Assembly (NCBI RefSeq): GCF_014697545.1
Contig: NZ_JACJSA010000007.1
Span: 62,001-126,000, forward strand
Source of the DNA: Oscillatoria sp. FACHB-1407
Lineage (GTDB): Bacteria; Cyanobacteriota; Cyanobacteriia; Elainellales; Elainellaceae
Direction of reading: 5' to 3'
DNA: 64,000 nt
Part shown: positions 1 through 64,000 of the stretch, piece after piece
Numbering within the stretch: position 1 is the stretch's first letter
How the letters are laid out: each line of letters begins with the position of its first letter
Made by a program: the position numbers and the translations under genes
The notes under the pieces: generated by a model
Database searches by the model: none
What the model was told of the DNA's origin: nothing
What the model saw: the letters and a program-made list of their open reading frames with translations, nothing else

Positions 1-147
1 GTCTCTAACCGTTATGGCACGCGGCTCGTAAAGGCGTTTAGGACTCTGGTGGGAGAGATCATCAGCCTGCTCGGCATTCTAGGCATTGCTTTCCCCCTCC
101 TCGTTGCCTGTATGGAACTCTTCGCAAGCATCTTCAAAAGCTTTTAG
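1..147 (+). CDS. C-terminal end of a small membrane protein (partial)
   Basis: The open frame enters from the left window edge and ends at TAG 145-147, giving 48 residues. After a basic stretch (NRYGTRLVKAF) comes one hydrophobic helix (ISLLGILGIAFPLLVACM) and a short polar end, as in the last membrane segment of a small integral membrane protein. The start lies outside the window and the family was not recognised. The hydrophobic pattern and lack of internal stops support coding, but 147 bases is weak evidence. Confidence 0.4.
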   Translation, partial: VSNRYGTRLVKAFRTLVGEIISLLGILGIAFPLLVACMELFASIFKSF

Positions 148-263
148 CATCAAGATCAAAGTGCGATCGCAACCAAGTCTTGTAAGGGCTCTTTGCTTTT
201 CCGTAATTTGCAAGGACATCAGGCAAGGAGATTTCTGAGAAAGAATTTACCAGTCGGTTTCTG

Positions 264-291
264 GTAGGGGCGTTGCGCGCAACGCCCTTAC
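264..291. repeat. Short palindrome (GGGGCGTT/AACGCCCC type)
   Basis: GTAGGGGCGTTGC pairs with GCAACGCCCTTAC with one G-T pair and almost no loop. A related hairpin lies at 35689-35712. There is no T-run, so it is better called a dispersed palindrome than a terminator. The rest of 148-376 shows no gene. Confidence 0.5.
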
Positions 292-376
292 AGGTATTTT
301 GTTTCCTGGAAATCTCCTAAGGTGGGCATTGCCCACGCTAGACAACGGATTTTCGGTGGGTTTTCGGATAGATTCT

Positions 377-548
377 AATTAACGTGAATTCGGGATAAGG
401 ATTTCGGCGGTTTTAACCGCCGCTATAAGAGCAAAACCGACCTGCATCGGTTCGTCAAACCTGGATTTTCCGTAGTCCGCATTGGCGGACTTCGCTTGAG
501 TAGCCGCGAATTCATTCGCCAGGCTCGTAAACCGAACTGACGTTAATT
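377..548 (-). repeat. About 170-bp inverted-repeat element, copy A
   Basis: Its ends are imperfect inverted repeats (AATTAACGTGAATTCGG on the left; AATTAACGTCAGTTCGG read from the right). Read on the minus strand the interior matches copies at 14872-15087, about 15200-15319 and 61709-61877: the block GAGCCTGGCGAATGAATTCG, a CCGC...GCGGACTACGGAAAAT block, and a GCGGTT..AACCGCC hairpin. The TAA stop of the MBL gene (543-545) lies inside the right terminal repeat, so this copy abuts and terminates that gene. No coding sequence is seen; it is probably a non-autonomous dispersed repeat. Confidence 0.7.
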
Positions 549-1460
549 AGACTCTTTATAGACCTGAAGTACCATCCCTTCTCGTGCCAGTTTCACATTG
601 GAGAAGCGAGATTGTACTTCTGCCTCGACTTTATCCAGCAAGTCATCTTCGTGTGCTGGGTCGTGGTGAAAAATGATGATCTGTTTTACACTAGCCGCGA
701 TCGCCACTTCAATGCTGGCTAACCAAGCTTCAGGTTGCCAGACTCCATTGGCCGCTTCTGGGGCGAAATAGGTGTGGTCAGCGTAAACTGCATCAAAAAT
801 CAGGACATCAGCCTGATAGGCAAGATAACGCAGGCTTTGCTCAATTCGCTCAGGGGAATGTTCAGTGTCAGTGGCATATACTACCGAATGCCCATTCCAG
901 GTCACCCGATAACCCAGCGCACTGTTGGGGCGATTCAGCGAGATCGTTTCAATCACAACATCGTCTAGCGTAATCACCTCTCCGGGTGCGATATTGTGAA
1001 ACGTCAGATTAGACTGCATCATCTGTAACGGCACTGGGAAATGGGGACGCAGCATTTGGTCGGTGAGCCGCTGTTTGATTGATGCCCCGTTTAAGCCAGT
1101 TGCCCCGTAGATATGAAAATGGTTGTCTGGTACGAAAGCCGGAATGAAAAACGGAAATCCTTGAATCCGATCCCAATGGGTGTGAGTAAAGAAGAGATGG
1201 GCTTCGACGGGCATCTGAGACAACAGGTGTTTGCCTAATGCTCTTAAGCCAGTCCCGCCATCAAAAATTAATCGCTTGCCGCCTACCTTGATTTCGACGC
1301 AGGCTGTGTTACCACCATATCGTACGGTTTCCTTTCCAGGAGTAGGAATGCTGCCCCGCACACCCCAGAACTCCACCACAAACTGGCTAACATCCGCCTC
1401 AGTTTGAATGTTAGGGTCAACAGATAGGTTGCTCGTACCAGTAGGGTTCAGGCTTGGCAT
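543..1460 (-). CDS. MBL-fold metallo-hydrolase
   Basis: 305 residues. The core starts near residue 28 with VEFWGVRGSIPTP and GGNTACVEI, followed by LIFDGGTGLRALG, typical of the phosphodiesterase/PhnP-like branch of metallo-beta-lactamase-fold hydrolases. The metal motif reads THTHWDRIQG (H93, H95, D97), with Arg98 where the HxHxDH consensus has His. Further ligand candidates are the Asp of YATDTEHS and the His residues of IIFHHDPAHEDD. No signal peptide, so probably cytosolic. Substrate unknown; a cyclic nucleotide or phosphodiester is the family-based guess. The stop codon is supplied by the adjacent repeat element. Confidence 0.85.
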   Translation of the reverse strand: MPSLNPTGTSNLSVDPNIQTEADVSQFVVEFWGVRGSIPTPGKETVRYGGNTACVEIKVGGKRLIFDGGTGLRALGKHLLSQMPVEAHLFFTHTHWDRIQGFPFFIPAFVPDNHFHIYGATGLNGASIKQRLTDQMLRPHFPVPLQMMQSNLTFHNIAPGEVITLDDVVIETISLNRPNSALGYRVTWNGHSVVYATDTEHSPERIEQSLRYLAYQADVLIFDAVYADHTYFAPEAANGVWQPEAWLASIEVAIAASVKQIIIFHHDPAHEDDLLDKVEAEVQSRFSNVKLAREGMVLQVYKESN

Positions 1461-1846
1461 GTCTAAGTTTAACTAACCCTTGCTTAGCAGTTCATAGTAC
1501 CGAAAAAAATCAAGAAGGACGACCCTTCTTCCTCAGACCCAGATCACAGGATAAATTCCTGCTTCATATCATGCTAGGGGGTTTGAATTAGTAGGGGTTT
1601 AACCACTCACACCATCGCTCCCAGATTGTTGAATGGAATCACTCAACTTTTTGTGCCTATACCAGGTATATACTGATGTAACTTTTAGCATCGGGAAGCA
1701 GATTGATGAATCTTTCTGCTGAGAGATGAATTTTGTCCGATACCTGATCGTAGATAGCCTAAATTGACTCAATGTTAGGTTAACCCCCCACTAGTCGTAA
1801 CAGGCAAGTGACTACAGACACATCAGAAAAAACGCTTAACTTAAAG
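1461..1846. other. Intergenic region upstream of the MBL gene
   Basis: No gene is seen. A small hairpin (1512-1518 pairing with 1524-1530, AAGAAGG/CCTTCTT) lies about 50 bases upstream of the minus-strand MBL start. Around 1660-1672 is a short palindrome ATACCAGGTAT. The promoter for the MBL gene should lie here, but no convincing -35/-10 pair was found. Confidence 0.4.
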
Positions 1847-1956
1847 AGGACTTACGCTGATGACTCATCACCATGAGAACAGGTCGGTTGTGGATCAGGA
1901 GTCGTCGGTTGCTGAAACCAAAACTCGTTGATGTTTGCCGACCCCGCGTAAGCCCT
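1847..1956. mobile_element. MITE-like element, 110 bp with 11-bp terminal inverted repeats
   Basis: AGGACTTACGC at 1847-1857 is mirrored by GCGTAAGCCCT at 1946-1956 (10 of 11 pairs). Such ends are common on small cyanobacterial insertion-sequence derivatives. The interior has only a 23-codon open frame from ATG 1860, not considered a gene. No clear target duplication is seen, so transposon origin is inferred from the ends only. Confidence 0.4.
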
Positions 1957-2043
1957 AATTTGTTGTAGATGCCAGCTTTTGGGAGTAACAAATTGCTTCA
2001 ACGAAGTAACCAGCTGAGGCGAAGAATCCCCTAAGCTATCATT

Positions 2044-2556
2044 CTACTTCTTTGCTGCTGCAATGCAGGCTTCAACCAGAGGCATTACCTGATCTACATC
2101 TTTCCAGCCCAAAATTTCGGTGACTTTTTTCTCCAGGTTTTTGTAAGTTCTGAAGAACTCTGCAATTTCGTCGAGCCGATGAGGAGCGATGTCTTTTAAG
2201 GATTTGACGTGGGTATAACGGGGATCTTTGTCGGGAACGCACAGGATTTTTTCGTCGCGATCGCCCCCATCCACCATTTCCAACATGCCAATGGGACGTG
2301 CCGCAATTACGCATCCTGGGAAGGTGGGTTGATCCATAATGACCATCCCATCCAGGGGATCGCCATCATCTGCCAGGGTATTGGGAACAAATCCATAGTC
2401 ATAGGGATATTGCACCGACGCATAGAGGACGCGATCGAGTGCAAAGGCTTCCAGGTCTTTGTCAAATTCGTATTTGTTCTTGCTGCCACCCGGAATTTCG
2501 ATCAGAACGTTTAGTAAACCCGCTTTGGGCTGAGGGGGAATGCGAGATAAATCCAC
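2044..2556 (-). CDS. ppa: Inorganic pyrophosphatase
   Basis: 170 residues, the usual length of bacterial family I soluble pyrophosphatases. It hydrolyses pyrophosphate to two phosphates in the cytosol, pulling biosynthetic reactions forward. Family signatures in order: [15 protein letters not shown] near the N-terminus, [20 protein letters not shown] with the Mg2+-binding acidic residues, [11 protein letters not shown], and [16 protein letters not shown]. Translation starts at GTG 2556, with GGAG about eight bases upstream on the minus strand. Monocistronic; about 580 bases of non-coding sequence lie on its 5' side. Confidence 0.97.
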
Positions 2557-3141
2557 AACTGTGTCTCCAAGCTAAAGAGGCGATTGTATGAGAATGGGCT
2601 ATTCACCATCACTCCCGAATAGCATTTTACGGCGTTAGGGTTACACCTCGTTTTCGGTCTATCTTGTTTCCAGGCTACACCTGAAAAAGGCATGATGAAA
2701 CTCTGCCTCCAATCAAAAGCGAGAGGCGGGTTCAGTCTTGAACCCGCTTGAATCACCTGAAATAAGGATGGTGTCCAGTTTCCTACTCCTGGCTTCCCAT
2801 CGGGAATGTACCGATGACGATGCCGCTAACCGTTGCTTCAGGAGCGGCTTCGCCACTCTATATGCTAAGTACTACTATTCACAGATCGGGTCTGGAAATA
2901 AAACCAGAGGTGTAGGGTCACAGCCCCTAGCCAGAGGTTCCACCCTGCGCCCAAATTCCTACCCTGATTTACGATGAATCGTGCTAAGCCATTGCCGAGC
3001 AGGAGTTAGGAAGCGAAGTCTGGACGAGGTGTGTTGGCGGAAGGAGTGACAAAAGAGAGTTAAGGACAGGAGAATCTAGCAGCTTGGGTGAGCACAGCCT
3101 AACCCAGCCTACAGAATCTACAAGAGCCAAAAGCCGTAGGG
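2557..3141. other. Long intergenic region between ppa and a small membrane-protein gene
   Basis: No convincing coding region; the open frame at 2738-2977 has no family character. A degenerate GTAGGCTGGGTT...ACCCA hairpin, resembling a widespread cyanobacterial repeat, lies around 3085-3115 when read on the minus strand. I looked for RNase P RNA, tmRNA and SRP RNA signatures and did not find them. The ppa promoter must lie near 2560-2640. Confidence 0.4.
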
Positions 3142-3318
3142 CTATTTGTCGAGATTGCCGGGTGGAGACAAGAGAACTGACGAGTCTACAGAGGAGAAGT
3201 GAGCGATCGCCACGATTGGCATAATCAGGGTTAGCAGCGCAATGAATGTACCAATAACGTCAGCAAATCGCGAATACGTTCGACCCGGAGGGTTTTCAGT
3301 TCGACTACCAGATTCCAT
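3142..3318 (-). CDS. Small single-pass membrane protein (58 aa), unknown
   Basis: An ATG at 3318-3316 opens 58 codons ending TAG at 3142. A polar N-terminus (MESGSRTENPPGRTYSR) precedes one clear transmembrane helix, roughly residues 21-41 (VIGTFIALLTLIMPIVAIAH), then a short Ser/Pro-rich tail. HIP1 (GCGATCGC) falls inside the frame, as in neighbouring genes. It looks like the tiny one-helix proteins frequent in cyanobacteria, but no family is assigned. It is divergent from ahcY. No strong Shine-Dalgarno sequence is visible. Confidence 0.5.
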   Translation of the reverse strand: MESGSRTENPPGRTYSRFADVIGTFIALLTLIMPIVAIAHFSSVDSSVLLSPPGNLDK

Positions 3319-4995
<1,677 letters not shown>

Positions 4996-5013
4996 GTGTC
5001 AAGGAAAGAATAA

Positions 5014-5052
5014 AGAATGAAGGATAAAGCTAAAACCTTTATCCTTCGTTCT
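5014..5052 (+). terminator. Hairpin between ahcY and the DedA gene
   Basis: AGAATGAAGGATAAAG (5014-5029) pairs with 5037-5052 over 16 positions with one G-T pair, around a 7-base loop. No long T-run follows, so it may be a weak terminator, attenuator or RNA-processing site rather than a classical intrinsic terminator. Confidence 0.55.
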
Positions 5053-5081
5053 AGACAACCCAAATCAAAGGAATAAGCTAG

Positions 5082-5696
5082 ATGGCGGAGTGGATTACCA
5101 ACTGGATTACCGAAACCATGGAGTCGTTAGGATACGTGGGAATTGGTCTACTCATGTTCCTGGAAAATCTATTTCCGCCGATCCCCTCTGAGTTGATCAT
5201 GCCATTGGCTGGGTTTACGGTGGCACGGGGAGACATGGAGCTTGTTCCGGCGATCGCCGCTGGTGTGATTGGTACAATGCTGGGCGCACTGCCATGGTAT
5301 TACGTGGGTAAGTTTGTGGGTGAAGATCGTCTGCGAAATTTGGCAGACCGATATGGCAAGTGGGTCAGCATCACCGGAAAAGATATTGATAACTCCAAGC
5401 ATTGGTTTTACAGACACGGCACAAAAGCCGTTTTTTTCTGCCGTTTGGTGCCGGGAGTGCGGACGCTGATTTCCTTGCCTGCGGGTTTTAGTGGGATGGC
5501 GATCGCCCCGTTTTTGATTTACTCAACATTGGGAACAACTGCCTGGGTTGGATTGCTCACCTTCGCCGGATATTTGTTAGGAGAGAACTATAACCTGGTT
5601 GAAGAGTACTTAGGTGTTGTGTCTAAGGTAGTCTTGCTGGGCATTGTGCTGGCGTTCGTCTTTTGGATTGTGCGACGACAACGGCGATCGGCTTAG
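5082..5696 (+). CDS. DedA family membrane protein
   Basis: 204 residues with the DedA/SNARE-associated layout: re-entrant segment LENLFPPIPSELIMPLAGF near residues 28-46, a transmembrane stretch around 55-75, the conserved FFCRLVPGVRTLISLPAG motif (basic residue and Pro important in the family), then two or three C-terminal helices ending in RRQRRSA. Family members are inner-membrane proteins; some are undecaprenyl-phosphate or phospholipid transporters dependent on the proton motive force. The exact substrate here is unknown. It lies about 86 bases downstream of ahcY on the same strand and converges with the hemW-like gene. Confidence 0.9.
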   Translation: MAEWITNWITETMESLGYVGIGLLMFLENLFPPIPSELIMPLAGFTVARGDMELVPAIAAGVIGTMLGALPWYYVGKFVGEDRLRNLADRYGKWVSITGKDIDNSKHWFYRHGTKAVFFCRLVPGVRTLISLPAGFSGMAIAPFLIYSTLGTTAWVGLLTFAGYLLGENYNLVEEYLGVVSKVVLLGIVLAFVFWIVRRQRRSA

Positions 5697-5731
5697 TGGC
5701 GATCGGCTATAGTCCACAATCCTAAGCGTCT

Positions 5732-6934
5732 TCAAATATCTTCAAATAGCCGAGTTAGAACGACATTAGAAAAGAGAAAGCCTTCGGGATCGGTGAGGCG
5801 AATTCGAGGAGCGGAAGTGGATTCTGAGGTAATTTCAATCCACCCTTGATGTTGATAGGGGCGCAATCGCTGGAGGACTGATTCTACCTGATCCGTACCA
5901 AACGGCTTTAACGCATCAAGGCTAATCCCTTCAGCGAGACGTAATCCCACCATTAGGGTATCGAGCAAGACTTCATCTGGTGGCGTGATGGGGCAGTCGA
6001 TTTTACCGTGATCCTCTACCAACGTTTGCACCCATTGAAAGTATTCCTGGCGTTTGCGGGGTCGAGTGAAACGTTGACCCAAAACGTAGCTGGCTGCACC
6101 CATCCCAAAACCATAGTAGGGACGGTTTTCCCAGTAGACGCGATTATGTCGGCATTGATAGCCCGACTTGGCATAATTGGAGATTTCGTAGTGTTCGTAT
6201 CCCGCCTGGGTGAGTTTCTGTCGTGCCAGACGATACATCTCAGCGGTGGCAATATCGGTGGGTAGGGGTGACTCCCCCGGTTGATACCAGCGACCGAAGG
6301 CAGTCATGGGTTCTACGATCAGGTCATACACGGAAAGGTGTGTCGGGGCGATCGCGATCGCCGCCTCTACAGACTCGCACCAGGTTTCGAGCGTTTGGTG
6401 GGGCAACCCAGAGATCAAGTCGAGACTGAAGTTAGAGACTCCGACCTGGTGAATCAGGGCGATCGCCTCGTATACATCCTCGACAGTATGGGTGCGCCCA
6501 CAAGCTTTTAATTGTTCAGTTTGGAAGGATTGCACCCCCAGGCTAACTCGATTGATCCCAGCCGCGTGATAGCCCTTGAGGTGAGCCAGGTCAAAGGTGC
6601 CAGGGTCCATCTCAATTGAGATTTCCGCATCTAAAGCAATGCCGAAGTGGCGATCGAGGGTTTTAAGAATCTGTTCTAGTTGTTCGATAGATAGCAGAGA
6701 AGGTGTGCCGCCGCCGAGGAAGATCGTTTGCAGGATTTCTCCCTGTTGAGGAGTGGTCAGAATCTCCTGACAAAGAACCTCGACATACTGGGCGATCGCC
6801 CCTGATGTCTCGCCTCTGGTGCGATCGCCGACAATTGACACCGGAAAATCGCAGTAAAAACATCGACGCCGACAAAACGGGATATGAATATATGCGGCTG
6901 TAGGAGCTGTCAATGGTGAGATTTCACGAAACAA
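5732..6934 (-). CDS. hemW: Radical SAM protein HemW (coproporphyrinogen dehydrogenase-like)
   Basis: 400 residues. The radical SAM motif C21-x3-C25-x2-C28 lies in HIPFCRRRCFYCDF, followed by FLGGGTPSLL (SAM-binding GGGTPS), IEMDPGTFD, GVNRVSLGVQSF-type sequence and GLPHQT, all in the order seen in HemW/HemN-like proteins. HemW is thought to be a haem chaperone rather than the anaerobic coproporphyrinogen oxidase HemN. The YRLARQKLTQAGYEHYEISNYA segment is typical of the HemW branch. The 6934 start is TTG; a second TTG at 6913 is possible and would trim seven residues. Convergent with dedA. Confidence 0.88.
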   Translation of the reverse strand: MFREISPLTAPTAAYIHIPFCRRRCFYCDFPVSIVGDRTRGETSGAIAQYVEVLCQEILTTPQQGEILQTIFLGGGTPSLLSIEQLEQILKTLDRHFGIALDAEISIEMDPGTFDLAHLKGYHAAGINRVSLGVQSFQTEQLKACGRTHTVEDVYEAIALIHQVGVSNFSLDLISGLPHQTLETWCESVEAAIAIAPTHLSVYDLIVEPMTAFGRWYQPGESPLPTDIATAEMYRLARQKLTQAGYEHYEISNYAKSGYQCRHNRVYWENRPYYGFGMGAASYVLGQRFTRPRKRQEYFQWVQTLVEDHGKIDCPITPPDEVLLDTLMVGLRLAEGISLDALKPFGTDQVESVLQRLRPYQHQGWIEITSESTSAPRIRLTDPEGFLFSNVVLTRLFEDI

Positions 6935-7158
6935 TAGATTGCTTAAGCATTCTAGACAGAGCGATATAATAAAGCCATTATTACGGGGCTGAGTTTTGTT
7001 CTATCTAGCACTCTGTTCACCAGAGCCTTCAACCACTAGCCTAGAACTTGCTCGGCTGATGCCTAAGTTGAGTGAGGGCACTTTGCAGTCATCTTCACGG
7101 GTAATGTAGAGAGCCGCCATTCATAACTGCACCTTAAATCCAAATTTGGATTACAACC

Positions 7159-8250
7159 ATGCTTGATGCAATCATAATCATTTCATTCATAATAGCAGGG
7201 GCAGGGGTAGGCTTTTATAGTGTTGATCTGTTGCCCGGTGATGCCTTGAGCCAGGTTACAAGCCTGGAAGGGTTGAGCTTTGTGACGGGTGGCTTTGGCG
7301 CAATTATTGGAATTGCCCTTGGGCTAGTGGCACAAACAGGCTACCGTCGCCTCGAACGTCAGATTCAGGAGATGCCTGTTGATGTTCTGCTGAGTCGCTC
7401 GGTAGGGTTGGTGATTGGCTTATTGGTGGCTAACTTGATGCTAGCACCTTTGTTTTTGTTGCCGATCCCCTCTGAGTTCGCCTTCATCAAACCCTTAACT
7501 GCCGTCTTGGGCAGTATTTTGTTCGCCTTCTCCGGGATGAGTCTAGCAGATGCTCACGGTCGTACCCTGTTGCGGTTGATCAATCCCAACAGCATTGAAA
7601 CCCTCCTGGTTAGTGAAGGAACGCTGAAACCAGCAACTTCCAAGATTCTCGATACCAGTTGTATTATTGACGGACGCATCGAGGATATTTTGAGCACCGG
7701 ATTTTTAGAGGGTCAACTGCTAGTTCCGCAGTTCGTCTTGCAGGAGTTGCAACGAGTTGCCGATGCCTCCAGTGACCAAAAGCGAGTCCGGGGACGACGC
7801 GGGTTAGACATTTTGAATCGGATTCGTCAGGCTTATCCAGAGCGGGTGATGATTCACCCGGCTGACTATGATGATGTGGCGACGGTGGATGCGAAGTTGG
7901 TACGGCTAGCCCAGGAGATCAACGGTGCGCTGTTGACGAATGACTACAACCTCAACAAAGTTGCCAGCTTGCAGAACGTTTCTGTGCTCAATATCAATGA
8001 TCTGGCGCAGGCGATCCGTCCGAACTATTTGCCGGGAGACAACATTGACCTGAAGATCCTGAAACAGGGTAAGGAACCCGATCAGGGTGTGGGCTATCTC
8101 AACGATGGCACGATGGTTGTCGTTGAGGAAGGAGGCAATTACATCGGGGATGAGTTGTGCGTGACGGTGACAGGCGCACTGCAAACGTCAGCGGGACGAA
8201 TGATCTTTGCGCGACCGCAAACCTCGGCGGTGGCGAACGCTTCGGAATAA
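7159..8250 (+). CDS. PIN-TRAM domain membrane protein (YacL type)
   Basis: 363 residues. The N-terminal third contains about four hydrophobic segments, including the starting helix AIIIISFIIAGAGVGFY and VIGLLVANLMLAPLFLLP. Then a PIN domain from about residue 165 (KILDTSCIIDGRIEDI, with metal-binding Asp residues; LLTNDYNLNKVA) and a C-terminal TRAM domain (LPGDNIDLKILKQGKEPDQGVGY...). This matches the YacL/PilT-N-like proteins that combine a membrane anchor with a putative RNase and an RNA-binding TRAM. Substrate unknown. A TATAAT at 6965-6970 could be part of its promoter, but the spacing to TTGCTT is 20 bases. Confidence 0.9.
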   Translation: MLDAIIIISFIIAGAGVGFYSVDLLPGDALSQVTSLEGLSFVTGGFGAIIGIALGLVAQTGYRRLERQIQEMPVDVLLSRSVGLVIGLLVANLMLAPLFLLPIPSEFAFIKPLTAVLGSILFAFSGMSLADAHGRTLLRLINPNSIETLLVSEGTLKPATSKILDTSCIIDGRIEDILSTGFLEGQLLVPQFVLQELQRVADASSDQKRVRGRRGLDILNRIRQAYPERVMIHPADYDDVATVDAKLVRLAQEINGALLTNDYNLNKVASLQNVSVLNINDLAQAIRPNYLPGDNIDLKILKQGKEPDQGVGYLNDGTMVVVEEGGNYIGDELCVTVTGALQTSAGRMIFARPQTSAVANASE

Positions 8251-8265
8251 GGTTAGACCAGCCAG

Positions 8266-8325
8266 CTCCCCGGCTGCTTTGAAGAGAACAAAGTTTTCTG
8301 AAAAGCCATACAAGCAGCCGGGGAG
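8266..8325 (+). terminator. Large hairpin after the PIN-TRAM gene (first of a tandem pair)
   Basis: CTCCCCGGCTGCTT (8266-8279) pairs perfectly with 8312-8325, with a 32-base loop, followed by TTAGCTTTTT. It begins 16 bases after the stop codon. The whole 75-base unit is repeated imperfectly just downstream, so it is both a probable terminator and a duplicated repeat. Confidence 0.6.
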
Positions 8326-8346
8326 TTAGCTTTTTACCCCTCACCT

Positions 8347-8418
8347 CCCCGGCTGCTGTCGAGAGAGAGCAAAGTTCTCTGAGGAAGCGAATCAGCAACC
8401 GGGGATCTCAGTTTTTTT
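8347..8418 (+). terminator. Second hairpin of the pair, with T-run
   Basis: CCCCGGCTGCT (8347-8357) pairs with AGCAACCGGGG (8394-8404) with one mismatch. CTCAG then seven T residues follow at 8411-8418, a good intrinsic terminator tail. The sequence between arms (GAGAGC AAAGTTCTCTGAGG) resembles that of the first unit, showing a tandem duplication. Confidence 0.65.
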
Positions 8419-8467
8419 CTCTTTTAGCCTTTAAGATCTTGGGAAAGAATACTTTGAGTTCTCCTCA

Positions 8468-9060
8468 ATGCTTTCTGCTCCCTACATCTCTCGCCCTGCC
8501 GCTGAAGCGTTTCTGAGTGCGATCGCCTCTGCCCTCCAAGACCCCGCTCAATCTCCCGTCGTGTTTCACGTCTGGGGAACGGGTGGTGTAGGCAAATCGA
8601 CTCTACTCAACAAATTGATTGCCGAACACCCAGAGGCGGCAATTCCAGCAATTGACCAAAAGCCTGTCAAGTTTGGCGAAACAGAAGGAATCGATAGCCC
8701 GATTGAGTTAATGGGTGGTGTTCCAAACCTGTTGATAACCTCTGTAAGACCCCCTGTAGTCCCCCTTGGTAAGGGGGACGGCGACAGCCGGGGGTTAGTA
8801 GCAACAGATCTGAAACACTACCGAGTTAATGAAGAAGCTACATGGGCTATTGCTGGAGCAGTTTCCTCCGCCTGTGTTGCTCAAGCGAGATGTACTCAAC
8901 CTTACTCCCAAGCCTGATCCCTTCACAGAGCGGCATCAGCAGTATTTTGATACACTGCATCAGCTACAAACTCAGGCTGTAGATGGCAAAGGAGCGGCAA
9001 CGACTGAGCAAATCGCCATCGTCAAGAAGTTTGCTGGGCAAGCTCTTTCCTTTGGGGCAA
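8468..9060 (+). pseudogene. STAND-type P-loop ATPase fragment interrupted by a MITE
   Basis: The frame from ATG 8468 encodes an ATPase N-terminus: a Walker A loop GTGGVGKST at residues 37-45 in a FHVWGTGGVGKSTLLNKL context, then TEGIDSPIELM. At 8713 the frame meets an inserted 109-bp element plus a 9-bp duplication (118 bp, shifting frame by one). Removing it joins IELM directly to KKLHGLLLEQFPPP and the continuation PFTERHQQYFDTLHQLQT...VKKFAGQALSFGA in the next frame. The gene is then truncated at about 9052, where a 90-bp direct repeat begins. The remaining ATPase and sensor domains are absent. NB-ARC/STAND identity is inferred from the P-loop and length. Confidence 0.75.
8714..8822. mobile_element. 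109-bp MITE with 21-bp inverted repeats and 9-bp target duplication
   Basis: The element is flanked by exact direct repeats GAGTTAATG at 8705-8713 and 8823-8831. Its two ends are inverted repeats over about 21 bases (8714-8734 against 8802-8822) with four mismatches, beginning GGTGGTGTT on the left and GGTAGTGTT read from the right. The middle is a strong palindrome (GTCCCCCTT GGT AAGGGGGAC around 8758-8780). No coding capacity. Deleting element plus one target copy restores the host reading frame, which makes the insertion well supported. Confidence 0.85.
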
Positions 9061-9141
9061 AATGTGTGAGTTTTCAGATGAGTTCACTGTGTAGCTACAA
9101 GTCTCTCAGCCCCCTAAATCCCCCATTCTGGGGGGCTTTGA
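9052..9141 (+). repeat. 90-bp direct repeat, copy 1
   Basis: Begins TTGGGGCAAAATGTGTGAG and ends GGGGGGCTTTGA. Nearly identical to 9250-9339, with only two or three differences. It includes a minus-orientation copy of the 30-bp C/G-rich palindrome at 9109-9137. Its left edge marks where the ATPase pseudogene loses homology to its expected continuation. Confidence 0.8.
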
Positions 9142-9161
9142 GCTATAGGAGGCGGATCGGA

Positions 9162-9190
9162 AGTCCCCCAAGTTTGGGGGGTTGGGGGGC
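9162..9190 (+). repeat. 30-bp C/G palindrome copy
   Basis: AGTCCCCCAAGTTTGGGGGG followed by TTGGGGGGC, a diverged member of the family clustered between 9.1 and 11.1 kb. A separate motif, TGTGTATACACGGTAG, lies just downstream at 9222-9237 and recurs near 10878 and 18109. Confidence 0.6.
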
Positions 9191-9249
9191 AAATGCAAGA
9201 GTTTGAGGTTGATACAGGAGATGTGTATACACGGTAGCAATTTTGGAGG

Positions 9250-9339
9250 TTGGGGCAAAATGTGTGAGTTTTCAGATGAGTTCACTGTGTGTCTACAAGT
9301 CTCTCAGCCCCCTAAATCCCCCATTCTGGGGGACTTTGA
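9250..9339 (+). repeat. 90-bp direct repeat, copy 2
   Basis: Second copy of the 9052-9141 repeat, offset 198 bp. It contains the minus-orientation palindrome at 9307-9335. Nothing recognisable lies between 9340 and the DUF559 start at 9415. Confidence 0.8.
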
Positions 9340-9414
9340 ATTATTGTTTGAAGGCTACAGGTTGAGTGTATTCTCGTGGGAACTTTATCAATAACTCCAT
9401 GACAAATCTCGACT

Positions 9415-9777
9415 GTGCATCCTAAGCGTATTCGGGGAACGACTCCTAACATCGTTGCAGCCGCTCGACACCTGCGACAACGTCTTACAGTAGCTGAAAA
9501 GACTTTATGGGAAGCTCTGAGAAACCGACAACTAAATGGACTCAAGTTTCGCTGTCAACATCCTGTTAGTTCGTTTGTTGTTGATTTTTACTGCCTTCAA
9601 TATCGCCTTGTAATTGAACTAGATGGAGACATCCATGATCAACAAATTGACTACGATCAGGCTCGAACAGAGTACCTAAACCACTTGGGCTATCGAGTTA
9701 TACGGTTCCGTAATCACGAAGTCATGACCGACCTGAATCGTGTGCTCCAGCAAATTCTTGAAGCCACTCAGCCGTAA
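9415..9777 (+). CDS. DUF559 domain protein, Vsr/PD-(D/E)XK-like nuclease fold
   Basis: 120 residues, the standard size of stand-alone DUF559 proteins. The pattern is typical: LRQRLTVAEKTLWEALRNRQLNGLKFRCQHPV, then FVVDFYCLQYRLVIELDGDIH, carrying the acidic residues of the nuclease-like core, and a C-terminal GYRVIRFRNHEVMTDLNRVLQQI. The family is related to the very-short-patch repair endonuclease, but biochemical roles are mostly unproven. GTG 9415 is used as start; no in-frame ATG lies near. It sits in a repeat-rich island beside a broken ATPase gene, consistent with horizontal acquisition. Confidence 0.85.
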   Translation: MHPKRIRGTTPNIVAAARHLRQRLTVAEKTLWEALRNRQLNGLKFRCQHPVSSFVVDFYCLQYRLVIELDGDIHDQQIDYDQARTEYLNHLGYRVIRFRNHEVMTDLNRVLQQILEATQP

Positions 9778-9789
9778 ATAGATCGAAAA

Positions 9790-9973
9790 AGTCCCCCAAT
9801 TTTGGGGGATTTAGGGGGCGAACATTTGGGAAGTCCCCCAATTTTGGGGGATTTAGGGGGCGAACACCTCAGAAGTCCCCCAATTTTGGGAGATTTAGGG
9901 GGCAACCACCTCAGAACGCCTTCCAAGGTAAATAGATCGAAAAAGTCCCCCAATTTTGGGGGATCTAGGGGGC
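9790..9973 (+). repeat. Four copies of a 30-bp C/G-rich palindrome
   Basis: Copies at 9790-9819, 9832-9861, 9874-9903 and 9944-9973 follow the form AGTCCCCCAATTTTGGGGGA then TTTAGGGGGC. The first three are spaced 42 bp. Copies 1 and 4 are also preceded by the same TAAATAGATCGAAAAAG. Another plus copy is at 11082-11111, a diverged one at 9162, and minus copies at 9109 and 9307. CCCCCA..TGGGGG can fold into a hairpin. Confidence 0.85.
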
Positions 9974-10072
9974 GCGATTTAGGGAGCACGAGAAGCATTT
10001 GATTGGGTAGGAAAGGGCGCAGTTGGGAACATTAGATTTAATCGTTCACCACTATTAAATCTTGGAGCATCT

Positions 10073-10549
10073 GTGCCCTATCAAAACATTAGTGCCACCC
10101 TCTCTGACGCTGACCTCCAGCAAATCAAGACCGCATTCGCAACGATTCAAGATAAGTTGCCCTTCCTCATTACTCTGACCACTGAAGAACGGCGACGACT
10201 ACTCAAAATGGGCGACAAAAGCCTCGCCTTTGTAAACACGAGCCTCACCGTCGCTCAAACCAACCGCGATATTTTGCCCGCCAGCTTTGATATTGATGAG
10301 TTTTCTCGCGACTATCAGTTAGTCACAGCTCTCACAGAATTAATGTTTAGCTTACGGCAGTTGTCAGAGCAAGTAGACGACACCCTGTTAGCCGTCGGCA
10401 GCGAAACCATGAGTAGCAGCCTCAATGTCTACGATTACGTCAAGATGGCAGCCAAAAAGCGACCAGGGTTAAAGGCGATCGCGGAACAGTTGGGCGAACG
10501 CTTTAAGGCAATTCGCAGCAAAAGTAGCAAGACAACACCCGCTGTGTAA
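10073..10549 (+). CDS. Conserved protein of unknown function (158 aa)
   Basis: A helix-rich soluble protein with no signal peptide or membrane segment. Recognisable blocks are MPYQNISATLSDADLQQIK, KLPFLITLTTEERRRLLKMGDKSLAFV, ILPASFDIDEFSRDYQL and QLSEQVDDTLLAVGSE, a pattern I recall from uncharacterised cyanobacterial and other bacterial proteins of this length. No catalytic motif is evident. The GTG start at 10073 is preceded by GGAG at proper spacing. An intrinsic terminator follows at 10575, so it is a single-gene unit within the accessory island. Confidence 0.8.
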   Translation: MPYQNISATLSDADLQQIKTAFATIQDKLPFLITLTTEERRRLLKMGDKSLAFVNTSLTVAQTNRDILPASFDIDEFSRDYQLVTALTELMFSLRQLSEQVDDTLLAVGSETMSSSLNVYDYVKMAAKKRPGLKAIAEQLGERFKAIRSKSSKTTPAV

Positions 10550-10574
10550 GGGCGATCGCTCATTCAAGAAATGC

Positions 10575-10619
10575 AAAGACTCATTCGTGACCCTTGTGGT
10601 GTCGTGGATGAGTCTTTTT
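10575..10619 (+). terminator. Intrinsic terminator of the 158-aa gene
   Basis: AAAGACTCAT (10575-10584) pairs perfectly with ATGAGTCTTT (10608-10617), and the arm runs into TTTTTG. It lies 25 bases beyond the stop codon. Confidence 0.75.
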
Positions 10620-10644
10620 GTTAGAGGCATCTAATGCGATGACT

Positions 10645-10791
10645 CGTGCGAGAGTATTGGAGGCTCGTTCGAGAGTATTGGAGGCTCGTGCGAGAGTATT
10701 GGAGGCTCGTTCAAGAGTCTCGGATAATCGTTCGAGCGTGTTTGATACTCGTTTGAGAGTAAGGATCACTCATTCGAGCGTGTTTGATACT
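10645..10791. repeat. 21-bp tandem repeat, seven units
   Basis: Seven contiguous 21-bp units start at 10645, 10666, 10687, 10708, 10729, 10750 and 10771. Units 1-3 are almost identical (CGTNCGAGAGTATTGGAGGC plus T); units 4-7 are diverged. Partial units flank both ends. Because 21 is seven codons, long frames stay open on both strands and read as heptad repeats (ERASNTL-type on the minus strand, LEARSRV-type on the plus strand). No start with a ribosome site or known family supports translation, so it is listed as DNA repeat. Confidence 0.9.
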
Positions 10792-10920
10792 CGTTTAGGA
10801 GTCTTTATACAAATTGAAACAATCTTTGCGACAGATTATTGCTCCTAAGCGATCCTCCTCAGTAACCTTTATTAAGGCTACCGTATACACATATCTCTGC
10901 TCTTCTCCAAATCATCTGAG

Positions 10921-11055
10921 AACCAGGCATTGGGGGAGTTTCCCCCAAACCCCATTTGGGGACGCCACTGCCTCCCCCAAACCCCCTAGCAGAAGGTCTT
11001 TGAGTTAACCCGAAGGCGCGCTTCGCATTGATTCCAAGTTTGGGTGCTTCTGGTT
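10921..11055 (+). repeat. About 130-bp dispersed repeat, copy F1
   Basis: Runs AACCAGGCATTGGGGGA, TTTCCCCCAAACCCC, GACGCCACTGCCTCCCCC, CTAGCAGAAGGT, TTAACCC, CGCGCTTCGCAT, CCAAGT. Matches 20068-20209 on the plus strand and 18191-18294 on the minus strand. Non-coding. It is followed at 11082-11111 by a 30-bp palindrome copy just before the 3' end of dnaE. Confidence 0.8.
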
Positions 11056-11081
11056 GGTTAAGATGCTTGGCAAGGACTCAA

Positions 11082-11111
11082 AGTCCCCCAGGATTGGGGG
11101 ATTTAGGGGGC
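11082..11111 (+). repeat. 30-bp C/G palindrome copy beside the dnaE 3' end
   Basis: AGTCCCCCAGGATTGGGGGA followed by TTTAGGGGGC, the eighth member of the family. It lies 15 bases beyond the minus-strand stop of dnaE (11127), where it could act as a transcript-end hairpin. Confidence 0.7.
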
Positions 11112-11126
11112 GAAGAAGCTTCAAAG

Positions 11127-14100
11127 TCACGCGCCGACGAGGGTTGCGGCGCGAGCCGAGAATCCGGCTCTTTGAAGGGCACTCACGGCTGCCTGGTGAT
11201 CCTGCACGCGGAACTGTGCCCCCAGTCGGACGATCTCGCGCCGACGCTGATTGGAGATCACCGCTACCACAGGGACTTTGCACTTGTCTTCATCACCCCG
11301 ATTTTCGAGCAGTACGGTGCGGAGTTGGTGTTGATAGGTGATGTCACTGGCAATCTTGGGTTCCAGTTCCACCATCACCAGTTGAATGTCTTCGATCGGT
11401 TCCGCGTCTTCCACGATGAATTGGGAGCGATCGTCGCGGCGATCGACCTTGCCCCACACCATCAGTCGAGCATCGGGCTGGATCAGTTCGCCAATTCGCT
11501 CAAAGGATTTGGGGAAGACGACCGCTTCCGCCTGCCCGGTGAGGTCTTCGATTTGAATAATGGCCATGCGATCGCCCTTCTTAGTGGTGACGGGCTTGAC
11601 GCTGCTGAGCATGACGATCGCACTGAGGGTAACGTTATCGGGCTGATCCGCCAGGTCACTGAGACTGATCGGCGCGAGAATCCGGGCGGCATCCTGGACG
11701 GACTTCAACGGGTGGTCAGAGATGTAGAAGCCCAGTAGTTCTTTCTCCAGTTTCAGTTTTTCCTGGGGAGGGAAGTCGTCTACGGGGGGAGCTTTGGGAG
11801 CCGTGTCAAAGACGGACATCGAGTCGCTGCCGTTGCCGTTGCTACTAAACATGTCGAACAGGTTGCCCTGCCCGATCGCCTTGTCCTTGGCGCGGGACTG
11901 TGCCCAGTCCAGGACAAACTCCAGGTCATGCATCAACTGGTTGCGGTTGGGGTTGAGGCAGTCCATCGCGCCACACTGGATTAAGGCTTCCAATGCACGA
12001 CGGTTCACCGTGCGGGGATCGATGCGACTACAGAGATCCGCCAGGGATGTGAAGTTGCCCTCTTCTCGTGCGGCTAGCAGGTTCTCGATCGCCCCCTGTC
12101 CCACGTTGCGTACCGCAGACAGCCCAAACAAAATGCTCTTTTCGAGCGGTGTGAAGTCTACGCCAGAGCGGTTCACGTCGGGTGGCTCCACCTGAATGCC
12201 CATCGCCAAACAGGTGGCAATGTACTTCTGCACCTTGTCCTGGTCGTCGCTGTTGGTGGTCAGCAACGCCGCCATATATTCCACTGGGAAGTTGGCTTTG
12301 AGATAGGCGGTCTGGTAGGTTACATAGCCGTAAGCGGTGGAGTGGGACTTGTTGAAGCAATACTCCGCAAACAGCACCATCTGATCAAACAGTTCTTCGG
12401 CAACCTTGGCACTGATGCCGTTTTCCTTCGCTCCATTGACGAAGATCTCCCGGTGCTTCTGCATTTCGGCGGGTTTCTTTTTCCCCATGGCACGTCGCAG
12501 CAAGTCCGCCTGACCCAGGGAGTAACCGCCCATATCCTGGGCGATTTTCATGATCTGCTCCTGGTAGACCATGATCCCGTAGGTTTCGTTGAGGATGGGT
12601 TCGAGGATCTTGTCGGGATAGTCGATTTTTTCCCGTCCGTGTTTGCGGTTGATGAATTTGGGGATCAGTCCAGCATCCAACGGCCCCGGTCGGTAGAGTG
12701 CTAGAACAGAGGAGATGTCTTCTAAACCGGAGGGCTTGAGGTCACGGACAATCTGCCGCATCCCCGACGACTCCAACTGGAAGATGCCTTCGAGCCAGCC
12801 TTTTGCCAGCAGGTCATAGCTCTTGGGATCATCCATGGGCAGGCGATCGAGATCAACGTATGTGTTGTGGGTCTGCTCGATTAGCTCCACCGTCTTCTGG
12901 ATCATCGTCAGGTTCTTTAACCCTAAGAAGTCCATTTTCAGGAGTCCCATTGCCTCAATGTCTTCCATGAAGTATTGGGTGATGACAGATCCTTTATCGT
13001 TGTATTGCAGGGGCACGATCTCATCGAGCGGTTCCGCTGAAATCACTACGCCCGCCGCGTGAACGCCATAGGTTTTGTTGGTGCCCTCGATCCGCATTGC
13101 CATATCGACCCAATGGCGCACCTTGGGGTCGTTCTCATACTTCTCTTTGAACTCCGGGGCAGGCGTGTCATCTGAGATCATCACCTTGAGCTTAGTCGGC
13201 TTACCCCGGACGACGGGGATCATCTTTGCCATGCGATCGGCGTCCCCATAGGGAATGTCGAGCACCCGCGCCACGTCCTTCAGTACCGCTTTCGAGGTCA
13301 TGCGGTTGAAGGTGATGATCTGCGCTACCCGCTCTGTGCCGTACTTCTCGGTAACGTATTGGATCACCTCGTCGCGGCGATCGATGCAAAAGTCGGTGTC
13401 AATATCCGGCATCGACTTCCGTTCAGGGTTGAGGAATCGCTCGAACAGCAAGCCGTGGTGGACAGGGTCGATGTTGGTGATACGGAGGGCATAAGCTACC
13501 AGAGAGCCTGCGGCAGATCCCCGTCCGGGGCCAACCGGAATGTTGTGGTCGCGGGCAAATTTGATGTAGTCCCACACGACGAGGAAGTAGGTCGAGAACC
13601 CCATCTTCTGCATCATCTGGAGTTCGTAGTCTAACCGCTCCCGGTAGGTGGCAGGCAAATCTTCGACCGTCTGAACGTTGAGCCGCTCCATAATGCCCTT
13701 GTAGGTCACCTCGTGGAGGTAGGTCTCTCCCGTGTAGCCTGGGGGGACGGGATAGTTCGGTAGCTGGGGCACTCCGAGGATGTTGTACTCCTCAACCTTG
13801 TCAGCGACTTCGAGGGTGTTGGCGATCGCCTCTTCTATCACGTCATCCGTCAGGTGATCGCGGAACAGTCGCCGCATCTCATCGGCGGATTTGAGGTACT
13901 CCGTGCCGCTGTAGCGCAGACGTTTTTCCTCGGTGATTAGCTTTCCGGTCTGAATGCAGAGCAGCGCATCGTGGGCTTCTACGTCGAAGCAGGAAATGTA
14001 GTGGGAGTCATTCGTGGCAATGATTTTGATGTCGAGTTCGCGGGCAATTTTGACGATCTCAACGTTCACAATTCGGTCTTCCTGTGACCCGTGATCCTGA

Positions 14101-14627
14101 ATCTCCAGGTAATAGTCGTCACCGAACAGGTCTTTGTACCACTGGGCGACCCGTCGCGCCACATCGGGTCTACCCTGCATAATTGCCTGGGGCACTTCAC
14201 CGCCCAAACAGGCACTCGTGACAATCAGACCTTCGTGATATTGCTCCAGCAAGTCCTTATTGATGCAGGGACGAGAGAAGATCCCTTTGCCCTGAACCCC
14301 CTTGAGTTGAGAGATGGTAGTCAGCTTCACCAGGTTTTTGTAGCCCTGGGTGTTCTTTGCCAGCACGACCTGGTGGTAACGGGGGCGACGCTCCTGCTTG
14401 GTGATGTCGCCGTTGATGACATACATCTCGTTGCCGATGATGGGCTTGATGCCACCTTTGGCTTTTGTCACCTTCAGCAATTCCACCGCACCATACATCA
14501 CCCCGTGATCCGTCAGGGCGATCGCAGGCATTCCCAGTTCGACAGCGCGATCGATCAGATCGGGCAATTGACTGGCACCGTCCAGAAGACTATAGTCGCT
14601 GTGAATATGGAGACCAACAAACGACAT
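11127..14627 (-). CDS. dnaE: DNA polymerase III alpha subunit, single-piece and intein-free
   Basis: The replicative polymerase catalytic subunit, about 1166 residues. Domains in order: PHP ([21 protein letters not shown]-type motifs), palm with [10 protein letters not shown] and the catalytic PDIDTDF, fingers with [14 protein letters not shown], helix-hairpin-helix/tau-binding region and an OB-fold ([19 protein letters not shown]) near the C-terminus. Many cyanobacteria split DnaE with a trans-splicing intein between Tyr and Cys of [10 protein letters not shown]. Here that site (codons 12360/12359) is uninterrupted. ATG 14627 is preferred; a TTG three codons upstream (14636) is possible. Confidence 0.97.
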
Positions 14628-14871
14628 TTTTCTCAACCAAGGTGAAGGATTGAGTCCAGATTACTACATCTAGCAGGATTTTAAAATAAAGGCTCTATTG
14701 ATAGTGTCTTACCTATGGAATTCTGGATTTCTATTGTAGAAAAAGATTTCCGAAAGCAGCTCTACGGTCAAGTCTTGTTAGTACTAATGTATCAAGGTTG
14801 GGAAGCGATTTCTATATTGTTTTAACGGAGTTGAGGCAAAAGATAGGAGACAGGTGTCATTCCGGTAGGGG
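14628..14871. other. Intergenic region upstream of dnaE
   Basis: AT-rich non-coding sequence holding the presumed minus-strand dnaE promoter. No gene was found. The remainder of the 745-base gap up to glgP is filled by the repeats and terminator listed separately. Confidence 0.4.
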
Positions 14872-15087
14872 TAACGTCAGTTCGGTTTAAGAGCCTGGCA
14901 AATAAATTCGCGGCTATCAAAGCGAAGTTCGCCGACGCAGACTACCGGAAATCATAAGGTTTACTTACCGACGCAGATCGGTTTTGTTTGTATAGCTGTA
15001 GCCATATGCCATGAGGCGAAGGCGAGTCAGGAAGCTTCCCAGCATCAGGGTTTGTGAACCGCCAAAATCCTGATCCCGAATACGTTA
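14872..15087 (+). repeat. About 170-bp inverted-repeat element, copy B, with a nested repeat
   Basis: Begins TAACGTCAGTTCGGTTTAAG and ends CCCGAATACGTTA, an imperfect inverted repeat of the start. It matches copies A and D. Between GGTTTTGTTTG and AACCGCC it carries about 68 extra bases (14990-15057: GTATAGCTGTAGCC...GGCGAGTCAGGAAGC...) that match the left part of the 106-bp element at 55666-55771, so one repeat appears to be embedded in another. Confidence 0.7.
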
Positions 15088-15112
15088 GGGGTAATTGGCA
15101 TTAGAGTGTTAA

Positions 15113-15140
15113 CTAAAAACCCTTCTCACCAGGAGAAGGG
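15113..15140 (-). terminator. Intrinsic terminator, minus strand (downstream of glgP)
   Basis: Read on the minus strand, CCCTTCTC (15140-15133) and GAGAAGGG (15127-15120) form an 8-bp stem with a 5-base loop followed by TTTTTAG. It lies about 230 bases past the glgP stop, beyond the copy C repeat. Confidence 0.65.
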
Positions 15141-15199
15141 TCGAACGAGGGCAAGATAAACCTATTGTGATGGGTGCATCTCGTGATTGGGGGACTGAA

Positions 15200-15319
15200 C
15201 TCGGCGAATGAATTCGCGGCGACTGGAGCGAAGCCCGCCGACGCGGACTGAGGCTTTGAACCTCGTAGGCAGGTTTTGTCCCAGTAGCTGCGGTTTTAAC
15301 CGCCACTCCCCTAACCGTC
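15200..15319 (+). repeat. About 170-bp element, partial copy C
   Basis: Contains GGCGAATGAATTCGCGGC, AGCGAAGCCCGCCGACGCGG and GTAGCTGCGGTTTTAACCGC, which match copies A, B and D, but lacks the conserved AACGTCAGTTCGG end. It lies 50 bases downstream of the glgP stop. Confidence 0.65.
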
Positions 15320-15372
15320 AGATACAACCCCTATCGGATGTCACCGCATGTTACATCGATTGGGTGAATGGC

Positions 15373-17886
15373 TTAACTGCTTTGAGACATGGCAACTTTT
15401 AGACCTGCGGCGTCGTGGGAGTAGGCATCGAGATTGATTTGTACCGGGTGTACTTTCCAGATCTCTTTGCAATATTCCCAAATGGTGCGATCGCTTGAGA
15501 ACTTACCCATTCTCGCCACATTTAAGATAGACATCCGAGTCCAATTCAAAGTGTCACGGTAGGCATCACTCACTTGTTGTTGGCAATCTACATAGGACTG
15601 AAAATCCGCTAACAACATGTATTCATCCGTGTGTAGCAGCGAGTCAATGATGGCTTTAAATACACCTGGATCTCTGGGGCAGAAGTACCCTGAACTGATC
15701 GAATGCAGCACTCCTTTCAGTTCTTCGTTGGTATTGCAATAGTGCATCGGGTCATACCCCTTTGCTTTCATGTCAACTACTTCTGCGGCAGTCAACCCAA
15801 ACAAGAAAAAGTTCTCTGCGCCGACTTCTTCACGAATCTCGACGTTCGCTCCGTCGAGTGTTCCGATAGTGAGTGCCCCGTTGAGGGCAAACTTCATGTT
15901 GCCTGTGCCAGAGGCTTCCTTTCCGGCAGTCGAGATCTGCTCGGATAGGTCAGCAGCGGGATACGCTAATTGTCCCAGTGAGACGCTGTAGTTTGCCAGG
16001 AACACGACTTTTAATCGCCCTGCCACATCGGGGTCATAGTTCACCATGTCGGCGACCGAGTTGATCAATTTGATCACCATCTTTGCCATGAAATAACCCG
16101 GTGCAGCTTTGCCCCCGAAGATAAAGGTACGTGGCAAAATCTCAATACTGGGATCGGCTTTGATACGTTGATACAAAGCAATGATGTGCAACACACACAA
16201 CAGTTGGCGTTTGTACTCATGAATGCGCTTGATTTGCACATCAAAGAGCGAATTCACATCAACTTCGATATTGTTGGTTCGTTGGATGTAATCGGCTAGC
16301 CTTTGCTTATTTTCTTGCTTAATGTGTCGCCAACGAGCTTGAAATTCAGCGTTATCGGCGTACGACTCCAGACGGCGCAACTCATCTAAGTTGGTAATCC
16401 AGCGATCGCCAATTTTCTCAGTGATCAACTGAGACAAGCCTGGGTTGCTCATCAACAACCAGCGACGGGGTGTGATGCCATTCGTTTTGTTTTGGAATTT
16501 GTCGGGATACATCTCATAGAAATCCCGCATTAAGTCTTGCTTGATCAACTCTGTGTGCAGAGCCGCAACCCCATTCACCGTATGACTTCCCACACAAGCC
16601 AGGTGCGCCATCCGAATCTTTTTGTCGGCTCCCTCCTCAATCAAGGACATGCGGGCGAGCCGTGTGGCATCTTTGGGATACTTGAGCTGAATCTCGCTTA
16701 AGAAGCGGTAATTGATCTCGTAAATGATCTCTAAATGACGAGGCAATAACCGTCGGAACAGGCTTACCGACCACCGCTCTAACGCCTCTGAGAGGAGGGT
16801 GTGGTTGGTGTAGGCAAAGGTGCGCTGTGTGATATTCCAGGCGGTATCCCAGTCGAGTTGATATTCGTCAATCAACAGCCGCATCAACTCAGCCACGCCA
16901 ATCGATGGGTGAGTGTCATTGAGCTGAATGGCTACCTTGTCAGGGAAGGCGTTGAAATCGGAATGATCGCGCAAATAGCGGCGAATAATGTCTTGCAGCG
17001 AGCAGGACACAAAGAAGTATTGCTGTTGCAACCGCAGTTCTTTACCCTGGGGGGTGTTGTCGTTGGGGTAGAGAACTTTAGAGATGTTCTCAGAGAAGGT
17101 TTTGTCAGCAACAGCCTGAGTGTAATCACCCGCGTCAAACACCTGGAAGTTAAAGTCTTCACCTGCCTTTGCACTCCACAGCCTTAAGGTGTTGACGGTG
17201 TTATTTTGATAGCCAGGGACAGGAGTATCGTAAGGTGTGCCATAAACGGTCGTGCGAGGGAACCAGCGCACCCGATAGTGACCCTGGGGATCGGTGTAAG
17301 CCTCGGTGTGTCCGCCAAATTTGATCTCAACGGTGTAATCGGGACGGGGCAACTCCCAGGGGTTACCAAATCGCAACCAGTTGTCGGGGCGTTCGTGCTG
17401 CCAACCGTTGGCGATCAACTGGTCAAAGATGCCAAACTCATAGCGGATGCCATAGCCAACCGCTGGAATTTCTAAGGTCGCTAAGGAATCCAGGAAACAG
17501 GCTGCTAGCCGTCCTAAACCGCCATTGCCAAGACCTGGTTCTTCTTCCCGCTCTACCAGATCATCCAGGTTTAAGCCAGACTCTTTGAGAGCCTGCTGCA
17601 TCTCGTCGTAAATCCCTAGATTGATCAGGTTGTTGATGAGCAACCGCCCAATCAAAAATTCAGCCGACAGATAATAAACAACTTTAGAATCTTTTTCAGC
17701 GTGGGTTTGGACGGTCTTGATGCGGCGATGGGTCAGGCGATCGCGCACAGTGTATGCCAACGCCATGTAATAGTCGTAGAACGTGGCAAACTGTTCATCC
17801 TTGCCTTGAATGCAGTAAAGGTTGTCTGCGAGAGCACGTCTCAGCGTTCTCACATCCACCCCAGTGCGATCGTCCTCTACGTGCAT
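15373..17886 (-). CDS. glgP: Glycogen phosphorylase
   Basis: 837 residues, normal for family GT35. It releases glucose-1-phosphate from glycogen by phosphorolysis. Visible signatures: YYLSAEFLIGRLL, GNGGLGRLAACFLDSLATL, GYGIRYEFGIF, QLNDTHP, FDVQIKRIHEYKRQLL, and the PLP-lysine region EASGTGNMKFALNGALTIGTLDGANVEI (split here across the motif: EASGTGNMK then FALNGALTIG). All catalytic blocks appear intact. ATG 17886. It is a single gene on the minus strand with a repeat pair and terminator downstream. Confidence 0.98.
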   Translation of the reverse strand: MHVEDDRTGVDVRTLRRALADNLYCIQGKDEQFATFYDYYMALAYTVRDRLTHRRIKTVQTHAEKDSKVVYYLSAEFLIGRLLINNLINLGIYDEMQQALKESGLNLDDLVEREEEPGLGNGGLGRLAACFLDSLATLEIPAVGYGIRYEFGIFDQLIANGWQHERPDNWLRFGNPWELPRPDYTVEIKFGGHTEAYTDPQGHYRVRWFPRTTVYGTPYDTPVPGYQNNTVNTLRLWSAKAGEDFNFQVFDAGDYTQAVADKTFSENISKVLYPNDNTPQGKELRLQQQYFFVSCSLQDIIRRYLRDHSDFNAFPDKVAIQLNDTHPSIGVAELMRLLIDEYQLDWDTAWNITQRTFAYTNHTLLSEALERWSVSLFRRLLPRHLEIIYEINYRFLSEIQLKYPKDATRLARMSLIEEGADKKIRMAHLACVGSHTVNGVAALHTELIKQDLMRDFYEMYPDKFQNKTNGITPRRWLLMSNPGLSQLITEKIGDRWITNLDELRRLESYADNAEFQARWRHIKQENKQRLADYIQRTNNIEVDVNSLFDVQIKRIHEYKRQLLCVLHIIALYQRIKADPSIEILPRTFIFGGKAAPGYFMAKMVIKLINSVADMVNYDPDVAGRLKVVFLANYSVSLGQLAYPAADLSEQISTAGKEASGTGNMKFALNGALTIGTLDGANVEIREEVGAENFFLFGLTAAEVVDMKAKGYDPMHYCNTNEELKGVLHSISSGYFCPRDPGVFKAIIDSLLHTDEYMLLADFQSYVDCQQQVSDAYRDTLNWTRMSILNVARMGKFSSDRTIWEYCKEIWKVHPVQINLDAYSHDAAGLKVAMSQSS

Positions 17887-18190
17887 AAGTAACCATTGTT
17901 AAACTTCGACTTATGCAACATACAGTAACCGATTGTTGCAGATTGGTGCTGAGGGCTACACTGTCAAAGGCTTTAGGTTTGTTTTAGATTTTGATCCCTG
18001 GCTTCTCATGCCAACTCTAAAAATTGCTGCGACAGATCACACCCCACCACGGTTCGACGGCTCGACTGCGCTTTGCCGAACGTCCTGCGGCACTTCCCCT
18101 TGCTAGATCTACCGTGTATACATAGGTTCTCGCAACCCTCTAAATCCTCCAACTCCAGAGAGACTTTGGTCTTTGTCAAGGGTCTTGACC
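17887..18190. other. Intergenic region upstream of glgP
   Basis: Non-coding. It contains a hairpin-like GGTTCGACGGCTCGACTGCG/CTTTGCCGAAC segment near 18050-18080 (a similar GGCTCGACGG stretch is at 57780) and the motif CTACCGTGTATACATA at 18109-18124, found also at 9222 (inverted) and 10878. Repeat F2 follows directly. Confidence 0.4.
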
Positions 18191-18294
18191 TGATCAGAAG
18201 CACCCGTACTTGGAACCGATGCGAAGCGCGCCTGTGGGTTAACCCAAACACCTTCTGCTAGGGGGTTTGGGGGAGACTCCCCCAATGCCTGGTT
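18191..18294 (-). repeat. About 130-bp dispersed repeat, copy F2 (short form)
   Basis: Reverse-complement match to F1 and F3: AACCAGGCATTGGGGGAG, CTCCCCCAAACCCC, CTAGCAGAAGGTGTTTGGG, CGCGCTTCGCATCGGT, CCAAGT. It lacks the internal block of about 30 bases (GGGGACGCCACTGCCTCCCC...) present in the other two copies, which looks like deletion between, or duplication of, C-rich arms. Confidence 0.75.
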
Positions 18295-18334
18295 TTCAAA
18301 CTCATTGCAGCAACCGAGCATCTGATTGAAAAAA

Positions 18335-18883
18335 CTATCGATAAGCTCCTTCCCAGGGTCCAATCGGTTGCGCTGGCAATTCTTCGGTGTGCGTCTCTTC
18401 CTTATAGAGTTGAAATCCTCTGGCCTGATAGTTTGCCAGGGCATAGGGTCCATCTAAATTGCAGGTGTGAACCCACACCCGTTTTGCTCCCATTGCCCAG
18501 GCTTGTTGCACTCCAACGGTGAGCAGATGCCCGCCAATACGTTTTCCGGTGAATTGCCGCATTAGCCCAAAATAAGCGACTTCAACTTGATCCCCCGGTT
18601 GAGCTTCTAGCTCAATGTAGCCTGCCGGAGTGCCCTTTAAATAAGCAACCCAAGTTTGTACCTCTGGGCGATCGAGGTATTTCACCCATTGCTCATAGCT
18701 CCAACTCAAGCGATTGATCCAATACCAATCGCCACCAACACTGCTATAGAGAAACCGATTGAGTTCAGGGGAGGGCACTTCTGCCTGCATCACTAACAGG
18801 TCAGGATTATCAGACAGAGAAGGGCGAAGTTGCTCTGGGCTGAGCATTTCAAGATACCAGGTTGTAACCGTTGCCTGCACCAT
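18335..18883 (-). CDS. GNAT family N-acetyltransferase
   Basis: 182 residues with a complete GNAT fold. WVAYLKGTPAGYIELE forms the beta3-beta4 region, VEVAYFGLMRQFTGKRIGGHLL contains the acetyl-CoA loop (R/QxxGxxGG), and WVHTCNLDGPYALANYQARGFQLYKEE is the C-terminal part. Substrate cannot be inferred. It starts 18 bases after the stop of the NIL-ferredoxin gene, so the two are probably cotranscribed. Confidence 0.88.
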   Translation of the reverse strand: MVQATVTTWYLEMLSPEQLRPSLSDNPDLLVMQAEVPSPELNRFLYSSVGGDWYWINRLSWSYEQWVKYLDRPEVQTWVAYLKGTPAGYIELEAQPGDQVEVAYFGLMRQFTGKRIGGHLLTVGVQQAWAMGAKRVWVHTCNLDGPYALANYQARGFQLYKEETHTEELPAQPIGPWEGAYR

Positions 18884-18901
18884 TCCTAATCAACCACAGA
18901 T

Positions 18902-19306
18902 TTACAAATTGACGGAGATTGCCTGTACTGGGCACACGGGAACGCACTGTTCACAGACGATACAGCGCGATCGCGTAAAGTTGAGCCGAAAGGTTTGCGG
19001 ATCGAGATTCAACGCTTCGGTGGGGCAAATGCCTGTACACAAGCCACAGTGAACGCAAACCTCTTCGTCGATGAGGATCTCGCGGCTTGCAGTGGAGACA
19101 CTAATATCTTGCGATCGCAGCCAATCTAGTGCCGCATCGAGTTGATCAATATCACCTGATAGCTCTACTACCAGTGTTCCAATTTGGTTCGGAGCGACCT
19201 GTGCCCGAATGATATTGGCAGCGATATTGAAATCCTTTGCCAATCGATAGGTCACGGGCATGTGTACCGCCCGTTTAGGAAAAGTCAGGGTAACTCGCCG
19301 TTTCAC
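18902..19306 (-). CDS. NIL domain protein with two 4Fe-4S clusters
   Basis: 134 residues. The N-terminal half (about 1-75) is an NIL-type ligand-binding fold. The C-terminal half is a bacterial-type 2[4Fe-4S] ferredoxin with CVHCGLCTGICP and CIVCEQCVPVCP. In methanogens NIL-ferredoxins work with a DUF39 protein in homocysteine synthesis, but no such partner is adjacent, so an electron-transfer or sulfur-assimilation role is only suggested. GTG start at 19306. Divergent from txlA and upstream of a GNAT gene. Confidence 0.9.
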   Translation of the reverse strand: MKRRVTLTFPKRAVHMPVTYRLAKDFNIAANIIRAQVAPNQIGTLVVELSGDIDQLDAALDWLRSQDISVSTASREILIDEEVCVHCGLCTGICPTEALNLDPQTFRLNFTRSRCIVCEQCVPVCPVQAISVNL

Positions 19307-19398
19307 ACGCTAAAGCTATAGAGAATCGATAGACTAAAGAGTAGTTCTAAACTTTTGTTTAAGTCTTTCTCAGTGTATCGTTCAGCCCAGATTCTTGT

Positions 19399-19992
19399 AT
19401 GTCTGACCAAACCCCCAATCCTGCCCCTATCCCAAACACGCAACCCAACGTTGACCTGGCAACCCGTGTTCGCAATCTGTTGATCGTGTTTGTGGCGGTG
19501 GTGCTCAGCACAGCGATTTTCTTGGGTCTTCGGACTGAGACCGGGTCTTCGTCCTTGAGCGCGATGGCTGAATCTGCCATTCCCTTAGAGGTGGCGTCTA
19601 CGAATGGAAAGCCGACGCTGGTTGAGTTTTATGCCGATTGGTGTACCAGTTGTCAGGCGATGGCAGGCGATATGAACGACCTCAAAGGGGAGTATGGCGA
19701 TCGCGTCAATTTTGTCATGCTCAACGTGGATAACAGCAAATGGCTACCAGAGATGTTGCGCTATCGGGTGGATGGTATCCCCCACTTTGTCTTTATGAAT
19801 GGCAAGGGAGAGGCGATCGCCAGCACAATTGGCGAACAACCCCGCACGATTATGGCAGCAAATCTGGATGCTCTGGCGACGGATGCGACGTTACCATATG
19901 TGCAAATCAACGGACAATTTTCTAAGGTAGACACGGCTGCAACCCAAACCCGCAGTGACGATCCCCGCAGTCATGGCAGTGGGGTAAAGTAA
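19399..19992 (+). CDS. txlA: Membrane-anchored thioredoxin-like protein (TxlA/HCF164 type)
   Basis: 197 residues. One transmembrane helix (about 27-43, LLIVFVAVVLSTAIFLGL) precedes a thioredoxin domain with the redox pair C82-TS-C85 in FYADWCTSCQAM and the cis-proline IPHFVF. The C-terminal LPYVQINGQFSKV is characteristic of the cyanobacterial TxlA/plant HCF164 family, which passes reducing equivalents across the thylakoid membrane for cytochrome b6f/c assembly. The Cys pair is intact. Divergent from the NIL-ferredoxin gene with a 92-base gap. Confidence 0.9.
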   Translation: MSDQTPNPAPIPNTQPNVDLATRVRNLLIVFVAVVLSTAIFLGLRTETGSSSLSAMAESAIPLEVASTNGKPTLVEFYADWCTSCQAMAGDMNDLKGEYGDRVNFVMLNVDNSKWLPEMLRYRVDGIPHFVFMNGKGEAIASTIGEQPRTIMAANLDALATDATLPYVQINGQFSKVDTAATQTRSDDPRSHGSGVK

Positions 19993-20067
19993 TATCTCAG
20001 CCAATGTTAAAAGCTGATTTATTCTGCTTTTCCTGGATTAGACAGTCAATCGCTTCAATTGTTTGGC

Positions 20068-20209
20068 AACCAGGCATTGGGGGATTCTCCCCCAAACCCC
20101 CGATTGGGGGACGCCACTGCCTCCCCCAAACCCCCTAGCAGAAGGTGCCTCAATTTACCCAAACTCGCGCTTCGCATCTGTACCAAGTGCGGTTGTCTTT
20201 GGTTGAGTC
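20068..20209 (+). repeat. About 130-bp dispersed repeat, copy F3
   Basis: AACCAGGCATTGGGGGATTC, TCCCCCAAACCCCC, the internal GGGGGACGCCACTGCCTCCC block, CTAGCAGAAGGT, TTTACCC, CGCGCTTCGCAT, ACCAAGT. Same organisation as F1. It lies between txlA and the PD-(D/E)XK gene. Confidence 0.8.
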
Positions 20210-20245
20210 ACTTAAATATTTTCCCTGAATCATTCAAAGGAAAAG

Positions 20246-20803
20246 ATGAATAGCTCAAAACTCACTGGTCTAGAGCAAATTACCCTGACAGAGTTAACTG
20301 TTCATGATTTCTGGTCATGGGCTTATTCAGATATTTTGTCAAATCGTAATCGTTCAATATTTGCAGAGTTCATTGTTGCTGCTGCGTTAGGTTTAACTCA
20401 TAGACCGAGAGTGGAATGGGATGCAGTTGATCTGCATTACTGCGACAAGAAAATTGAAGTAAAGTCTTCTGCCTATATTCAAAGCTGGCAGCAGAAAAAA
20501 CCCTCTTTAATAAAATTTGATATTAGTAAGAAAAAAGGGTGGGACGCTGAAACCAATATCATGTCTGAATTAAGATGCCGGCTCGCAGACTGTTATGTAT
20601 TCTCCCTCTACGAAGAGAAGGATATCAATAATGCAAATGTTCTTGATTTGAAGCGATGGATATTTCTAGTTGTAAGCACAGATAGGATTGACGAGTCGTT
20701 TGGAGATCAAAAAATGGTTGTACTGGCTCGGTTGAAGCAACTTGGTATCCTTACTTCCTATGAAGGACTAAAACAGGCAATTGATCTAACGCTCAAGCTA
20801 TAG
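20246..20803 (+). CDS. PD-(D/E)XK nuclease-like protein, solitary
   Basis: 185 residues. Residues 39-75 read like the core of the restriction-endonuclease fold: FAEFIVAAALG (E41), VEWDAVDLHY (D59, D62) and KKIEVKSSA (E71-V-K73), followed by a conserved aromatic stretch YIQSWQQKK. This domain architecture occurs in small bacterial proteins of unknown role; I do not know its substrate. No methyltransferase or helicase gene is adjacent. Codon use is more AT-rich than neighbours, and a repeat copy lies just upstream, both consistent with lateral transfer. Confidence 0.75.
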   Translation: MNSSKLTGLEQITLTELTVHDFWSWAYSDILSNRNRSIFAEFIVAAALGLTHRPRVEWDAVDLHYCDKKIEVKSSAYIQSWQQKKPSLIKFDISKKKGWDAETNIMSELRCRLADCYVFSLYEEKDINNANVLDLKRWIFLVVSTDRIDESFGDQKMVVLARLKQLGILTSYEGLKQAIDLTLKL

Positions 20804-20865
20804 AGAAGCAGTTGGAGAAAATCAAGTACAAGAGATATCCATTGTGTTTGGGATCATGCCCTTTT

Positions 20866-20914
20866 AGTCTGCTTTAGCAGACTTTATATCATTAGCCCGC
20901 ACTTCAGTTGCGGG
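20866..20914. repeat. Double hairpin (AGTCTGC/GCAGACT and CCCGCA/TGCGGG)
   Basis: AGTCTGCTTTAGCAGACT at 20866-20883 and CCCGCACTTCAGTTGCGGG at 20896-20914 form two adjacent hairpins, a pairing common in cyanobacterial spacers. It lies between the convergent PD-(D/E)XK and sensor genes and may terminate both. Confidence 0.6.
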
Positions 20915-20957
20915 TAGGATAGAGCGAAGGCTTGAACTCCTCTTGTTCTCTGCACTT

Positions 20958-22781
20958 TTAGACATCATCGCTGTGCAAGTTTGACACTTCATCCTGCAAC
21001 TTTTTAAAGTATTCGCTCTCCGTAATGCGGGTCACTTCCTGCTCCAATTTCTTCTGATCGATCTCAATTCGGAGTTCCTCAATGGTTCGTTTTAAGGCTT
21101 CCTCCTCCCGTTTGCGGAGGGTGATATCCTCCACAATGCCCTCAAAGTAGAGCAGATTGCCATCCTTCCCACGAACCGCACGGGTGTTTTCTTCGAGCCA
21201 AACAATGCTGCCATCCTGGCGATAGATCTGGTAAGCAAAGTTTTTGACTTCGCCGTGCTGTTCTAGCTGTCGCTTAAACTCCACCTGACTCTCAGGGTTG
21301 ACGTACACTTGAGTGCCGATCGCTGCCATGTGGTTCAGCATCGCCTCCGGAGTGTCGTATCCGTAGAGCCGAGCCATCGCAGGATTGACGTTGATAAAGT
21401 GCCCGTTTGGGCTTGCCTGAAAAATCCCCTCCAGCGCATTTTGGAAGATGCTGCGATAGTTTTCTTCGGCGATTCGTAATTCCTCGTTTTTAGTTTCCAG
21501 AGCCGCAAAAGAGTCTTTGAGTTGCCCCGACATACTGTTGAAGGAATTGGACAATCGTTCAATTTCTGTGATGCTGCTGGGCTGCAAATGTTGATCCAAA
21601 TTGCCATCTGCGATTTCCTCAGAAGCTTGAGCGACCTGGAGGAGCGGTTGCGAGATTTTGTGAGATGCAAAGATGCCTAAAGCGATCGCCCCAACCAAGG
21701 CAGCAGCGCACAACAGAGCCGTATTGCGAGTGTTGGCTTGAATTTGCCCCATAAAATCCGATTCCGGCACAACCACCACAATCAGCCAATCAATCCCCCG
21801 ATCGTCCTTGAACGGCAGAACCTGCACAAATTGCCGTTGACCATCCAGGATAAATTCTGTTTTGAGCGATCGCTGAATTCCCTCAAAGCTGCCATATTGG
21901 GTTTGCAATTGGCGAGCCGTCTCTCGAATGAGAGGTTCGCTGCTGTTGGTTGCCTGGAGCAGCTTGGCGTTTTCGCCTTCGCCCGAAATCAACGACTCAT
22001 CCGTTGAACTCGACAAAATCGATCCCGATCGCTCGATCACAAAGGCGTGACCCGACTCCCCAATGGAGAGGTTGATCAGAAAATTGCGAAAATCCTTCGG
22101 CAAAATCACATCCGTCGCACACACCCCCAACAGTTGCCCATTTGTCTCGCGGTAGACGGGTTGGCTCGCAGTAATTGTCGGTAATTGAGTTGTGAAATCA
22201 AGATAAACCGGACTCCACACCGATCGCTCGGCTTGCACAGCAGCCTTGTACCAGGGGCGAACGCGGGCATCATACTTACGCAACGCTTCAACAAACAATC
22301 GGCGGTTGCCCAGGCTGTCCACGCTGTAAAGATTCATCCGTCCCCCGGTTTCGCTGTTCCTCAGCATGATCTGAAAGTCAGCCTCATTAAACACGCGAGT
22401 TACGCCGAGAAACGTGCCCTCCTGTTGAGTCGCGCAATACACCGCATCAACATAGGGCGAAATCTTCACCTGCTGAAAAAATTGCGCCACATTTTGAGCG
22501 TTGGCAAAGTCAATATCTCCCTGCACAAACGAGACAGAATTCAGGCGGTTGAGCGAGTGGGGGCTTTCAAAATAACCCTGAAGCTCGCGCTGAATGCGAA
22601 ACGCCAATTCTGTTTGTAGGGAGGTCGCCACCTCGTTGACCGCTTTTTGACCACTTAAAAACGAGAGCCACCCCACTAAACCGACAGCCGTCACAATTTG
22701 TAGAACAAACGGGACAACCAGCAGTGTTCGTAGACTAAACCGCCGATTGTTCAAGGCGATCGCACGTTTGGGGTTGATCAT
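20958..22781 (-). CDS. Membrane sensor: Cache-HAMP-PAS without kinase or cyclase domain
   Basis: 607 residues from ATG 22781; a GTG frame extends to 22847. First helix around residues 20-42 (TLLVVPFVLQIVTAVGLVGWL), a large extracytoplasmic dCache-like domain (YDARVRPWYKAAV, WSPVYLDF, ITASQPVYRETNGQLLGV), second helix (ALLCAAALVGAIALGIFA), HAMP (VAQASEEIADGNLDQHL), short coiled coil, PAS with PAC (IFQNALEGIFQASPNG; GIVEDITLRKREEE) and a terminal coiled coil (EEALKRTIEELRIEIDQ...). No HisKA, GGDEF, EAL or cyclase domain follows, so output must be through a partner. Ligand unknown. Confidence 0.85.
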   Translation of the reverse strand: MINPKRAIALNNRRFSLRTLLVVPFVLQIVTAVGLVGWLSFLSGQKAVNEVATSLQTELAFRIQRELQGYFESPHSLNRLNSVSFVQGDIDFANAQNVAQFFQQVKISPYVDAVYCATQQEGTFLGVTRVFNEADFQIMLRNSETGGRMNLYSVDSLGNRRLFVEALRKYDARVRPWYKAAVQAERSVWSPVYLDFTTQLPTITASQPVYRETNGQLLGVCATDVILPKDFRNFLINLSIGESGHAFVIERSGSILSSSTDESLISGEGENAKLLQATNSSEPLIRETARQLQTQYGSFEGIQRSLKTEFILDGQRQFVQVLPFKDDRGIDWLIVVVVPESDFMGQIQANTRNTALLCAAALVGAIALGIFASHKISQPLLQVAQASEEIADGNLDQHLQPSSITEIERLSNSFNSMSGQLKDSFAALETKNEELRIAEENYRSIFQNALEGIFQASPNGHFINVNPAMARLYGYDTPEAMLNHMAAIGTQVYVNPESQVEFKRQLEQHGEVKNFAYQIYRQDGSIVWLEENTRAVRGKDGNLLYFEGIVEDITLRKREEEALKRTIEELRIEIDQKKLEQEVTRITESEYFKKLQDEVSNLHSDDV

Positions 22782-22982
22782 GGCGCATCCAGCAACTAAA
22801 GAACTCCAGGAAAATGAAAATTCGGTTCCTTGAATTCTAGAACGCACGGATGACGGACGTAACCCATTTTCGGGGTTGAGATCTTAAGAGATTTAGTAAG
22901 TGGGAGAGAGTGGGGAATGGGGAGTAGGAAGTGATAGGGTGATGGGGTATGAAGTACGCCTCTAATCCCTGAATCCCCTATC

Positions 22983-23804
22983 CTATTTCTCCATCATTCG
23001 CTTTAACAGTTGCCGGACGATGGTCGCATCTTCAGCCGTAGGGGCACTTATCAGGTAATTTTCTAAATCTTGTGTGGCTTCGATCCAACGCCCCATCTGG
23101 TAATACAAAATGCCGCGATCGCGCTGTTCAATGGGGGCTTCTGGAAACAACAGCAGTAATCGTTCGATCGTGGCCAGTGCTTTTGCCCACTCTCCTCGGT
23201 TGAGGTAAATCACCTTGAGGTTGGTCAACATTCGACCCAAAAAGCGACGAGGGGTGACTGATTCTAAATAGTCAGGATCAAAGGGAATGGATTTGCCGTG
23301 TAGCAGGCTAAATCGCTCCTGACAATCTTCTGGAAAGAGAATTTCTCCGTTATGAAAGGGGTCTACAAAGACTTGCATTTCGTCGGCTACTGGACGGATC
23401 AGAAAATGTCCGGGCATCCCCACACCAACCATGGGGAAGTCGATGCGGCGGGCAATTTCCAGGTAGACCAGCGAGAGGGTGATGGGAATTCCGGTGCGGC
23501 GATCGATCACCTGATTCAGGTAGCTGTTGCGTGGGTCGTAATAGTCCTCTAGATTGCCATTAAACTTCAGATCCTGGTAGAGGTAGTCGTTGATGGTTTG
23601 CACGACCCGCAATGGATACCGCGTTTCGGGTAGGCGTTCTTCGACCTCGGAGGCCATGCTATCCAATGCATTGAGGTACTCGTCAGGGTCAAGTTCGGGA
23701 TATTCCTCTTGGGCAAAAAATAAAGCAGCTCTTGCTAAATCGATTTGGTCGTCGGGTTGATGGATCTCTTGATAAAAATGTTGCCGTGATAAAGGAAATT
23801 CCAT
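22983..23804 (-). CDS. SirB1 family (transglutaminase-like plus TPR) protein
   Basis: 273 residues. The N-terminal two thirds is the SirB1/transglutaminase-like domain: ARAALFFAQEEYPELD, VVQTINDYLYQDLKFNGN, DYYDPRNSYLNQVIDRRTGIPITLSLVYLEIARR, VGVGMPGHFLIRP. The end (about 195-270) has helical TPR-like repeats (LNRGEWAKALATIERLLLL, YYQMGRWIEATQDLENYL). No enzymatic role is established for these proteins. It starts four bases after the stop of the cyclic-nucleotide-binding gene, clearly in one operon. Confidence 0.9.
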   Translation of the reverse strand: MEFPLSRQHFYQEIHQPDDQIDLARAALFFAQEEYPELDPDEYLNALDSMASEVEERLPETRYPLRVVQTINDYLYQDLKFNGNLEDYYDPRNSYLNQVIDRRTGIPITLSLVYLEIARRIDFPMVGVGMPGHFLIRPVADEMQVFVDPFHNGEILFPEDCQERFSLLHGKSIPFDPDYLESVTPRRFLGRMLTNLKVIYLNRGEWAKALATIERLLLLFPEAPIEQRDRGILYYQMGRWIEATQDLENYLISAPTAEDATIVRQLLKRMMEK

Positions 23805-23808
23805 CCGT

Positions 23809-24354
23809 CTAGCGTCCTTTCAGGCGATTTAACATCCAGTCTAGTCTGGCTTCAGCCAGTCTCAAACTATCCTCAAGGTAGTGATTTTCATCCTCTGATG
23901 AGGGTTGAGGGGGAGGAGCCGCAAAGGTTTCTTTGGGATAGCCGAGACGGCTTACGGTGCTCCGCAGGCGATCGCTCAAAAAGATTGCCAGTGCTTGATA
24001 GAAATGCGATGAAAATGACAGATCCTGTGCTAGCTTTGCAGCGAGTTGCGATCGCGGAATGGTAAAAACAAGCGAGTCTTCAACAGCTTTGACCGTCGCC
24101 GAGGGGCGACGCGCATCCACAAACGACATCTCTCCCACGACTTCGCCGTGCCCTAGACGGGCAACCTCCTCACCGCCCAGTGACTCGACGCAGACCGCCA
24201 GAGTGCCTTCTAGCACGATGTATATCGCGTCAATCGGTTCGCCTTCGTAGATGAGAGTCGTGCCTGCGGTGACACGCTTGCTGCGACCGACTGAAAGAAT
24301 CCACTCAAAATCGCGATCGCTAATTTCTGCCAGGATATACAGTGCTTTTTTCAT
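23809..24354 (-). CDS. Cyclic nucleotide-binding domain protein without HTH
   Basis: 181 residues from ATG 24354; a GTG two codons upstream (24360) is also possible. Residues 15-120 are a CAP-like cNMP-binding barrel: AGTTLIYEGEPIDAIYIVLEGTLAV, LGHGEVVGEMSFVDARRPSATVKA, a phosphate-binding-cassette region (GEMSFVDARRPSATV), then the C-helix. No helix-turn-helix follows, only a helical tail, so it is not a classical Crp regulator. Cotranscribed with the SirB1 gene, suggesting a shared signalling role. Confidence 0.85.
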   Translation of the reverse strand: MKKALYILAEISDRDFEWILSVGRSKRVTAGTTLIYEGEPIDAIYIVLEGTLAVCVESLGGEEVARLGHGEVVGEMSFVDARRPSATVKAVEDSLVFTIPRSQLAAKLAQDLSFSSHFYQALAIFLSDRLRSTVSRLGYPKETFAAPPPQPSSEDENHYLEDSLRLAEARLDWMLNRLKGR

Positions 24355-24543
24355 ACCCACCCCATGTCTTGAAACGCACCAAATTCAATTCAACCATTTA
24401 CCACTGAGCGCAACACTGGACGGGTGGGTTGAGCAGACGCAACCTGTCTGGAGTCTAGATTTAGCCATAACGCCCACCCCCACCGGAATGACAACGCATT
24501 CACTGGATTTGATAAAGTTTGATTTCTTTTACCCTAATCTCCC

Positions 24544-25335
24544 ATGTTTTTGTTCTTGTCTAAATTATTACCGCTGTTCATCTATCCACTGGGTTTGGCA
24601 TGTCTTTTTTTAGGGTTGACCCTACTCACCCTGTGGAAGCGACCTCACATTGCTGCTCTGAGTGCGATCGCCGCTCTGGTGGTGTTGCTGTTGGGGAGTA
24701 ACGGTTGGGTTGCGGCGCAACTGGTGCGATCGCTGGAGTGGCAGTATGTCCCGACAACCCTACCCAATGCTGAGGCGATTGTGGTCTTGGGAGGTGGCAT
24801 CAAACCCCAGATTGCTCCGCGACCCTGGGTAGATGTGGCAGAGGCGGGCGATCGCGTCCTCTACGGGGCGCAGCTATATCAACAGGGCAAAGCTCCACTC
24901 GTTGTCTTGAGTGGTGGGCGAATTGAGTGGAAGGGAGGTGGCAGTGCTTCAGAGTCAGAAGATATGGCAAAACTGGCTGAAGTGTTAGGCGTACCCAAAA
25001 CGGCGATCGCCCAAGATCCCACTTCCCTCAACACGTATCAAAATGCGGTGAATGTCAAACAGATCTTGCAGCAACGGGGAATTAACCGTGTGTTGCTCGT
25101 CACCTCGGCCATGCACATGCCGCGATCGATGGGAATCTTTCAGAAGCAGGGGATTGAGGCGATCGCCGCTCCGACCGATTTCAGCATTACGGCTCAAGAA
25201 CTGGAGGAGTATCAGGCTACCTTGCAGGGCTTTCTGCTGAACTTGCTCCCCGACGCCGAAAAGTTACAGCAAACCAGTCGCGCCATGAAGGAATACGTCG
25301 GCATTTTGGTGTATCGCCTCAAAGGATGGATGTAA
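24544..25335 (+). CDS. YdcF family (DUF218/SanA-like) membrane protein
   Basis: 263 residues. Two N-terminal hydrophobic helices (LPLFIYPLGLACLFLGLTLLTL; IAALVVLLLGSNGWV) are followed by a DUF218 domain: AEAIVVLGGGIKPQ, GDRVLYGAQLYQQGKAPLVVLSGG, TSLNTYQNAVNVKQIL and VLLVTSAMHMPRSMGIFQKQG. ElyC/SanA relatives affect cell-envelope carrier-lipid metabolism; the biochemical activity is not firmly known. Convergent with hemL across a 44-base palindrome. Confidence 0.9.
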   Translation: MFLFLSKLLPLFIYPLGLACLFLGLTLLTLWKRPHIAALSAIAALVVLLLGSNGWVAAQLVRSLEWQYVPTTLPNAEAIVVLGGGIKPQIAPRPWVDVAEAGDRVLYGAQLYQQGKAPLVVLSGGRIEWKGGGSASESEDMAKLAEVLGVPKTAIAQDPTSLNTYQNAVNVKQILQQRGINRVLLVTSAMHMPRSMGIFQKQGIEAIAAPTDFSITAQELEEYQATLQGFLLNLLPDAEKLQQTSRAMKEYVGILVYRLKGWM

Positions 25336-25336
25336 A

Positions 25337-25380
25337 TAGAACAGGTAAGGGTGCGATTAATCGTGCCCCTACCTGTTCTA
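25337..25380. terminator. Bidirectional terminator palindrome between ydcF-type gene and hemL
   Basis: The sequence from TAGAACAGGTAAGGG to CCCCTACCTGTTCTA is an almost perfect palindrome centred on GATTAATC. It begins one base after the plus-strand stop (TAA, 25333-25335) and ends against the minus-strand stop at 25381, ideally placed to end both converging transcripts. Confidence 0.75.
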
Positions 25381-26682
25381 TTACAGGCTTGACATCACGG
25401 CTCGCGCGGCTTCAAGGGTGCGATCGATATCCGCCTCGGTGTGTGCCAGTGAGGTAAAGCCAGCCTCAAACTGGGATGGAGCCAGATAAACGCCTCGCTC
25501 TAACATGCCGCGATGGAATCGGGCAAATTTGTTGAGATCCGACTTCTTGGCGTCTTCGTAGCTGTGGATTGGACCTTCTGCAAAGAAGAAGCCAAACATG
25601 CCGCTAATCTGACCACCACAGGCAACATGACCCGTTTCTTGTGCCACTTGCAACATGCCATCTGCCAATCGCTTGGTGATCTGGTCAAGCTGCTCATAGG
25701 TGCCCGGACGTTGCAGCAATTCCAGGGTTTTAATCCCAGCAGTCATCGCCAAAGGATTGCCTGAAAGCGTTCCTGCCTGATACATCGGACCCGCAGGAGC
25801 CACCATCGACATAATATCCTTGCGACCGCCGTATGCTCCCACAGGTAGACCACCACCGATAATCTTGCCCAGTGTCGTCAGGTCCGGGGTAATGCCAAAT
25901 TTCTCCTGAGCACCGCCATAGGCAATGCGGAAACCCGTCATTACCTCGTCAAATACCAGGAGAGAACCGTTTTGCTGAGTCACCTCGCGTAACCCCTCCA
26001 GGAAACCGGGTTGGGGAGGAATAAAGCCTGCATTCCCCACAATGGGTTCCAGAATCACCCCGGCAATTTCACCAGGGTTCTCGGCAAACAGGGCTTTAAC
26101 GGCTTCCAGGTCGTTGTAGGGAGCGGTCAAGGTGTTGGCAGTGGTCGATTTGGGTACACCGGGCGAGTCAGGCAGTCCTAGCGTGGCGACCCCAGATCCC
26201 GCTTTTACCAAAAACATATCGGCATGACCGTGATAGCAGCCCTCAAATTTGATGATTTTGTCGCGTCCGGTAAATGCTCGCATCAGACGCAACACCGCCA
26301 TGCAAGCCTCTGTACCGGAGTTGACAAAGCGCACCATCTCAATGCTGGGAACGGCAGCAATCACCATTTCTGCCAGCACGTTTTCGAGATAGCAGGGCGC
26401 ACCAAAGCTGGTTCCCATGTCCAGGGCAGAGTGGAGTGCTTGAATGACGTCGGGATGGGCATGACCGCAAATAGCGGGTCCCCAAGTGCCTACATAGTCG
26501 ATGTATTGGTTGCCATCGACATCCCAAATGTAGGCTCCTTTGACGTGGTCGAATACGATCGGCTGCCCACCGACCGATTTAAAAGCTCGCACTGGGGAGT
26601 TGACTCCACCGGGCATGAGTTGTTGAGCCGCTGCAAAAATTTCTTCTGATCGGGTGGTTTTCAATGAAGATGTAGTAACCAA
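25381..26682 (-). CDS. hemL: Glutamate-1-semialdehyde 2,1-aminomutase
   Basis: 433 residues, normal length. It converts glutamate-1-semialdehyde to 5-aminolevulinate in the C5 pathway, feeding haem, chlorophyll and bilins. Signatures: [26 protein letters not shown]-like [47 protein letters not shown] and the PLP lysine in [17 protein letters not shown], all intact. The start is TTG at 26682 preceded by AGAGGAAAAG; no nearby in-frame ATG gives a better site. Confidence 0.97.
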
Positions 26683-26911
26683 GATCTTTTCCTCTTATCA
26701 ACACATTGGATGGGAGTAGGGAATAGGGAGTTGGGAGTTGGGGATGGCTGAGTAAAGTCACATCTACCCATCTACCCTTTCACAGTCCACCCATCTACCC
26801 TCTACCTGACTCAGGGGCGATTGCACATTTTATTATCCTATGCATCGCGATTGCATTGTGGCTGACTGGATTGACTTAAAACTCAAAACTTAAAATTTGT
26901 AACTTGAAACG

Positions 26912-28177
26912 CTAACTCAGTCCGCTGCCCTGGACGACATGCTTAACCGTGGTCAGGGTTTCCAGGCTGATCAGACCGCGGCGGTGTCCTTTTTGATTGG
27001 ACATGCCCAACGAGATGGGGCTACCCCGTTTGGGGTTGCGATAGAAGCGAGGTGAGGCGTTGATGTAGGTGATGGCACTGTTGATGCCCAGGGCAAATTG
27101 ACGGCTTTCCTGGTAGGATTCTGTGGCTAAACAGTCAGCATGTCCACTGCTGTAGGCATTGATCCAGCCGATCGCCTCTTCTAGCCCATCTACAAACTTA
27201 AAGGTAATGGTGCGATCGAGATAGGGTTGACCCCACTCCGATTCTTCTGCCAGTTTTAGCTCTGGAAACTGTGCCACCAGATCTGCATCCCCTTTGAGTT
27301 CATAGCCCTTTTCCCGCAGTGTTTCCCACAACAACGACAACATGGTGAGATTCTGCTGGCGATGGATCAACACTTTTTCGATCGCATTTACGGGGTCAGG
27401 CTCACTTTGATGACTGTCTAAAATCATCCAACGGGCGACATCAATCGATCCCGATGGCGACCAATAGAGATAACAGTTGCCGATCGCCGTTTTGAGTACG
27501 GGCAGAGTCGCCTGCCGAATCACCTGCTGCACCAGGCTGCTGCGCCCATAGGGGATCACCAAGTTAACGTACTGATCCTGGGTAATCAACTCCCGCAGTA
27601 GATCGCCCTGATCCGATGGCAACAGTTGCAGACACCCCGGCGGTAGCTTGGCATCTTCGATCGCATTTTGTAGCGTTTCTACGATGACCTGATTGGAATG
27701 GCTCGCCTCAGCCCCTCCTTTGAGGATCAGGCTGTTGGCGGTGCGAAGACATAACCCTGCTGCGATCGCCCCCAGTTCAGGAAACGCCTCATACACCAGC
27801 GCGATCACCCCCAGTGGGGTTAGTTGACAGTAGGTCTGCCCCCGCTCCACCTGATAGGGCGTGTTTAACACCTGCTGAGTGGGGTCAGATAACTCACTCA
27901 GTCGTTGTAGGATGCGAACCGCACTCTGCAAGCGTTCAGGAGTCAGTTTGAGCCATTCCAGGATTAAGTCTGGCACTGCCATCTCACGACTGGCTTCTAA
28001 ATCCAGCGTGTTTGCCTCCAAAATATCATCCTGGCGGCTATTCAGGGCATCCGCCATAACTTGTAAGGCTTGGCTGCGGTCAGTACCTTTGAGGGCTGCC
28101 AGTTCTAAGGAGGATTGATATGCCTGTTGAACGGCGGTGCTTAAGTAAGAAGAGGGGTGCAAGGAGTCCGTCACCAT
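26912..28177 (-). CDS. proA: Glutamate-5-semialdehyde dehydrogenase (gamma-glutamyl phosphate reductase)
   Basis: 421 residues. It makes glutamate-5-semialdehyde in proline synthesis. Signatures include PLGVIALVYEAFPELGAIAAGLCLRTANSLILKGGAEASHSN and, late, SGHADCLATES. The catalytic Cys context of typical ProA (VCNAxETxL) is replaced here by AIGNCYLYWSPSG with the Cys retained, as in the divergent second ProA of cyanobacteria; assignment as a ProA paralogue is therefore safer than as the sole ProA. ATG 28177, three bases after the preceding gene. Confidence 0.85.
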   Translation of the reverse strand: MVTDSLHPSSYLSTAVQQAYQSSLELAALKGTDRSQALQVMADALNSRQDDILEANTLDLEASREMAVPDLILEWLKLTPERLQSAVRILQRLSELSDPTQQVLNTPYQVERGQTYCQLTPLGVIALVYEAFPELGAIAAGLCLRTANSLILKGGAEASHSNQVIVETLQNAIEDAKLPPGCLQLLPSDQGDLLRELITQDQYVNLVIPYGRSSLVQQVIRQATLPVLKTAIGNCYLYWSPSGSIDVARWMILDSHQSEPDPVNAIEKVLIHRQQNLTMLSLLWETLREKGYELKGDADLVAQFPELKLAEESEWGQPYLDRTITFKFVDGLEEAIGWINAYSSGHADCLATESYQESRQFALGINSAITYINASPRFYRNPKRGSPISLGMSNQKGHRRGLISLETLTTVKHVVQGSGLS

Positions 28178-28180
28178 CGA

Positions 28181-28588
28181 TTAACGTCTGCAAGCTAACC
28201 AAAGCATCAGAACTAGCATGGCTGAGAGCACCAGTGCTGCGATCGCCCGAAACGTCATGCTAGAGCTGAGAGGGGATTGCAGCGTGGTCACTAGCAATAA
28301 AAAGACTACTCCAAAAATAATGATGAGCGTCAGGGGCAAATAGGCTCGACCCAGACCAGAGTGGGCTGTGCTCCACTGGTTTCCAGTCCACCGCCAAGCC
28401 TTTTTGTAAGGATAGTTGGTGGAAAGCTCTTCAATCACGTATCCGCTTTCCTGAACCACAAAAATACGCTGACATCGGTTACAGCCAAACGCCTCGGTCA
28501 ATGCGATCGGCGTGAGATTTCCCCGACGATGGCAAGGACAGGGATAATCAACAGATAAATCGATTTTTTGAGCTTTTTGAGTCTGCAC
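28181..28588 (-). CDS. Putative zinc-ribbon membrane protein, unknown
   Basis: 135 residues. A probable zinc-binding knuckle pair (CPCHRRGNL and CNRCQRIF) in the first 45 residues is followed by aromatic-rich linker ESGYVIEELSTNYPYKKAWRW and two transmembrane helices (LTLIIIFGVVFLLLVTTL; AIAALVLSAMLVLMLWLAC). It precedes proA with a three-base gap and is almost certainly cotranscribed. I do not recognise a named family. Confidence 0.7.
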   Translation of the reverse strand: MQTQKAQKIDLSVDYPCPCHRRGNLTPIALTEAFGCNRCQRIFVVQESGYVIEELSTNYPYKKAWRWTGNQWSTAHSGLGRAYLPLTLIIIFGVVFLLLVTTLQSPLSSSMTFRAIAALVLSAMLVLMLWLACRR

Positions 28589-28897
28589 GAGCGTTAGCAG
28601 GGCAAGGTGAGTTCAGGTGGAGGATGAGCAGTGAGGTTGATGCAAGCGGTATCGAGTTAAGGATGCCTTTTGAACGATACGTGGTCTTGAATCAGTGCCT
28701 TGGATTCAGTCCGATTCTAACACCCTAGATAGGTTGGAACCTCAAGCCAAGCTATATCTGTGTAAGCGTTGAGGAATTCATCAAGACTAACCCAAGCATT
28801 GAGAAGCGTCAGGAGAATACACAGAAAAATTAAACAATATTTGAGCAATAAACCTCAAATCTAAGGTCTACTGGCTATTACTTCATCGAAGGTCGGA
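28589..28897. other. Intergenic region between tRNA-Gly and the zinc-ribbon gene
   Basis: No gene, T-run terminator or strong repeat was found. It probably holds the minus-strand promoter of the zinc-ribbon/proA operon. Confidence 0.35.
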
Positions 28898-28969
28898 AGC
28901 GGGTAACGCGATTCGAACGCGCGACATTCACCTTGGCAAGGTGACGCTCTACCACTGAGCTATACCCGC
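28898..28969 (-). tRNA. tRNA-Gly (GCC)
   Basis: A 72-nt cloverleaf on the minus strand: acceptor GCGGGTA/TACCCGC, D-arm GCTCAGTGGTAGAGC, anticodon stem-loop TCACCTTGCCAAGGTGA with anticodon GCC, and T-arm with TTCGAAT. The 3' CCA is not encoded (T then TCC follow). This fits the presence of separate CCA-adding enzyme genes in cyanobacteria. Confidence 0.97.
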
Positions 28970-29139
28970 GAATAACGCATTTACTATAGTGTCAGAAATG
29001 CGGGGGCTTGTCAACCATTTTCTAGCAAATTGCCCCATCGATTTTGCTAGAGATACCGGGGTGAGTGGGTAAAAGGGTAGCGGTGAGCCTGATTCATGTA
29101 TCCGACCACCCGTTATTGCCCTACTCTCTCCCCATTTGA

Positions 29140-29724
29140 TCAGCTGGGGCTTTCGATCGCCTCATCAACCTCTGCACTTCTAAGAGAAGCAGGCAGACTT
29201 TGAGAAGCGGATGCTCCAGCAATTGCGCCATTGTAATCGGGGGTGATGGCTCTCACCTGCCGCATCAGGCTTGCCATCTCAATGGCATTCATGGCGTAGT
29301 CCCAGCCTTTGTTGCTCTTGATGCCTGCGCGTTCTAGAGCTTGCTGCATGGTGTCGGTGGTTAGTACCCCAAACACCACTGGAACCCCAGTCTGGAAGGC
29401 AGCCGCTGCGATTCCTTTAGAAACCTCAGCCGCAACGTAATCAAAGTGCGGAGTTTGCCCCTTGATGACGGCACCTAAGCAGATGATGGCGTCATAGCGA
29501 CGAGACAACGCTAATTGACGTGCCACCAAGGGGATTTCAAAGCTCCCAGGCACCCACACGTAATCGACCTGAGTCCCTTCAGGATTGGGATCAATCCCGT
29601 GTCGCTTAAGACAGTCCTGACAACCTTCCAGGAGTTTTGTCGTAATCAGATCATTAAATCGACCGATCACCAGTGCCATGCGGAACGGCTCGGTTTGGGT
29701 AAAGGTGCCCTCAAAAACTGCCAT
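29140..29724 (-). CDS. ribH: 6,7-dimethyl-8-ribityllumazine synthase
   Basis: 194 residues, with a C-terminal tail longer than the usual 155-160. It condenses the ribityl-aminouracil with dihydroxybutanone phosphate in riboflavin synthesis and forms large oligomers. Signatures: [46 protein letters not shown] with the catalytic His, and [16 protein letters not shown]. It lies 40 bases downstream of psbZ on the same strand, the arrangement seen in many cyanobacteria. Confidence 0.97.
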
Positions 29725-29764
29725 GATATATCGGTACAGGCGATCGCCCGGTTTGAACCACTAG

Positions 29765-29953
29765 TTAGACCACTAGATAGTTTAACCCACCGACGAGTAA
29801 GACTAACGCCACCCAAACAAAAGACCCTAACAAAATGAGCCGCTTAGATTGATCCCAGTTTTGAGGGCTGGCGTAGGCAACAGGTACGCCAATCACCATC
29901 GCGAATGACATCAACACTAGACCGATTAGAGCAAACTGGAACAAAATAGACAT
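29765..29953 (-). CDS. psbZ: Photosystem II reaction centre protein Z
   Basis: 62 residues from ATG 29953 with AGGA upstream. Two transmembrane helices ([27 protein letters not shown] split over helix 1; [24 protein letters not shown]) with the loop SPQNWDQSK are diagnostic of PsbZ (Ycf9), a peripheral subunit that stabilises antenna interaction in photosystem II. A longer in-frame reading upstream to 30214 is not needed. ribH follows. Confidence 0.95.
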
Positions 29954-30287
29954 TTTTAAAGAATTCCTCTCCCAGCACAGCAACGGACTCACATCAGGCA
30001 ATTGCACCCGCCTGTGTATCATCCCTAGTAAGTAACCTATCAGAAATTGAACCTCCTTCAGCACTTTCTCTGCCAAGATCGGGAGGGAAAAGAGAAGAAA
30101 GAAGAGTGAAAAAAGAAGAAAGCCTAATCCGTGTACAGACGCGATTATGAGAGTTAAGACAATCATCTGCAATTTCTGAAGTACGAGTCCCTCCCTCGCG
30201 GTCAAGATCCGCACTCCTCTTTACCCAACTTATTCCTTGACTGTCGTCATCACGTTTATCCCGTTCCCCATTCCCCACTCCCCCCTT
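29954..30287. promoter_or_regulatory. Divergent promoter region, psbZ and DHH-CBS-CCA gene
   Basis: 334 bases between the divergent starts. It has a purine-rich plus-strand tract (AAGAGAAGAAAGAAGAG and AAAAAAGAAGAAAG, about 30088-30121). No confident promoter hexamers were identified on either strand. The frame continuing upstream of psbZ into this region is considered untranslated. Confidence 0.35.
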
Positions 30288-33110
30288 ATGGATTTGATCC
30301 TCTGTCATACAACGGCTGACTTTGACACGCTGGGGGCAGCGGTTGGGTTGACGCGGTTACATCCTGGCTCACGGGTGGTTGTAACCGGGGGGGCACACCC
30401 TGCTGTGCGCGATTTTTTGGCGTTGCACCGGGATGAGTACCCGCTGATTGAGCGGCGATCGGTCATTCCATCAGAGGTGCGATCGCTCCTGATCGTAGAT
30501 ACGCAATGGCGCGATCGCCTGGGTAAAGCCGCGGAGTGGCTGGATTTGCCAGACGTGAAGATTTGCCTCTATGACCACCATCTGGATGCAGACAGCGACA
30601 TTGAGGCTGATGAGCGGGTGATTGAGTCAGTCGGTGCGATCACAACCCTGGTGGCAGAGCAACTGCAAGCTCAGCAGATCCAACTGACGGTGCCGGAGGC
30701 AACCGTGATGGCACTGGGGATTCATGTTGATACCGGGTCGCTCACCTACGACCACACCACGGTTAGAGATGCGGCAGCGTTGACCTGGTTGATGGGGCAG
30801 GGAGCAAGTTTAGGGGCGATCGCGGAGTATGTGGAACCGGGGTTGTCGCCGGAGTTTCAAGACCTGTTGGCGATCGCGTTGAAGGAGATCCACACGGAGA
30901 TAGTACGAGGCGTCACCCTTGCCTGGGTGTTGTTATCAACCCAAGATTTTGTGCCGGGGTTGTCCACGTTGGCGTCGCATGTGCTGAGCCTGACTGAGAG
31001 TGACATCCTGCTGTTGGCGCATCACTACAACCCCAACGAGTCGGGTGAGTCAAAGTTAACGGTGATTGGGCGAGTCCGCAGTGGGTTGTGGGATGCTGCC
31101 CAAGACATTGACCTGAATCGACTACTGCAACCCTGGGGCGGTGGGGGACACCCCAAAGCTGCCGTGGTGACACTGCGGGGGGACGATCCACAGAAATTGC
31201 TGGGGCAATTGTTAGCGCAGATTCGTGACCAGATTCCCCATCCACCACTGGCACGCGACATTATGTCGGCTCCGGTTCGCACCATTCGCCCAGAGACGGC
31301 GATCGCCGAGGCTCAACGAATTCTCTTGCGCTACGGACACTCTGGCTTGTCTGTCGTGGATGCTCAGGATCAATTGGTGGGCATCATCTCCCGTCGCGAT
31401 ATTGATATTGCCCTACATCATGGGTTTAGCCATGCCCCTGTGAAGGGCTACATGACCCCCAGTTTGAGGACGATCGCCCCAGAGACGACGTTGCCAGAGA
31501 TTGAATCCCTGATGGTGACCTTTGACATCGGTCGGTTACCTGTGCTCGATCGCGGCAAGTTAGTTGGCATCGTCACCCGCACCGATGTATTGCGCCAGTT
31601 GCACCGCGAAAAGGCGATCGGGGGTCGTGGCAACTCCCCAATCGATGAGGTATGGCAACCCCTTCAATCGGCTGATGCGGGTTCCTATCGGCTGTGCTGG
31701 TTGCCTCATCTGGTGCAAAATCTATTGCGTCAGCGGTTGATCGATCCACTGTGGCAGGTCTTGATGACTGCTGCCGAGCAGGCAGAGCAACGGGGATGGC
31801 AGTTGTATGTGGTGGGCGGTGCGGTGCGAGATCTGTTACTGGCAGATCCACAGCAACCCCTGTTAATTGATGACATTGACCTGGTAGTCGATGGGTTTCA
31901 CCAATCTGCCGATACGGGGGCAGGGGTGGAGTTAGCACGGGCATTGCAACAGACCTATCCCGATGCACGGTTACAAGTGCATGGACGGTTTCAAACCGCC
32001 GCCTTGTTGTGGCATCACGATCCCGCTTTGGATTCCCTCTGGATCGATATCGCTACCGCTCGCACTGAGTTTTATCCCTATCCTGCTGCCAACCCAGAAG
32101 TGGAAGCCAGTTCGATCCATCAGGATCTCTACCGTCGAGACTTCACCATCAACGCGCTGGCAATTCGGCTGACCTCGCCTCGTTCTGGAGAGCTACTAGA
32201 CTTTTTTGGCGGAGTGCCCGACCTGCAACAGCGGCAAATTCGCGTTCTCCATGCCAACAGCTTTATTGAAGACCCAACCCGGATTTATCGAGCCGTGCGC
32301 TTTGCGGTGCGGTTGGGGTTCCGGTTGGAGCCGCAAACCGAGGACTACATTCATCATGCGATCGCCAGTGGTATTTACAACCGTGTTCAAGCTGAGATGG
32401 ATCGCACTCCAGCCTTGCAAACTCGACTGCGACGAGAACTGAAATACATCCTGGAGGCTCCCTACTGGAAAAAAGCTCTGCGTTTGCTGGCTGACCTGGG
32501 TGCGTTGAAATGCCTGCATCCCACCCTGGAGTTGACCCCTGAGTTGTGGTGGCGATTGCGATTGGGCGATCGCTGGCTCAAGCGATTTGACCCCCAAGCA
32601 ACCCTGCCTCACTGGCAAATGTTGTTAGAGGTACTCATCGTCCAACTGGCTCCCGACGAACGGGGCAGAGTGGCAGAAAACCTGCAACTTCCAGCCGAGA
32701 GCATCGAACGGTTGCGACAGTTTGCGCGAACTCAAGCTGAAGTGACAACAGGGTTGTCTACAGACCATTCCTCAGCTATGGCTGTCCAGTGCAACGTCTC
32801 TGTCAAACCCAGTCATGTGGTGCAGCAGTTGAGTGCTTATGACCTGCCCACCCTGACCCTGCTTGCGCTTCATAGCCCTCGTCCCTTGCGACGGTTGATC
32901 TGGCAATATCTGATCTGCTGGGCAACCATCCAAGCTCCACTGGATGGCAACGATCTCAAGGGATTGGGCTACAAACCGGGTAAACACTTCAAAGTCATGT
33001 TAGAGCAACTCCGAGCCGCCACCCTCGATGGGGAAGTGGGCGATCGCACCTCTGCGGAGGCTTTTTTAGCAACACACTTTCCGTTAGGAAGTAGGGGAGT
33101 AGGGGAGTAA
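30288..33110 (+). CDS. DHH-CBS-tRNA nucleotidyltransferase fusion (CCA or A-adding type)
   Basis: About 940 residues from ATG 30288; a TTG extends the frame to 30237. N-terminal DHH phosphoesterase domain ([23 protein letters not shown]) with DHHA1 end ([10 protein letters not shown]), two CBS domains ([38 protein letters not shown]), then a class II nucleotidyltransferase ([58 protein letters not shown]). In bacteria with split CC- and A-adding enzymes this architecture is one partner, so it likely adds 3' nucleotides to tRNA. The role of the DHH part is unclear; it may cleave RNA or sense nucleotides via CBS. Confidence 0.9.
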
Positions 33111-33123
33111 GGGAGTGGAAGAA

Positions 33124-33175
33124 ACGCGATTAATCGCGTCTTTACAGTTGTCCTATCACCCCATCACCCCTTTCT
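33124..33175 (+). repeat. Hairpin plus C-rich tail, copy 1
   Basis: The 16-nt palindrome ACGCGATTAATCGCGT (33124-33139) is followed by CTTTACAGTTGTCCTATC then ACCCCATCACCCC. The same module recurs at 39083-39136. It is preceded by heptamer-like AGTAGGGGAGTAGGGGAGTA. It probably acts as transcript terminator after the DHH-CBS-CCA gene. Confidence 0.65.
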
Positions 33176-33243
33176 GATCCCCAAATTCTCCCGATTAGAA
33201 GTAGCATAAGTGGGAAGATCTGATAGTTCTAAACGACAGTCTT

Positions 33244-34413
33244 ATGAGTTTGACGGCCGGTACTCCGTTGCAAAACGGCAAATACGTGATTCAAGCGGTG
33301 CTAGAGCAGAGTGACTTTGGCACAACCTACAAAGCGACTCATGTTTATTTAGACCAGGCTGTCATATTGCAAACGCTGGAAAACAAGCATTCTGACCTCG
33401 AAAAAGTAACCTGGTTTGAGCAGCAGTTCTTAGCAGGGGTACGACGACTCAATAAGGGTGAGAACCCCTATCCAGGGCGAGTGCTGGACTATTTTACAGA
33501 GAGTCAGTCCCCTTATGTGGTGTTGGAGTATATTCCAGAGCACCCCCTTCCTAAAATCCTTGACTGGTTATTGACTCCATCCGCAAATGATGCCAATGGT
33601 GCGTCAGAGCCTGTAGAAGACTCCAGGGATTCTGAACCATTAACAGAGGGGCTTTCAGCGGGTGTACCCACGATCGCCCAGGTGACCACTGCTTTGCAAC
33701 AACCCAATGGAGCGATCGCCAATGGTTCTTTGACGAATGCTGCCACGCCCGGAACAGCGACGAATGGAGCAACCAACGGTTCTCTGGCTCCTGGCTCCCC
33801 CACTTCTCCTCCCAATGCGGCAACGGTAGTAGTGGCTCGCGCCGGAGACAAGCGATCGCCTGCTTTATCCACGGTCGTCAAGCGCAAAACTAACCCCTGG
33901 TTGCCTGCGTCGCTGATGCTAACGACAGTGGTTGCCGGTTTAGCAGGCGCAGGATTTGGGCTGACACTGCGGTTTAACCCGCCGACTACGAACAGCCATC
34001 CTATTTTTAGCAATGAGCAAGCCTTCCCACCAACGGAGGGGTGGCCTATTCAGGAGGAAATGACTGAGAGTTTTGCGCCATCAAGGTGGGATCGTCCAGC
34101 GGAACAGCTGAATGAGGACCCAGTGAGCGATCGCTACGTTGCGCCCCCCATCGATCCGGTTGAATCGTTTGATCCAGACAAAGTGACCCTGCCGGAAGAA
34201 ACGATTCCTAAAACTCCAACTGAGTTTGAAGGATCTGAACCCCTTGTCCCGGAGGAGTTGCCTCTGCCGGAACCAGCCGCCGATACGTCACTACCTCCGG
34301 CTGATCCAGTCTATGTTCCACCCGCCAGTGTGGAACAACCCGCTCCTCCACCCGCCATTGAACCTGCTCCGGTAGCACCCGCTCCAGCCCCTCAGTCACC
34401 GCCTGCGTTGTAA
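33244..34413 (+). CDS. Truncated protein-kinase-like (pseudokinase) membrane protein with Pro-rich tail
   Basis: 389 residues. The first 115 resemble the N-lobe of a Ser/Thr kinase: YVIQAVLEQSDFGTTYKATH with a degraded glycine loop, QAVILQTLE where the VAIK Lys is Gln, and the hinge PYVVLEYIPEHPLP. The catalytic lobe (HRD, DFG) is absent. Then a low-complexity Asn/Ala/Thr linker, a transmembrane helix (about 224-243, LMLTTVVAGLAGAGFGLTL) and a long acidic then Pro-rich tail. It cannot be a catalytic kinase. It may be a scaffold or binding protein, with the tail outside the cytoplasm if the N-lobe is inside. Confidence 0.75.
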   Translation: MSLTAGTPLQNGKYVIQAVLEQSDFGTTYKATHVYLDQAVILQTLENKHSDLEKVTWFEQQFLAGVRRLNKGENPYPGRVLDYFTESQSPYVVLEYIPEHPLPKILDWLLTPSANDANGASEPVEDSRDSEPLTEGLSAGVPTIAQVTTALQQPNGAIANGSLTNAATPGTATNGATNGSLAPGSPTSPPNAATVVVARAGDKRSPALSTVVKRKTNPWLPASLMLTTVVAGLAGAGFGLTLRFNPPTTNSHPIFSNEQAFPPTEGWPIQEEMTESFAPSRWDRPAEQLNEDPVSDRYVAPPIDPVESFDPDKVTLPEETIPKTPTEFEGSEPLVPEELPLPEPAADTSLPPADPVYVPPASVEQPAPPPAIEPAPVAPAPAPQSPPAL

Positions 34414-34518
34414 AAGCAATTGCCCACGGCTCTGAATAGGTTGAGTGCATTTACAGCAGTGTGCAGTTGGTTCATTACACGGGGTTCCACCCCACACTCT
34501 GTGCTCTACCCAAGTGGA

Positions 34519-34541
34519 TGCCGCTATAGAATTTAGCGGCA
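34519..34541 (+). terminator. Hairpin downstream of the pseudokinase gene
   Basis: TGCCGCTA (34519-34526) pairs with TAGCGGCA (34534-34541) around a 7-base loop. No strong T-run follows. It lies about 105 bases past the stop codon. Confidence 0.4.
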
Positions 34542-34654
34542 CAGTTTAGATGGACACCCATTCTCGTTGCAAATCGGTTTACACTGTGTAACCATAACGC
34601 GCGTGTAATTTGCACTTACTAGCTTCTATCAGTGTTCACCGTTGGGTTTGAGCC

Positions 34655-35674
34655 ATGTTTAACCTTGTTTTCCGTCGCATTGTTCGATTCTTTCTGCTGG
34701 CAGGGCTGACATTTGGCTTACTGGTCGCCTGTAATGCTCAGCAACCTTCTACAGAAGCTCCAGAGCTATCTACTCAGCCATTGGTTGTTGCGTCATCACC
34801 ATGGCCTGGGTTTGCTCCCCACTATGTGGCACTGGCAAAAGAGTTCTTTCAGGAAGAAGGAATTCTGGTGGAGGATCAGTATTTTCAAATTGCTACCGAT
34901 GTTAATACAGCATTGTTAGCGGGTAAAGTGGATCTGGCATGGACTGGTGTTCCCGATATGGTGATGATGGCGGAGCGTGATCCATCGCTGCGCCTGATTG
35001 CGCTGTCGGATTATTCCAATGGGGCAGATGGCATCCTGGCGCGAAACGTTACGCAAGCTCAAGACCTGAAGGGCAAAGAGATTGCCTGGGAGGAGTTGCC
35101 ACTCCAGTCGTTGTTATTGCGGAAGTATTTAGAGACGGGTGGTTTGACTGAACAAGATATTACGCTGCTGACCATGCCTGCTGCTGAAGCGGCTACAGCG
35201 TTTGCCAGTAAACAGGTGGATGTCGCTGTCACCTATGAACCCTGGTTATCTAAAGCGGCTCAAGAGGGTCAAGGGGAAATTGTTTTCTCTTCTAAAAACA
35301 CCAATATTATTCCGGTTGGTTTAGTGGTCAAAGAAGCTATCCTTCAGCAACGGAAACCCGAAATTTTGGCATTTTTACGGGCGATCGATAAGGGAGTGCA
35401 ATTTGTACGCCAAAGCCCGGATGAAATGGCTGAGATTACCGCTCAAAAGCTAGGGGTTACACCAGAAGAAGTTCCGGCTTTATTGGATACCGTCCGCATC
35501 TTTGATATGGAAGAAAACGCAACTGTTGTTTTCAATGCCGACGATCCACTCAACGTCATAGATAGTCTTGAATTTGCTGCAAAAACCAGTCAAGAGATCA
35601 AGTTGATCAGTCAACCTGTTGATGCCACAAAACTCTATGACGACTCACTGGTGAAGGAGTTGCAAGCGAGTTAG
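34655..35674 (+). CDS. ABC transporter substrate-binding lipoprotein (NMT1/SsuA-like)
   Basis: 339 residues with a type II signal peptide; lipobox LVAC with acylated C26. The mature part begins QPLVVASSPWPGFAPHYVALAKEFFQEEGI, then VNTALLAGKVDLAWTGVPDMV and AATAFASKQVDVAVTYEPWL, typical of the taurine/nitrate/thiamine-precursor binding family. No permease or ATPase gene is adjacent, so it is an orphan binding protein here and its ligand is undefined. A GGGGCG hairpin follows. Confidence 0.88.
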   Translation: MFNLVFRRIVRFFLLAGLTFGLLVACNAQQPSTEAPELSTQPLVVASSPWPGFAPHYVALAKEFFQEEGILVEDQYFQIATDVNTALLAGKVDLAWTGVPDMVMMAERDPSLRLIALSDYSNGADGILARNVTQAQDLKGKEIAWEELPLQSLLLRKYLETGGLTEQDITLLTMPAAEAATAFASKQVDVAVTYEPWLSKAAQEGQGEIVFSSKNTNIIPVGLVVKEAILQQRKPEILAFLRAIDKGVQFVRQSPDEMAEITAQKLGVTPEEVPALLDTVRIFDMEENATVVFNADDPLNVIDSLEFAAKTSQEIKLISQPVDATKLYDDSLVKELQAS

Positions 35675-35688
35675 AAGATGGCTGCTGT

Positions 35689-35712
35689 AGGGGCGTCTCG
35701 CGAAACGCCCCT
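35689..35712 (+). terminator. Hairpin after the substrate-binding protein gene
   Basis: AGGGGCGT (35689-35696) pairs with ACGCCCCT (35705-35712), with an inner TCGCGA. Similar to the palindrome at 264-291. No T-run. Confidence 0.5.
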
Positions 35713-35776
35713 CCGGAATTCATACATTAGATCAGTAACGCTTTTGAACGAATTCAATGAAGCCGCAGAGCTTGTG

Positions 35777-36529
35777 TTAAACGGCTACACCCTGCGTTAA
35801 CCCGATGAATTGTTGCATAAAGCGATCGGCTAACGGTCTTACCAGTGGTTCGTGCGATCGCGCCTCTGCCAACATTTGCTCCAGGGTTGTATCTGTGATT
35901 TTGCTGTCTTCCAGTTCTTGCTCAATTACCGCACCACAACTTTTTAGAGCCGCTTCATTCATCTCCAGGTGAAACTGAATCGCCCACACATGCTGCTGAT
36001 ATCGGAAGGCTTGACTGGGATAGCGATCGCTAAACGCTAAGTGAACGCACCCCTGCGGAATCTCAAACGTATCCTGGTGTGACTGAAACACTCTGAATTG
36101 CTCCGGCAACCCTTGAAAGACGGGATCGTGCTGTGCCGCTGGCTTGAGCTTTACTTCACACCAGCCTGCCTCACGCCCGTTTTCACCTCGGTAGACTCTA
36201 GCACCCAAAACGTTTGCCAAAATTTGCGAGCCTAAACAGATGCCCAATGTAGGAACAGTTTGAGCGATCGCCTCTTCGATTAGCCCAAACTCGTAACGTA
36301 AGAAAGGATATTCCTCGTCCTCAAAGGCACTCATCGCCCCACCCAAAATGATCAGGTGGGAATAGTCGGTGATGGGTTCTGTGAGCGTTTCACCCAACAC
36401 GGTGTCTAAATAGCGAAAGGGGATTGAGTTCTGACGCAGCTCGGCTTCTAAAAACCCTAATTCTGAGCAAACTTCGTGGCGAATTACTAGGACGCGATTG
36501 TGTTCTGGCACTCGATTGTGTTCTGGCAT
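35777..36529 (-). CDS. Class I glutamine amidotransferase-like protein
   Basis: 250 residues from ATG 36529 with AGGAG upstream (a TTG two codons before is unlikely). The GATase1 fold is evident: YSHLIILGGAMSAFED, catalytic Cys in LGICLGSQILANVLG, and the His/Glu of IQFHLEMNE. The N-terminus repeats PEHNRV, from a 16-nt duplication at 36486-36518. Stand-alone members of this family may act on glutamine or gamma-glutamyl compounds; the acceptor is unknown. It is divergent from the PhyH pair. Confidence 0.9.
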   Translation of the reverse strand: MPEHNRVPEHNRVLVIRHEVCSELGFLEAELRQNSIPFRYLDTVLGETLTEPITDYSHLIILGGAMSAFEDEEYPFLRYEFGLIEEAIAQTVPTLGICLGSQILANVLGARVYRGENGREAGWCEVKLKPAAQHDPVFQGLPEQFRVFQSHQDTFEIPQGCVHLAFSDRYPSQAFRYQQHVWAIQFHLEMNEAALKSCGAVIEQELEDSKITDTTLEQMLAEARSHEPLVRPLADRFMQQFIGLTQGVAV

Positions 36530-36657
36530 GTGCAACTCCTGAGTCAGACCCGATCATCATTTTTGATCTGGAATTACGGTTTCCGTAGTCTAGATAACGG
36601 TTTTCAGCAATCCAACCCTTGAGGATGGATGTATTCAGTTGTTATAACATCTCGACC

Positions 36658-37572
36658 ATGTCTAGACCACTGACTTCCTTAACCCCTGAACAAATTGCTA
36701 GCTTTCACGAAGACGGGTTTTTAATTATTGAAGATCTCCTGGATCAATCTCTGGTCGATCGACTGGTTAGCCGAGTTGAACCCCTATTTTCGGGTGACTT
36801 TGAGACGGGGGTGTATCCCGACGAGTGGCACTGGAATCCCTATCTGAGCTTGTCTGGAGCGTCGGGACAAATGACGGGCGTATGGAAGTGCGATCGCACC
36901 TTGGCGAGTGTCATGCTCTCTAGCGGATTGGGGCAAATTTGTGCAACTTTAGGTAATTGGTCAGGTGCTCGCGTTCTGGTGGATGGGCTGTGGCGCAAAC
37001 CTTATGGAGCTTCAGAAACAACGTTGCATCAAGACTCAATGTACTCCTTCTATCACACACCGCAAGACATTGTGATTGCCTGGATTGCCCTCAGCGATGC
37101 GGTGCAGGGAGCAGGCACGATTGAGTATGTACGCGGTTCTCACAAATGGGCTTTATCGCAAACGGTTGGTGAGTTTCACGCGGTGAACAAGAGCTACCGC
37201 TCTGACATGGAGCAAGCGGCTGCACAGGTTGGAATCGATAATCCTGAGGTGCTGCAACTGGAACTCAAACCCGGTAGCTGTGTCTTGCACCACGGACACA
37301 CCTGGCATGGTTCCGGTAAAAACACCACTCCTGGCAAGCTACGTCAAAGTTTAGTGGTGGCTTGCATTCCTTCGGAGTCTCGCTTTAAGCCTGCCGGAAC
37401 CTATGTTCCTGGAGGTTATATCGCAGGGCGTTACAAGCAATATGGCAGCGATGCGATGGATGAAAGCTTTTTCCCAATTTTGTGGACGCAGGATGGCTAT
37501 CGCACGCCCTTCTTAGCCGATTACTGTCAGGATGCGCTGCCAGCAGCTTCGGCTCTAGTTGCATTGGTGTAG
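36658..37572 (+). CDS. Phytanoyl-CoA dioxygenase family protein, paralogue 1
   Basis: 304 residues from ATG 36658, which aligns with the start of the next gene; upstream in-frame ATG and TTG exist. Fe(II)/2-oxoglutarate fold: TPEQIASFHEDGFLIIEDLL, the H-x-D ligand pair in TTLHQDSMYSF, VIAWIALSDAVQGAGTIEYVRGSHKW, distal His in VLHHGHTWHGSGKN and the 2-oxoglutarate Arg in KLRQSLVVAC. Ligands are intact, so it is probably active. Substrate unknown. It is a tandem duplicate of the following gene, 84 bases apart. Confidence 0.88.
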   Translation: MSRPLTSLTPEQIASFHEDGFLIIEDLLDQSLVDRLVSRVEPLFSGDFETGVYPDEWHWNPYLSLSGASGQMTGVWKCDRTLASVMLSSGLGQICATLGNWSGARVLVDGLWRKPYGASETTLHQDSMYSFYHTPQDIVIAWIALSDAVQGAGTIEYVRGSHKWALSQTVGEFHAVNKSYRSDMEQAAAQVGIDNPEVLQLELKPGSCVLHHGHTWHGSGKNTTPGKLRQSLVVACIPSESRFKPAGTYVPGGYIAGRYKQYGSDAMDESFFPILWTQDGYRTPFLADYCQDALPAASALVALV

Positions 37573-37655
37573 CACAACTGATTTTGGATTCTAGATTTGC
37601 GATGTTGGCTTTGAGCAAGCCTGAAAGTTCTGACTAATTCTTAGAAATATTTGTC

Positions 37656-38537
37656 ATGGTGCATACACCGATTAGCCTGAGTGAGGCTCAAATTCAGCAG
37701 TTTCAAGAACAGGGATTCCTGATCCTAGACAAGTTCTTAGAGTTAGATCTGGTCGATCGCATTGTGGAACGCCTCGACCCCCTGTTTGCTACCCGCTTTG
37801 AAACGGGCAACTATCCCGATGAGTGGTATGGTCGTCCGGGCTTAAACATCCCCAACTCGACACGGCAGATGAGCGGCATGTGGCATTGCGATCGCACCAT
37901 TGCCAGCGTCACATTCTCCGCCGAGATTGCCCGCCTCAATGCCACTCTCATGGGCTGGTCGGGTGGTCGGCTTGCCACCGATAGCTGTTGGATTAAGCCC
38001 TCTGGTGCGCCAGAGGTAGCCTTCCATCGCAACAACACCTATGCGGCTTGCATCAATCCCCCATCGCTCGTCACCTGCTGGATTGCCCTCAGTGAGGCTA
38101 CCGCTCAGGCAGGCACCCTAGAGTACGTCCCCGGTTCGCATTTATGGCATTGCACCGACCAACCCCGATTTCTACATGCTCCCAAGGACGACTACCGCCA
38201 ACCCCTGTGGGATGCAGCTAAAGAAGCGGGTGTCGATTCCCCAACAATCCTCGCGGCTGAGATTCCCCCAGGTGGGTGCATCTTTATGCATGGTGATTTG
38301 TGGCATGGCTCTGGTGTAAACCAAACCACGGATCAAACTCGTCGCAGTTTTGCCGTAAGTACCTTTCCAGCCCACGCTCAATTTCAATCAGAGGCAAAAT
38401 ATGGCTATATCTTCAGCCGTTACCGTCGAGTCACTTCTGTTGAAATGGACGAGAGCTTTTTTCCCATCCTGTGGACATCAGATGGCTACCGATCGCCCCT
38501 AGCACGGGATTATTGTGAGGATGCGATTGCTGTTTAG
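37656..38537 (+). CDS. Phytanoyl-CoA dioxygenase family protein, paralogue 2 (altered Fe ligand)
   Basis: 293 residues, closely similar along its whole length to the preceding gene (QFQEQGFLILDKFL; GNYPDEWYGRPG; CWIALSEATAQAGTLEYVPGSHLW; IFMHGDLWHGSGVN; MDESFFPILWTSDGYRSP). At the position of the H-x-D pair it reads VAFHRNNTYAA, so Asp is replaced by Asn while the distal His and the Arg (TRRSFAVS) remain. Loss of the carboxylate ligand may abolish or change catalysis. Tandem duplication followed by divergence is the simplest explanation. Confidence 0.85.
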   Translation: MVHTPISLSEAQIQQFQEQGFLILDKFLELDLVDRIVERLDPLFATRFETGNYPDEWYGRPGLNIPNSTRQMSGMWHCDRTIASVTFSAEIARLNATLMGWSGGRLATDSCWIKPSGAPEVAFHRNNTYAACINPPSLVTCWIALSEATAQAGTLEYVPGSHLWHCTDQPRFLHAPKDDYRQPLWDAAKEAGVDSPTILAAEIPPGGCIFMHGDLWHGSGVNQTTDQTRRSFAVSTFPAHAQFQSEAKYGYIFSRYRRVTSVEMDESFFPILWTSDGYRSPLARDYCEDAIAV

Positions 38538-38540
38538 AGG

Positions 38541-38640
38541 GAGTGGAGGAGTAGGGGAGTAAGGGAGTGGGGAGTAGGGAATGGGGGACAATTGACGATT
38601 GACCAATGACGATTGACGATTGACCGATGACGATCCACTT
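38541..38640. repeat. Heptamer-like tandem repeats
   Basis: GGAGTAGGGGAGTAAGGGAG and GGGAGTAGGGAATGGGGG lead into repeated TTGACGATTGACCAATGACG blocks with a 7-9 base period. It resembles short tandemly repeated repetitive sequences of cyanobacteria. Similar AGTAGGGG runs are at 22900-22930, 26700 and 33090-33115. Confidence 0.7.
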
Positions 38641-38680
38641 TGTTCATTAGGATAAAAAAAGTCCTTGCATTTCTAGAACT

Positions 38681-39061
38681 ATGGCTCAAATATTTATGGC
38701 GATCGCCGCTGTCTTAGGAGGGTTATCTGTCGCTGCCGGAGCGTTTGGCTCTCACGCATTGCGGGAACGGTTAAGTGATCGCGCCGCTGAGATTTTTGAG
38801 ATTGCCACTCGCTATCAGATGTATCACGCGCTGGCACTGCTGCTGGTTGGCATCTTGCTGAGTCGAGCAGAGACGGCTCAAGCATTGCTCACGGGTTCAG
38901 GCTATGCCTTTATTGCGGGGATTTTGATCTTCTCAGGCAGTCTCTACGCCATTAGTCTCTCCCAAATCAAAGTGTTAGGAGCCATTGCCCCGGTCGGAGG
39001 GTTAGCCTTGATGATCGGATGGGGATGTCTGGCGATCGCGGCATTAAATTTCAAGGGATGA
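38681..39061 (+). CDS. DUF423 family small membrane protein
   Basis: 126 residues with about four hydrophobic helices. The start IFMAIAAVLGGLSVAAGAFGSHALRE, the YQMYHALALLLVGIL block and the C-terminal GWGCLAIAAL are diagnostic of DUF423 (YgdD-like). Function unknown. Single gene, followed by the second copy of the hairpin/C-rich module. Confidence 0.92.
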   Translation: MAQIFMAIAAVLGGLSVAAGAFGSHALRERLSDRAAEIFEIATRYQMYHALALLLVGILLSRAETAQALLTGSGYAFIAGILIFSGSLYAISLSQIKVLGAIAPVGGLALMIGWGCLAIAALNFKG

Positions 39062-39082
39062 AGCTCTGGAGAGTAGAGGAGA

Positions 39083-39136
39083 GACGCGATTAATCGCGTC
39101 TTTACGGTTGTCCTATCGCCCCATCACCCCGCACCC
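39083..39136 (+). repeat. Hairpin plus C-rich tail, copy 2
   Basis: GACGCGATTAATCGCGTC (39083-39100) is followed by TTTACGGTTGTCCTATC then GCCCCATCACCCC, nearly identical to 33124-33175. It sits 22 bases after the DUF423 stop. Confidence 0.65.
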
Positions 39137-39179
39137 CTCTTCCTGGCAGATTGCTTAATATTGCTTTACTCTAGTAGGC

Positions 39180-40361
39180 ATGGTTGAACAATTGAAGCCC
39201 CGCTATTCAGTCGCTTGGACGAATAAGATTGCTGAGATCCCGCAAGCTGAGTGGGATGCGCTCGCCATGCCGTTAAAAACGCCCTTCCTGGAGTGGGAAT
39301 GGCTCCACAATATGGAGTCCTCCGGCAGTGCGACGGCAAAAGCAGGATGGTTGCCCAATCACCTTACCGTTTGGCGCGATCGCACTCTGGTTGCGGCGGC
39401 TCCCCTTTACCTCAAGGGACACAGCTATGGCGAGTTTGTCTTTGACCACCAGTGGGCAGACCTGGCAGCCCGGTTGGGTGTGCAATACTACCCCAAACTG
39501 TTGGGCATGTCACCCTTTACCCCGGCTGAGGGCTATCGCTTTTTGATTGCACCGGGTGAAGATGAGGACGAGATCACGGAGTTAATGGTGTGGGCGATCG
39601 ACCACTTTTGCCAGGAGCAGGGCATTTCGGGCTGTAATTTTCTCTACGCCGACCCGGAATGGCGACAGGTGATGGAACGTCACGGTTTTGTCAGTTGGCT
39701 ACACCATAGTTACATCTGGCAAAATCAGGGATTTCAAACCTTTGATGATTATCTCGCTGTCTTCAACGCCAACCAACGACGCAACATCAAACGAGAACGT
39801 AAAGCGGTTGAAAGTGCAGGTTTGCGCCTGGAATCTATGACTGGAGATGCGATCACCAAATCGCTGTTGTCGTCGGTCTATCACTTTTACGCCGATACCT
39901 GCGATAAGTTTGGCTGGTGGGGCAGCAAGTATTTAACTCGACGATTCTTTGAGCAGTTGCACCCCAACTATTGCCATCGCATTGTGGTGTTTGCGGTGTT
40001 TGGGGAGCAAAACCCCCACCACCCCATCGGCATGTCGTTTTGCCTCACCAAAGGCGATCAACTTTACGGACGCTATTGGGGCGCAACGCAAGACTTTGAT
40101 AACCTGCACTTCGACACCTGCTACTACACGCCGATCGAATGGGCGATCGCTAACGGCATTCAAACATTTGACCCCGGTGCAGGCGGACGACACAAAAAAC
40201 GACGCGGATTTCCTGCTACTCCTAACCATTCGCTGCATCGCTTTTATGAGCCACGTTTAGATCACATCTTGCGATCGTACATTGACAAGGTGAATGATGC
40301 AGAACAGCAAGAAATAGACGCCATTAATCAAGACTTGCCCTTTAAGCAAGCTAACGGTTGA
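39180..40361 (+). CDS. GNAT-fold protein of the DUF482 (peptidogalycan biosynthesis/recognition) family
   Basis: 393 residues. Typical blocks are IAEIPQAEWDALAMPLKTPFLEWEWL, FVFDHQWADLAARLGVQYYPKLLGMSPFTPAEG (long region cut here), NANQRRNIKRERKAVESAG and FDTCYYTPIEWAIANGIQTFDPGAGGRHKKRRGF. The domain resembles two fused acetyltransferase folds, as in the FemAB-like superfamily. The role in wall or amino-acid metabolism is not established. No neighbour clarifies it. Confidence 0.88.
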   Translation: MVEQLKPRYSVAWTNKIAEIPQAEWDALAMPLKTPFLEWEWLHNMESSGSATAKAGWLPNHLTVWRDRTLVAAAPLYLKGHSYGEFVFDHQWADLAARLGVQYYPKLLGMSPFTPAEGYRFLIAPGEDEDEITELMVWAIDHFCQEQGISGCNFLYADPEWRQVMERHGFVSWLHHSYIWQNQGFQTFDDYLAVFNANQRRNIKRERKAVESAGLRLESMTGDAITKSLLSSVYHFYADTCDKFGWWGSKYLTRRFFEQLHPNYCHRIVVFAVFGEQNPHHPIGMSFCLTKGDQLYGRYWGATQDFDNLHFDTCYYTPIEWAIANGIQTFDPGAGGRHKKRRGFPATPNHSLHRFYEPRLDHILRSYIDKVNDAEQQEIDAINQDLPFKQANG

Positions 40362-40413
40362 ACCACCAGATCTCGTTTAAGACAATTCTTCAAAATTATT
40401 TCGTAGGTTTTAT

Positions 40414-40761
40414 CTAAATATATCGAACCTGATTTTGCATCTCATCCGAGGTAACTTGATTGAGAATAACGAGTAATCTTTGTGCAATTTCTTGAGGAGA
40501 ACGACGAACAGCAAAAATTACCCCGTAGTGTATTCGTCCTGAATTAAAGTAATCCTGTACAAGTTCCTCAAAATCAGTTCTGTTGTGAGTAACCAGAGTT
40601 CTTGCTTGACTTACAGCAAAGGCAAGTTGCTCTGCATCAGTTGTGTGAAGTTGCTCTGCATCTCGTGCAGTAATGACATCAAAACCTCTTGCTTGAAGCA
40701 AATCGGCTACTAATACATTGACATCCTCATCCAAATACAGACAAGTGAATATGCTACTCAC
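40414..40761 (-). CDS. DUF5615 PIN-like toxin candidate
   Basis: 115 residues. N-terminal TCLYLDEDVNVLVADLLQARGFDVITARDAEQL and the middle ARTLVTHNRTDFEELVQDY carry the acidic residues of the PIN-like (Mut7-C) RNase fold. The start is GTG 40761, whose TGA overlap with the preceding gene (stop 40760-40758) is translational-coupling type. With its DUF433 partner it forms a well-known toxin-antitoxin arrangement of cyanobacteria. Confidence 0.88.
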   Translation of the reverse strand: MSSIFTCLYLDEDVNVLVADLLQARGFDVITARDAEQLHTTDAEQLAFAVSQARTLVTHNRTDFEELVQDYFNSGRIHYGVIFAVRRSPQEIAQRLLVILNQVTSDEMQNQVRYI

Positions 40762-41039
40762 AAATCTCTAACCAATGGGTCGAGCAATTCTTCAGGAATG
40801 CGGTTTTTTTCAATATATTGATTAATTTCGTCTTGGTGGTCGCTGTAGTAAGTTAATGCCCCAAAGACTTGCCCCAAAGTCAGATGCGGCATCCCTTTGG
40901 GAATTTCTTCGGGTGCAATGCCCATTCGCCAAGTTTCAACAATTGCCCTAATAGGTGTACGAGTTCCTCGGACGATAGGTTCTCCATGTAAAATCTCATC
41001 ATCTCGAACAACATAAAGATATTCCGTCGCTTGAACCAT
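40758..41039 (-). CDS. DUF433 antitoxin candidate
   Basis: 93 residues containing the DUF433 block: HGEPIVRGTRTPIRAIVETWRMGIAPEEIPKGMPHLTLGQVFGALTYYSDH (conserved sequence runs through). It is a small winged-helix/HTH-like DNA-binding domain usually paired with a DUF5615 toxin. It precedes and overlaps the toxin gene by four bases, in the usual order antitoxin first. The pair probably autoregulates, which is inference from the family. Confidence 0.88.
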   Translation of the reverse strand: MVQATEYLYVVRDDEILHGEPIVRGTRTPIRAIVETWRMGIAPEEIPKGMPHLTLGQVFGALTYYSDHQDEINQYIEKNRIPEELLDPLVRDL

Positions 41040-41217
41040 GTTAACCTCTCAAGTCGGTTACTTCTTTATTGTAATGTCTGGAACAATGATCTCAGGCGAT
41101 CGCTTGTAGGGTAGGTTTCCTTCGTCAACCTAACCACTTCTTAGCCACTACTTCACACGCTTCAGAGATCGCTAGCTAATCCTTGCGTGCATTAAACAAA
41201 CTGGCAACCTTTGGCTT

Positions 41218-41724
41218 ATGGTGATGATAACAGTGAATGGGCAACCGATGCGGTTAGTCGGTAGAAAAGTGAGTGTCGGCGATCGCGCAGGTGATGTGCG
41301 GGTTACTGGATTGGATTTGTCTCCCGTACTGCCACTGGATCAGTCTCAGGGAAAAATTCGGTTGTTGATCACAGTACCTTCATTGGATATCGCTCCGTGC
41401 TCTCTAGTTGTTAGAGAATTTAGCGATCGCCTGCATCAATTTGGTAACTCAGTAGCCGCTTATCTAATCTCCGCCGATCTGCCCTTTGCTCAACAGCGTT
41501 GGAAACAGGCAATAGGTGTGGATAACATCACGTTGCTCTCTGACTATCGTGATATGGATTTTGCGAGGGATTGGGGGGTGCTTGTGCAAGACCTGGGATT
41601 GTCTGCCCAAGCGGCCTTTGTTGTGGATGCCACGGGAATCGTAATTTATCGCGAAATTGTCACTGAATGGTTGGCAGAACCTGACTACGATGGAGCGATC
41701 GCCGCTTTACAGACCGCGCTTTAA
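41218..41724 (+). CDS. Thiol peroxidase (Tpx)-like protein with missing accessory catalytic residues
   Basis: 168 residues aligning end to end with Tpx peroxiredoxins (LISADLPFAQQRW, EPDYDGAIAAL). The peroxidatic Cys is kept (C61 in VPSLDIAPCSLVV), but the catalytic Thr three residues before is Ile, the resolving Cys in the RFCG-type helix is replaced (QQRWKQA), and the Arg near LAARA-type sequence reads SAQAA. It may be a one-Cys, altered or inactive relative. ATG 41218; a second ATG lies six bases downstream. Confidence 0.8.
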   Translation: MVMITVNGQPMRLVGRKVSVGDRAGDVRVTGLDLSPVLPLDQSQGKIRLLITVPSLDIAPCSLVVREFSDRLHQFGNSVAAYLISADLPFAQQRWKQAIGVDNITLLSDYRDMDFARDWGVLVQDLGLSAQAAFVVDATGIVIYREIVTEWLAEPDYDGAIAALQTAL

Positions 41725-41795
41725 TCATTGGCAAGCTGGAAAGAGCGATCGCCCCTTATATACGTTTCTCCATTAGCACAAACAGCTTACACTCA

Positions 41796-42755
41796 TCACT
41801 CGGTAAGTTCTTGGGAGCTTTGAGGAGAGCCATTTGGAGTCAGATCACCTGCGATCGCTCCTGCCCGTTCCAGTGCCTCTGGAATATACCGTGGATCGAG
41901 AAACATCACCTTACTGCTACCACTGCTGCCAATTCGGACACCCATATCGAGGTAGTTTTGCGCCAAAAGAAACTGTAATGCTTTGGCTGAGTTTGGATCG
42001 GCGTTTAACCGTTGCGTAATGATTTCCATTGCAGAGGCAGTTCCCTGTGCATTCAAGATTTGTTTTTGTTGATCTAATTGAGCTTTGAGCAACGCTATTT
42101 TTTGGTGTGCTTCAGCTTCAATGAGTTGAGCTTCGGCTTCACCTTTAGCCGTGTTAATTAAAGCTTCCCGTTCTCCTTCTGAAGTCAAAATAGCGGCTTG
42201 TTTTTTGCGTTCGGCTGACATTTGTAGTTCCATTGCTCCTTGTACAGTTTTGGAAGGAACAATGTCTCGCAACTCAACACGCGTAATCTTAATACCCCAG
42301 GGATTAGTTGCGATGTCTAACTCTCGCAACAAGATTTCATTAATTTCAGTGCGGGCTGTAAAGGTTTGGTTCAGTTCCAACTTACCGACTTCTGAGCGAA
42401 TTTGAGTCAGGACTAAATTCACCATGGCAGATTGCAAATTCTGGACTTTGTAATACGCCTTTTCCAGATCTAAAATCCGCCAATACACGACCGCATCAAC
42501 CGTAATAGCAACGTTGTCGCGAGTAATGCAATTTTGCGGCGGCACTTCTAATACTTTTTCCCGTTTCGTTTCCTTAAAGACCACCTGCGAAATAAACGGC
42601 GTGATGAAATTTAAGCCCGGTTCCAAACGACGGCCATCGTAACGCCCTAACATTTCGACAAGGGCTTCATCCCCTTGATTAACAATACGAACACTATTGG
42701 CAAGGGTGCATGTGCCCCCAACGGCAAGCACAATCATCAAAAGCCATTCAGACAT
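41796..42755 (-). CDS. SPFH/Band 7 (stomatin-like) membrane protein
   Basis: 319 residues. A single N-terminal helix ([15 protein letters not shown]) is followed by the SPFH domain ([64 protein letters not shown]) and a long Glu/Ala coiled coil ([27 protein letters not shown]). It resembles QmcA/YbbK proteins and is probably a membrane-microdomain scaffold. It lies 17 bases after the NfeD-like gene, the classic NfeD-stomatin operon. Confidence 0.93.
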
Positions 42756-42772
42756 AGGAGTGTCTCCTTGTA

Positions 42773-43318
42773 TTAAGGATGAAAAAGCTGTTCGGGAGCA
42801 ACGATTAAGATGTTGCCTTCGCGACGCAAAACATACACTTTTTGGTGAGGGGCGATCGCCTGGTCATAGTTCTCACAACGGGCTTGCCACGAGCTTCCTT
42901 CGTACAACACCCGCCCCATTTGCCCCGGTTGCAATTCATTTAAAGTCTCAGCCTCAGCCGCATCCAGGCGCATCGAGTGCTTACGCCGCACAAACACTGG
43001 ACGAATCCAAATGATGAAGGATAGGGAGACGCCGACCCAGTACATGATTTGCATCCCAAACCCTTCGTAGTCCATCCGTCGCCAGTCAAAGCTAAAGAAA
43101 ACACTGCCTCGCCACAGGATAAATGTCAGCAGCAAAGCACTCACGCCTGCGGAGAGAGCAAACAAACGGTACTTAGAGGCGACTTTTGGAACTAGCAAAA
43201 ATTCGGTAGCCGTCAAAATCAGCCCCAACAAGAGCCAAAAGAAGGGGGGTGGCACCCTTAAAGCCCAGACTTGACCTAAATAGGGTGGCAACTGGAAGAA
43301 CAGTGAGTAGGACAACAC
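42773..43318 (-). CDS. NfeD-like membrane protein
   Basis: 181 residues: two or three transmembrane helices ([53 protein letters not shown]) followed by an OB-fold-like C-terminal domain ([33 protein letters not shown]). No serine-protease domain, so it is the short NfeD1b type. Start GTG 43318. It is upstream of and cotranscribed with its SPFH partner. Confidence 0.88.
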
Positions 43319-43535
43319 ACAAGGCTCCCGATAAATTCATCTGATGTTCACTCAAGCAGGCATACAGCAGTTCGCGATCGCTTTCTAATGCGGACGGGAG
43401 GTGATGCACGAGCGATCGCCGAATCAGTCGAACAATAATTTTCTACTGCTGTGATTTAACCCAGATTGCTTGAGGTAATTTCATCCCAATCATGGGGCTA
43501 AATATTTCTTAACGTAATATTTGACAATGCAGATG

Positions 43536-44321
43536 CTATTCAACCGAGCTTTGGTAGTGGTGGATTAACCACTGAGCGAGTTCACAAAACCCATCGACCT
43601 CAGCAGTTTGGGTTACCAATTTGGGTTTGTGACGTAACCGATCGCCATAGTGCAACACGTTTGCAACACCGACTGAAATGGGAAAGCGATCGCCATCAAA
43701 CAAACTCTCATCATTGGGGCTATCACCAACGGTTACAACTTGTCGTAAAGAGTAGTTGGGAAAAAAGTGAGTGAGCACCTGAGACAATCCAATCGCTTTG
43801 TCTTGCTGCATCAATTTGATATGACATTGCACCGTACTGTATGTGAATCCCCAACCGCGATCGCTGCAAAATTGACTCATTGTTTCTAGATCAGCAGAAC
43901 TCAACCCACTGACATCAAATGTCCAGTCGGTCAAACGAAAGCGGTTATCCGTTGATTCGCAGATGTTAGGAAATTGGGTTTGTAATTGCTGAAATAAGTC
44001 AGCCAAATGCTGACGATGTTCTTTCAAATCGGGTAGAGGGACAAGCAGTTTAGGGTCACTGTCTGCGTTGGGATAAAATAGCCCACCATTCTCGGCGATC
44101 GCCCCTGCCACAGGGAGGTAGCTGACGACTCCCTGCACCCACCCTGCCGATCGCCCTGTCACGATGACGACCGGAATGCCAGCAGCAGCTAAGTCAGTCA
44201 ATGCTGTGAGTAATGCGGCGGTAAATTTGCCCTGTTTCGTTAACGTGCCATCCATATCGGTGGCAACTAGGCGTATAGTTTTGAGGAGATCCGAACTTGA
44301 ATGTAATAAGCTAAGAGTCAT
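43536..44321 (-). CDS. HAD-superfamily phosphatase (Cof/IIB-type)
   Basis: 261 residues from ATG 44321; an upstream frame to 44375 overlaps the divergent gene. HAD motif I VATDMDGTLT, motif II VIVTGRS, motif III Lys in MQQDKAIGLSQVL and motif IV VTVGDSPNDESLF are intact. A type IIB cap lies between. It probably dephosphorylates sugar phosphates or similar metabolites, but the substrate is not determined. The start codon is 26 bases from the divergent peptidase gene, so both share a promoter region. Confidence 0.88.
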   Translation of the reverse strand: MTLSLLHSSSDLLKTIRLVATDMDGTLTKQGKFTAALLTALTDLAAAGIPVVIVTGRSAGWVQGVVSYLPVAGAIAENGGLFYPNADSDPKLLVPLPDLKEHRQHLADLFQQLQTQFPNICESTDNRFRLTDWTFDVSGLSSADLETMSQFCSDRGWGFTYSTVQCHIKLMQQDKAIGLSQVLTHFFPNYSLRQVVTVGDSPNDESLFDGDRFPISVGVANVLHYGDRLRHKPKLVTQTAEVDGFCELAQWLIHHYQSSVE

Positions 44322-44346
44322 TTGGCAAAGACCATTAAAATACGCC

Positions 44347-46011
44347 ATGGCAGAATTGACCGTCGAGCAGCGCAATCACTACTACCTTCTTGAAGCCACC
44401 CGAACTGGGATTCACAAACCCATCCTGGCAGCGTTGTATGTCGCCCACTACAGCCCAACCTTGACCGATGGTGAGGTCGGATTGGGAATTGCGCCCATCA
44501 ATCGAATTCCGCCTGATCAGGTTAACACCTTTCCAGAGCAGGTGCAGTATGCGGCAAACACGATTCGCAGCATCACAAACAGGCTGACGGCTCAAGGCTG
44601 GGAAGGCGGCGAATTGTGGAATGTAGAACAGGGGCGGTATAGCGATCGCTTCATTAAAGAGGTTGCTGATGGCTATACTCCGCCAGCGAATGACCCAACG
44701 GCGGCATTGTTAGAAGCCAGTGATTACGAAACCCTGTTGCACTCGTACCTAGAAGAGGTCGCTGTTGACCACGACATGAGTCAACTACCAGAGGATCTGG
44801 CATTTCTAGATCCCATGTTGTTGGAGTTTATCGAGCAAATTCCTCGTTATTACCAAAATCTGCCCTATCAGCGCACAGCCTTGTTAGAAGCGGCTCGGCT
44901 CTGGCGCAAATTAGACACCCGTGAGGAGGCGATCGCAGCCTTCAATATCTCTGGTTCATCGTCGGCAACAGGGGTATTGGCTGATGAAAGTTTTCTTGAT
45001 CCGGCGTTACTGCAATTCATTCAAACAGTGCCGCCCTATTACGCAGGCTATCCCCATCAGCGAGAAGCGTTGCTGCGGTTAGTGCAACTGTGGCGGCAAG
45101 TGGATTCGCGTGAAGATGCGATCGCCCTGTTGCAGAGCCAAGATCCCGATCAAACTGAAAAACCGTTAGACTCTGCCCTGATTGCGTTTGTGCAACGCCT
45201 GCCCCAGTCCTATCAAGGCAAAGGGGAACAGCGCAACGCACTCACCGAGACGTTTCGCCTGTGGCAGGGGCTAGGATCTCGCGCAACGGTGTTGACCGAG
45301 TTGGGCATCAATCCACAAATGCTAGCTGGGGCAAATCCCGATCGCACTGTGATCGAAAACGCTGCTCGGCAACTCGATCGGGCGTTGCTAGAGTTCATTA
45401 AGCGGGTGCCTTCGACCTATCAAGAGACGGAGGCACAGCGTGAGGCACTGATTCGTTTGGTGCAGTTGTGGCGAGGCTTGCCCGGGCGAGAAAGTGCCAT
45501 TCAATCATTGCTAGACGATCTCCGCCGTATGGAACGGGCACGGCGCGATTCTCCTGATGCTCCGCCCCCACCACAACCTGTAGCACTGCCCCCCCGACCT
45601 CAACAGTGGACTCCAACCAACATCCAGCTTTACGCTTCCATCATCCCCAATGGCAACTTTACCTGGGCAGAAGCAACCCATGGGGGGAGTCGGATGCCAC
45701 CCAATCAGGCTACTGTGGACGCGATCGTCCGAATTGCGCAACTAGCTCAACAAGCTCGCGATCGCCTCGGTCGTCCCTTTCGGGTGACCAGTTGGTATCG
45801 CCCACCTGACCTGAGCCAGCGGATTGAGGGTATTTCCCAGAGCCGTCATGGGGTTGGAGATGCGATCGACTTTTACTGTGATGGTCTAACCGGAAATCAG
45901 GTGTATTGGGCACTGGATCCCTGGTGGACTGGCGGATTAGGGCGGTATCAAAAATTTCCCAACCTGATCCATCTGGATGCCCGTAACTACCGTGCGAGGT
46001 GGACACACTAG
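44347..46011 (+). CDS. M15-type peptidase-like protein with four helical repeats
   Basis: 554 residues from ATG 44347. N-terminal domain (about 1-145: MAELTVEQRNHYYLLEATRTG, VGLGIAPINRI) of unknown role, then four repeats of about 45 residues starting near 154, 217, 274 and 343, each of the form LDxxLLxFIxxxPxxY....QRxALxxxxxLWRxLxxRExAI. A Pro-rich linker leads to a C-terminal peptidase M15_3-like domain (about 420-554) with SRHGVGDAID and LIHLDAR supplying the zinc ligands. It probably cleaves peptidoglycan peptides. No classical signal peptide is seen. Confidence 0.85.
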   Translation: MAELTVEQRNHYYLLEATRTGIHKPILAALYVAHYSPTLTDGEVGLGIAPINRIPPDQVNTFPEQVQYAANTIRSITNRLTAQGWEGGELWNVEQGRYSDRFIKEVADGYTPPANDPTAALLEASDYETLLHSYLEEVAVDHDMSQLPEDLAFLDPMLLEFIEQIPRYYQNLPYQRTALLEAARLWRKLDTREEAIAAFNISGSSSATGVLADESFLDPALLQFIQTVPPYYAGYPHQREALLRLVQLWRQVDSREDAIALLQSQDPDQTEKPLDSALIAFVQRLPQSYQGKGEQRNALTETFRLWQGLGSRATVLTELGINPQMLAGANPDRTVIENAARQLDRALLEFIKRVPSTYQETEAQREALIRLVQLWRGLPGRESAIQSLLDDLRRMERARRDSPDAPPPPQPVALPPRPQQWTPTNIQLYASIIPNGNFTWAEATHGGSRMPPNQATVDAIVRIAQLAQQARDRLGRPFRVTSWYRPPDLSQRIEGISQSRHGVGDAIDFYCDGLTGNQVYWALDPWWTGGLGRYQKFPNLIHLDARNYRARWTH

Positions 46012-46130
46012 AAACCAAAGAGAAATGAAAACCGGAGAATGAACTGCAAAAGGTAGTTGCCAATGCGGATCAACGTCAGGAACGTGGCATCTTTGATGTC
46101 AATCTGATCATCGGGTGTAGCCGTAATCAT
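46008..46130 (-). CDS. Candidate 40-aa single-pass membrane peptide
   Basis: ATG 46130-46128 to TAG 46010-46008, reading MITATPDDQIDIKDATFLTL then IRIGNYLLQFILRFSFLFGF: a polar N-terminus and one strongly hydrophobic helix. It overlaps the end of the convergent peptidase gene by three or four bases. The amphipathic start and helix look protein-like, but no ribosome site is clear and no family is known. Its 5' end also overlaps a possible repeat remnant (46115-46226), which lowers confidence. Confidence 0.35.
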   Translation of the reverse strand: MITATPDDQIDIKDATFLTLIRIGNYLLQFILRFSFLFGF

Positions 46131-46329
46131 TGAGGTTAGGACGGGGTGCAGGGATGAAACCCCTGGCTGAGGGCACAAGCCTCCACACCCCCTTTGTCCT
46201 AAGTTAGCTGGCTAAAGCCATAGCAAAAAACGATACAAATCGTGACATTCCCACGTTTATAATTGTTGAGATTGTAGGGTCAGGGGGCATTCTGAAAATA
46301 AATGCAGAATTTTAAGATCTCCATCTGCC

Positions 46330-47088
46330 ATGTCAACTCAAACAATTCTTGTGGAACCCTGGTTGGCTCAAGCTCCTCCTCGTTCGCAGCCAGAGTCATC
46401 GAGTGCGGGACAATTCTGGATGATTGCAACTGGCATACTGCTGCTTGCTCTCATTGGTGGAGCAGTATACGGTAAGCTGACCATTGACAAGCTCAAGAAA
46501 CAGAAGCGGTTTGAGGAATACAAAAACCGAGAGTTGCAAAACAAACTCAAACTGGCTCTGAGCACCATCAGTAAGATGGAGAAGAACCCCGATTTGATTC
46601 ACTCACGGGAGTTTAACCTTGACTATCTGCGTATGCGGATGGAGGAGGAACAGTTTCACTTTGCGATCGTTAATCAAATCAAGATTAAGGTCAAAGAAAA
46701 AATCACGGTGGCGTTGCGTCCAACCCAGGCAGAGCAAGGGCTATTGGGAATTGCCAGTACTGCACGTCAGGTCGATGAAATTTTTGACGTGGAATATGAT
46801 CCCTCTGAAAATCAGCGGGGGGTCAAGCGAGTTCTATTCCGTATTCAAGTCAAGCTTGCTAAATTGCCGACTCAGCCGACCTCTGTCACAATTAGCCAGA
46901 TCATCGACTGCATGAAGACTTTCATGAGTAAAGATGGTGAAAATGACAACTGGCAACCGACAATTCAAGGTCGCATTGCTTACATGCACTGGGATCAAAA
47001 GGCAAAACCTACTCCCCTGTTAGTGTTGGAGCAGTCTACAGAAGGGGTGAATGTCACCTTCCGGACGACTCGTATGGCTCAGGGATAA
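46330..47088 (+). CDS. Conserved membrane-anchored protein of unknown function
   Basis: 252 residues. A Gln/Ser/Pro-rich N-terminus (1-27), one transmembrane helix (28-48, QFWMIATGILLLALIGGAVY), a charged coiled coil (50-90, KLTIDKLKKQKRFEEYKNRE), then a soluble mixed alpha/beta domain (FNLDYLRMRMEEEQFHFAIVNQIK; VKVKEKITVALRP-like sequence; YDPSENQRGVKRVLFRIQVKL; WQPTIQGRIAYMHWDQKAKPTPLLVLEQS). It resembles proteins restricted to cyanobacteria; no function known. Confidence 0.8.
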   Translation: MSTQTILVEPWLAQAPPRSQPESSSAGQFWMIATGILLLALIGGAVYGKLTIDKLKKQKRFEEYKNRELQNKLKLALSTISKMEKNPDLIHSREFNLDYLRMRMEEEQFHFAIVNQIKIKVKEKITVALRPTQAEQGLLGIASTARQVDEIFDVEYDPSENQRGVKRVLFRIQVKLAKLPTQPTSVTISQIIDCMKTFMSKDGENDNWQPTIQGRIAYMHWDQKAKPTPLLVLEQSTEGVNVTFRTTRMAQG

Positions 47089-47234
47089 GCCGCAAAATTA
47101 TTGAGTCTCCATCACTGCTTCTTCAGTAATTCACAATACCACCCGTAAACTTTACGTAAAGGTACGGAAATACCCTTGCGATCGCCTACCTTCATAGGTC
47201 ACTCTGGACTGGTATCCTGTAGTACCGATGTAAA

Positions 47235-49118
47235 ATGGCACGCGATCGCGCTAGGAATACTCTTTCCCAATCTAGAGCTGTCATTCTTGGCTCTACATCT
47301 CAAGTCTTTAATGACTCGGTTGGGTTGTCTGATAAAGACGATCTTTATCGGGTGACGATTGGCAGTCGTAGCAACTTTAGCCTCCAACTGAGTGGTCTTC
47401 GAGGTAGAGCTAACGTCGATGTTGAGTTGTATAGCCTCAAAGGGGCTAAAGCAGCGGTTTTGCGTCGCATCGGGCGAATTAACTTTAGCAATCTCCGCCC
47501 CTCTGATATTCGTCGCTATTTGACACGATTGGGGCGATCGGCTCGTCCCGGTCGCAATAATGAAGTTTTGAATCAAGTCCTCAATGCTGGGGAATTTTAT
47601 GTGCGAGTCCTGCGTCGCAGCGGAGACACTAACTACAGATTGTCTCTAACAGCGACTCCTGAAAACACAGGTGGCACAGGTGGCACAGGCGGTACAGGTG
47701 GCACAGGTGGTACGGGCGGTACAGGTGGCACAGGTGGCACGGGTGGCACGGGCGGTACAGGTGGCACAGGTGGCACGGGCGGTACAGGTGGTACGGGCGG
47801 CACGGGCGGCACAGGTGGTACAGGTGGTGGCGGAGGGACACCCGTTCCCAGCCAATTTGCGCCTGCCTGGATTCGGCAACTGGGTAGTTCTGCTAACGAT
47901 TACGCCTACGGCATCGCTTTTTCAGGCTCCAGTGTGTTAGCCGCAGGCACTACTGAGGGCACCTTGCCTGGTGGTGGGCAAAACAACGCGGGTGGCAGCG
48001 ACAACTTTGTTGTGCAATACAACAGTGATGGCACTGCCACACCCCAGGTTGTCCGGCAATTTGGCGGAGCCACCAGCGAACGCATTTTTGACATCGAAGT
48101 AGATGGCTCTGGCAATTACTATGTGGCTGGAGTCACAATCAATACCAACAGTGGTCTTATTCCTGTGATCAATGGCTTTGTGGCCAAATACAACAGCACT
48201 GGTGCTGTTCAGTGGAATCAACTGATTGATACAGATACCAATCCATTGGATAGAAAAGCCGACTTAGCCAGCAGCCTTGCTTTAGATAGCCAGGGGAATG
48301 TCTTCGTCGCCGGATTTGTGCGTGGGTTTCCTGGGGTGACCCCTGCCAATGCGTTCGTTGCGAAATACAATGCGACAACGGGTGCTGCCGTGACTGGTTT
48401 TGGCAGTGCGGGACGGGTCGAGTTCTTCGGAACAACACCCGCCTCTGAAGCGGCTTCGGCGGTTGCCGTTGACGCAGATGGCAATGTCTACATCACAGGA
48501 GTGACTAACGCCACTTTGAGCACGGATGTGAATAACCCATTCACAGGCGGGGATGCCTTTGTGGTGAAATATAACGGCTTAAACGGTAGCCAAATTTGGG
48601 CACCGCAAACCCTGGCAACGACGGGGCAAGATTATGCGCGTGGAATCGCGATCGCTGGCTCTAACGTCTACATTACTGGAGATACCACAGGCACGTTGGC
48701 TGGACAAACCAGTGCAGGTGGTACAGACGGGTTTGTGGCACAGTTCACTCAGACCAACAATGGCACCACGGTGAGCCAGGGATGGGTCAGACAGTTTGGT
48801 ACCACTGCCCTAGACGAATCTCAAAGTGTTGCCACTGACAGCGCAGGCAACGTTTACCTCACCGGGGAGACGAATGGAGCGTTGTTTGGTGGCACTCCTG
48901 GTGGTGGCTCAGATGCATTCATTGCTAAATACGACAGCGCGGGCAATCGCCTCGCCAGCACCATCTTGGGAACAGCCCAGGCAGATGAGGCATACAACAT
49001 CCGGGTGGATGGCTCTGGTAATGTCTATGTGGTTGGGCAAACTCAGGGCGCACTGGGCGGTTCGGGTAGCTTCCAGGGTGGCTACGATGCGTGGATTGCA
49101 AAATATGCACCTTTCTAA
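47235..49118 (+). CDS. PPC-like domain, Gly-Gly-Thr linker and SBBP beta-propeller protein
   Basis: 627 residues. A PPC-like bacterial pre-peptidase C-terminal domain occupies about 1-140 (FNDSVGLSDKDDLYRVTIGSRSNFSLQLSGL; FYVRVLRRSGDTNYRLSL). A linker of 17 consecutive GGT triplets (47670-47822) follows, then repeats of about 45-60 residues ending in SGNxYxxGxT (e.g. DGSGNYYVAGVT, DADGNVYITGVT, DSAGNVYLTGET), which are SBBP repeats forming a propeller. No signal peptide, so secretion, if any, is by another route. Ligand unknown. Confidence 0.85.
   Translation: MARDRARNTLSQSRAVILGSTSQVFNDSVGLSDKDDLYRVTIGSRSNFSLQLSGLRGRANVDVELYSLKGAKAAVLRRIGRINFSNLRPSDIRRYLTRLGRSARPGRNNEVLNQVLNAGEFYVRVLRRSGDTNYRLSLTATPENTGGTGGTGGTGGTGGTGGTGGTGGTGGTGGTGGTGGTGGTGGTGGTGGTGGTGGGGGTPVPSQFAPAWIRQLGSSANDYAYGIAFSGSSVLAAGTTEGTLPGGGQNNAGGSDNFVVQYNSDGTATPQVVRQFGGATSERIFDIEVDGSGNYYVAGVTINTNSGLIPVINGFVAKYNSTGAVQWNQLIDTDTNPLDRKADLASSLALDSQGNVFVAGFVRGFPGVTPANAFVAKYNATTGAAVTGFGSAGRVEFFGTTPASEAASAVAVDADGNVYITGVTNATLSTDVNNPFTGGDAFVVKYNGLNGSQIWAPQTLATTGQDYARGIAIAGSNVYITGDTTGTLAGQTSAGGTDGFVAQFTQTNNGTTVSQGWVRQFGTTALDESQSVATDSAGNVYLTGETNGALFGGTPGGGSDAFIAKYDSAGNRLASTILGTAQADEAYNIRVDGSGNVYVVGQTQGALGGSGSFQGGYDAWIAKYAPF
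47670..47822 (+). repeat. 9-bp coding repeat encoding (Gly-Gly-Thr)17
   Basis: Seventeen tandem 9-bp units of the form GGYGGYACR encode a Gly-Gly-Thr tract. Third positions vary (GGT/GGC, ACA/ACG), so the peptide is conserved while DNA units differ. Replication slippage probably changes its length. Confidence 0.95.
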
Positions 49119-49303
49119 GGGCATTCGTGAGGGTAGGGTTGGGTTGGAGCGGCGATCGCCTCGTTCAACATAGCCCATCTGCTCAGCGCAATCCCAGTAC
49201 AACCTCCGTAAATATTGGGTTGTAATTGTTGGTGTGGATTTAGTTTCCTAAAGGTATGGCACACAAAAACGCCATTCTATTTCACGTGAAGCAATAGCAA
49301 TTT

Positions 49304-50086
49304 ATGGTGGACGGTGCTGGAAATCGACTGATAACGGCTAGACGAGTAGAGCTATCTCGTCGGGGTGTTGCGTTTGAGGATGCGATTGGGAGAGGCGATC
49401 GCGCAGATTTTTATCGGTTTGAAATCAGCCGCCGCAGTGCCTTTAACCTGACGCTTAGAAGCTCTGCGATCAATGCGGATGTAGAGCTGATTCAAGATCG
49501 CAATCGCAACAATCGGGTTGACGCCGGGGATGTGGTTGCGAGTTCACGCGCACTCAAGGGCAAGGTTGACTCGATCAACGTCATTGGAATCCCTTCTGGA
49601 ACCTACTTTGTTCGCGTGTTTCCGCGTGGGGTCGGCAAGACAGACTATCGCCTCTCTTTCTCCGCCCGACCTGCCGCGACGGCTAGTTTTGCCTATCGGG
49701 TGGTGGAGCTAACTAACTTTTTCCGCGATCGCAACGGTTTGGCACCCCTGGCAATCAACACCCAACTCAGCACGACGGCACAAAATTTTAGCCGTCAATT
49801 GGCGTTAGGAGATTTCCTCGACCACAACGCACCGGATGGTTCTACGATTGAGAGCCGCATCCGCGCGTCGGGCTATCAACCGCAATGGTGGGCAGAAAAT
49901 ATCGCTGCTGGCTACGCTACGCCCGATCAAGTTGTGCAGGAATGGATCAACAGCGAAGGACACCGCCGCAATATTCTGTCACCTGAGTTGCGAGAGATTG
50001 GCGTGGGTTTCTTTAACCTTTCCCCCGACCCAGGTACGCAAACCTGGCAATATTACTGGACTCAGAGCTTCGGAACGTTGATCTGA
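49304..50086 (+). CDS. PPC-like domain plus CAP/SCP (PR-1) domain protein
   Basis: 260 residues. The first 125 resemble the N-terminus of the preceding SBBP protein (VAFEDAIGRGDRADFYRFEISRRSAFNLTL; TYFVRVFPRGVGKTDYRLSFS). The rest is a CAP domain: RVVELTNFFRDRNGLAPLAINTQLSTTAQNFSRQLA, DFLDHNAPDGSTIESRI, WWAENIAAGYATPDQVVQEWINSEGHRRNIL with the conserved His/Glu site, and QYYWTQSFGTL. No signal peptide. The shared N-domain and adjacency suggest common regulation or targeting. Confidence 0.88.
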   Translation: MVDGAGNRLITARRVELSRRGVAFEDAIGRGDRADFYRFEISRRSAFNLTLRSSAINADVELIQDRNRNNRVDAGDVVASSRALKGKVDSINVIGIPSGTYFVRVFPRGVGKTDYRLSFSARPAATASFAYRVVELTNFFRDRNGLAPLAINTQLSTTAQNFSRQLALGDFLDHNAPDGSTIESRIRASGYQPQWWAENIAAGYATPDQVVQEWINSEGHRRNILSPELREIGVGFFNLSPDPGTQTWQYYWTQSFGTLI

Positions 50087-50161
50087 TTTCTGGGCAGGGC
50101 TGAGGCATTGGGCAGAAAAACTTTGAAACCTATGGCAAACTTACTGCCACAGGCTGCGTCC

Positions 50162-52435
50162 CTACGGATAACGTGTCGGGTAGTCGCGCACAATGCGAAT
50201 TCCGACTAGAGGCAACATCTTCTGGCTAAGCCGATATTGCCGAATCAGGTTGCCTTGAGTGGACAACACGACGGGTTCATGTTGCTCAGCGTAACACCAG
50301 TAACCGAATAGGGTTTCACCGGATGAGCCACGCTCCAGAGGATACTCCTTCGCTTCTGTTAAATTGGGCAATCTGATTCTAAAGTCGCCTACAAACACGG
50401 AGGCACCTGCTTCTAAATAGGTATCTCCCAGGTTGTTCGATCGCTGCGTTAGCCAGTTACAAAACTCTTCAGCATCATTCAACCCAACTCCAATGATGGG
50501 CTTATGAGCCGCTCCAGGGGCAAATCGATCTGTTTCCCAATGGCGAGGTTGGCGGGTTTCTCCGGCTTTGCGGCTCTCGTCAATAAAAAGCTGATATTCT
50601 GCACAGGTGATGTAATCGCGATCGATCTCCGTATGCTCGTCAATGGGCAATAGTTGACGCAAACGGCGATTGAGTTTGACCTCAACGGCTAGCTTAAAAC
50701 GGTCTGGATGAAGGGATTCTAACCCCTGTTCTAAGGTGGTTTCCAGGTGTTGCCGTACAGTCGGATGCACACTCAAGGCTTCCTCTAAGCATTCATACGC
50801 CAGGGTTAAGCTGGCGATCGCGTCTCGATTTAATGCCGTTTGAATCAAATATGTAGCATCGCCTTGAGCCGCATAGAGACGGATTGTTTCCTCCCACCAG
50901 GGTTCGTCAATGTTGCGAATCAGCACAAATTCCTGATTCATTTCCTTGATCTGCACAGATGCCAGATATTCCTGAAAGCTTTTGTGAGCAAATTCGTACA
51001 CCCCAGGCTGCTTCTCAACAATTAAGCCACTGACATTTTCAATCTGTTGCAGAAACACATCGGGATACAGCGTCTCTCCAGTCACCGCTGTCAGCTTCTC
51101 CTGGATCAGCAAACTGGCTTGCAACAGGGTAAACTCGCGCACTTGTTTTCGCATCCGGTTCAATGCCAGCACTTGTAGAACCGATTTTTTTTGTATGGCT
51201 GTGAGTGAATCAGGGGGCAGATTTTTAGCCTCCTGGCGTCGCCCCAACAACACATCGCAAATTTCGCTATATAACTCAACCCGACGACCGGGCAATGCTC
51301 CCCGATAACGGTGAATGGTGGCAATCATGGTCAATAGTAAAGGATTCACTGCCATCGCTACCAGCGGAGAATTGCGCTGAATTCGGGAGATCAGGTCGTT
51401 CGCTTGCTGAGTGGCGATCGCTCTCACTCCAGGGTCATCCCGCCCCAATCGGCTCATCATCTCCGTTTGCAGATACCAACTGCGGATAAACTGCTGCATC
51501 TGCTTCAGGTTAAACGGTTGCACCTCAAGTGTGCTGACCTCCTCCAGGGGAGCGGTTTTGTAGCCAAAGGGGCGTGACGTGAGAATAAAACGATTCTCTG
51601 GGTAAGTTCTAATCTGCTGGGCTACCCAATGACTTACCTGCTGTCGTTGCTGGGTATCGGCGACTTCGTCCAGGCCATCCAGCAACACCAGACATTTGCC
51701 CTGTTTTAAGCGCGTTTGAAACCAGTGGGGGGGTGGGTTGAGAGCCTGAATGCTGGCTTGCTGCTCAATCAGAGCCGCTAACATAGGTGGGTTCTCAGTT
51801 ATAATCGCTCCTCGCACATCTCGTAAGTACAACAACACTGGCACTAATCGAGGGGTACGGCGATGATAGCGACGAGAAAAATGTTGGGCATAGGTAAGAG
51901 TCAGGTGTTCTAGCAGGGTGGTTTTGCCAGAACCGGGAGGACCAAGGATAACTAAACGACGCAAGGAAGGGATATTAGCTCCCAAAAAATCCCAGATATC
52001 TAATCCCTGCTTCACCTTGCGGGGTTGCAACATGGCTGCTGTGATGTTGTCAGCACTTTCAGGGGCAACCCGCAGGGGCACAAACACCTTCCGCAAATCC
52101 AGCACAAAGGGACCGCGTGTTTTTAACCCCTGCACTCGATAATCGCGTAGCAGATAAACCAGGCTCTTGTAATATCGCTGCTGAAAGCCACTAAAAACGA
52201 GTCCCCATCCCTGTTGTAGCAATTGCTCCAGTTGCCCAACCAGCCAATCTGCGATCTCATCCGCTTTTTGATCGAGCTTGGCATCCAGCTTGATCAGCAC
52301 GCGCTGCGCTACAGTGGTGATGAATTTTCGTCCCAAGGTTAATAAGGTCAGGGCGATCGCCCCCATAGGAGCTAACCAGGGGTGGCTCTGCACGACTTGT
52401 GAGAGGCTGTTCCAGATGTCTTGCAAATAGGACAT
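50162..52435 (-). CDS. Membrane NACHT NTPase with C-terminal FGE-like domain
   Basis: 757 residues from ATG 52435; the open frame extends to 52510. An N-terminal hydrophobic helix (WLAPMGAIALTLLTLG), a conserved region (about 50-140), then a NACHT P-loop (LGPPGSGKTTLLEHL, K171), Walker B CLVLLDGLDEVAD, sensor-type FILTSRPFGY and helical NACHT-associated regions (YEFAHKSFQEYLASV). Residues about 605-757 resemble the formylglycine-generating-enzyme/C-lectin fold (ITCAEYQLFIDE; HKPIIGVGLNDAEEFCNWL; IRLPNLTEAKEYP; GIRIVR). This resembles bacterial conflict-system NACHT proteins; no partner gene or reverse transcriptase is next to it. Confidence 0.85.
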   Translation of the reverse strand: MSYLQDIWNSLSQVVQSHPWLAPMGAIALTLLTLGRKFITTVAQRVLIKLDAKLDQKADEIADWLVGQLEQLLQQGWGLVFSGFQQRYYKSLVYLLRDYRVQGLKTRGPFVLDLRKVFVPLRVAPESADNITAAMLQPRKVKQGLDIWDFLGANIPSLRRLVILGPPGSGKTTLLEHLTLTYAQHFSRRYHRRTPRLVPVLLYLRDVRGAIITENPPMLAALIEQQASIQALNPPPHWFQTRLKQGKCLVLLDGLDEVADTQQRQQVSHWVAQQIRTYPENRFILTSRPFGYKTAPLEEVSTLEVQPFNLKQMQQFIRSWYLQTEMMSRLGRDDPGVRAIATQQANDLISRIQRNSPLVAMAVNPLLLTMIATIHRYRGALPGRRVELYSEICDVLLGRRQEAKNLPPDSLTAIQKKSVLQVLALNRMRKQVREFTLLQASLLIQEKLTAVTGETLYPDVFLQQIENVSGLIVEKQPGVYEFAHKSFQEYLASVQIKEMNQEFVLIRNIDEPWWEETIRLYAAQGDATYLIQTALNRDAIASLTLAYECLEEALSVHPTVRQHLETTLEQGLESLHPDRFKLAVEVKLNRRLRQLLPIDEHTEIDRDYITCAEYQLFIDESRKAGETRQPRHWETDRFAPGAAHKPIIGVGLNDAEEFCNWLTQRSNNLGDTYLEAGASVFVGDFRIRLPNLTEAKEYPLERGSSGETLFGYWCYAEQHEPVVLSTQGNLIRQYRLSQKMLPLVGIRIVRDYPTRYP

Positions 52436-52727
52436 TAAACGCAGAGAGCAGAGGTGCATACAGGGACGTTTTGCCAAACGCCCTCTGTCTAGCATTATGA
52501 CCTCAATCATTTATCGAGTCGCAAGCGATCGCCACTCTTCAACAACTCACTCTGTTCACAACCCCTGCTCTACTAAACCACTCTACAAATTATTTTCCTT
52601 TAATGTGAGTTGCTCAAAAAATGGGATAACCTGTTGTCTGACATTGCCTCCTAAATCAGGTAATGAGCGATTAAACCTCATCAGGGGAAATGTGTTGCAC
52701 CGCCAGTGCAATCGATACAATACATGA

Positions 52728-53774
<1,047 letters not shown>

Positions 53775-53781
53775 AGTATCT

Positions 53782-53819
53782 CAGAAACCAGGTTTCAAGC
53801 TCTAAAACTCCGGTTTCTG
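53782..53819 (+). terminator. Hairpin after gap1
   Basis: CAGAAACC (53782-53789) pairs with GGTTTCTG (53812-53819). A similar CAGAAACCGGGGTTCTG palindrome lies near 53851. No T-run, so terminator activity is uncertain. Confidence 0.5.
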
Positions 53820-53960
53820 GTGTAACCCAATGAGCTGTAGGATAGCTACCATCAGAAACCGGGGTTCTGTTGCCAGGTGAAACTCGGTTTCCTAAAGCCC
53901 AAATCGTCTATCCTGGAGTAAGGGTTAGTTTACGCAACTTAACACTGCTCCGGGTGACTC

Positions 53961-54833
53961 ATGAAATGCATCATTAATCGTCGTGCTCAGTTCTCAGCCA
54001 GTCATCGTTACTGTCTGCCCGAATTGAGTCCCGCTGAAAATGCTAAACAATTTGGGTTGTGTGCCCAGGCTCCCGGACATGGACACAATTATGTGTTGCA
54101 TGTCTTGATGGAGGGAGATTTGGATGAATACGGCATGGTTCTCAACCTGTCTGATGTTAAGCAGGTAATTAAGCGGGAAGTCACTAGCCAGTTAGATTTT
54201 TCCTATCTCAATGATGTGTGGGCAGAGTTTCAAGAGACTCTGCCGACGACTGAAAATATTGCTCGCGTCATTTGGCAGCGATTGGTACCCCATCTGCCGC
54301 TGGTGCAAATTCAACTGTTTGAACATCCTGAACTCTGGGCTGACTACAAAGGAAACGGCATGGAAGCACATCTCACCATTAGCACTCATTTCAGTGCTGC
54401 CCATCGGCTGGCACTGCCTCAATTGACCCTGGAGCAAAATTTTGAGATTTACGGTAAGTGTGCGCGGGTGAATGGTCATGGTCACAATTACCACCTGGAA
54501 GTCACCATTAAGGGAGAGATCGATCCCCGCACAGGCATGATCGCCGATTTGGTCAAATTTCAAAAGGCGGTAGATGATTACGTTGTCGAGCCATTTGACC
54601 ACACCTTCTTAAACAAAGATATTCCTTATTTTGAGAAGGTTGTGCCTACCGCCGAAAATATTGCAATTCACATTCGTGATTTGTTGGAGGAGCCAATTCG
54701 TGAGATTGGCGCAACTTTGTATAAGGTGAAGCTGATCGAAAGCCCCAACAACTCCTGTGAGGTATATGCCACCTCTACTGGCGAATTGGAATCAGCACAG
54801 CAGGCCACTGTCACTCGCCTGGTTGGTGTGTAG
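53961..54833 (+). CDS. Double 6-pyruvoyl-tetrahydropterin synthase-like (QueD family) protein
   Basis: 290 residues made of two fused PTPS domains. Domain 1 (about 1-130) has FSASHRYCLP, LCAQAPGHGHNY and LDFSYLNDV. Domain 2 (about 137-285) has FSAAHRLALP, KCARVNGHGHNYHLEV, FDHTFLNKDIPY and IESPNNSCEVY. Zinc His residues are present in both. In domain 1 the catalytic His of the Asp-His pair is Phe (LDFSYLN instead of LDHxxLN), so only domain 2 retains a full catalytic set. Product could be 6-carboxy-tetrahydropterin for queuosine or another pterin. Starts about 185 bases after gap1. Confidence 0.9.
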   Translation: MKCIINRRAQFSASHRYCLPELSPAENAKQFGLCAQAPGHGHNYVLHVLMEGDLDEYGMVLNLSDVKQVIKREVTSQLDFSYLNDVWAEFQETLPTTENIARVIWQRLVPHLPLVQIQLFEHPELWADYKGNGMEAHLTISTHFSAAHRLALPQLTLEQNFEIYGKCARVNGHGHNYHLEVTIKGEIDPRTGMIADLVKFQKAVDDYVVEPFDHTFLNKDIPYFEKVVPTAENIAIHIRDLLEEPIREIGATLYKVKLIESPNNSCEVYATSTGELESAQQATVTRLVGV

Positions 54834-54909
54834 GGAAAGAGGGAATTTGACAGGAAGTCCTCCCCGTAAAAGGCTATACCAAATTAAATTGTGATCAAGG
54901 CAGATGTCG

Positions 54910-54974
54910 GTAGGGGCGGGTTTGCAGATAAGCTCTTGGGTTTGCTGTCAGTAAATAGCTAAACCCGCCCCTAC
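54910..54974. repeat. Perfect 14-bp inverted repeat
   Basis: GTAGGGGCGGGTTT (54910-54923) is perfectly complementary to AAACCCGCCCCTAC (54961-54974) with a 37-base loop. A common cyanobacterial palindrome; it may end the PTPS transcript. The remainder of 54834-55110 shows no gene. Confidence 0.65.
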
Positions 54975-55110
54975 GAGCTTCCGCATTTGCATTGGAAACC
55001 GTTTAAATCGATGTTGCTGATCCACTCTGTGAATCTTGCAGGACGTTTCGCAAAACGTCTGTACAGCGGTGGTCAGTGTTTGAGGATCAAATTTGCATTC
55101 AGCAACACCG

Positions 55111-55599
55111 TTAAATCATCTTATGAGCAACCGTTTTTTGGATTGCCCAGATAAGACTGGCACTGGCTGCACTGGTCAACAAACCAAAGCCGATGTGTTG
55201 TTGTCCGGCGATCAGGCAGGCTATTCCTAATAGCAGTGAACCGATCGCCAACCCTCTAACCGTTGCCAACATGAGTCGAACCACAACGGTTGCATCCACC
55301 ACTTTGGTCACTAAATCATTGGTGTCGTTGGGGACTACGGTACTGTGAAGCGCATGTTGCAGGGATTGATATTTTGCCAGATCCACTTCGTAATAGGTGC
55401 CTAACTCTGGATCGCGCAGAGTCGCAACCGAGTGCAACCCAAACTGTTTTGCATGGGCGATCGCCAATCCAATTTGCTTCTTGGTCGCTGTCGGACGCAG
55501 GGCTTCAAAGACCGATTCTCGATAAACGCCAGCTTTTGCCATCTCCAGGATTTGCTGGCTTAGTTCGGATACGGACGAGCGTTTGCTGATCACACTCAT
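55111..55599 (-). CDS. Conserved membrane protein of unknown function
   Basis: 162 residues from ATG 55599; a TTG three codons upstream (55608) is also possible. The N-terminal half looks like a small helical DNA- or protein-binding segment (SELSQQILEMAKAGVYRESVFEALRPTATKKQIGLAIAHAKQFGL), then a linker and two transmembrane helices (GLAIGSLLLGIACLIAG; IGFGLLTSAASASLIWAI). No named family; probably cyanobacteria-specific. Confidence 0.75.
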   Translation of the reverse strand: MSVISKRSSVSELSQQILEMAKAGVYRESVFEALRPTATKKQIGLAIAHAKQFGLHSVATLRDPELGTYYEVDLAKYQSLQHALHSTVVPNDTNDLVTKVVDATVVVRLMLATVRGLAIGSLLLGIACLIAGQQHIGFGLLTSAASASLIWAIQKTVAHKMI

Positions 55600-55665
55600 A
55601 GATTTCAATCAAACAACTCAACGCTGTAGCAATTGCCAAGATCGTTAGGATAAAGAATTGCGAGG

Positions 55666-55771
55666 GTATAGCCGTGGCCCCATTCGATGGGGCGGAGGCG
55701 AGTCGGAAAGCCCCCCAGTATCAGAGTTTGACCCATCGCCTTTGTCCTCAGTTTTCTGACCAAAGCTATAC
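55666..55771. repeat. 106-bp inverted-repeat element E1
   Basis: Begins GTATAGCCGTGGCC and ends GGTCAGA-type complement GACCAAAGCTATAC; the ends form an imperfect inverted repeat. The interior has CGGAGGCGAGTCGGAAAG, CCCCCCAGTATCAGAGTTTG and CCATCGCC. A related full element is at 61530-61638 (inverted) and partial ones at 14990-15057, 46191-46226 and 57700-57735. Non-coding. Confidence 0.7.
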
Positions 55772-55923
55772 TGTCTCCGGCTAGAGATTCTACCGTTGCA
55801 TCTCAACCCACCAACACTTTAAGTGGAATAGCCATTTGTGCCCCTTCAGTATAGTACTAACGTACTTAAAAGCAAAAGTTCTGTGAGTTGCCATGCAGTA
55901 ACAGGGACGATCTTTAGACTGCC

Positions 55924-56172
55924 TTAATCCTCATCCTGCTCTAGTAAATTTTCTTTAGAGGTTTCAAGCTGCGCCCACAACTGCTTAATTTCTTCGTATG
56001 CAGCGACGGGCGAGATTTTGCCACCTGTCTCTAAACTGCACAGAATGGAGACTCGGTTAGCAAATTCTTGAAGGTTTGCATCAAATGCCAAATTTTCTGG
56101 AGTAAATTCGCCTCGAAATCGTCCGAGGGGATTAAGAAACTGATCTTTGCTGCTATCTGAGTCGTTTGTCAC
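55924..56172 (-). CDS. DUF7219-like small cyanobacterial protein
   Basis: 82 residues. QFLNPLGRFRGEFTPENLAFDANLQEFANRVSILCSLETGGKISPVAAYEEIKQLWAQL is the conserved core of a small protein family found across cyanobacteria. It is helical and acidic with no membrane segment. Function unknown. The start is GTG 56172. Confidence 0.82.
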   Translation of the reverse strand: MTNDSDSSKDQFLNPLGRFRGEFTPENLAFDANLQEFANRVSILCSLETGGKISPVAAYEEIKQLWAQLETSKENLLEQDED

Positions 56173-56318
56173 AAGTAGATTGGCAATGCGTCAGGGTTGA
56201 GAAGGTTCGCTGCGAAAGAGCAACAGCTACTCTGCTAGCGACCCCTCTTAAGATACAGTCTACTAACTTCAAAAGAAAGGGACGCAACACCAATTTTTGA
56301 AATTGATTTTGGAGATGG

Positions 56319-56543
56319 CTAGAAGTCTAATTTATTCCAAATCGCTTCCATCGTAGGGCGATGGACATTGCGCTTTTTAGACTCCAGGGAGTTCGGATTT
56401 TTCTCTATCGTTCTTAAAATTGAGTCAATATCCTGCGATCGCCGCTGAATGCTGTTGGACTTGGGCAACAGGTTCGTCATGTCATCTTGCTGTTCACCGG
56501 CTTGGTTCTGCTGGGGCAGGTTGGATTCAGAATCTAAGTCCAT
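56319..56543 (-). CDS. Small hydrophilic protein, unknown (74 aa)
   Basis: ATG 56543, 74 codons, preceded by AGAGG on the minus strand. The N-terminal half is Gln/Asn-rich (SNLPQQNQAGEQQDDMTNLL) and the rest is basic and helical (IQRRSQDIDSILRTIEKNPNSLESKKRNVHRPTMEAIWNKLDF, quoted in pieces: SKKRNVHRPTMEAIW). No family recognised. Spacing and codon use are consistent with a real gene. Confidence 0.55.
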   Translation of the reverse strand: MDLDSESNLPQQNQAGEQQDDMTNLLPKSNSIQRRSQDIDSILRTIEKNPNSLESKKRNVHRPTMEAIWNKLDF

Positions 56544-56782
56544 CGCGATCGCCTCTGACTAACCCTGACTCAATAAGGATCTCTGATTATGTCCATCTTA
56601 ATGGACGTTTATCTTAACTGAAGGTGATCTTAACCGATATTCGTCTTAAGAAATAAATATAATCACAGCGAGGGGTTTACGTAGGTTTCGTATATGAAGT
56701 TGTTACCTCCTGTGAGCTTGCGGGAACTTTAATAGTGACAGGCGGAATATGAACGGTAGACCAGACCGCCACCAGGATAACC

Positions 56783-57664
56783 ATGAACCTCCAAACTTTT
56801 ATTGCACATCGGTTCGATTATCAATTGTCTAGCGTTCAAGCCGATCGAGAGTTAGTGCATGATATCCAGCGGCATCTACACCGTTTAGGGTTTGCTCCGG
56901 GCGTCATAAACGGAGTGTGGACGAGAGAAACCCACGAGGCATTCAATCGCTTTAAAACGGCTCATCGACTGACTGATCCTGGCTTAACAAACACAGTGGC
57001 GCGATCGCTCCTGCAAGTTTCTCAGCAACCGCTTCCTACCCTTCAACGAGAGCTAGTAACGGCAGGTAACCACTCCAATGGCGCATCCCCAACAGCCTCT
57101 GCTGCAACCCCTCCACGTCGTCCGGTTCCTCCTCCCCCTCCCTCGATGATGGCGCGTTCTAAAGCACCTGTTGTTCAACCGATTGTTCCTACTGGACAAA
57201 GCATCGCCTATCGTGGGGCAACCCCTCCCGCTTTACAACGGGTCAATGCGCAAGGCATAACGCTGATTAAAGCCTATGAGCGATTGAGATTAGAAGCTGA
57301 GCGATGTCCTGCGGGCGTTCTGACGATTGGCTACGGCTCAACAGCGGATGTCAGACCCGGACAAAGGATTACAGCGAGACAAGCTGAAGCCCGATTATTG
57401 AAGGATTTAGAGCCATTTGAAGAGGTCATTAGAACGGTGGTGCGAGTCCCGCTGACCAGTAACCAATTCAATGCACTCGTTAGCTTTGCGTTTAATGTGG
57501 GGACGACTGCGTTGATTGCCTCAACGCTATTGAAGAAACTCAATCAGGGCGACTATCCAGGAGCCGCTGAGCAATTTTTGCACTGGGATAAAGCAGGGGG
57601 CACGCCGTTACCTCTACTAACCCAACGACGGCAGGCTGAACAAGCTCTGTTTCTCAAAGCTTAA
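56783..57664 (+). CDS. Peptidoglycan-binding and GH24-type lysozyme protein
   Basis: 293 residues. A PG_binding_1 domain (about 25-75: LVHDIQRHLHRLGFAPGVINGVWTRETHEAFNRFKTAH), a Pro/Ala-rich linker, then a GH24 endolysin-like domain (about 155-290): KAYERLRLEAERCPAGVLTIGYGST and NQFNALVSFAFNVG, TLLKKLNQGDYPGAAEQFLHW, RRQAEQALFL. The catalytic Glu and the TIGYG segment are kept; the usual Asp position is Cys and the His of GYGHT is Ser. Probably a cellular wall hydrolase rather than a phage gene; no phage genes are adjacent. Confidence 0.85.
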   Translation: MNLQTFIAHRFDYQLSSVQADRELVHDIQRHLHRLGFAPGVINGVWTRETHEAFNRFKTAHRLTDPGLTNTVARSLLQVSQQPLPTLQRELVTAGNHSNGASPTASAATPPRRPVPPPPPSMMARSKAPVVQPIVPTGQSIAYRGATPPALQRVNAQGITLIKAYERLRLEAERCPAGVLTIGYGSTADVRPGQRITARQAEARLLKDLEPFEEVIRTVVRVPLTSNQFNALVSFAFNVGTTALIASTLLKKLNQGDYPGAAEQFLHWDKAGGTPLPLLTQRRQAEQALFLKA

Positions 57665-58044
57665 GGGATGAGCCTGGTTAACTGACAAACGTCTGCCTTT
57701 GCCTTAAGCTTTCTGACCAAAGCTATATTTCGGTTCCATGGCTGGCAAATCGCATTCGCGCCCTTGCTATCGAAGTCCACGGCTCGACGGTTTGACTGAG
57801 CTTCGCCGCATCGCCCGCGCGGCCTCTCAAACAGCCAGGGTGCTTGTATAGCTGCGGTTTCAACCACCAAGAACAAAAGATTGGTCAGGCAAGTAGGGGA
57901 TTAGCTCTACCAACCCCGTTGCAAAAGCCAAACAAACATAAATTTCTGCCTGGTATTGAGGCTGAGATGCTAGGCTACGCCTGTAGCAGCAACTCTATCC
58001 CCCGATTCATGGATTGCCTGCCTTAGCTATCAGGAGGGTCAACC
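57665..58044. other. Intergenic region with repeat remnants
   Basis: Holds a right-end fragment of the 106-bp element (CCTTTGCCTTAAGC, TTTCTGACCAAAGCTATA around 57695-57728), a GGCTCGACGG hairpin (57780-57815), and a GTATAGCTGCGGTTTCAACC remnant of the 170-bp family (57846-57868). The hybrid-kinase ribosome site AGGAGGG lies at 58032-58038. Confidence 0.5.
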
Positions 58045-61000
58045 ATGCAGCTTCAAAATTTGTCCTTTGCGACTCGCAATGGTCGAGTAGTCCTCATCTA
58101 CGCTTTTTTCAGTAGTTTGTGGATTTTGTTATCTGACCATCTACTGCAACTCTGGTTTGGAGACAGTACACCGTTAACTCGGTTTCAAACTATCAAGGGC
58201 TGGTTATTTGTTGCGGTCACGAGTGCCTTGCTGTATGTCTTGATTCACAAAAGCTGGCGATCGCTACAAAAGAGTTACAACCTGCTCATCAACATCCTTG
58301 AAGGCACAACGGATGGGATTTTTTTAAAGGACTTGCAGGGGCGATATCTGGTGATTAATCCAGCGGCAAGTCAAATTTTAGGGAAATCGGTATCCGAGAT
58401 TGTGGGCAAGCGAGATATCGAGTTGTTGCCAGCGGACATGATGGCTGAGGTGTTAGCCAGCGATCGCATTGTCCTAGAAACACAACAGGCTCATATTTTA
58501 GAAGAAAGTTTTGTTGTTAATGGCGATCGCCGTACCTATCTAACGAGCAGAAATGTCTGGCGCGATCGACGAGGGCAGGTTGCAGGATTGATAGGCATTA
58601 CTCAGGATGTGACCCAATACAAACAGGTGCAACAGGCTTTACAGGAAAGTGAGGAGCGGTTGCGGTTAGTGCTGCAAAGTATGCCTGTCATGTTGGATGC
58701 CTTTGATGGGAAGGGCAACATCACGGTGTGGAATCAAGAGTGTGAACGAGTGACGGGCTACACCGCCGAGGAGGTAGTGGGAAATCCGCAGGTCATGCAG
58801 TTGCTCTATCCCAACTCGACCTATCTGCAAACCATGATGGAACAGTGGCGATCGGGGGGAAATGACTACCGCAACTGGGAGTGGGATATGACCTGCAAGG
58901 ATGGCAGTATCCGACGGGTTGCCTGGTCGAATATTTCGGATAAGTTTCCTGTGTCAGGCTGGGCAGCCTGGGGCATCGGGGTTGATGTCACCGATCGCAC
59001 TCGTGCTGAAATGGCTCTTCGAGAGAGTGAAGAACGCTGGCAACTGGCACTGCGAGGCAACAACGATGGCATTTGGGACTGGAATGTTAAAACGAATGCG
59101 GTTTTCTTTTCGGTGCGCTGGAAGGAAATGTTGGGTTATGCCGACCATGAGTTTGCCAACGATTTTGATGAGTGGTACAGACATGTGCATCCCCAGGACA
59201 TTGCTCAGGTGATGCAGTTGATGCAAGACCATTTTGATAAAAAAACGCCGTTTTACATTTCAGAGCACCGGATGCAATGTAAAGATGGCAGCTATAAGTG
59301 GGTTTTAGACCGAGGACAGGCGTTGTGGGACACAACCGGGACAGTTGTGCGGATGGCAGGTTCTCATACCGATATCACGGAACGCAAATATGCCGAGGCA
59401 GCTTTATGGCAGTCCAATCAGGCACTTGAAGAGCGTGTCTCTCAACGGACTGCCGCTCTTGCTGAACTGAATGATCACCTGTCAGCAGAATTGCTCGAAC
59501 GGCAATGGATTGAAGCTGCGCTACGGGAGAGTGAATGCAAGTTCCGGGCTGTTTTTGATCAAGCCTTTCAGTGCATTGGGTTGCTGAAACCGGATGGCAC
59601 CGCTCTGGAAATCAATCAAACCTTGTTGGCGTTTGCAGGCACCACCTATGAGACGGTGATTGAACGACCCTTTGCTGAACTGTCGATATTTACAGCGTCG
59701 GCAGGGTTGCAGGAACAAGTGCAACAAGCGATCGCCCAAGCAGCCTTGGGGCATCTCTTTCGCTCAGAAATAACTGTGTTAGATGTTGATGGCAATCTGG
59801 TCACTCTAGACTTTTCAATTAAACCCATTAGAAACGAAGCGGATGAGGTGGTGTTGCTGATCTCAGAAGGGCGTGACATTACTCAACGCAAACAAGCCGA
59901 AGAGCAACTGCGCCTGAGCAATGAGCGGATCAGCCTTGCTAATGCCGAATTAGCCCGCGCAACTCGACTTAAAGATGAGTTTTTGGCAAATATGAGTCAC
60001 GAGTTGCGCACACCTCTCAATGCTATTTTGGGACTGTCGGAGGCGTTGCAAGAGCAGGTGTTTGGCACGTTGAGCGATCGCCAACGTCACTCTCTGCAAA
60101 CGATTGAACAAAGCGGTCGGTACTTGCTGGAGTTAATTAACGACATCCTGGATTTGTCCAAGATTGAGTCGGGCAGAATGGATCTGCAACTGGCGACGGT
60201 TTCCGTGGAGCAACTTTGCGAATCGAGTTTGGCGTTTGTGCGACAACAAGCCCATCAAAAAAACATTCTTCTGCACAGTTGCATTCCTGCGGATTTGGGT
60301 CATATTACGCTAGATGAGCGGCGGATGCGTCAGGCTCTCATCAACCTTTTAAGTAATGCCGTTAAATTTACACCGGATGGTGGCGAAATTCGGCTTGAAG
60401 TGCAACCGGATAGCACGCATCAACGTTTGCAATTCAGCGTTATTGACACTGGGATTGGCATCGCCGCAGAGCACATCCCCAAGTTGTTCAAACCGTTTGT
60501 GCAGTTAGATAGCTCGCTTACCCGTCGCTATACTGGGACTGGTTTGGGTTTGGCGTTGGTGCGCCGCATTGTAGAACTGCACAAAGGGGGGGTGACTTTA
60601 GAGAGCGAGATCGGTCAGGGAAGCCGCTTTACGCTAACGCTGCCCTGGAAGAAGCAAGTGACCCCGACGATTTCATGGTTAAACACCTTTGTTGAAGCAG
60701 ATTTGTCTCGCCTTCAGCGCGTCGTCATCATTGAGGACTCCAGTCCCGCCACCAGTCAAATTGCGCGTTATCTCTCAGAGCTGAAGGTGTGTTCTGTCAT
60801 TCACTCTTATGGCGAGGGAGCCATAGAGCAAATTCTGCGAGTCATGCCTGATCTGGTGGTTCTCGACATTTTGTTACCGGATATGTCAGGTTGGGAAATT
60901 TTGTCCCAACTCAAGAGCCATCCTCGGATTCGCCATATTCCCGTGTTGATCACATCGGTGATTGATGAGCGATCGCACGCTGCAACGTTTGGGGCTGCCG

Positions 61001-61485
61001 ATTATCTGGTGAAACCCACTTCACGGCGACAGTTTCAAGCCGCACTCTCAAAAATCCTCGCATCTTCGATAGAGTCATCGGCCTCTCCTGTGACTCATCC
61101 GCCAGCAAGTAGTTGCCCGGTGTTGCTTTTAGCAGAAGATAGCGAAGCCAATATCTCGATGATGGTTGACTATTTAGAGGCACATGGATATCAGCTCATT
61201 CTGGCTCGCAACGGGAGAGAGGCAGTACAGCAGGCAAAAACCCATCATCCTGACTTGATTTTGATGGATATTCAAATGCCTGATATAGATGGCATAGAGG
61301 CGATTCGCCAAATTCGTACAGATTCTCACCTGATGCATGTGCCGATTATTGCATTGACTGCGCTTGCGATGCCGGGCGATCGCGATCGTTGTCTCGCCGC
61401 AGGTGCCAATGACTATATGACCAAACCCGTCAGCCTCAAGGAACTGGTTAATGCGGTTGCCAACTACATCCATGCCCATTCCTAA
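58045..61485 (+). CDS. Hybrid histidine kinase with four PAS domains and two receiver domains
   Basis: 1146 residues. Two transmembrane helices (VVLIYAFFSSLWILLSDHLL; GWLFVAVTSALLYVLIH) are followed by four PAS/PAC modules (about 75-190, 200-325, 330-450, 495-620; motifs such as GIFLKDLQGRYLVINPAAS, LVLQSMPVMLDAFDGKG, NDGIWDWNVKTN), then HisKA (MSHELRTPLNAILG, phospho-acceptor H652), HATPase (LLSNAVKFTPDGGEIRLEV; DTGIGIAAEHIPKLFKPF) and two receivers. Phospho-acceptors are D941 (VLDILLPDMSG) and D1075 (LMDIQMPDIDG). Signal unknown. Strong AGGAGGG ribosome site. Confidence 0.95.
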   Translation: MQLQNLSFATRNGRVVLIYAFFSSLWILLSDHLLQLWFGDSTPLTRFQTIKGWLFVAVTSALLYVLIHKSWRSLQKSYNLLINILEGTTDGIFLKDLQGRYLVINPAASQILGKSVSEIVGKRDIELLPADMMAEVLASDRIVLETQQAHILEESFVVNGDRRTYLTSRNVWRDRRGQVAGLIGITQDVTQYKQVQQALQESEERLRLVLQSMPVMLDAFDGKGNITVWNQECERVTGYTAEEVVGNPQVMQLLYPNSTYLQTMMEQWRSGGNDYRNWEWDMTCKDGSIRRVAWSNISDKFPVSGWAAWGIGVDVTDRTRAEMALRESEERWQLALRGNNDGIWDWNVKTNAVFFSVRWKEMLGYADHEFANDFDEWYRHVHPQDIAQVMQLMQDHFDKKTPFYISEHRMQCKDGSYKWVLDRGQALWDTTGTVVRMAGSHTDITERKYAEAALWQSNQALEERVSQRTAALAELNDHLSAELLERQWIEAALRESECKFRAVFDQAFQCIGLLKPDGTALEINQTLLAFAGTTYETVIERPFAELSIFTASAGLQEQVQQAIAQAALGHLFRSEITVLDVDGNLVTLDFSIKPIRNEADEVVLLISEGRDITQRKQAEEQLRLSNERISLANAELARATRLKDEFLANMSHELRTPLNAILGLSEALQEQVFGTLSDRQRHSLQTIEQSGRYLLELINDILDLSKIESGRMDLQLATVSVEQLCESSLAFVRQQAHQKNILLHSCIPADLGHITLDERRMRQALINLLSNAVKFTPDGGEIRLEVQPDSTHQRLQFSVIDTGIGIAAEHIPKLFKPFVQLDSSLTRRYTGTGLGLALVRRIVELHKGGVTLESEIGQGSRFTLTLPWKKQVTPTISWLNTFVEADLSRLQRVVIIEDSSPATSQIARYLSELKVCSVIHSYGEGAIEQILRVMPDLVVLDILLPDMSGWEILSQLKSHPRIRHIPVLITSVIDERSHAATFGAADYLVKPTSRRQFQAALSKILASSIESSASPVTHPPASSCPVLLLAEDSEANISMMVDYLEAHGYQLILARNGREAVQQAKTHHPDLILMDIQMPDIDGIEAIRQIRTDSHLMHVPIIALTALAMPGDRDRCLAAGANDYMTKPVSLKELVNAVANYIHAHS

Positions 61486-61529
61486 ACGCTTGAGTGGCGA
61501 TCGCAGCCCACGGGGTTTGAGGAGTTGAG

Positions 61530-61638
61530 TTATAGCTTTAGTCAGAAAGCTTCAGGCAAAAGCAATGGCTCCAACTCTAATGCTGGGAGAGCTTCCTGAC
61601 TCGCTTTCGCCCATCATAAATGTGGGTACGGTTATAAC
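61530..61638. repeat. 106-bp inverted-repeat element, full copy E4 (inverted)
   Basis: Read directly: TTATAGCTTTAGTCAGAAAG, GGCAAAAGCAATGGC, CCAACTCTAATGCTGGGAG, CTTCCTGACTCGC, TGTGGGTACGGTTATAAC. It aligns end to end with the reverse complement of 55666-55771. It lies 45 bases after the hybrid kinase stop. Confidence 0.7.
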
Positions 61639-61708
61639 CCTCTTTAATCACTCTGGATGGAGAGTGTTTTACCGAAAGTCTCGTTCCTAGCTGTATTGAC
61701 TCACCAGG

Positions 61709-61877
61709 TTAACGTCAGTTCGGTTTAAGAGCCCAGCGAATGAATTCGTGGCTATGGGAGCCAAGTCTGCCTGCACAGACTACGGAAAATTCAAGGTTTT
61801 GCCGAACCGATGCAGGTCTATTGTGTTCTTGTAGCTGCGGTTTCAACCGCCAAAATCTTTATCTCGAACTCAAGTTA
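61709..61877 (+). repeat. About 170-bp inverted-repeat element, copy D
   Basis: Begins TTAACGTCAGTTCGGTTTAA, has GAATGAATTC, CAGACTACGGAAAATTCAAG, GAACCGATGCAGGTC and GTAGCTGCGGTTTCAACCGC, and ends with CTCGAACTCAAGTTAG. Copies A-C are at 377, 14872 and 15200. Its right end encodes the last residues and the TAA stop of the convergent lycopene-cyclase-like gene. Confidence 0.75.
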
Positions 61878-63961
61878 GGGGTTAGCTCTCCACCTGGTTT
61901 GGTGTCTTGAGGTTGTCCCATGCCGTAGGTGAGTCCATAGCTGCGTGCCAGTAGCCAAAACCACACAGCAGGATAACGCGGTTCTAACCACGGTTGCACC
62001 CGCACTGCGATCGCTGGCACCCACTGAAAGACCCAACTGATTAGGGCACTTAAGGTGAAATTGAGATAGCTAACCACCCAACGCAGCAGATCTTCGGCTC
62101 CTGCCAGTTCCCAAATCCACAGCAACAGAGCCGGATTTTGCCACGCTGCCTTGATTGCCATGCGGTTGAACGGCACCCATCCTGCTCGATCCTTGATGAA
62201 GCGATCTGCCACGTCTGGAGATTCCGATGCCAAGATGCCAAAGAAAGTGTTCAGCATCGAGTTAACTCGTTGAGGAGCCAGAAATCGTCCTGTGGGCACC
62301 ATCATTCCTTTTGAGAATAGCCAGGTAACAGCAATATTGCTTTGAAATGCCCGAATTTGATTGAGGTAATTCGCGGTAAGCAGATCGTGACGCAATGCGG
62401 TATCCAGTAGATCGGTTAGCCGAGGCAGATTGCGGACCAGAGAACCAAACCCAGTGAACACCAACGGGGATTGCAGCGAGGCAGCGTCACCAATGGCAAT
62501 GAGGCGATCAAAGGCAACCTGGCGATCGCCCTCTCGTACGCTGAAATGTCCTGGAATATAACCAAAGGTTGGCTTGCGCCAGACTAACCGTTCCAGATCA
62601 CAGCGACGGTATTCCGGCAAAATGGTGAAAAAGTCCTCGTACATTTCCAGTAGGGAGCCAGGGTTGTCAGGGTTGACCTGATGGTAGTGAAACAAGTAGA
62701 TGGTCAACTCGTCATCCTTGCCGGGAAAAAGCTCCCAAATGAGTTGTCGTCCGCGTGAGATGTCGCCGTGACTGTTGAGTACATCACCATAGTGAGAGTC
62801 CCACACCGCAGGCTCAAATCCACTGGCGATCGCGGCTCCCACTGTTGGACACACACTATCAAACGCCCGTCCTCCATTCAACTGCCAAGCGATCGGGGAA
62901 GCCGTGCCCATGGCGTCCACCAATAATCGCCCTTCCGCTTGTCGAGCGGTTTGGGTGGGTATATGGTTTGCCTGGACTGTGACGCGATCGCCACTGACAA
63001 TCACCCGTTCAAACTGAGTCTCATCCCAAATATCCCCCCCTGCGGTTCTCAGCTTTTCGCCACAAAGGTCTAACAGTTTCTCAGCATCAATACTCACGTT
63101 CAACACGGTGGGAGTCCGTAAGATCGGAGCTTTTGCCTGTGGTGGATTGTTGGCATCAAAGAATTTGTGAAACCCATCCACATACTCTCGTGCAATCACA
63201 CTCTCAAATTCAGCAGGGGTAAATAGCCCCAAATCAATCAGGCTTTGAAATTCGCTACGAGAAATGTTCCACTCCCGGTTCATCCGCCCAAACGGCAATC
63301 GCTCCAGCAACAAGACCCGATAGCCCAACCGTGCCATGACTGCCGCGTGAATGACACCCAACGCCCCGCCCACATAGATCAGGTCATAGGTTCCATCGCA
63401 ACCTTGATTCACGGGGGGGTCGGATACTTCTCCAGCACGAAACACAACTTGTGTCGGCTTTGTCGGGTTTCGCACACCCTCTCGCCAATGCTGCTCCCAC
63501 CAGTAGACTCGAGTCAGGTCATACTCCCCGTTCGGCATCTTCTGAAAGTAATGCACCGTTTTGGGATAATGCGGTGCTAATGCTTCAAAAATCGACTGCT
63601 GCGAAAGGTCGATTGCGGGAGGTTCGGGGTAGTCGTGGGGAAACTGTTGGCGAATTTCGTGAGTCAGTTGATGAAGCAGTTGAGTCTCTTGTTGCAGTGG
63701 AGACTCTGCCCAGCGAAACGCTTTTAAGTAGGTTGTTCGCTGGACTGACCAGACAAACACTGATAACTCCGGTTCTAGCAATGAAGTAACGGCTGATGTT
63801 TCCGGAGTTGATGACAGTGCAGGTGTGGTTTTAAAGCTCAAGCGAAACCCTTCTGGAGTTAGCTTTTTCTCCCCCACAAGCGGATGAAATGTCTGTTGCA
63901 ACCACTCTCGAACAGTCGCTGTATGAGGGGTGGGGATTTCTAAATAGAGAATTTCTCTCAT
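61859..63961 (-). CDS. cruA: Lycopene cyclase CruA/CruP-family FAD oxidoreductase
   Basis: 700 residues. The FAD-binding start YDLIYVGGALGVIHAAVMARLGY is preceded by about 210 residues that do not look like a signal peptide. Next are LLLERLPFGRMNREWNISRSEFQ, VDAMGTASPIAWQLNGGRAFDSV, FGYIPGHFSV and RLIAIGDAASLQSPLVFTGFGSL, and a hydrophobic C-terminus. These match the CruA/CruP carotenoid cyclases of cyanobacteria and green sulfur bacteria, with the CruA-like DGFHKFFDANNPP block. Enzyme activity is not proven. Stop TAA 61859-61861 lies in repeat D. Confidence 0.72.
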   Translation of the reverse strand: MREILYLEIPTPHTATVREWLQQTFHPLVGEKKLTPEGFRLSFKTTPALSSTPETSAVTSLLEPELSVFVWSVQRTTYLKAFRWAESPLQQETQLLHQLTHEIRQQFPHDYPEPPAIDLSQQSIFEALAPHYPKTVHYFQKMPNGEYDLTRVYWWEQHWREGVRNPTKPTQVVFRAGEVSDPPVNQGCDGTYDLIYVGGALGVIHAAVMARLGYRVLLLERLPFGRMNREWNISRSEFQSLIDLGLFTPAEFESVIAREYVDGFHKFFDANNPPQAKAPILRTPTVLNVSIDAEKLLDLCGEKLRTAGGDIWDETQFERVIVSGDRVTVQANHIPTQTARQAEGRLLVDAMGTASPIAWQLNGGRAFDSVCPTVGAAIASGFEPAVWDSHYGDVLNSHGDISRGRQLIWELFPGKDDELTIYLFHYHQVNPDNPGSLLEMYEDFFTILPEYRRCDLERLVWRKPTFGYIPGHFSVREGDRQVAFDRLIAIGDAASLQSPLVFTGFGSLVRNLPRLTDLLDTALRHDLLTANYLNQIRAFQSNIAVTWLFSKGMMVPTGRFLAPQRVNSMLNTFFGILASESPDVADRFIKDRAGWVPFNRMAIKAAWQNPALLLWIWELAGAEDLLRWVVSYLNFTLSALISWVFQWVPAIAVRVQPWLEPRYPAVWFWLLARSYGLTYGMGQPQDTKPGGELTPNLSSR

Positions 63962-64000
63962 CGTCAGATGCTAACTCCAAATAAATAACCAAAAATTAAC

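Follow-up and report, generated by a model that had tools for sequence, protein, structure and literature searches.

What lies between the two halves of the NTPase gene at 8468-9059, which machinery could have put it there, and did its arrival disable the gene? The window, meaning the whole 64,000-nt stretch of DNA that was analysed, lies on contig C7 of an 8.13-Mb draft genome (G000; 66 contigs, listed as 100% complete). An earlier note, made from the letters alone, had described a short non-autonomous element that broke a possible conflict-related ATPase gene at a datable moment. We followed this description through the structure of the element, the fate of the gene, the transposases of the same genome, and the genomes of relatives.

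The 109-bp element and its copies

An exact 9-bp direct repeat, GAGTTAATG, occupies both 8705-8713 and 8823-8831 and flanks the sequence 8714-8822; at any one site such a repeat would arise by chance with a probability of about 4e-6. The features of this segment are as follows.

8705-8713, no strand: left copy of the target-site duplication (TSD), GAGTTAATG, an exact match.
8714-8822, no strand: MITE of 109 bp with IS1-type ends and without a complete ORF of its own, identical in sequence to the majority consensus that 39 copies of this length give.
8714-8734, plus strand: left terminal inverted repeat (TIR), GGTGGTGTTCCAAACCTGTTG, like the insA-side ends of the IS1 loci L064 and L133.
8759-8779, no strand: inner palindrome, GTCCCCCTTGGTAAGGGGGAC, with element positions 55-57 in its middle.
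8802-8822, minus strand: right TIR, GGTAGTGTTTCAGATCTGTTG in minus-strand reading, like the insB-side ends of L064 and L133.
8823-8831, no strand: right copy of the TSD, GAGTTAATG, whose ATG opens the downstream ORF 8829-9206.

The terminal 21 bases form inverted repeats that match at 17 of 21 positions, with mismatches at positions 4, 10, 13 and 15. The duplication and the four-mismatch ends are thus as the earlier note had given them, both copies of GAGTTAATG included. At 109 bp the element is shorter than the roughly 500 bp taken as the limit for MITEs, and it holds no complete ORF of its own. Read as RNA, one strand folds into a long hairpin of −50.8 kcal/mol, a figure without a shuffled control.

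A search of the genome with the element, which the earlier note had proposed, gave 92 first-look candidates, 40 of which were scored; these 40 copies, the one in the window among them, match at 95-100% identity, so the element is no one-off. The degenerate 21-base end with up to three mismatches matched the genome 130 times, against 3 matches for a reversed control pattern; the right end alone gave 59 matches and the left end alone 64, with 0 for the control in each case, these two counts overlapping since some sites fit both patterns. Sixty-one loci were read, of which 50 are copies with both ends under the set limits, and eleven (L077, L078, L080-L082, L098-L103) were dropped as one-ended, truncated or too degenerate. 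Thirty-nine of the 50 are exactly 109 bp long, and their consensus is the window copy itself; eight of these, the window's among them, are identical to it. The 39 vary most at position 87 and at positions 55-57, which lie at the centre of the inner palindrome. The window element is a member of a dispersed family with dozens of near-identical copies in its own genome.

Four longer copies of 365, 366, 412 and 539 bp (L076, L075, L073 and L074) were considered as an autonomous parent and rejected, as they contain other repeats instead. None of them is among the matches of the genome to the IS1 transposase profile PF03400, and InsA and InsB compared with these four and two other odd copies gave E 0.28 at best.

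Exact flanking duplications of 8-9 bp were found at 16 of the 50 two-ended copies of all lengths (15 of the 39 with 109 bp), where the chance of an exact 8-bp duplication is about 1.5e-5 per copy. They are absent from the other 34, one of which has 8 of 9 bases, and also from three of the eight copies identical to the window's. The 109-bp copies among the 34 are at most five bases off the consensus. Three causes of the loss were tried and set aside. Age was one: 109-bp copies with a TSD differ from the consensus at a mean of 1.67 bases (n = 15) vs 2.75 for those without (n = 24), which is not significant (Mann-Whitney p 0.054). As for flank swapping by inversion, deletion or misassembly, not one of the 50 copies showed an exact direct swap; two one-mismatch cases and one exact right-right pair were seen. 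Too few copies have ATCCTTT-like repeats nearby (within 80 bp, 8 of the 34 copies without a TSD vs 1 of the 16 with one). The 34 copies spoil an otherwise tidy picture, because many of them are nearly identical to the consensus; the source may be deletions beside the copies, recombination in which one product was lost, or mistakes in the draft assembly.

The interrupted NTPase gene

The sequence on both sides of the element encodes parts of one protein, and a further repeat lies just beyond it.

8468-8713, plus strand: remnant of a P-loop NTPase gene, first 82 codons, with the motif GTGGVGKST, from a KAP_NTPase match and the homologue alignment.
8832-9059, plus strand: gene remnant beyond the element, about codons 83-157, where homology to relatives stops.
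9086-9238, no strand: second dispersed repeat, core CCCCCTAAATCCCCC, just past the end of gene homology.

The encoded pieces read MLSAPY...GTGGVGKSTLL...IELM before the element and KKLHGLL...QALSFG after it, and the element divides the remnant into the ORFs 8468-8917 and 8829-9206. No stop codon has yet appeared in either of the coding pieces next to it. A single insertion would have struck the N-terminal P-loop region at GAGTTAATG and would have shifted the reading frame, because the 118 bp of the element plus one duplication are not a multiple of three. Removal of these 118 bp places IELM and KKLHGLL in one frame, in agreement with the earlier note, and relatives support the same junction. 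A search with the second piece matched 6 of 60 genomes, the window's own included; in the five others, the match falls within an open frame of 793-951 aa in four cases and within a 61-aa frame in the fifth. Three of these five homologues (from G045, G036 and G001) were aligned, and all cross the insertion junction without a gap, with LMKTLH, LMAKLY and LMEHLY against LMKKLH here. The uninterrupted relatives that the earlier note had suggested looking for were thus found by homology, and they represent the empty site at that level rather than that of a close strain.

The N-terminal piece matched KAP_NTPase over the cut-off and NB-ARC/nSTAND below it. The homologues matched AAA_16 (in three), NACHT (in two) and TPR (in one), all below the cut-off. 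The assignment of the gene to STAND-like NTPases is plausible on these domain matches. Against PADLOC, the best match of the window pieces was DolB at E 0.01 for the N-terminal piece, with none for the second; among the three homologues, one gave a partial match to LeoA (E 1.4e-5) and two gave none. Of the STAND-like, conflict-related ATPase in the earlier description, the P-loop NTPase is clear from KAP_NTPase, and the role in conflict found no convincing defence family in PADLOC.

Besides the insertion, the gene has suffered a truncation. The window holds no more than its first ~150 codons, with homology ending about codon 155, near 9059. A search of the genome with 647 residues of the G045 homologue (frame of 896 aa, taken up to its last ~250 residues) at E up to 0.001 matched only here, over residues 10-149, and the following ~500 codons were not found. 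Parts of the three homologues, searched at E up to 1, placed the rest of the gene nowhere in the window either. The second repeat gave 42 matches in its own search, many of them short; 11 further copies at 81-93% cover most of it (query 31-54 to 177-183). As judged by eye, its other copies carry inverted GGCTAC-GTGTA-type ends; it is probably a MITE-like element. In addition, a 95-bp direct repeat spans the gene break, 9052-9146 being repeated at 9250-9344 with 95% identity. The gene thus carries at least two lesions, because the insertion is joined by the loss of sequence beside another repeat family, and it is classed as a pseudogene remnant because the sequence beyond about codon 155 is lost in addition to the frame shift. 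The element is one lesion of this remnant.

These results do not sustain the 'datable disruption' of the earlier note, since the gene is also truncated, its next part was not recovered from the genome, a second repeat sits at the break, and nothing orders the events. It may be that the element entered an intact gene and the truncation came later, which would make the insertion the causal and recent lesion; the window copy equals the consensus with its TSD intact, and the flanking coding pieces are free of stops. We lean against this order all the same, as open frames are equally expected under a recent truncation and the search of the genome turned up no sequence for the stretch of the gene that should come next. 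Our preferred reading is a remnant lesioned twice, in either order.

Further observations concern the surroundings of this remnant. Sequences with GGCTAC-GTGTA-like ends were also seen by eye inside the element copies L074, L075, L076 and L078. A 120-aa ORF of the DUF559 type (endonuclease-like; Pfam E 6.9e-42) lies at 9415-9777 between repeats of the CCCCC...GGGGG type and gave DpdF at E 9e-4 and mREase_II at E 0.003 in PADLOC. At 9774-9985 a AGTCCCCCAATTTTGGGGGATTTAGGGGG-type repeat occurs four times, with start spacings of 42, 42 and 70 bp.

IS1-family elements and the class of the insertion

The ends, together with the duplication of 9 bp, first pointed to IS1 as the related family, and this presumption was then put to the test. 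The survey of transposases in the own genome covered the IS1 family (PF03400, DDE_Tnp_IS1) and found seven places, all over the cut-off; 2 of 14 control genomes also matched, namely those of E. coli and Methanosarcina acetivorans. Transposase matches and ends of the IS1 family were found on C11, C13, C31, C32, C33, C46 and C60, all of them contigs other than C7, and the parent transposase is accordingly outside the window, as had been claimed. The most informative locus, L064 on C32, is an IS1 element that measures 837 bp in full and encodes a 92-aa InsA and a 149-aa InsB. Its domains over the cut-off are PF03400 (146 bits, InsB), the PF12759 HTH (49 bits) and the PF03811 zinc ribbon (41 bits), and NF033558 scored 115.5 bits on InsB (over the cut-off) and 81.6 bits on the InsA piece alone (below it). 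L133 on C13, which goes with L065, is a deleted IS1 copy of 547 bp. Among the other loci, L065/L133 and L067 are deleted or interrupted, and L066, L069, L070 and L071 run to the end of their contigs. No MITE-like ends were read at L068 and L072, and no such end pair at the more distant IS1-domain loci L131 and L132.

The frame arrangement of these IS1 genes is recorded here separately. In L064 (437-1181), L128 and L129, insB is offset by +1 from the frame of insA, the change of frame falling across an A8G tract; a slip to A7, or one of two A, would join the two frames. The IS1 of E. coli uses a −1 frameshift on A6C.

Over 23 bases, the left end of the window element matches the insA-side end of L064 at 18 positions and that of L133 at 21, and its right end matches the insB-side ends at 19 and 18, respectively. 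The IS1 ends of relatives match at 15 and 19 bases (G007), at 14 and 18 (G148), and at 16-19 (G002, for which the comparison used the antisense strand of its genes). In the 17 bases beyond these ends only 1-5 match across the IS1 copies (1-3 in L064 and L133), and blastn of the interior against eight IS1 copies found no similarity, with a best E of 5.8. When the genome was searched with the element ends at up to three mismatches, IS1-family ends were retrieved besides the element copies at six places (C13 twice, C31, C32, C33 and C60; the match C10:204928 stands outside this count). Similar ends thus do occur beside transposase genes, where the earlier note had advised looking, and these transposases are of the IS1 family. 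The IS1 ends read in the own genome have CTGTGG, and no autonomous element with the CTGTTG ends of the window element was found in that genome; L128, an IS1 of G007, has a CTGTTG end yet differs elsewhere. Exact duplications were seen at two of the five two-ended IS1 copies of relatives, 8 bp at L134 (G002) and 9 bp at L129 (G148). No TSD was found at the other three (L127, L128 and L130), nor at the own-genome two-ended copies L064 and L133 (0 of 2).

Origin as a type I MITE, a derivative of an IS by internal deletion, was rejected, as no similarity to IS1 was found inside the TIRs. Because 18-21 of 23 bases agree with the IS1 ends while the interior shows no detectable similarity, the element is best described as an IS1-type MITE of type II, alike in its TIRs only. 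Type II prokaryotic MITEs are defined by conservation that is shared in the TIRs only (PMC10969869). The window element resembles that class in being short and non-coding, in a likeness to an autonomous IS limited to the TIRs, in its many copies and in the interruption of a gene; nothing basic differs, and the related IS is here of the IS1 family. Compared with IS1 itself, the MITE has nearly the same 23-bp ends as the own-genome IS1 copies, and its 8-9-bp duplications are like those at two IS1 relatives; it differs in lacking an own ORF and any detectable likeness to the IS between the ends. ISMae3 of Microcystis is an IS1-like element (PMC11448079). In the accessible portions of the literature searched, no IS1-family MITE in cyanobacteria was recognised, and unpublished status is not claimed. 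When likened by description rather than by sequence, the window element and Nezha are both cyanobacterial MITE families. Nezha is reportedly a MITE of cyanobacteria (Zhou et al. 2008, as cited in PMC10969869).

Two other origins were weighed. Families of DDE transposases other than IS1 also produce duplications of 8-10 bp, and a member of one could mobilise the element, its IS1-like ends being a convergence; the CTGTTG end, which was on no IS1 copy read in the own genome, would fit this. It is nevertheless very improbable, given that the search with the MITE ends itself retrieved the IS1-family ends at six places and that in L064 and L133 both ends, not one, are alike at 18-21 of 23 bases. The 109 bp might instead be a structural or regulatory palindrome of the REP/ERIC kind that serves the host and is no transposon copy, and the strong RNA hairpin (again the value without a shuffled control), the high copy number and the 34 of 50 copies without a TSD could be read in this manner. 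We give this origin still less credence, as the boundaries are sharp, 16 of 50 copies have exact 8-9-bp duplications, the reading frame is broken where homologues are continuous, and the ends are common with IS1 elements.

The IS1-type reading is therefore retained. The dispersed near-identical copies, the TIRs, and TSDs at a third of the copies examined bear out transposition of a non-autonomous element, as the earlier note had proposed, and judging from the ends it was probably mobilised by IS1-family transposases. InsAB' supplied in trans by an IS1 of the own genome, or by a lost closer relative, would bind the MITE ends of about 23 bp, and the IS1 InsAB' transposase would insert the MITE through a 9-bp staggered cut. 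The explanation as a whole, an IS1-type type II MITE moved by an IS1-family transposase together with a gene remnant lesioned twice, is in our judgment very probably correct.

Relatives of the element and implications

A search of 40 genomes, the own one included, matched the element in nine. Outside the own genome, near-full matches were found only in G007 (two copies, 86-87%) and in G002 (four copies, 73-78%); the four of G002 cover most of the length, and the matches of the other genomes are shorter stretches. Of the two copies in G007, both read by eye, L039 lies between exact 10-bp repeats, CAGTTGGGCA, and L048 has none. The left end with up to two mismatches was found in 4 of 291 genomes of the class, the own one included; the match L112 in G148 is MITE-like, with a right end that fits too, and the match L113 in G209 is not MITE-like as judged by eye. 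A collection of named genomes, which may leave out the own genome, gave one matching record, Cyanobacteria bacterium RU_5_0 (probably the same as G007), and a relative at 78% was found on a single plasmid, from Gloeocapsopsis dulcis. No copy was found in the phage records searched. Among the matches in the 40-genome and 291-genome searches, and in the 60-genome search for the gene, there is no second genome of the own genus. The family thus appears to have relatives in another genus of the same taxonomic family (87%) and on the Gloeocapsopsis plasmid (78%).

A wider consequence can be considered for the copies without a TSD. The IS1-type MITE may have grown to its dozens of copies while the 34 of 50 came to mark deletions or rearrangements next to them, made by IS1 transposase or by recombination; we regard this as unlikely. 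If true, the 109-bp element would have reshaped its own genome through such events beside its copies. As for the locus itself, annotation should treat the interrupted gene as a remnant, and not as a functional or recently knocked-out ATPase; the insertion site is clean, and homology furnishes its empty-site control. A dispersed repeat family of cyanobacteria is tied by its ends to a defined transposase family, IS1.
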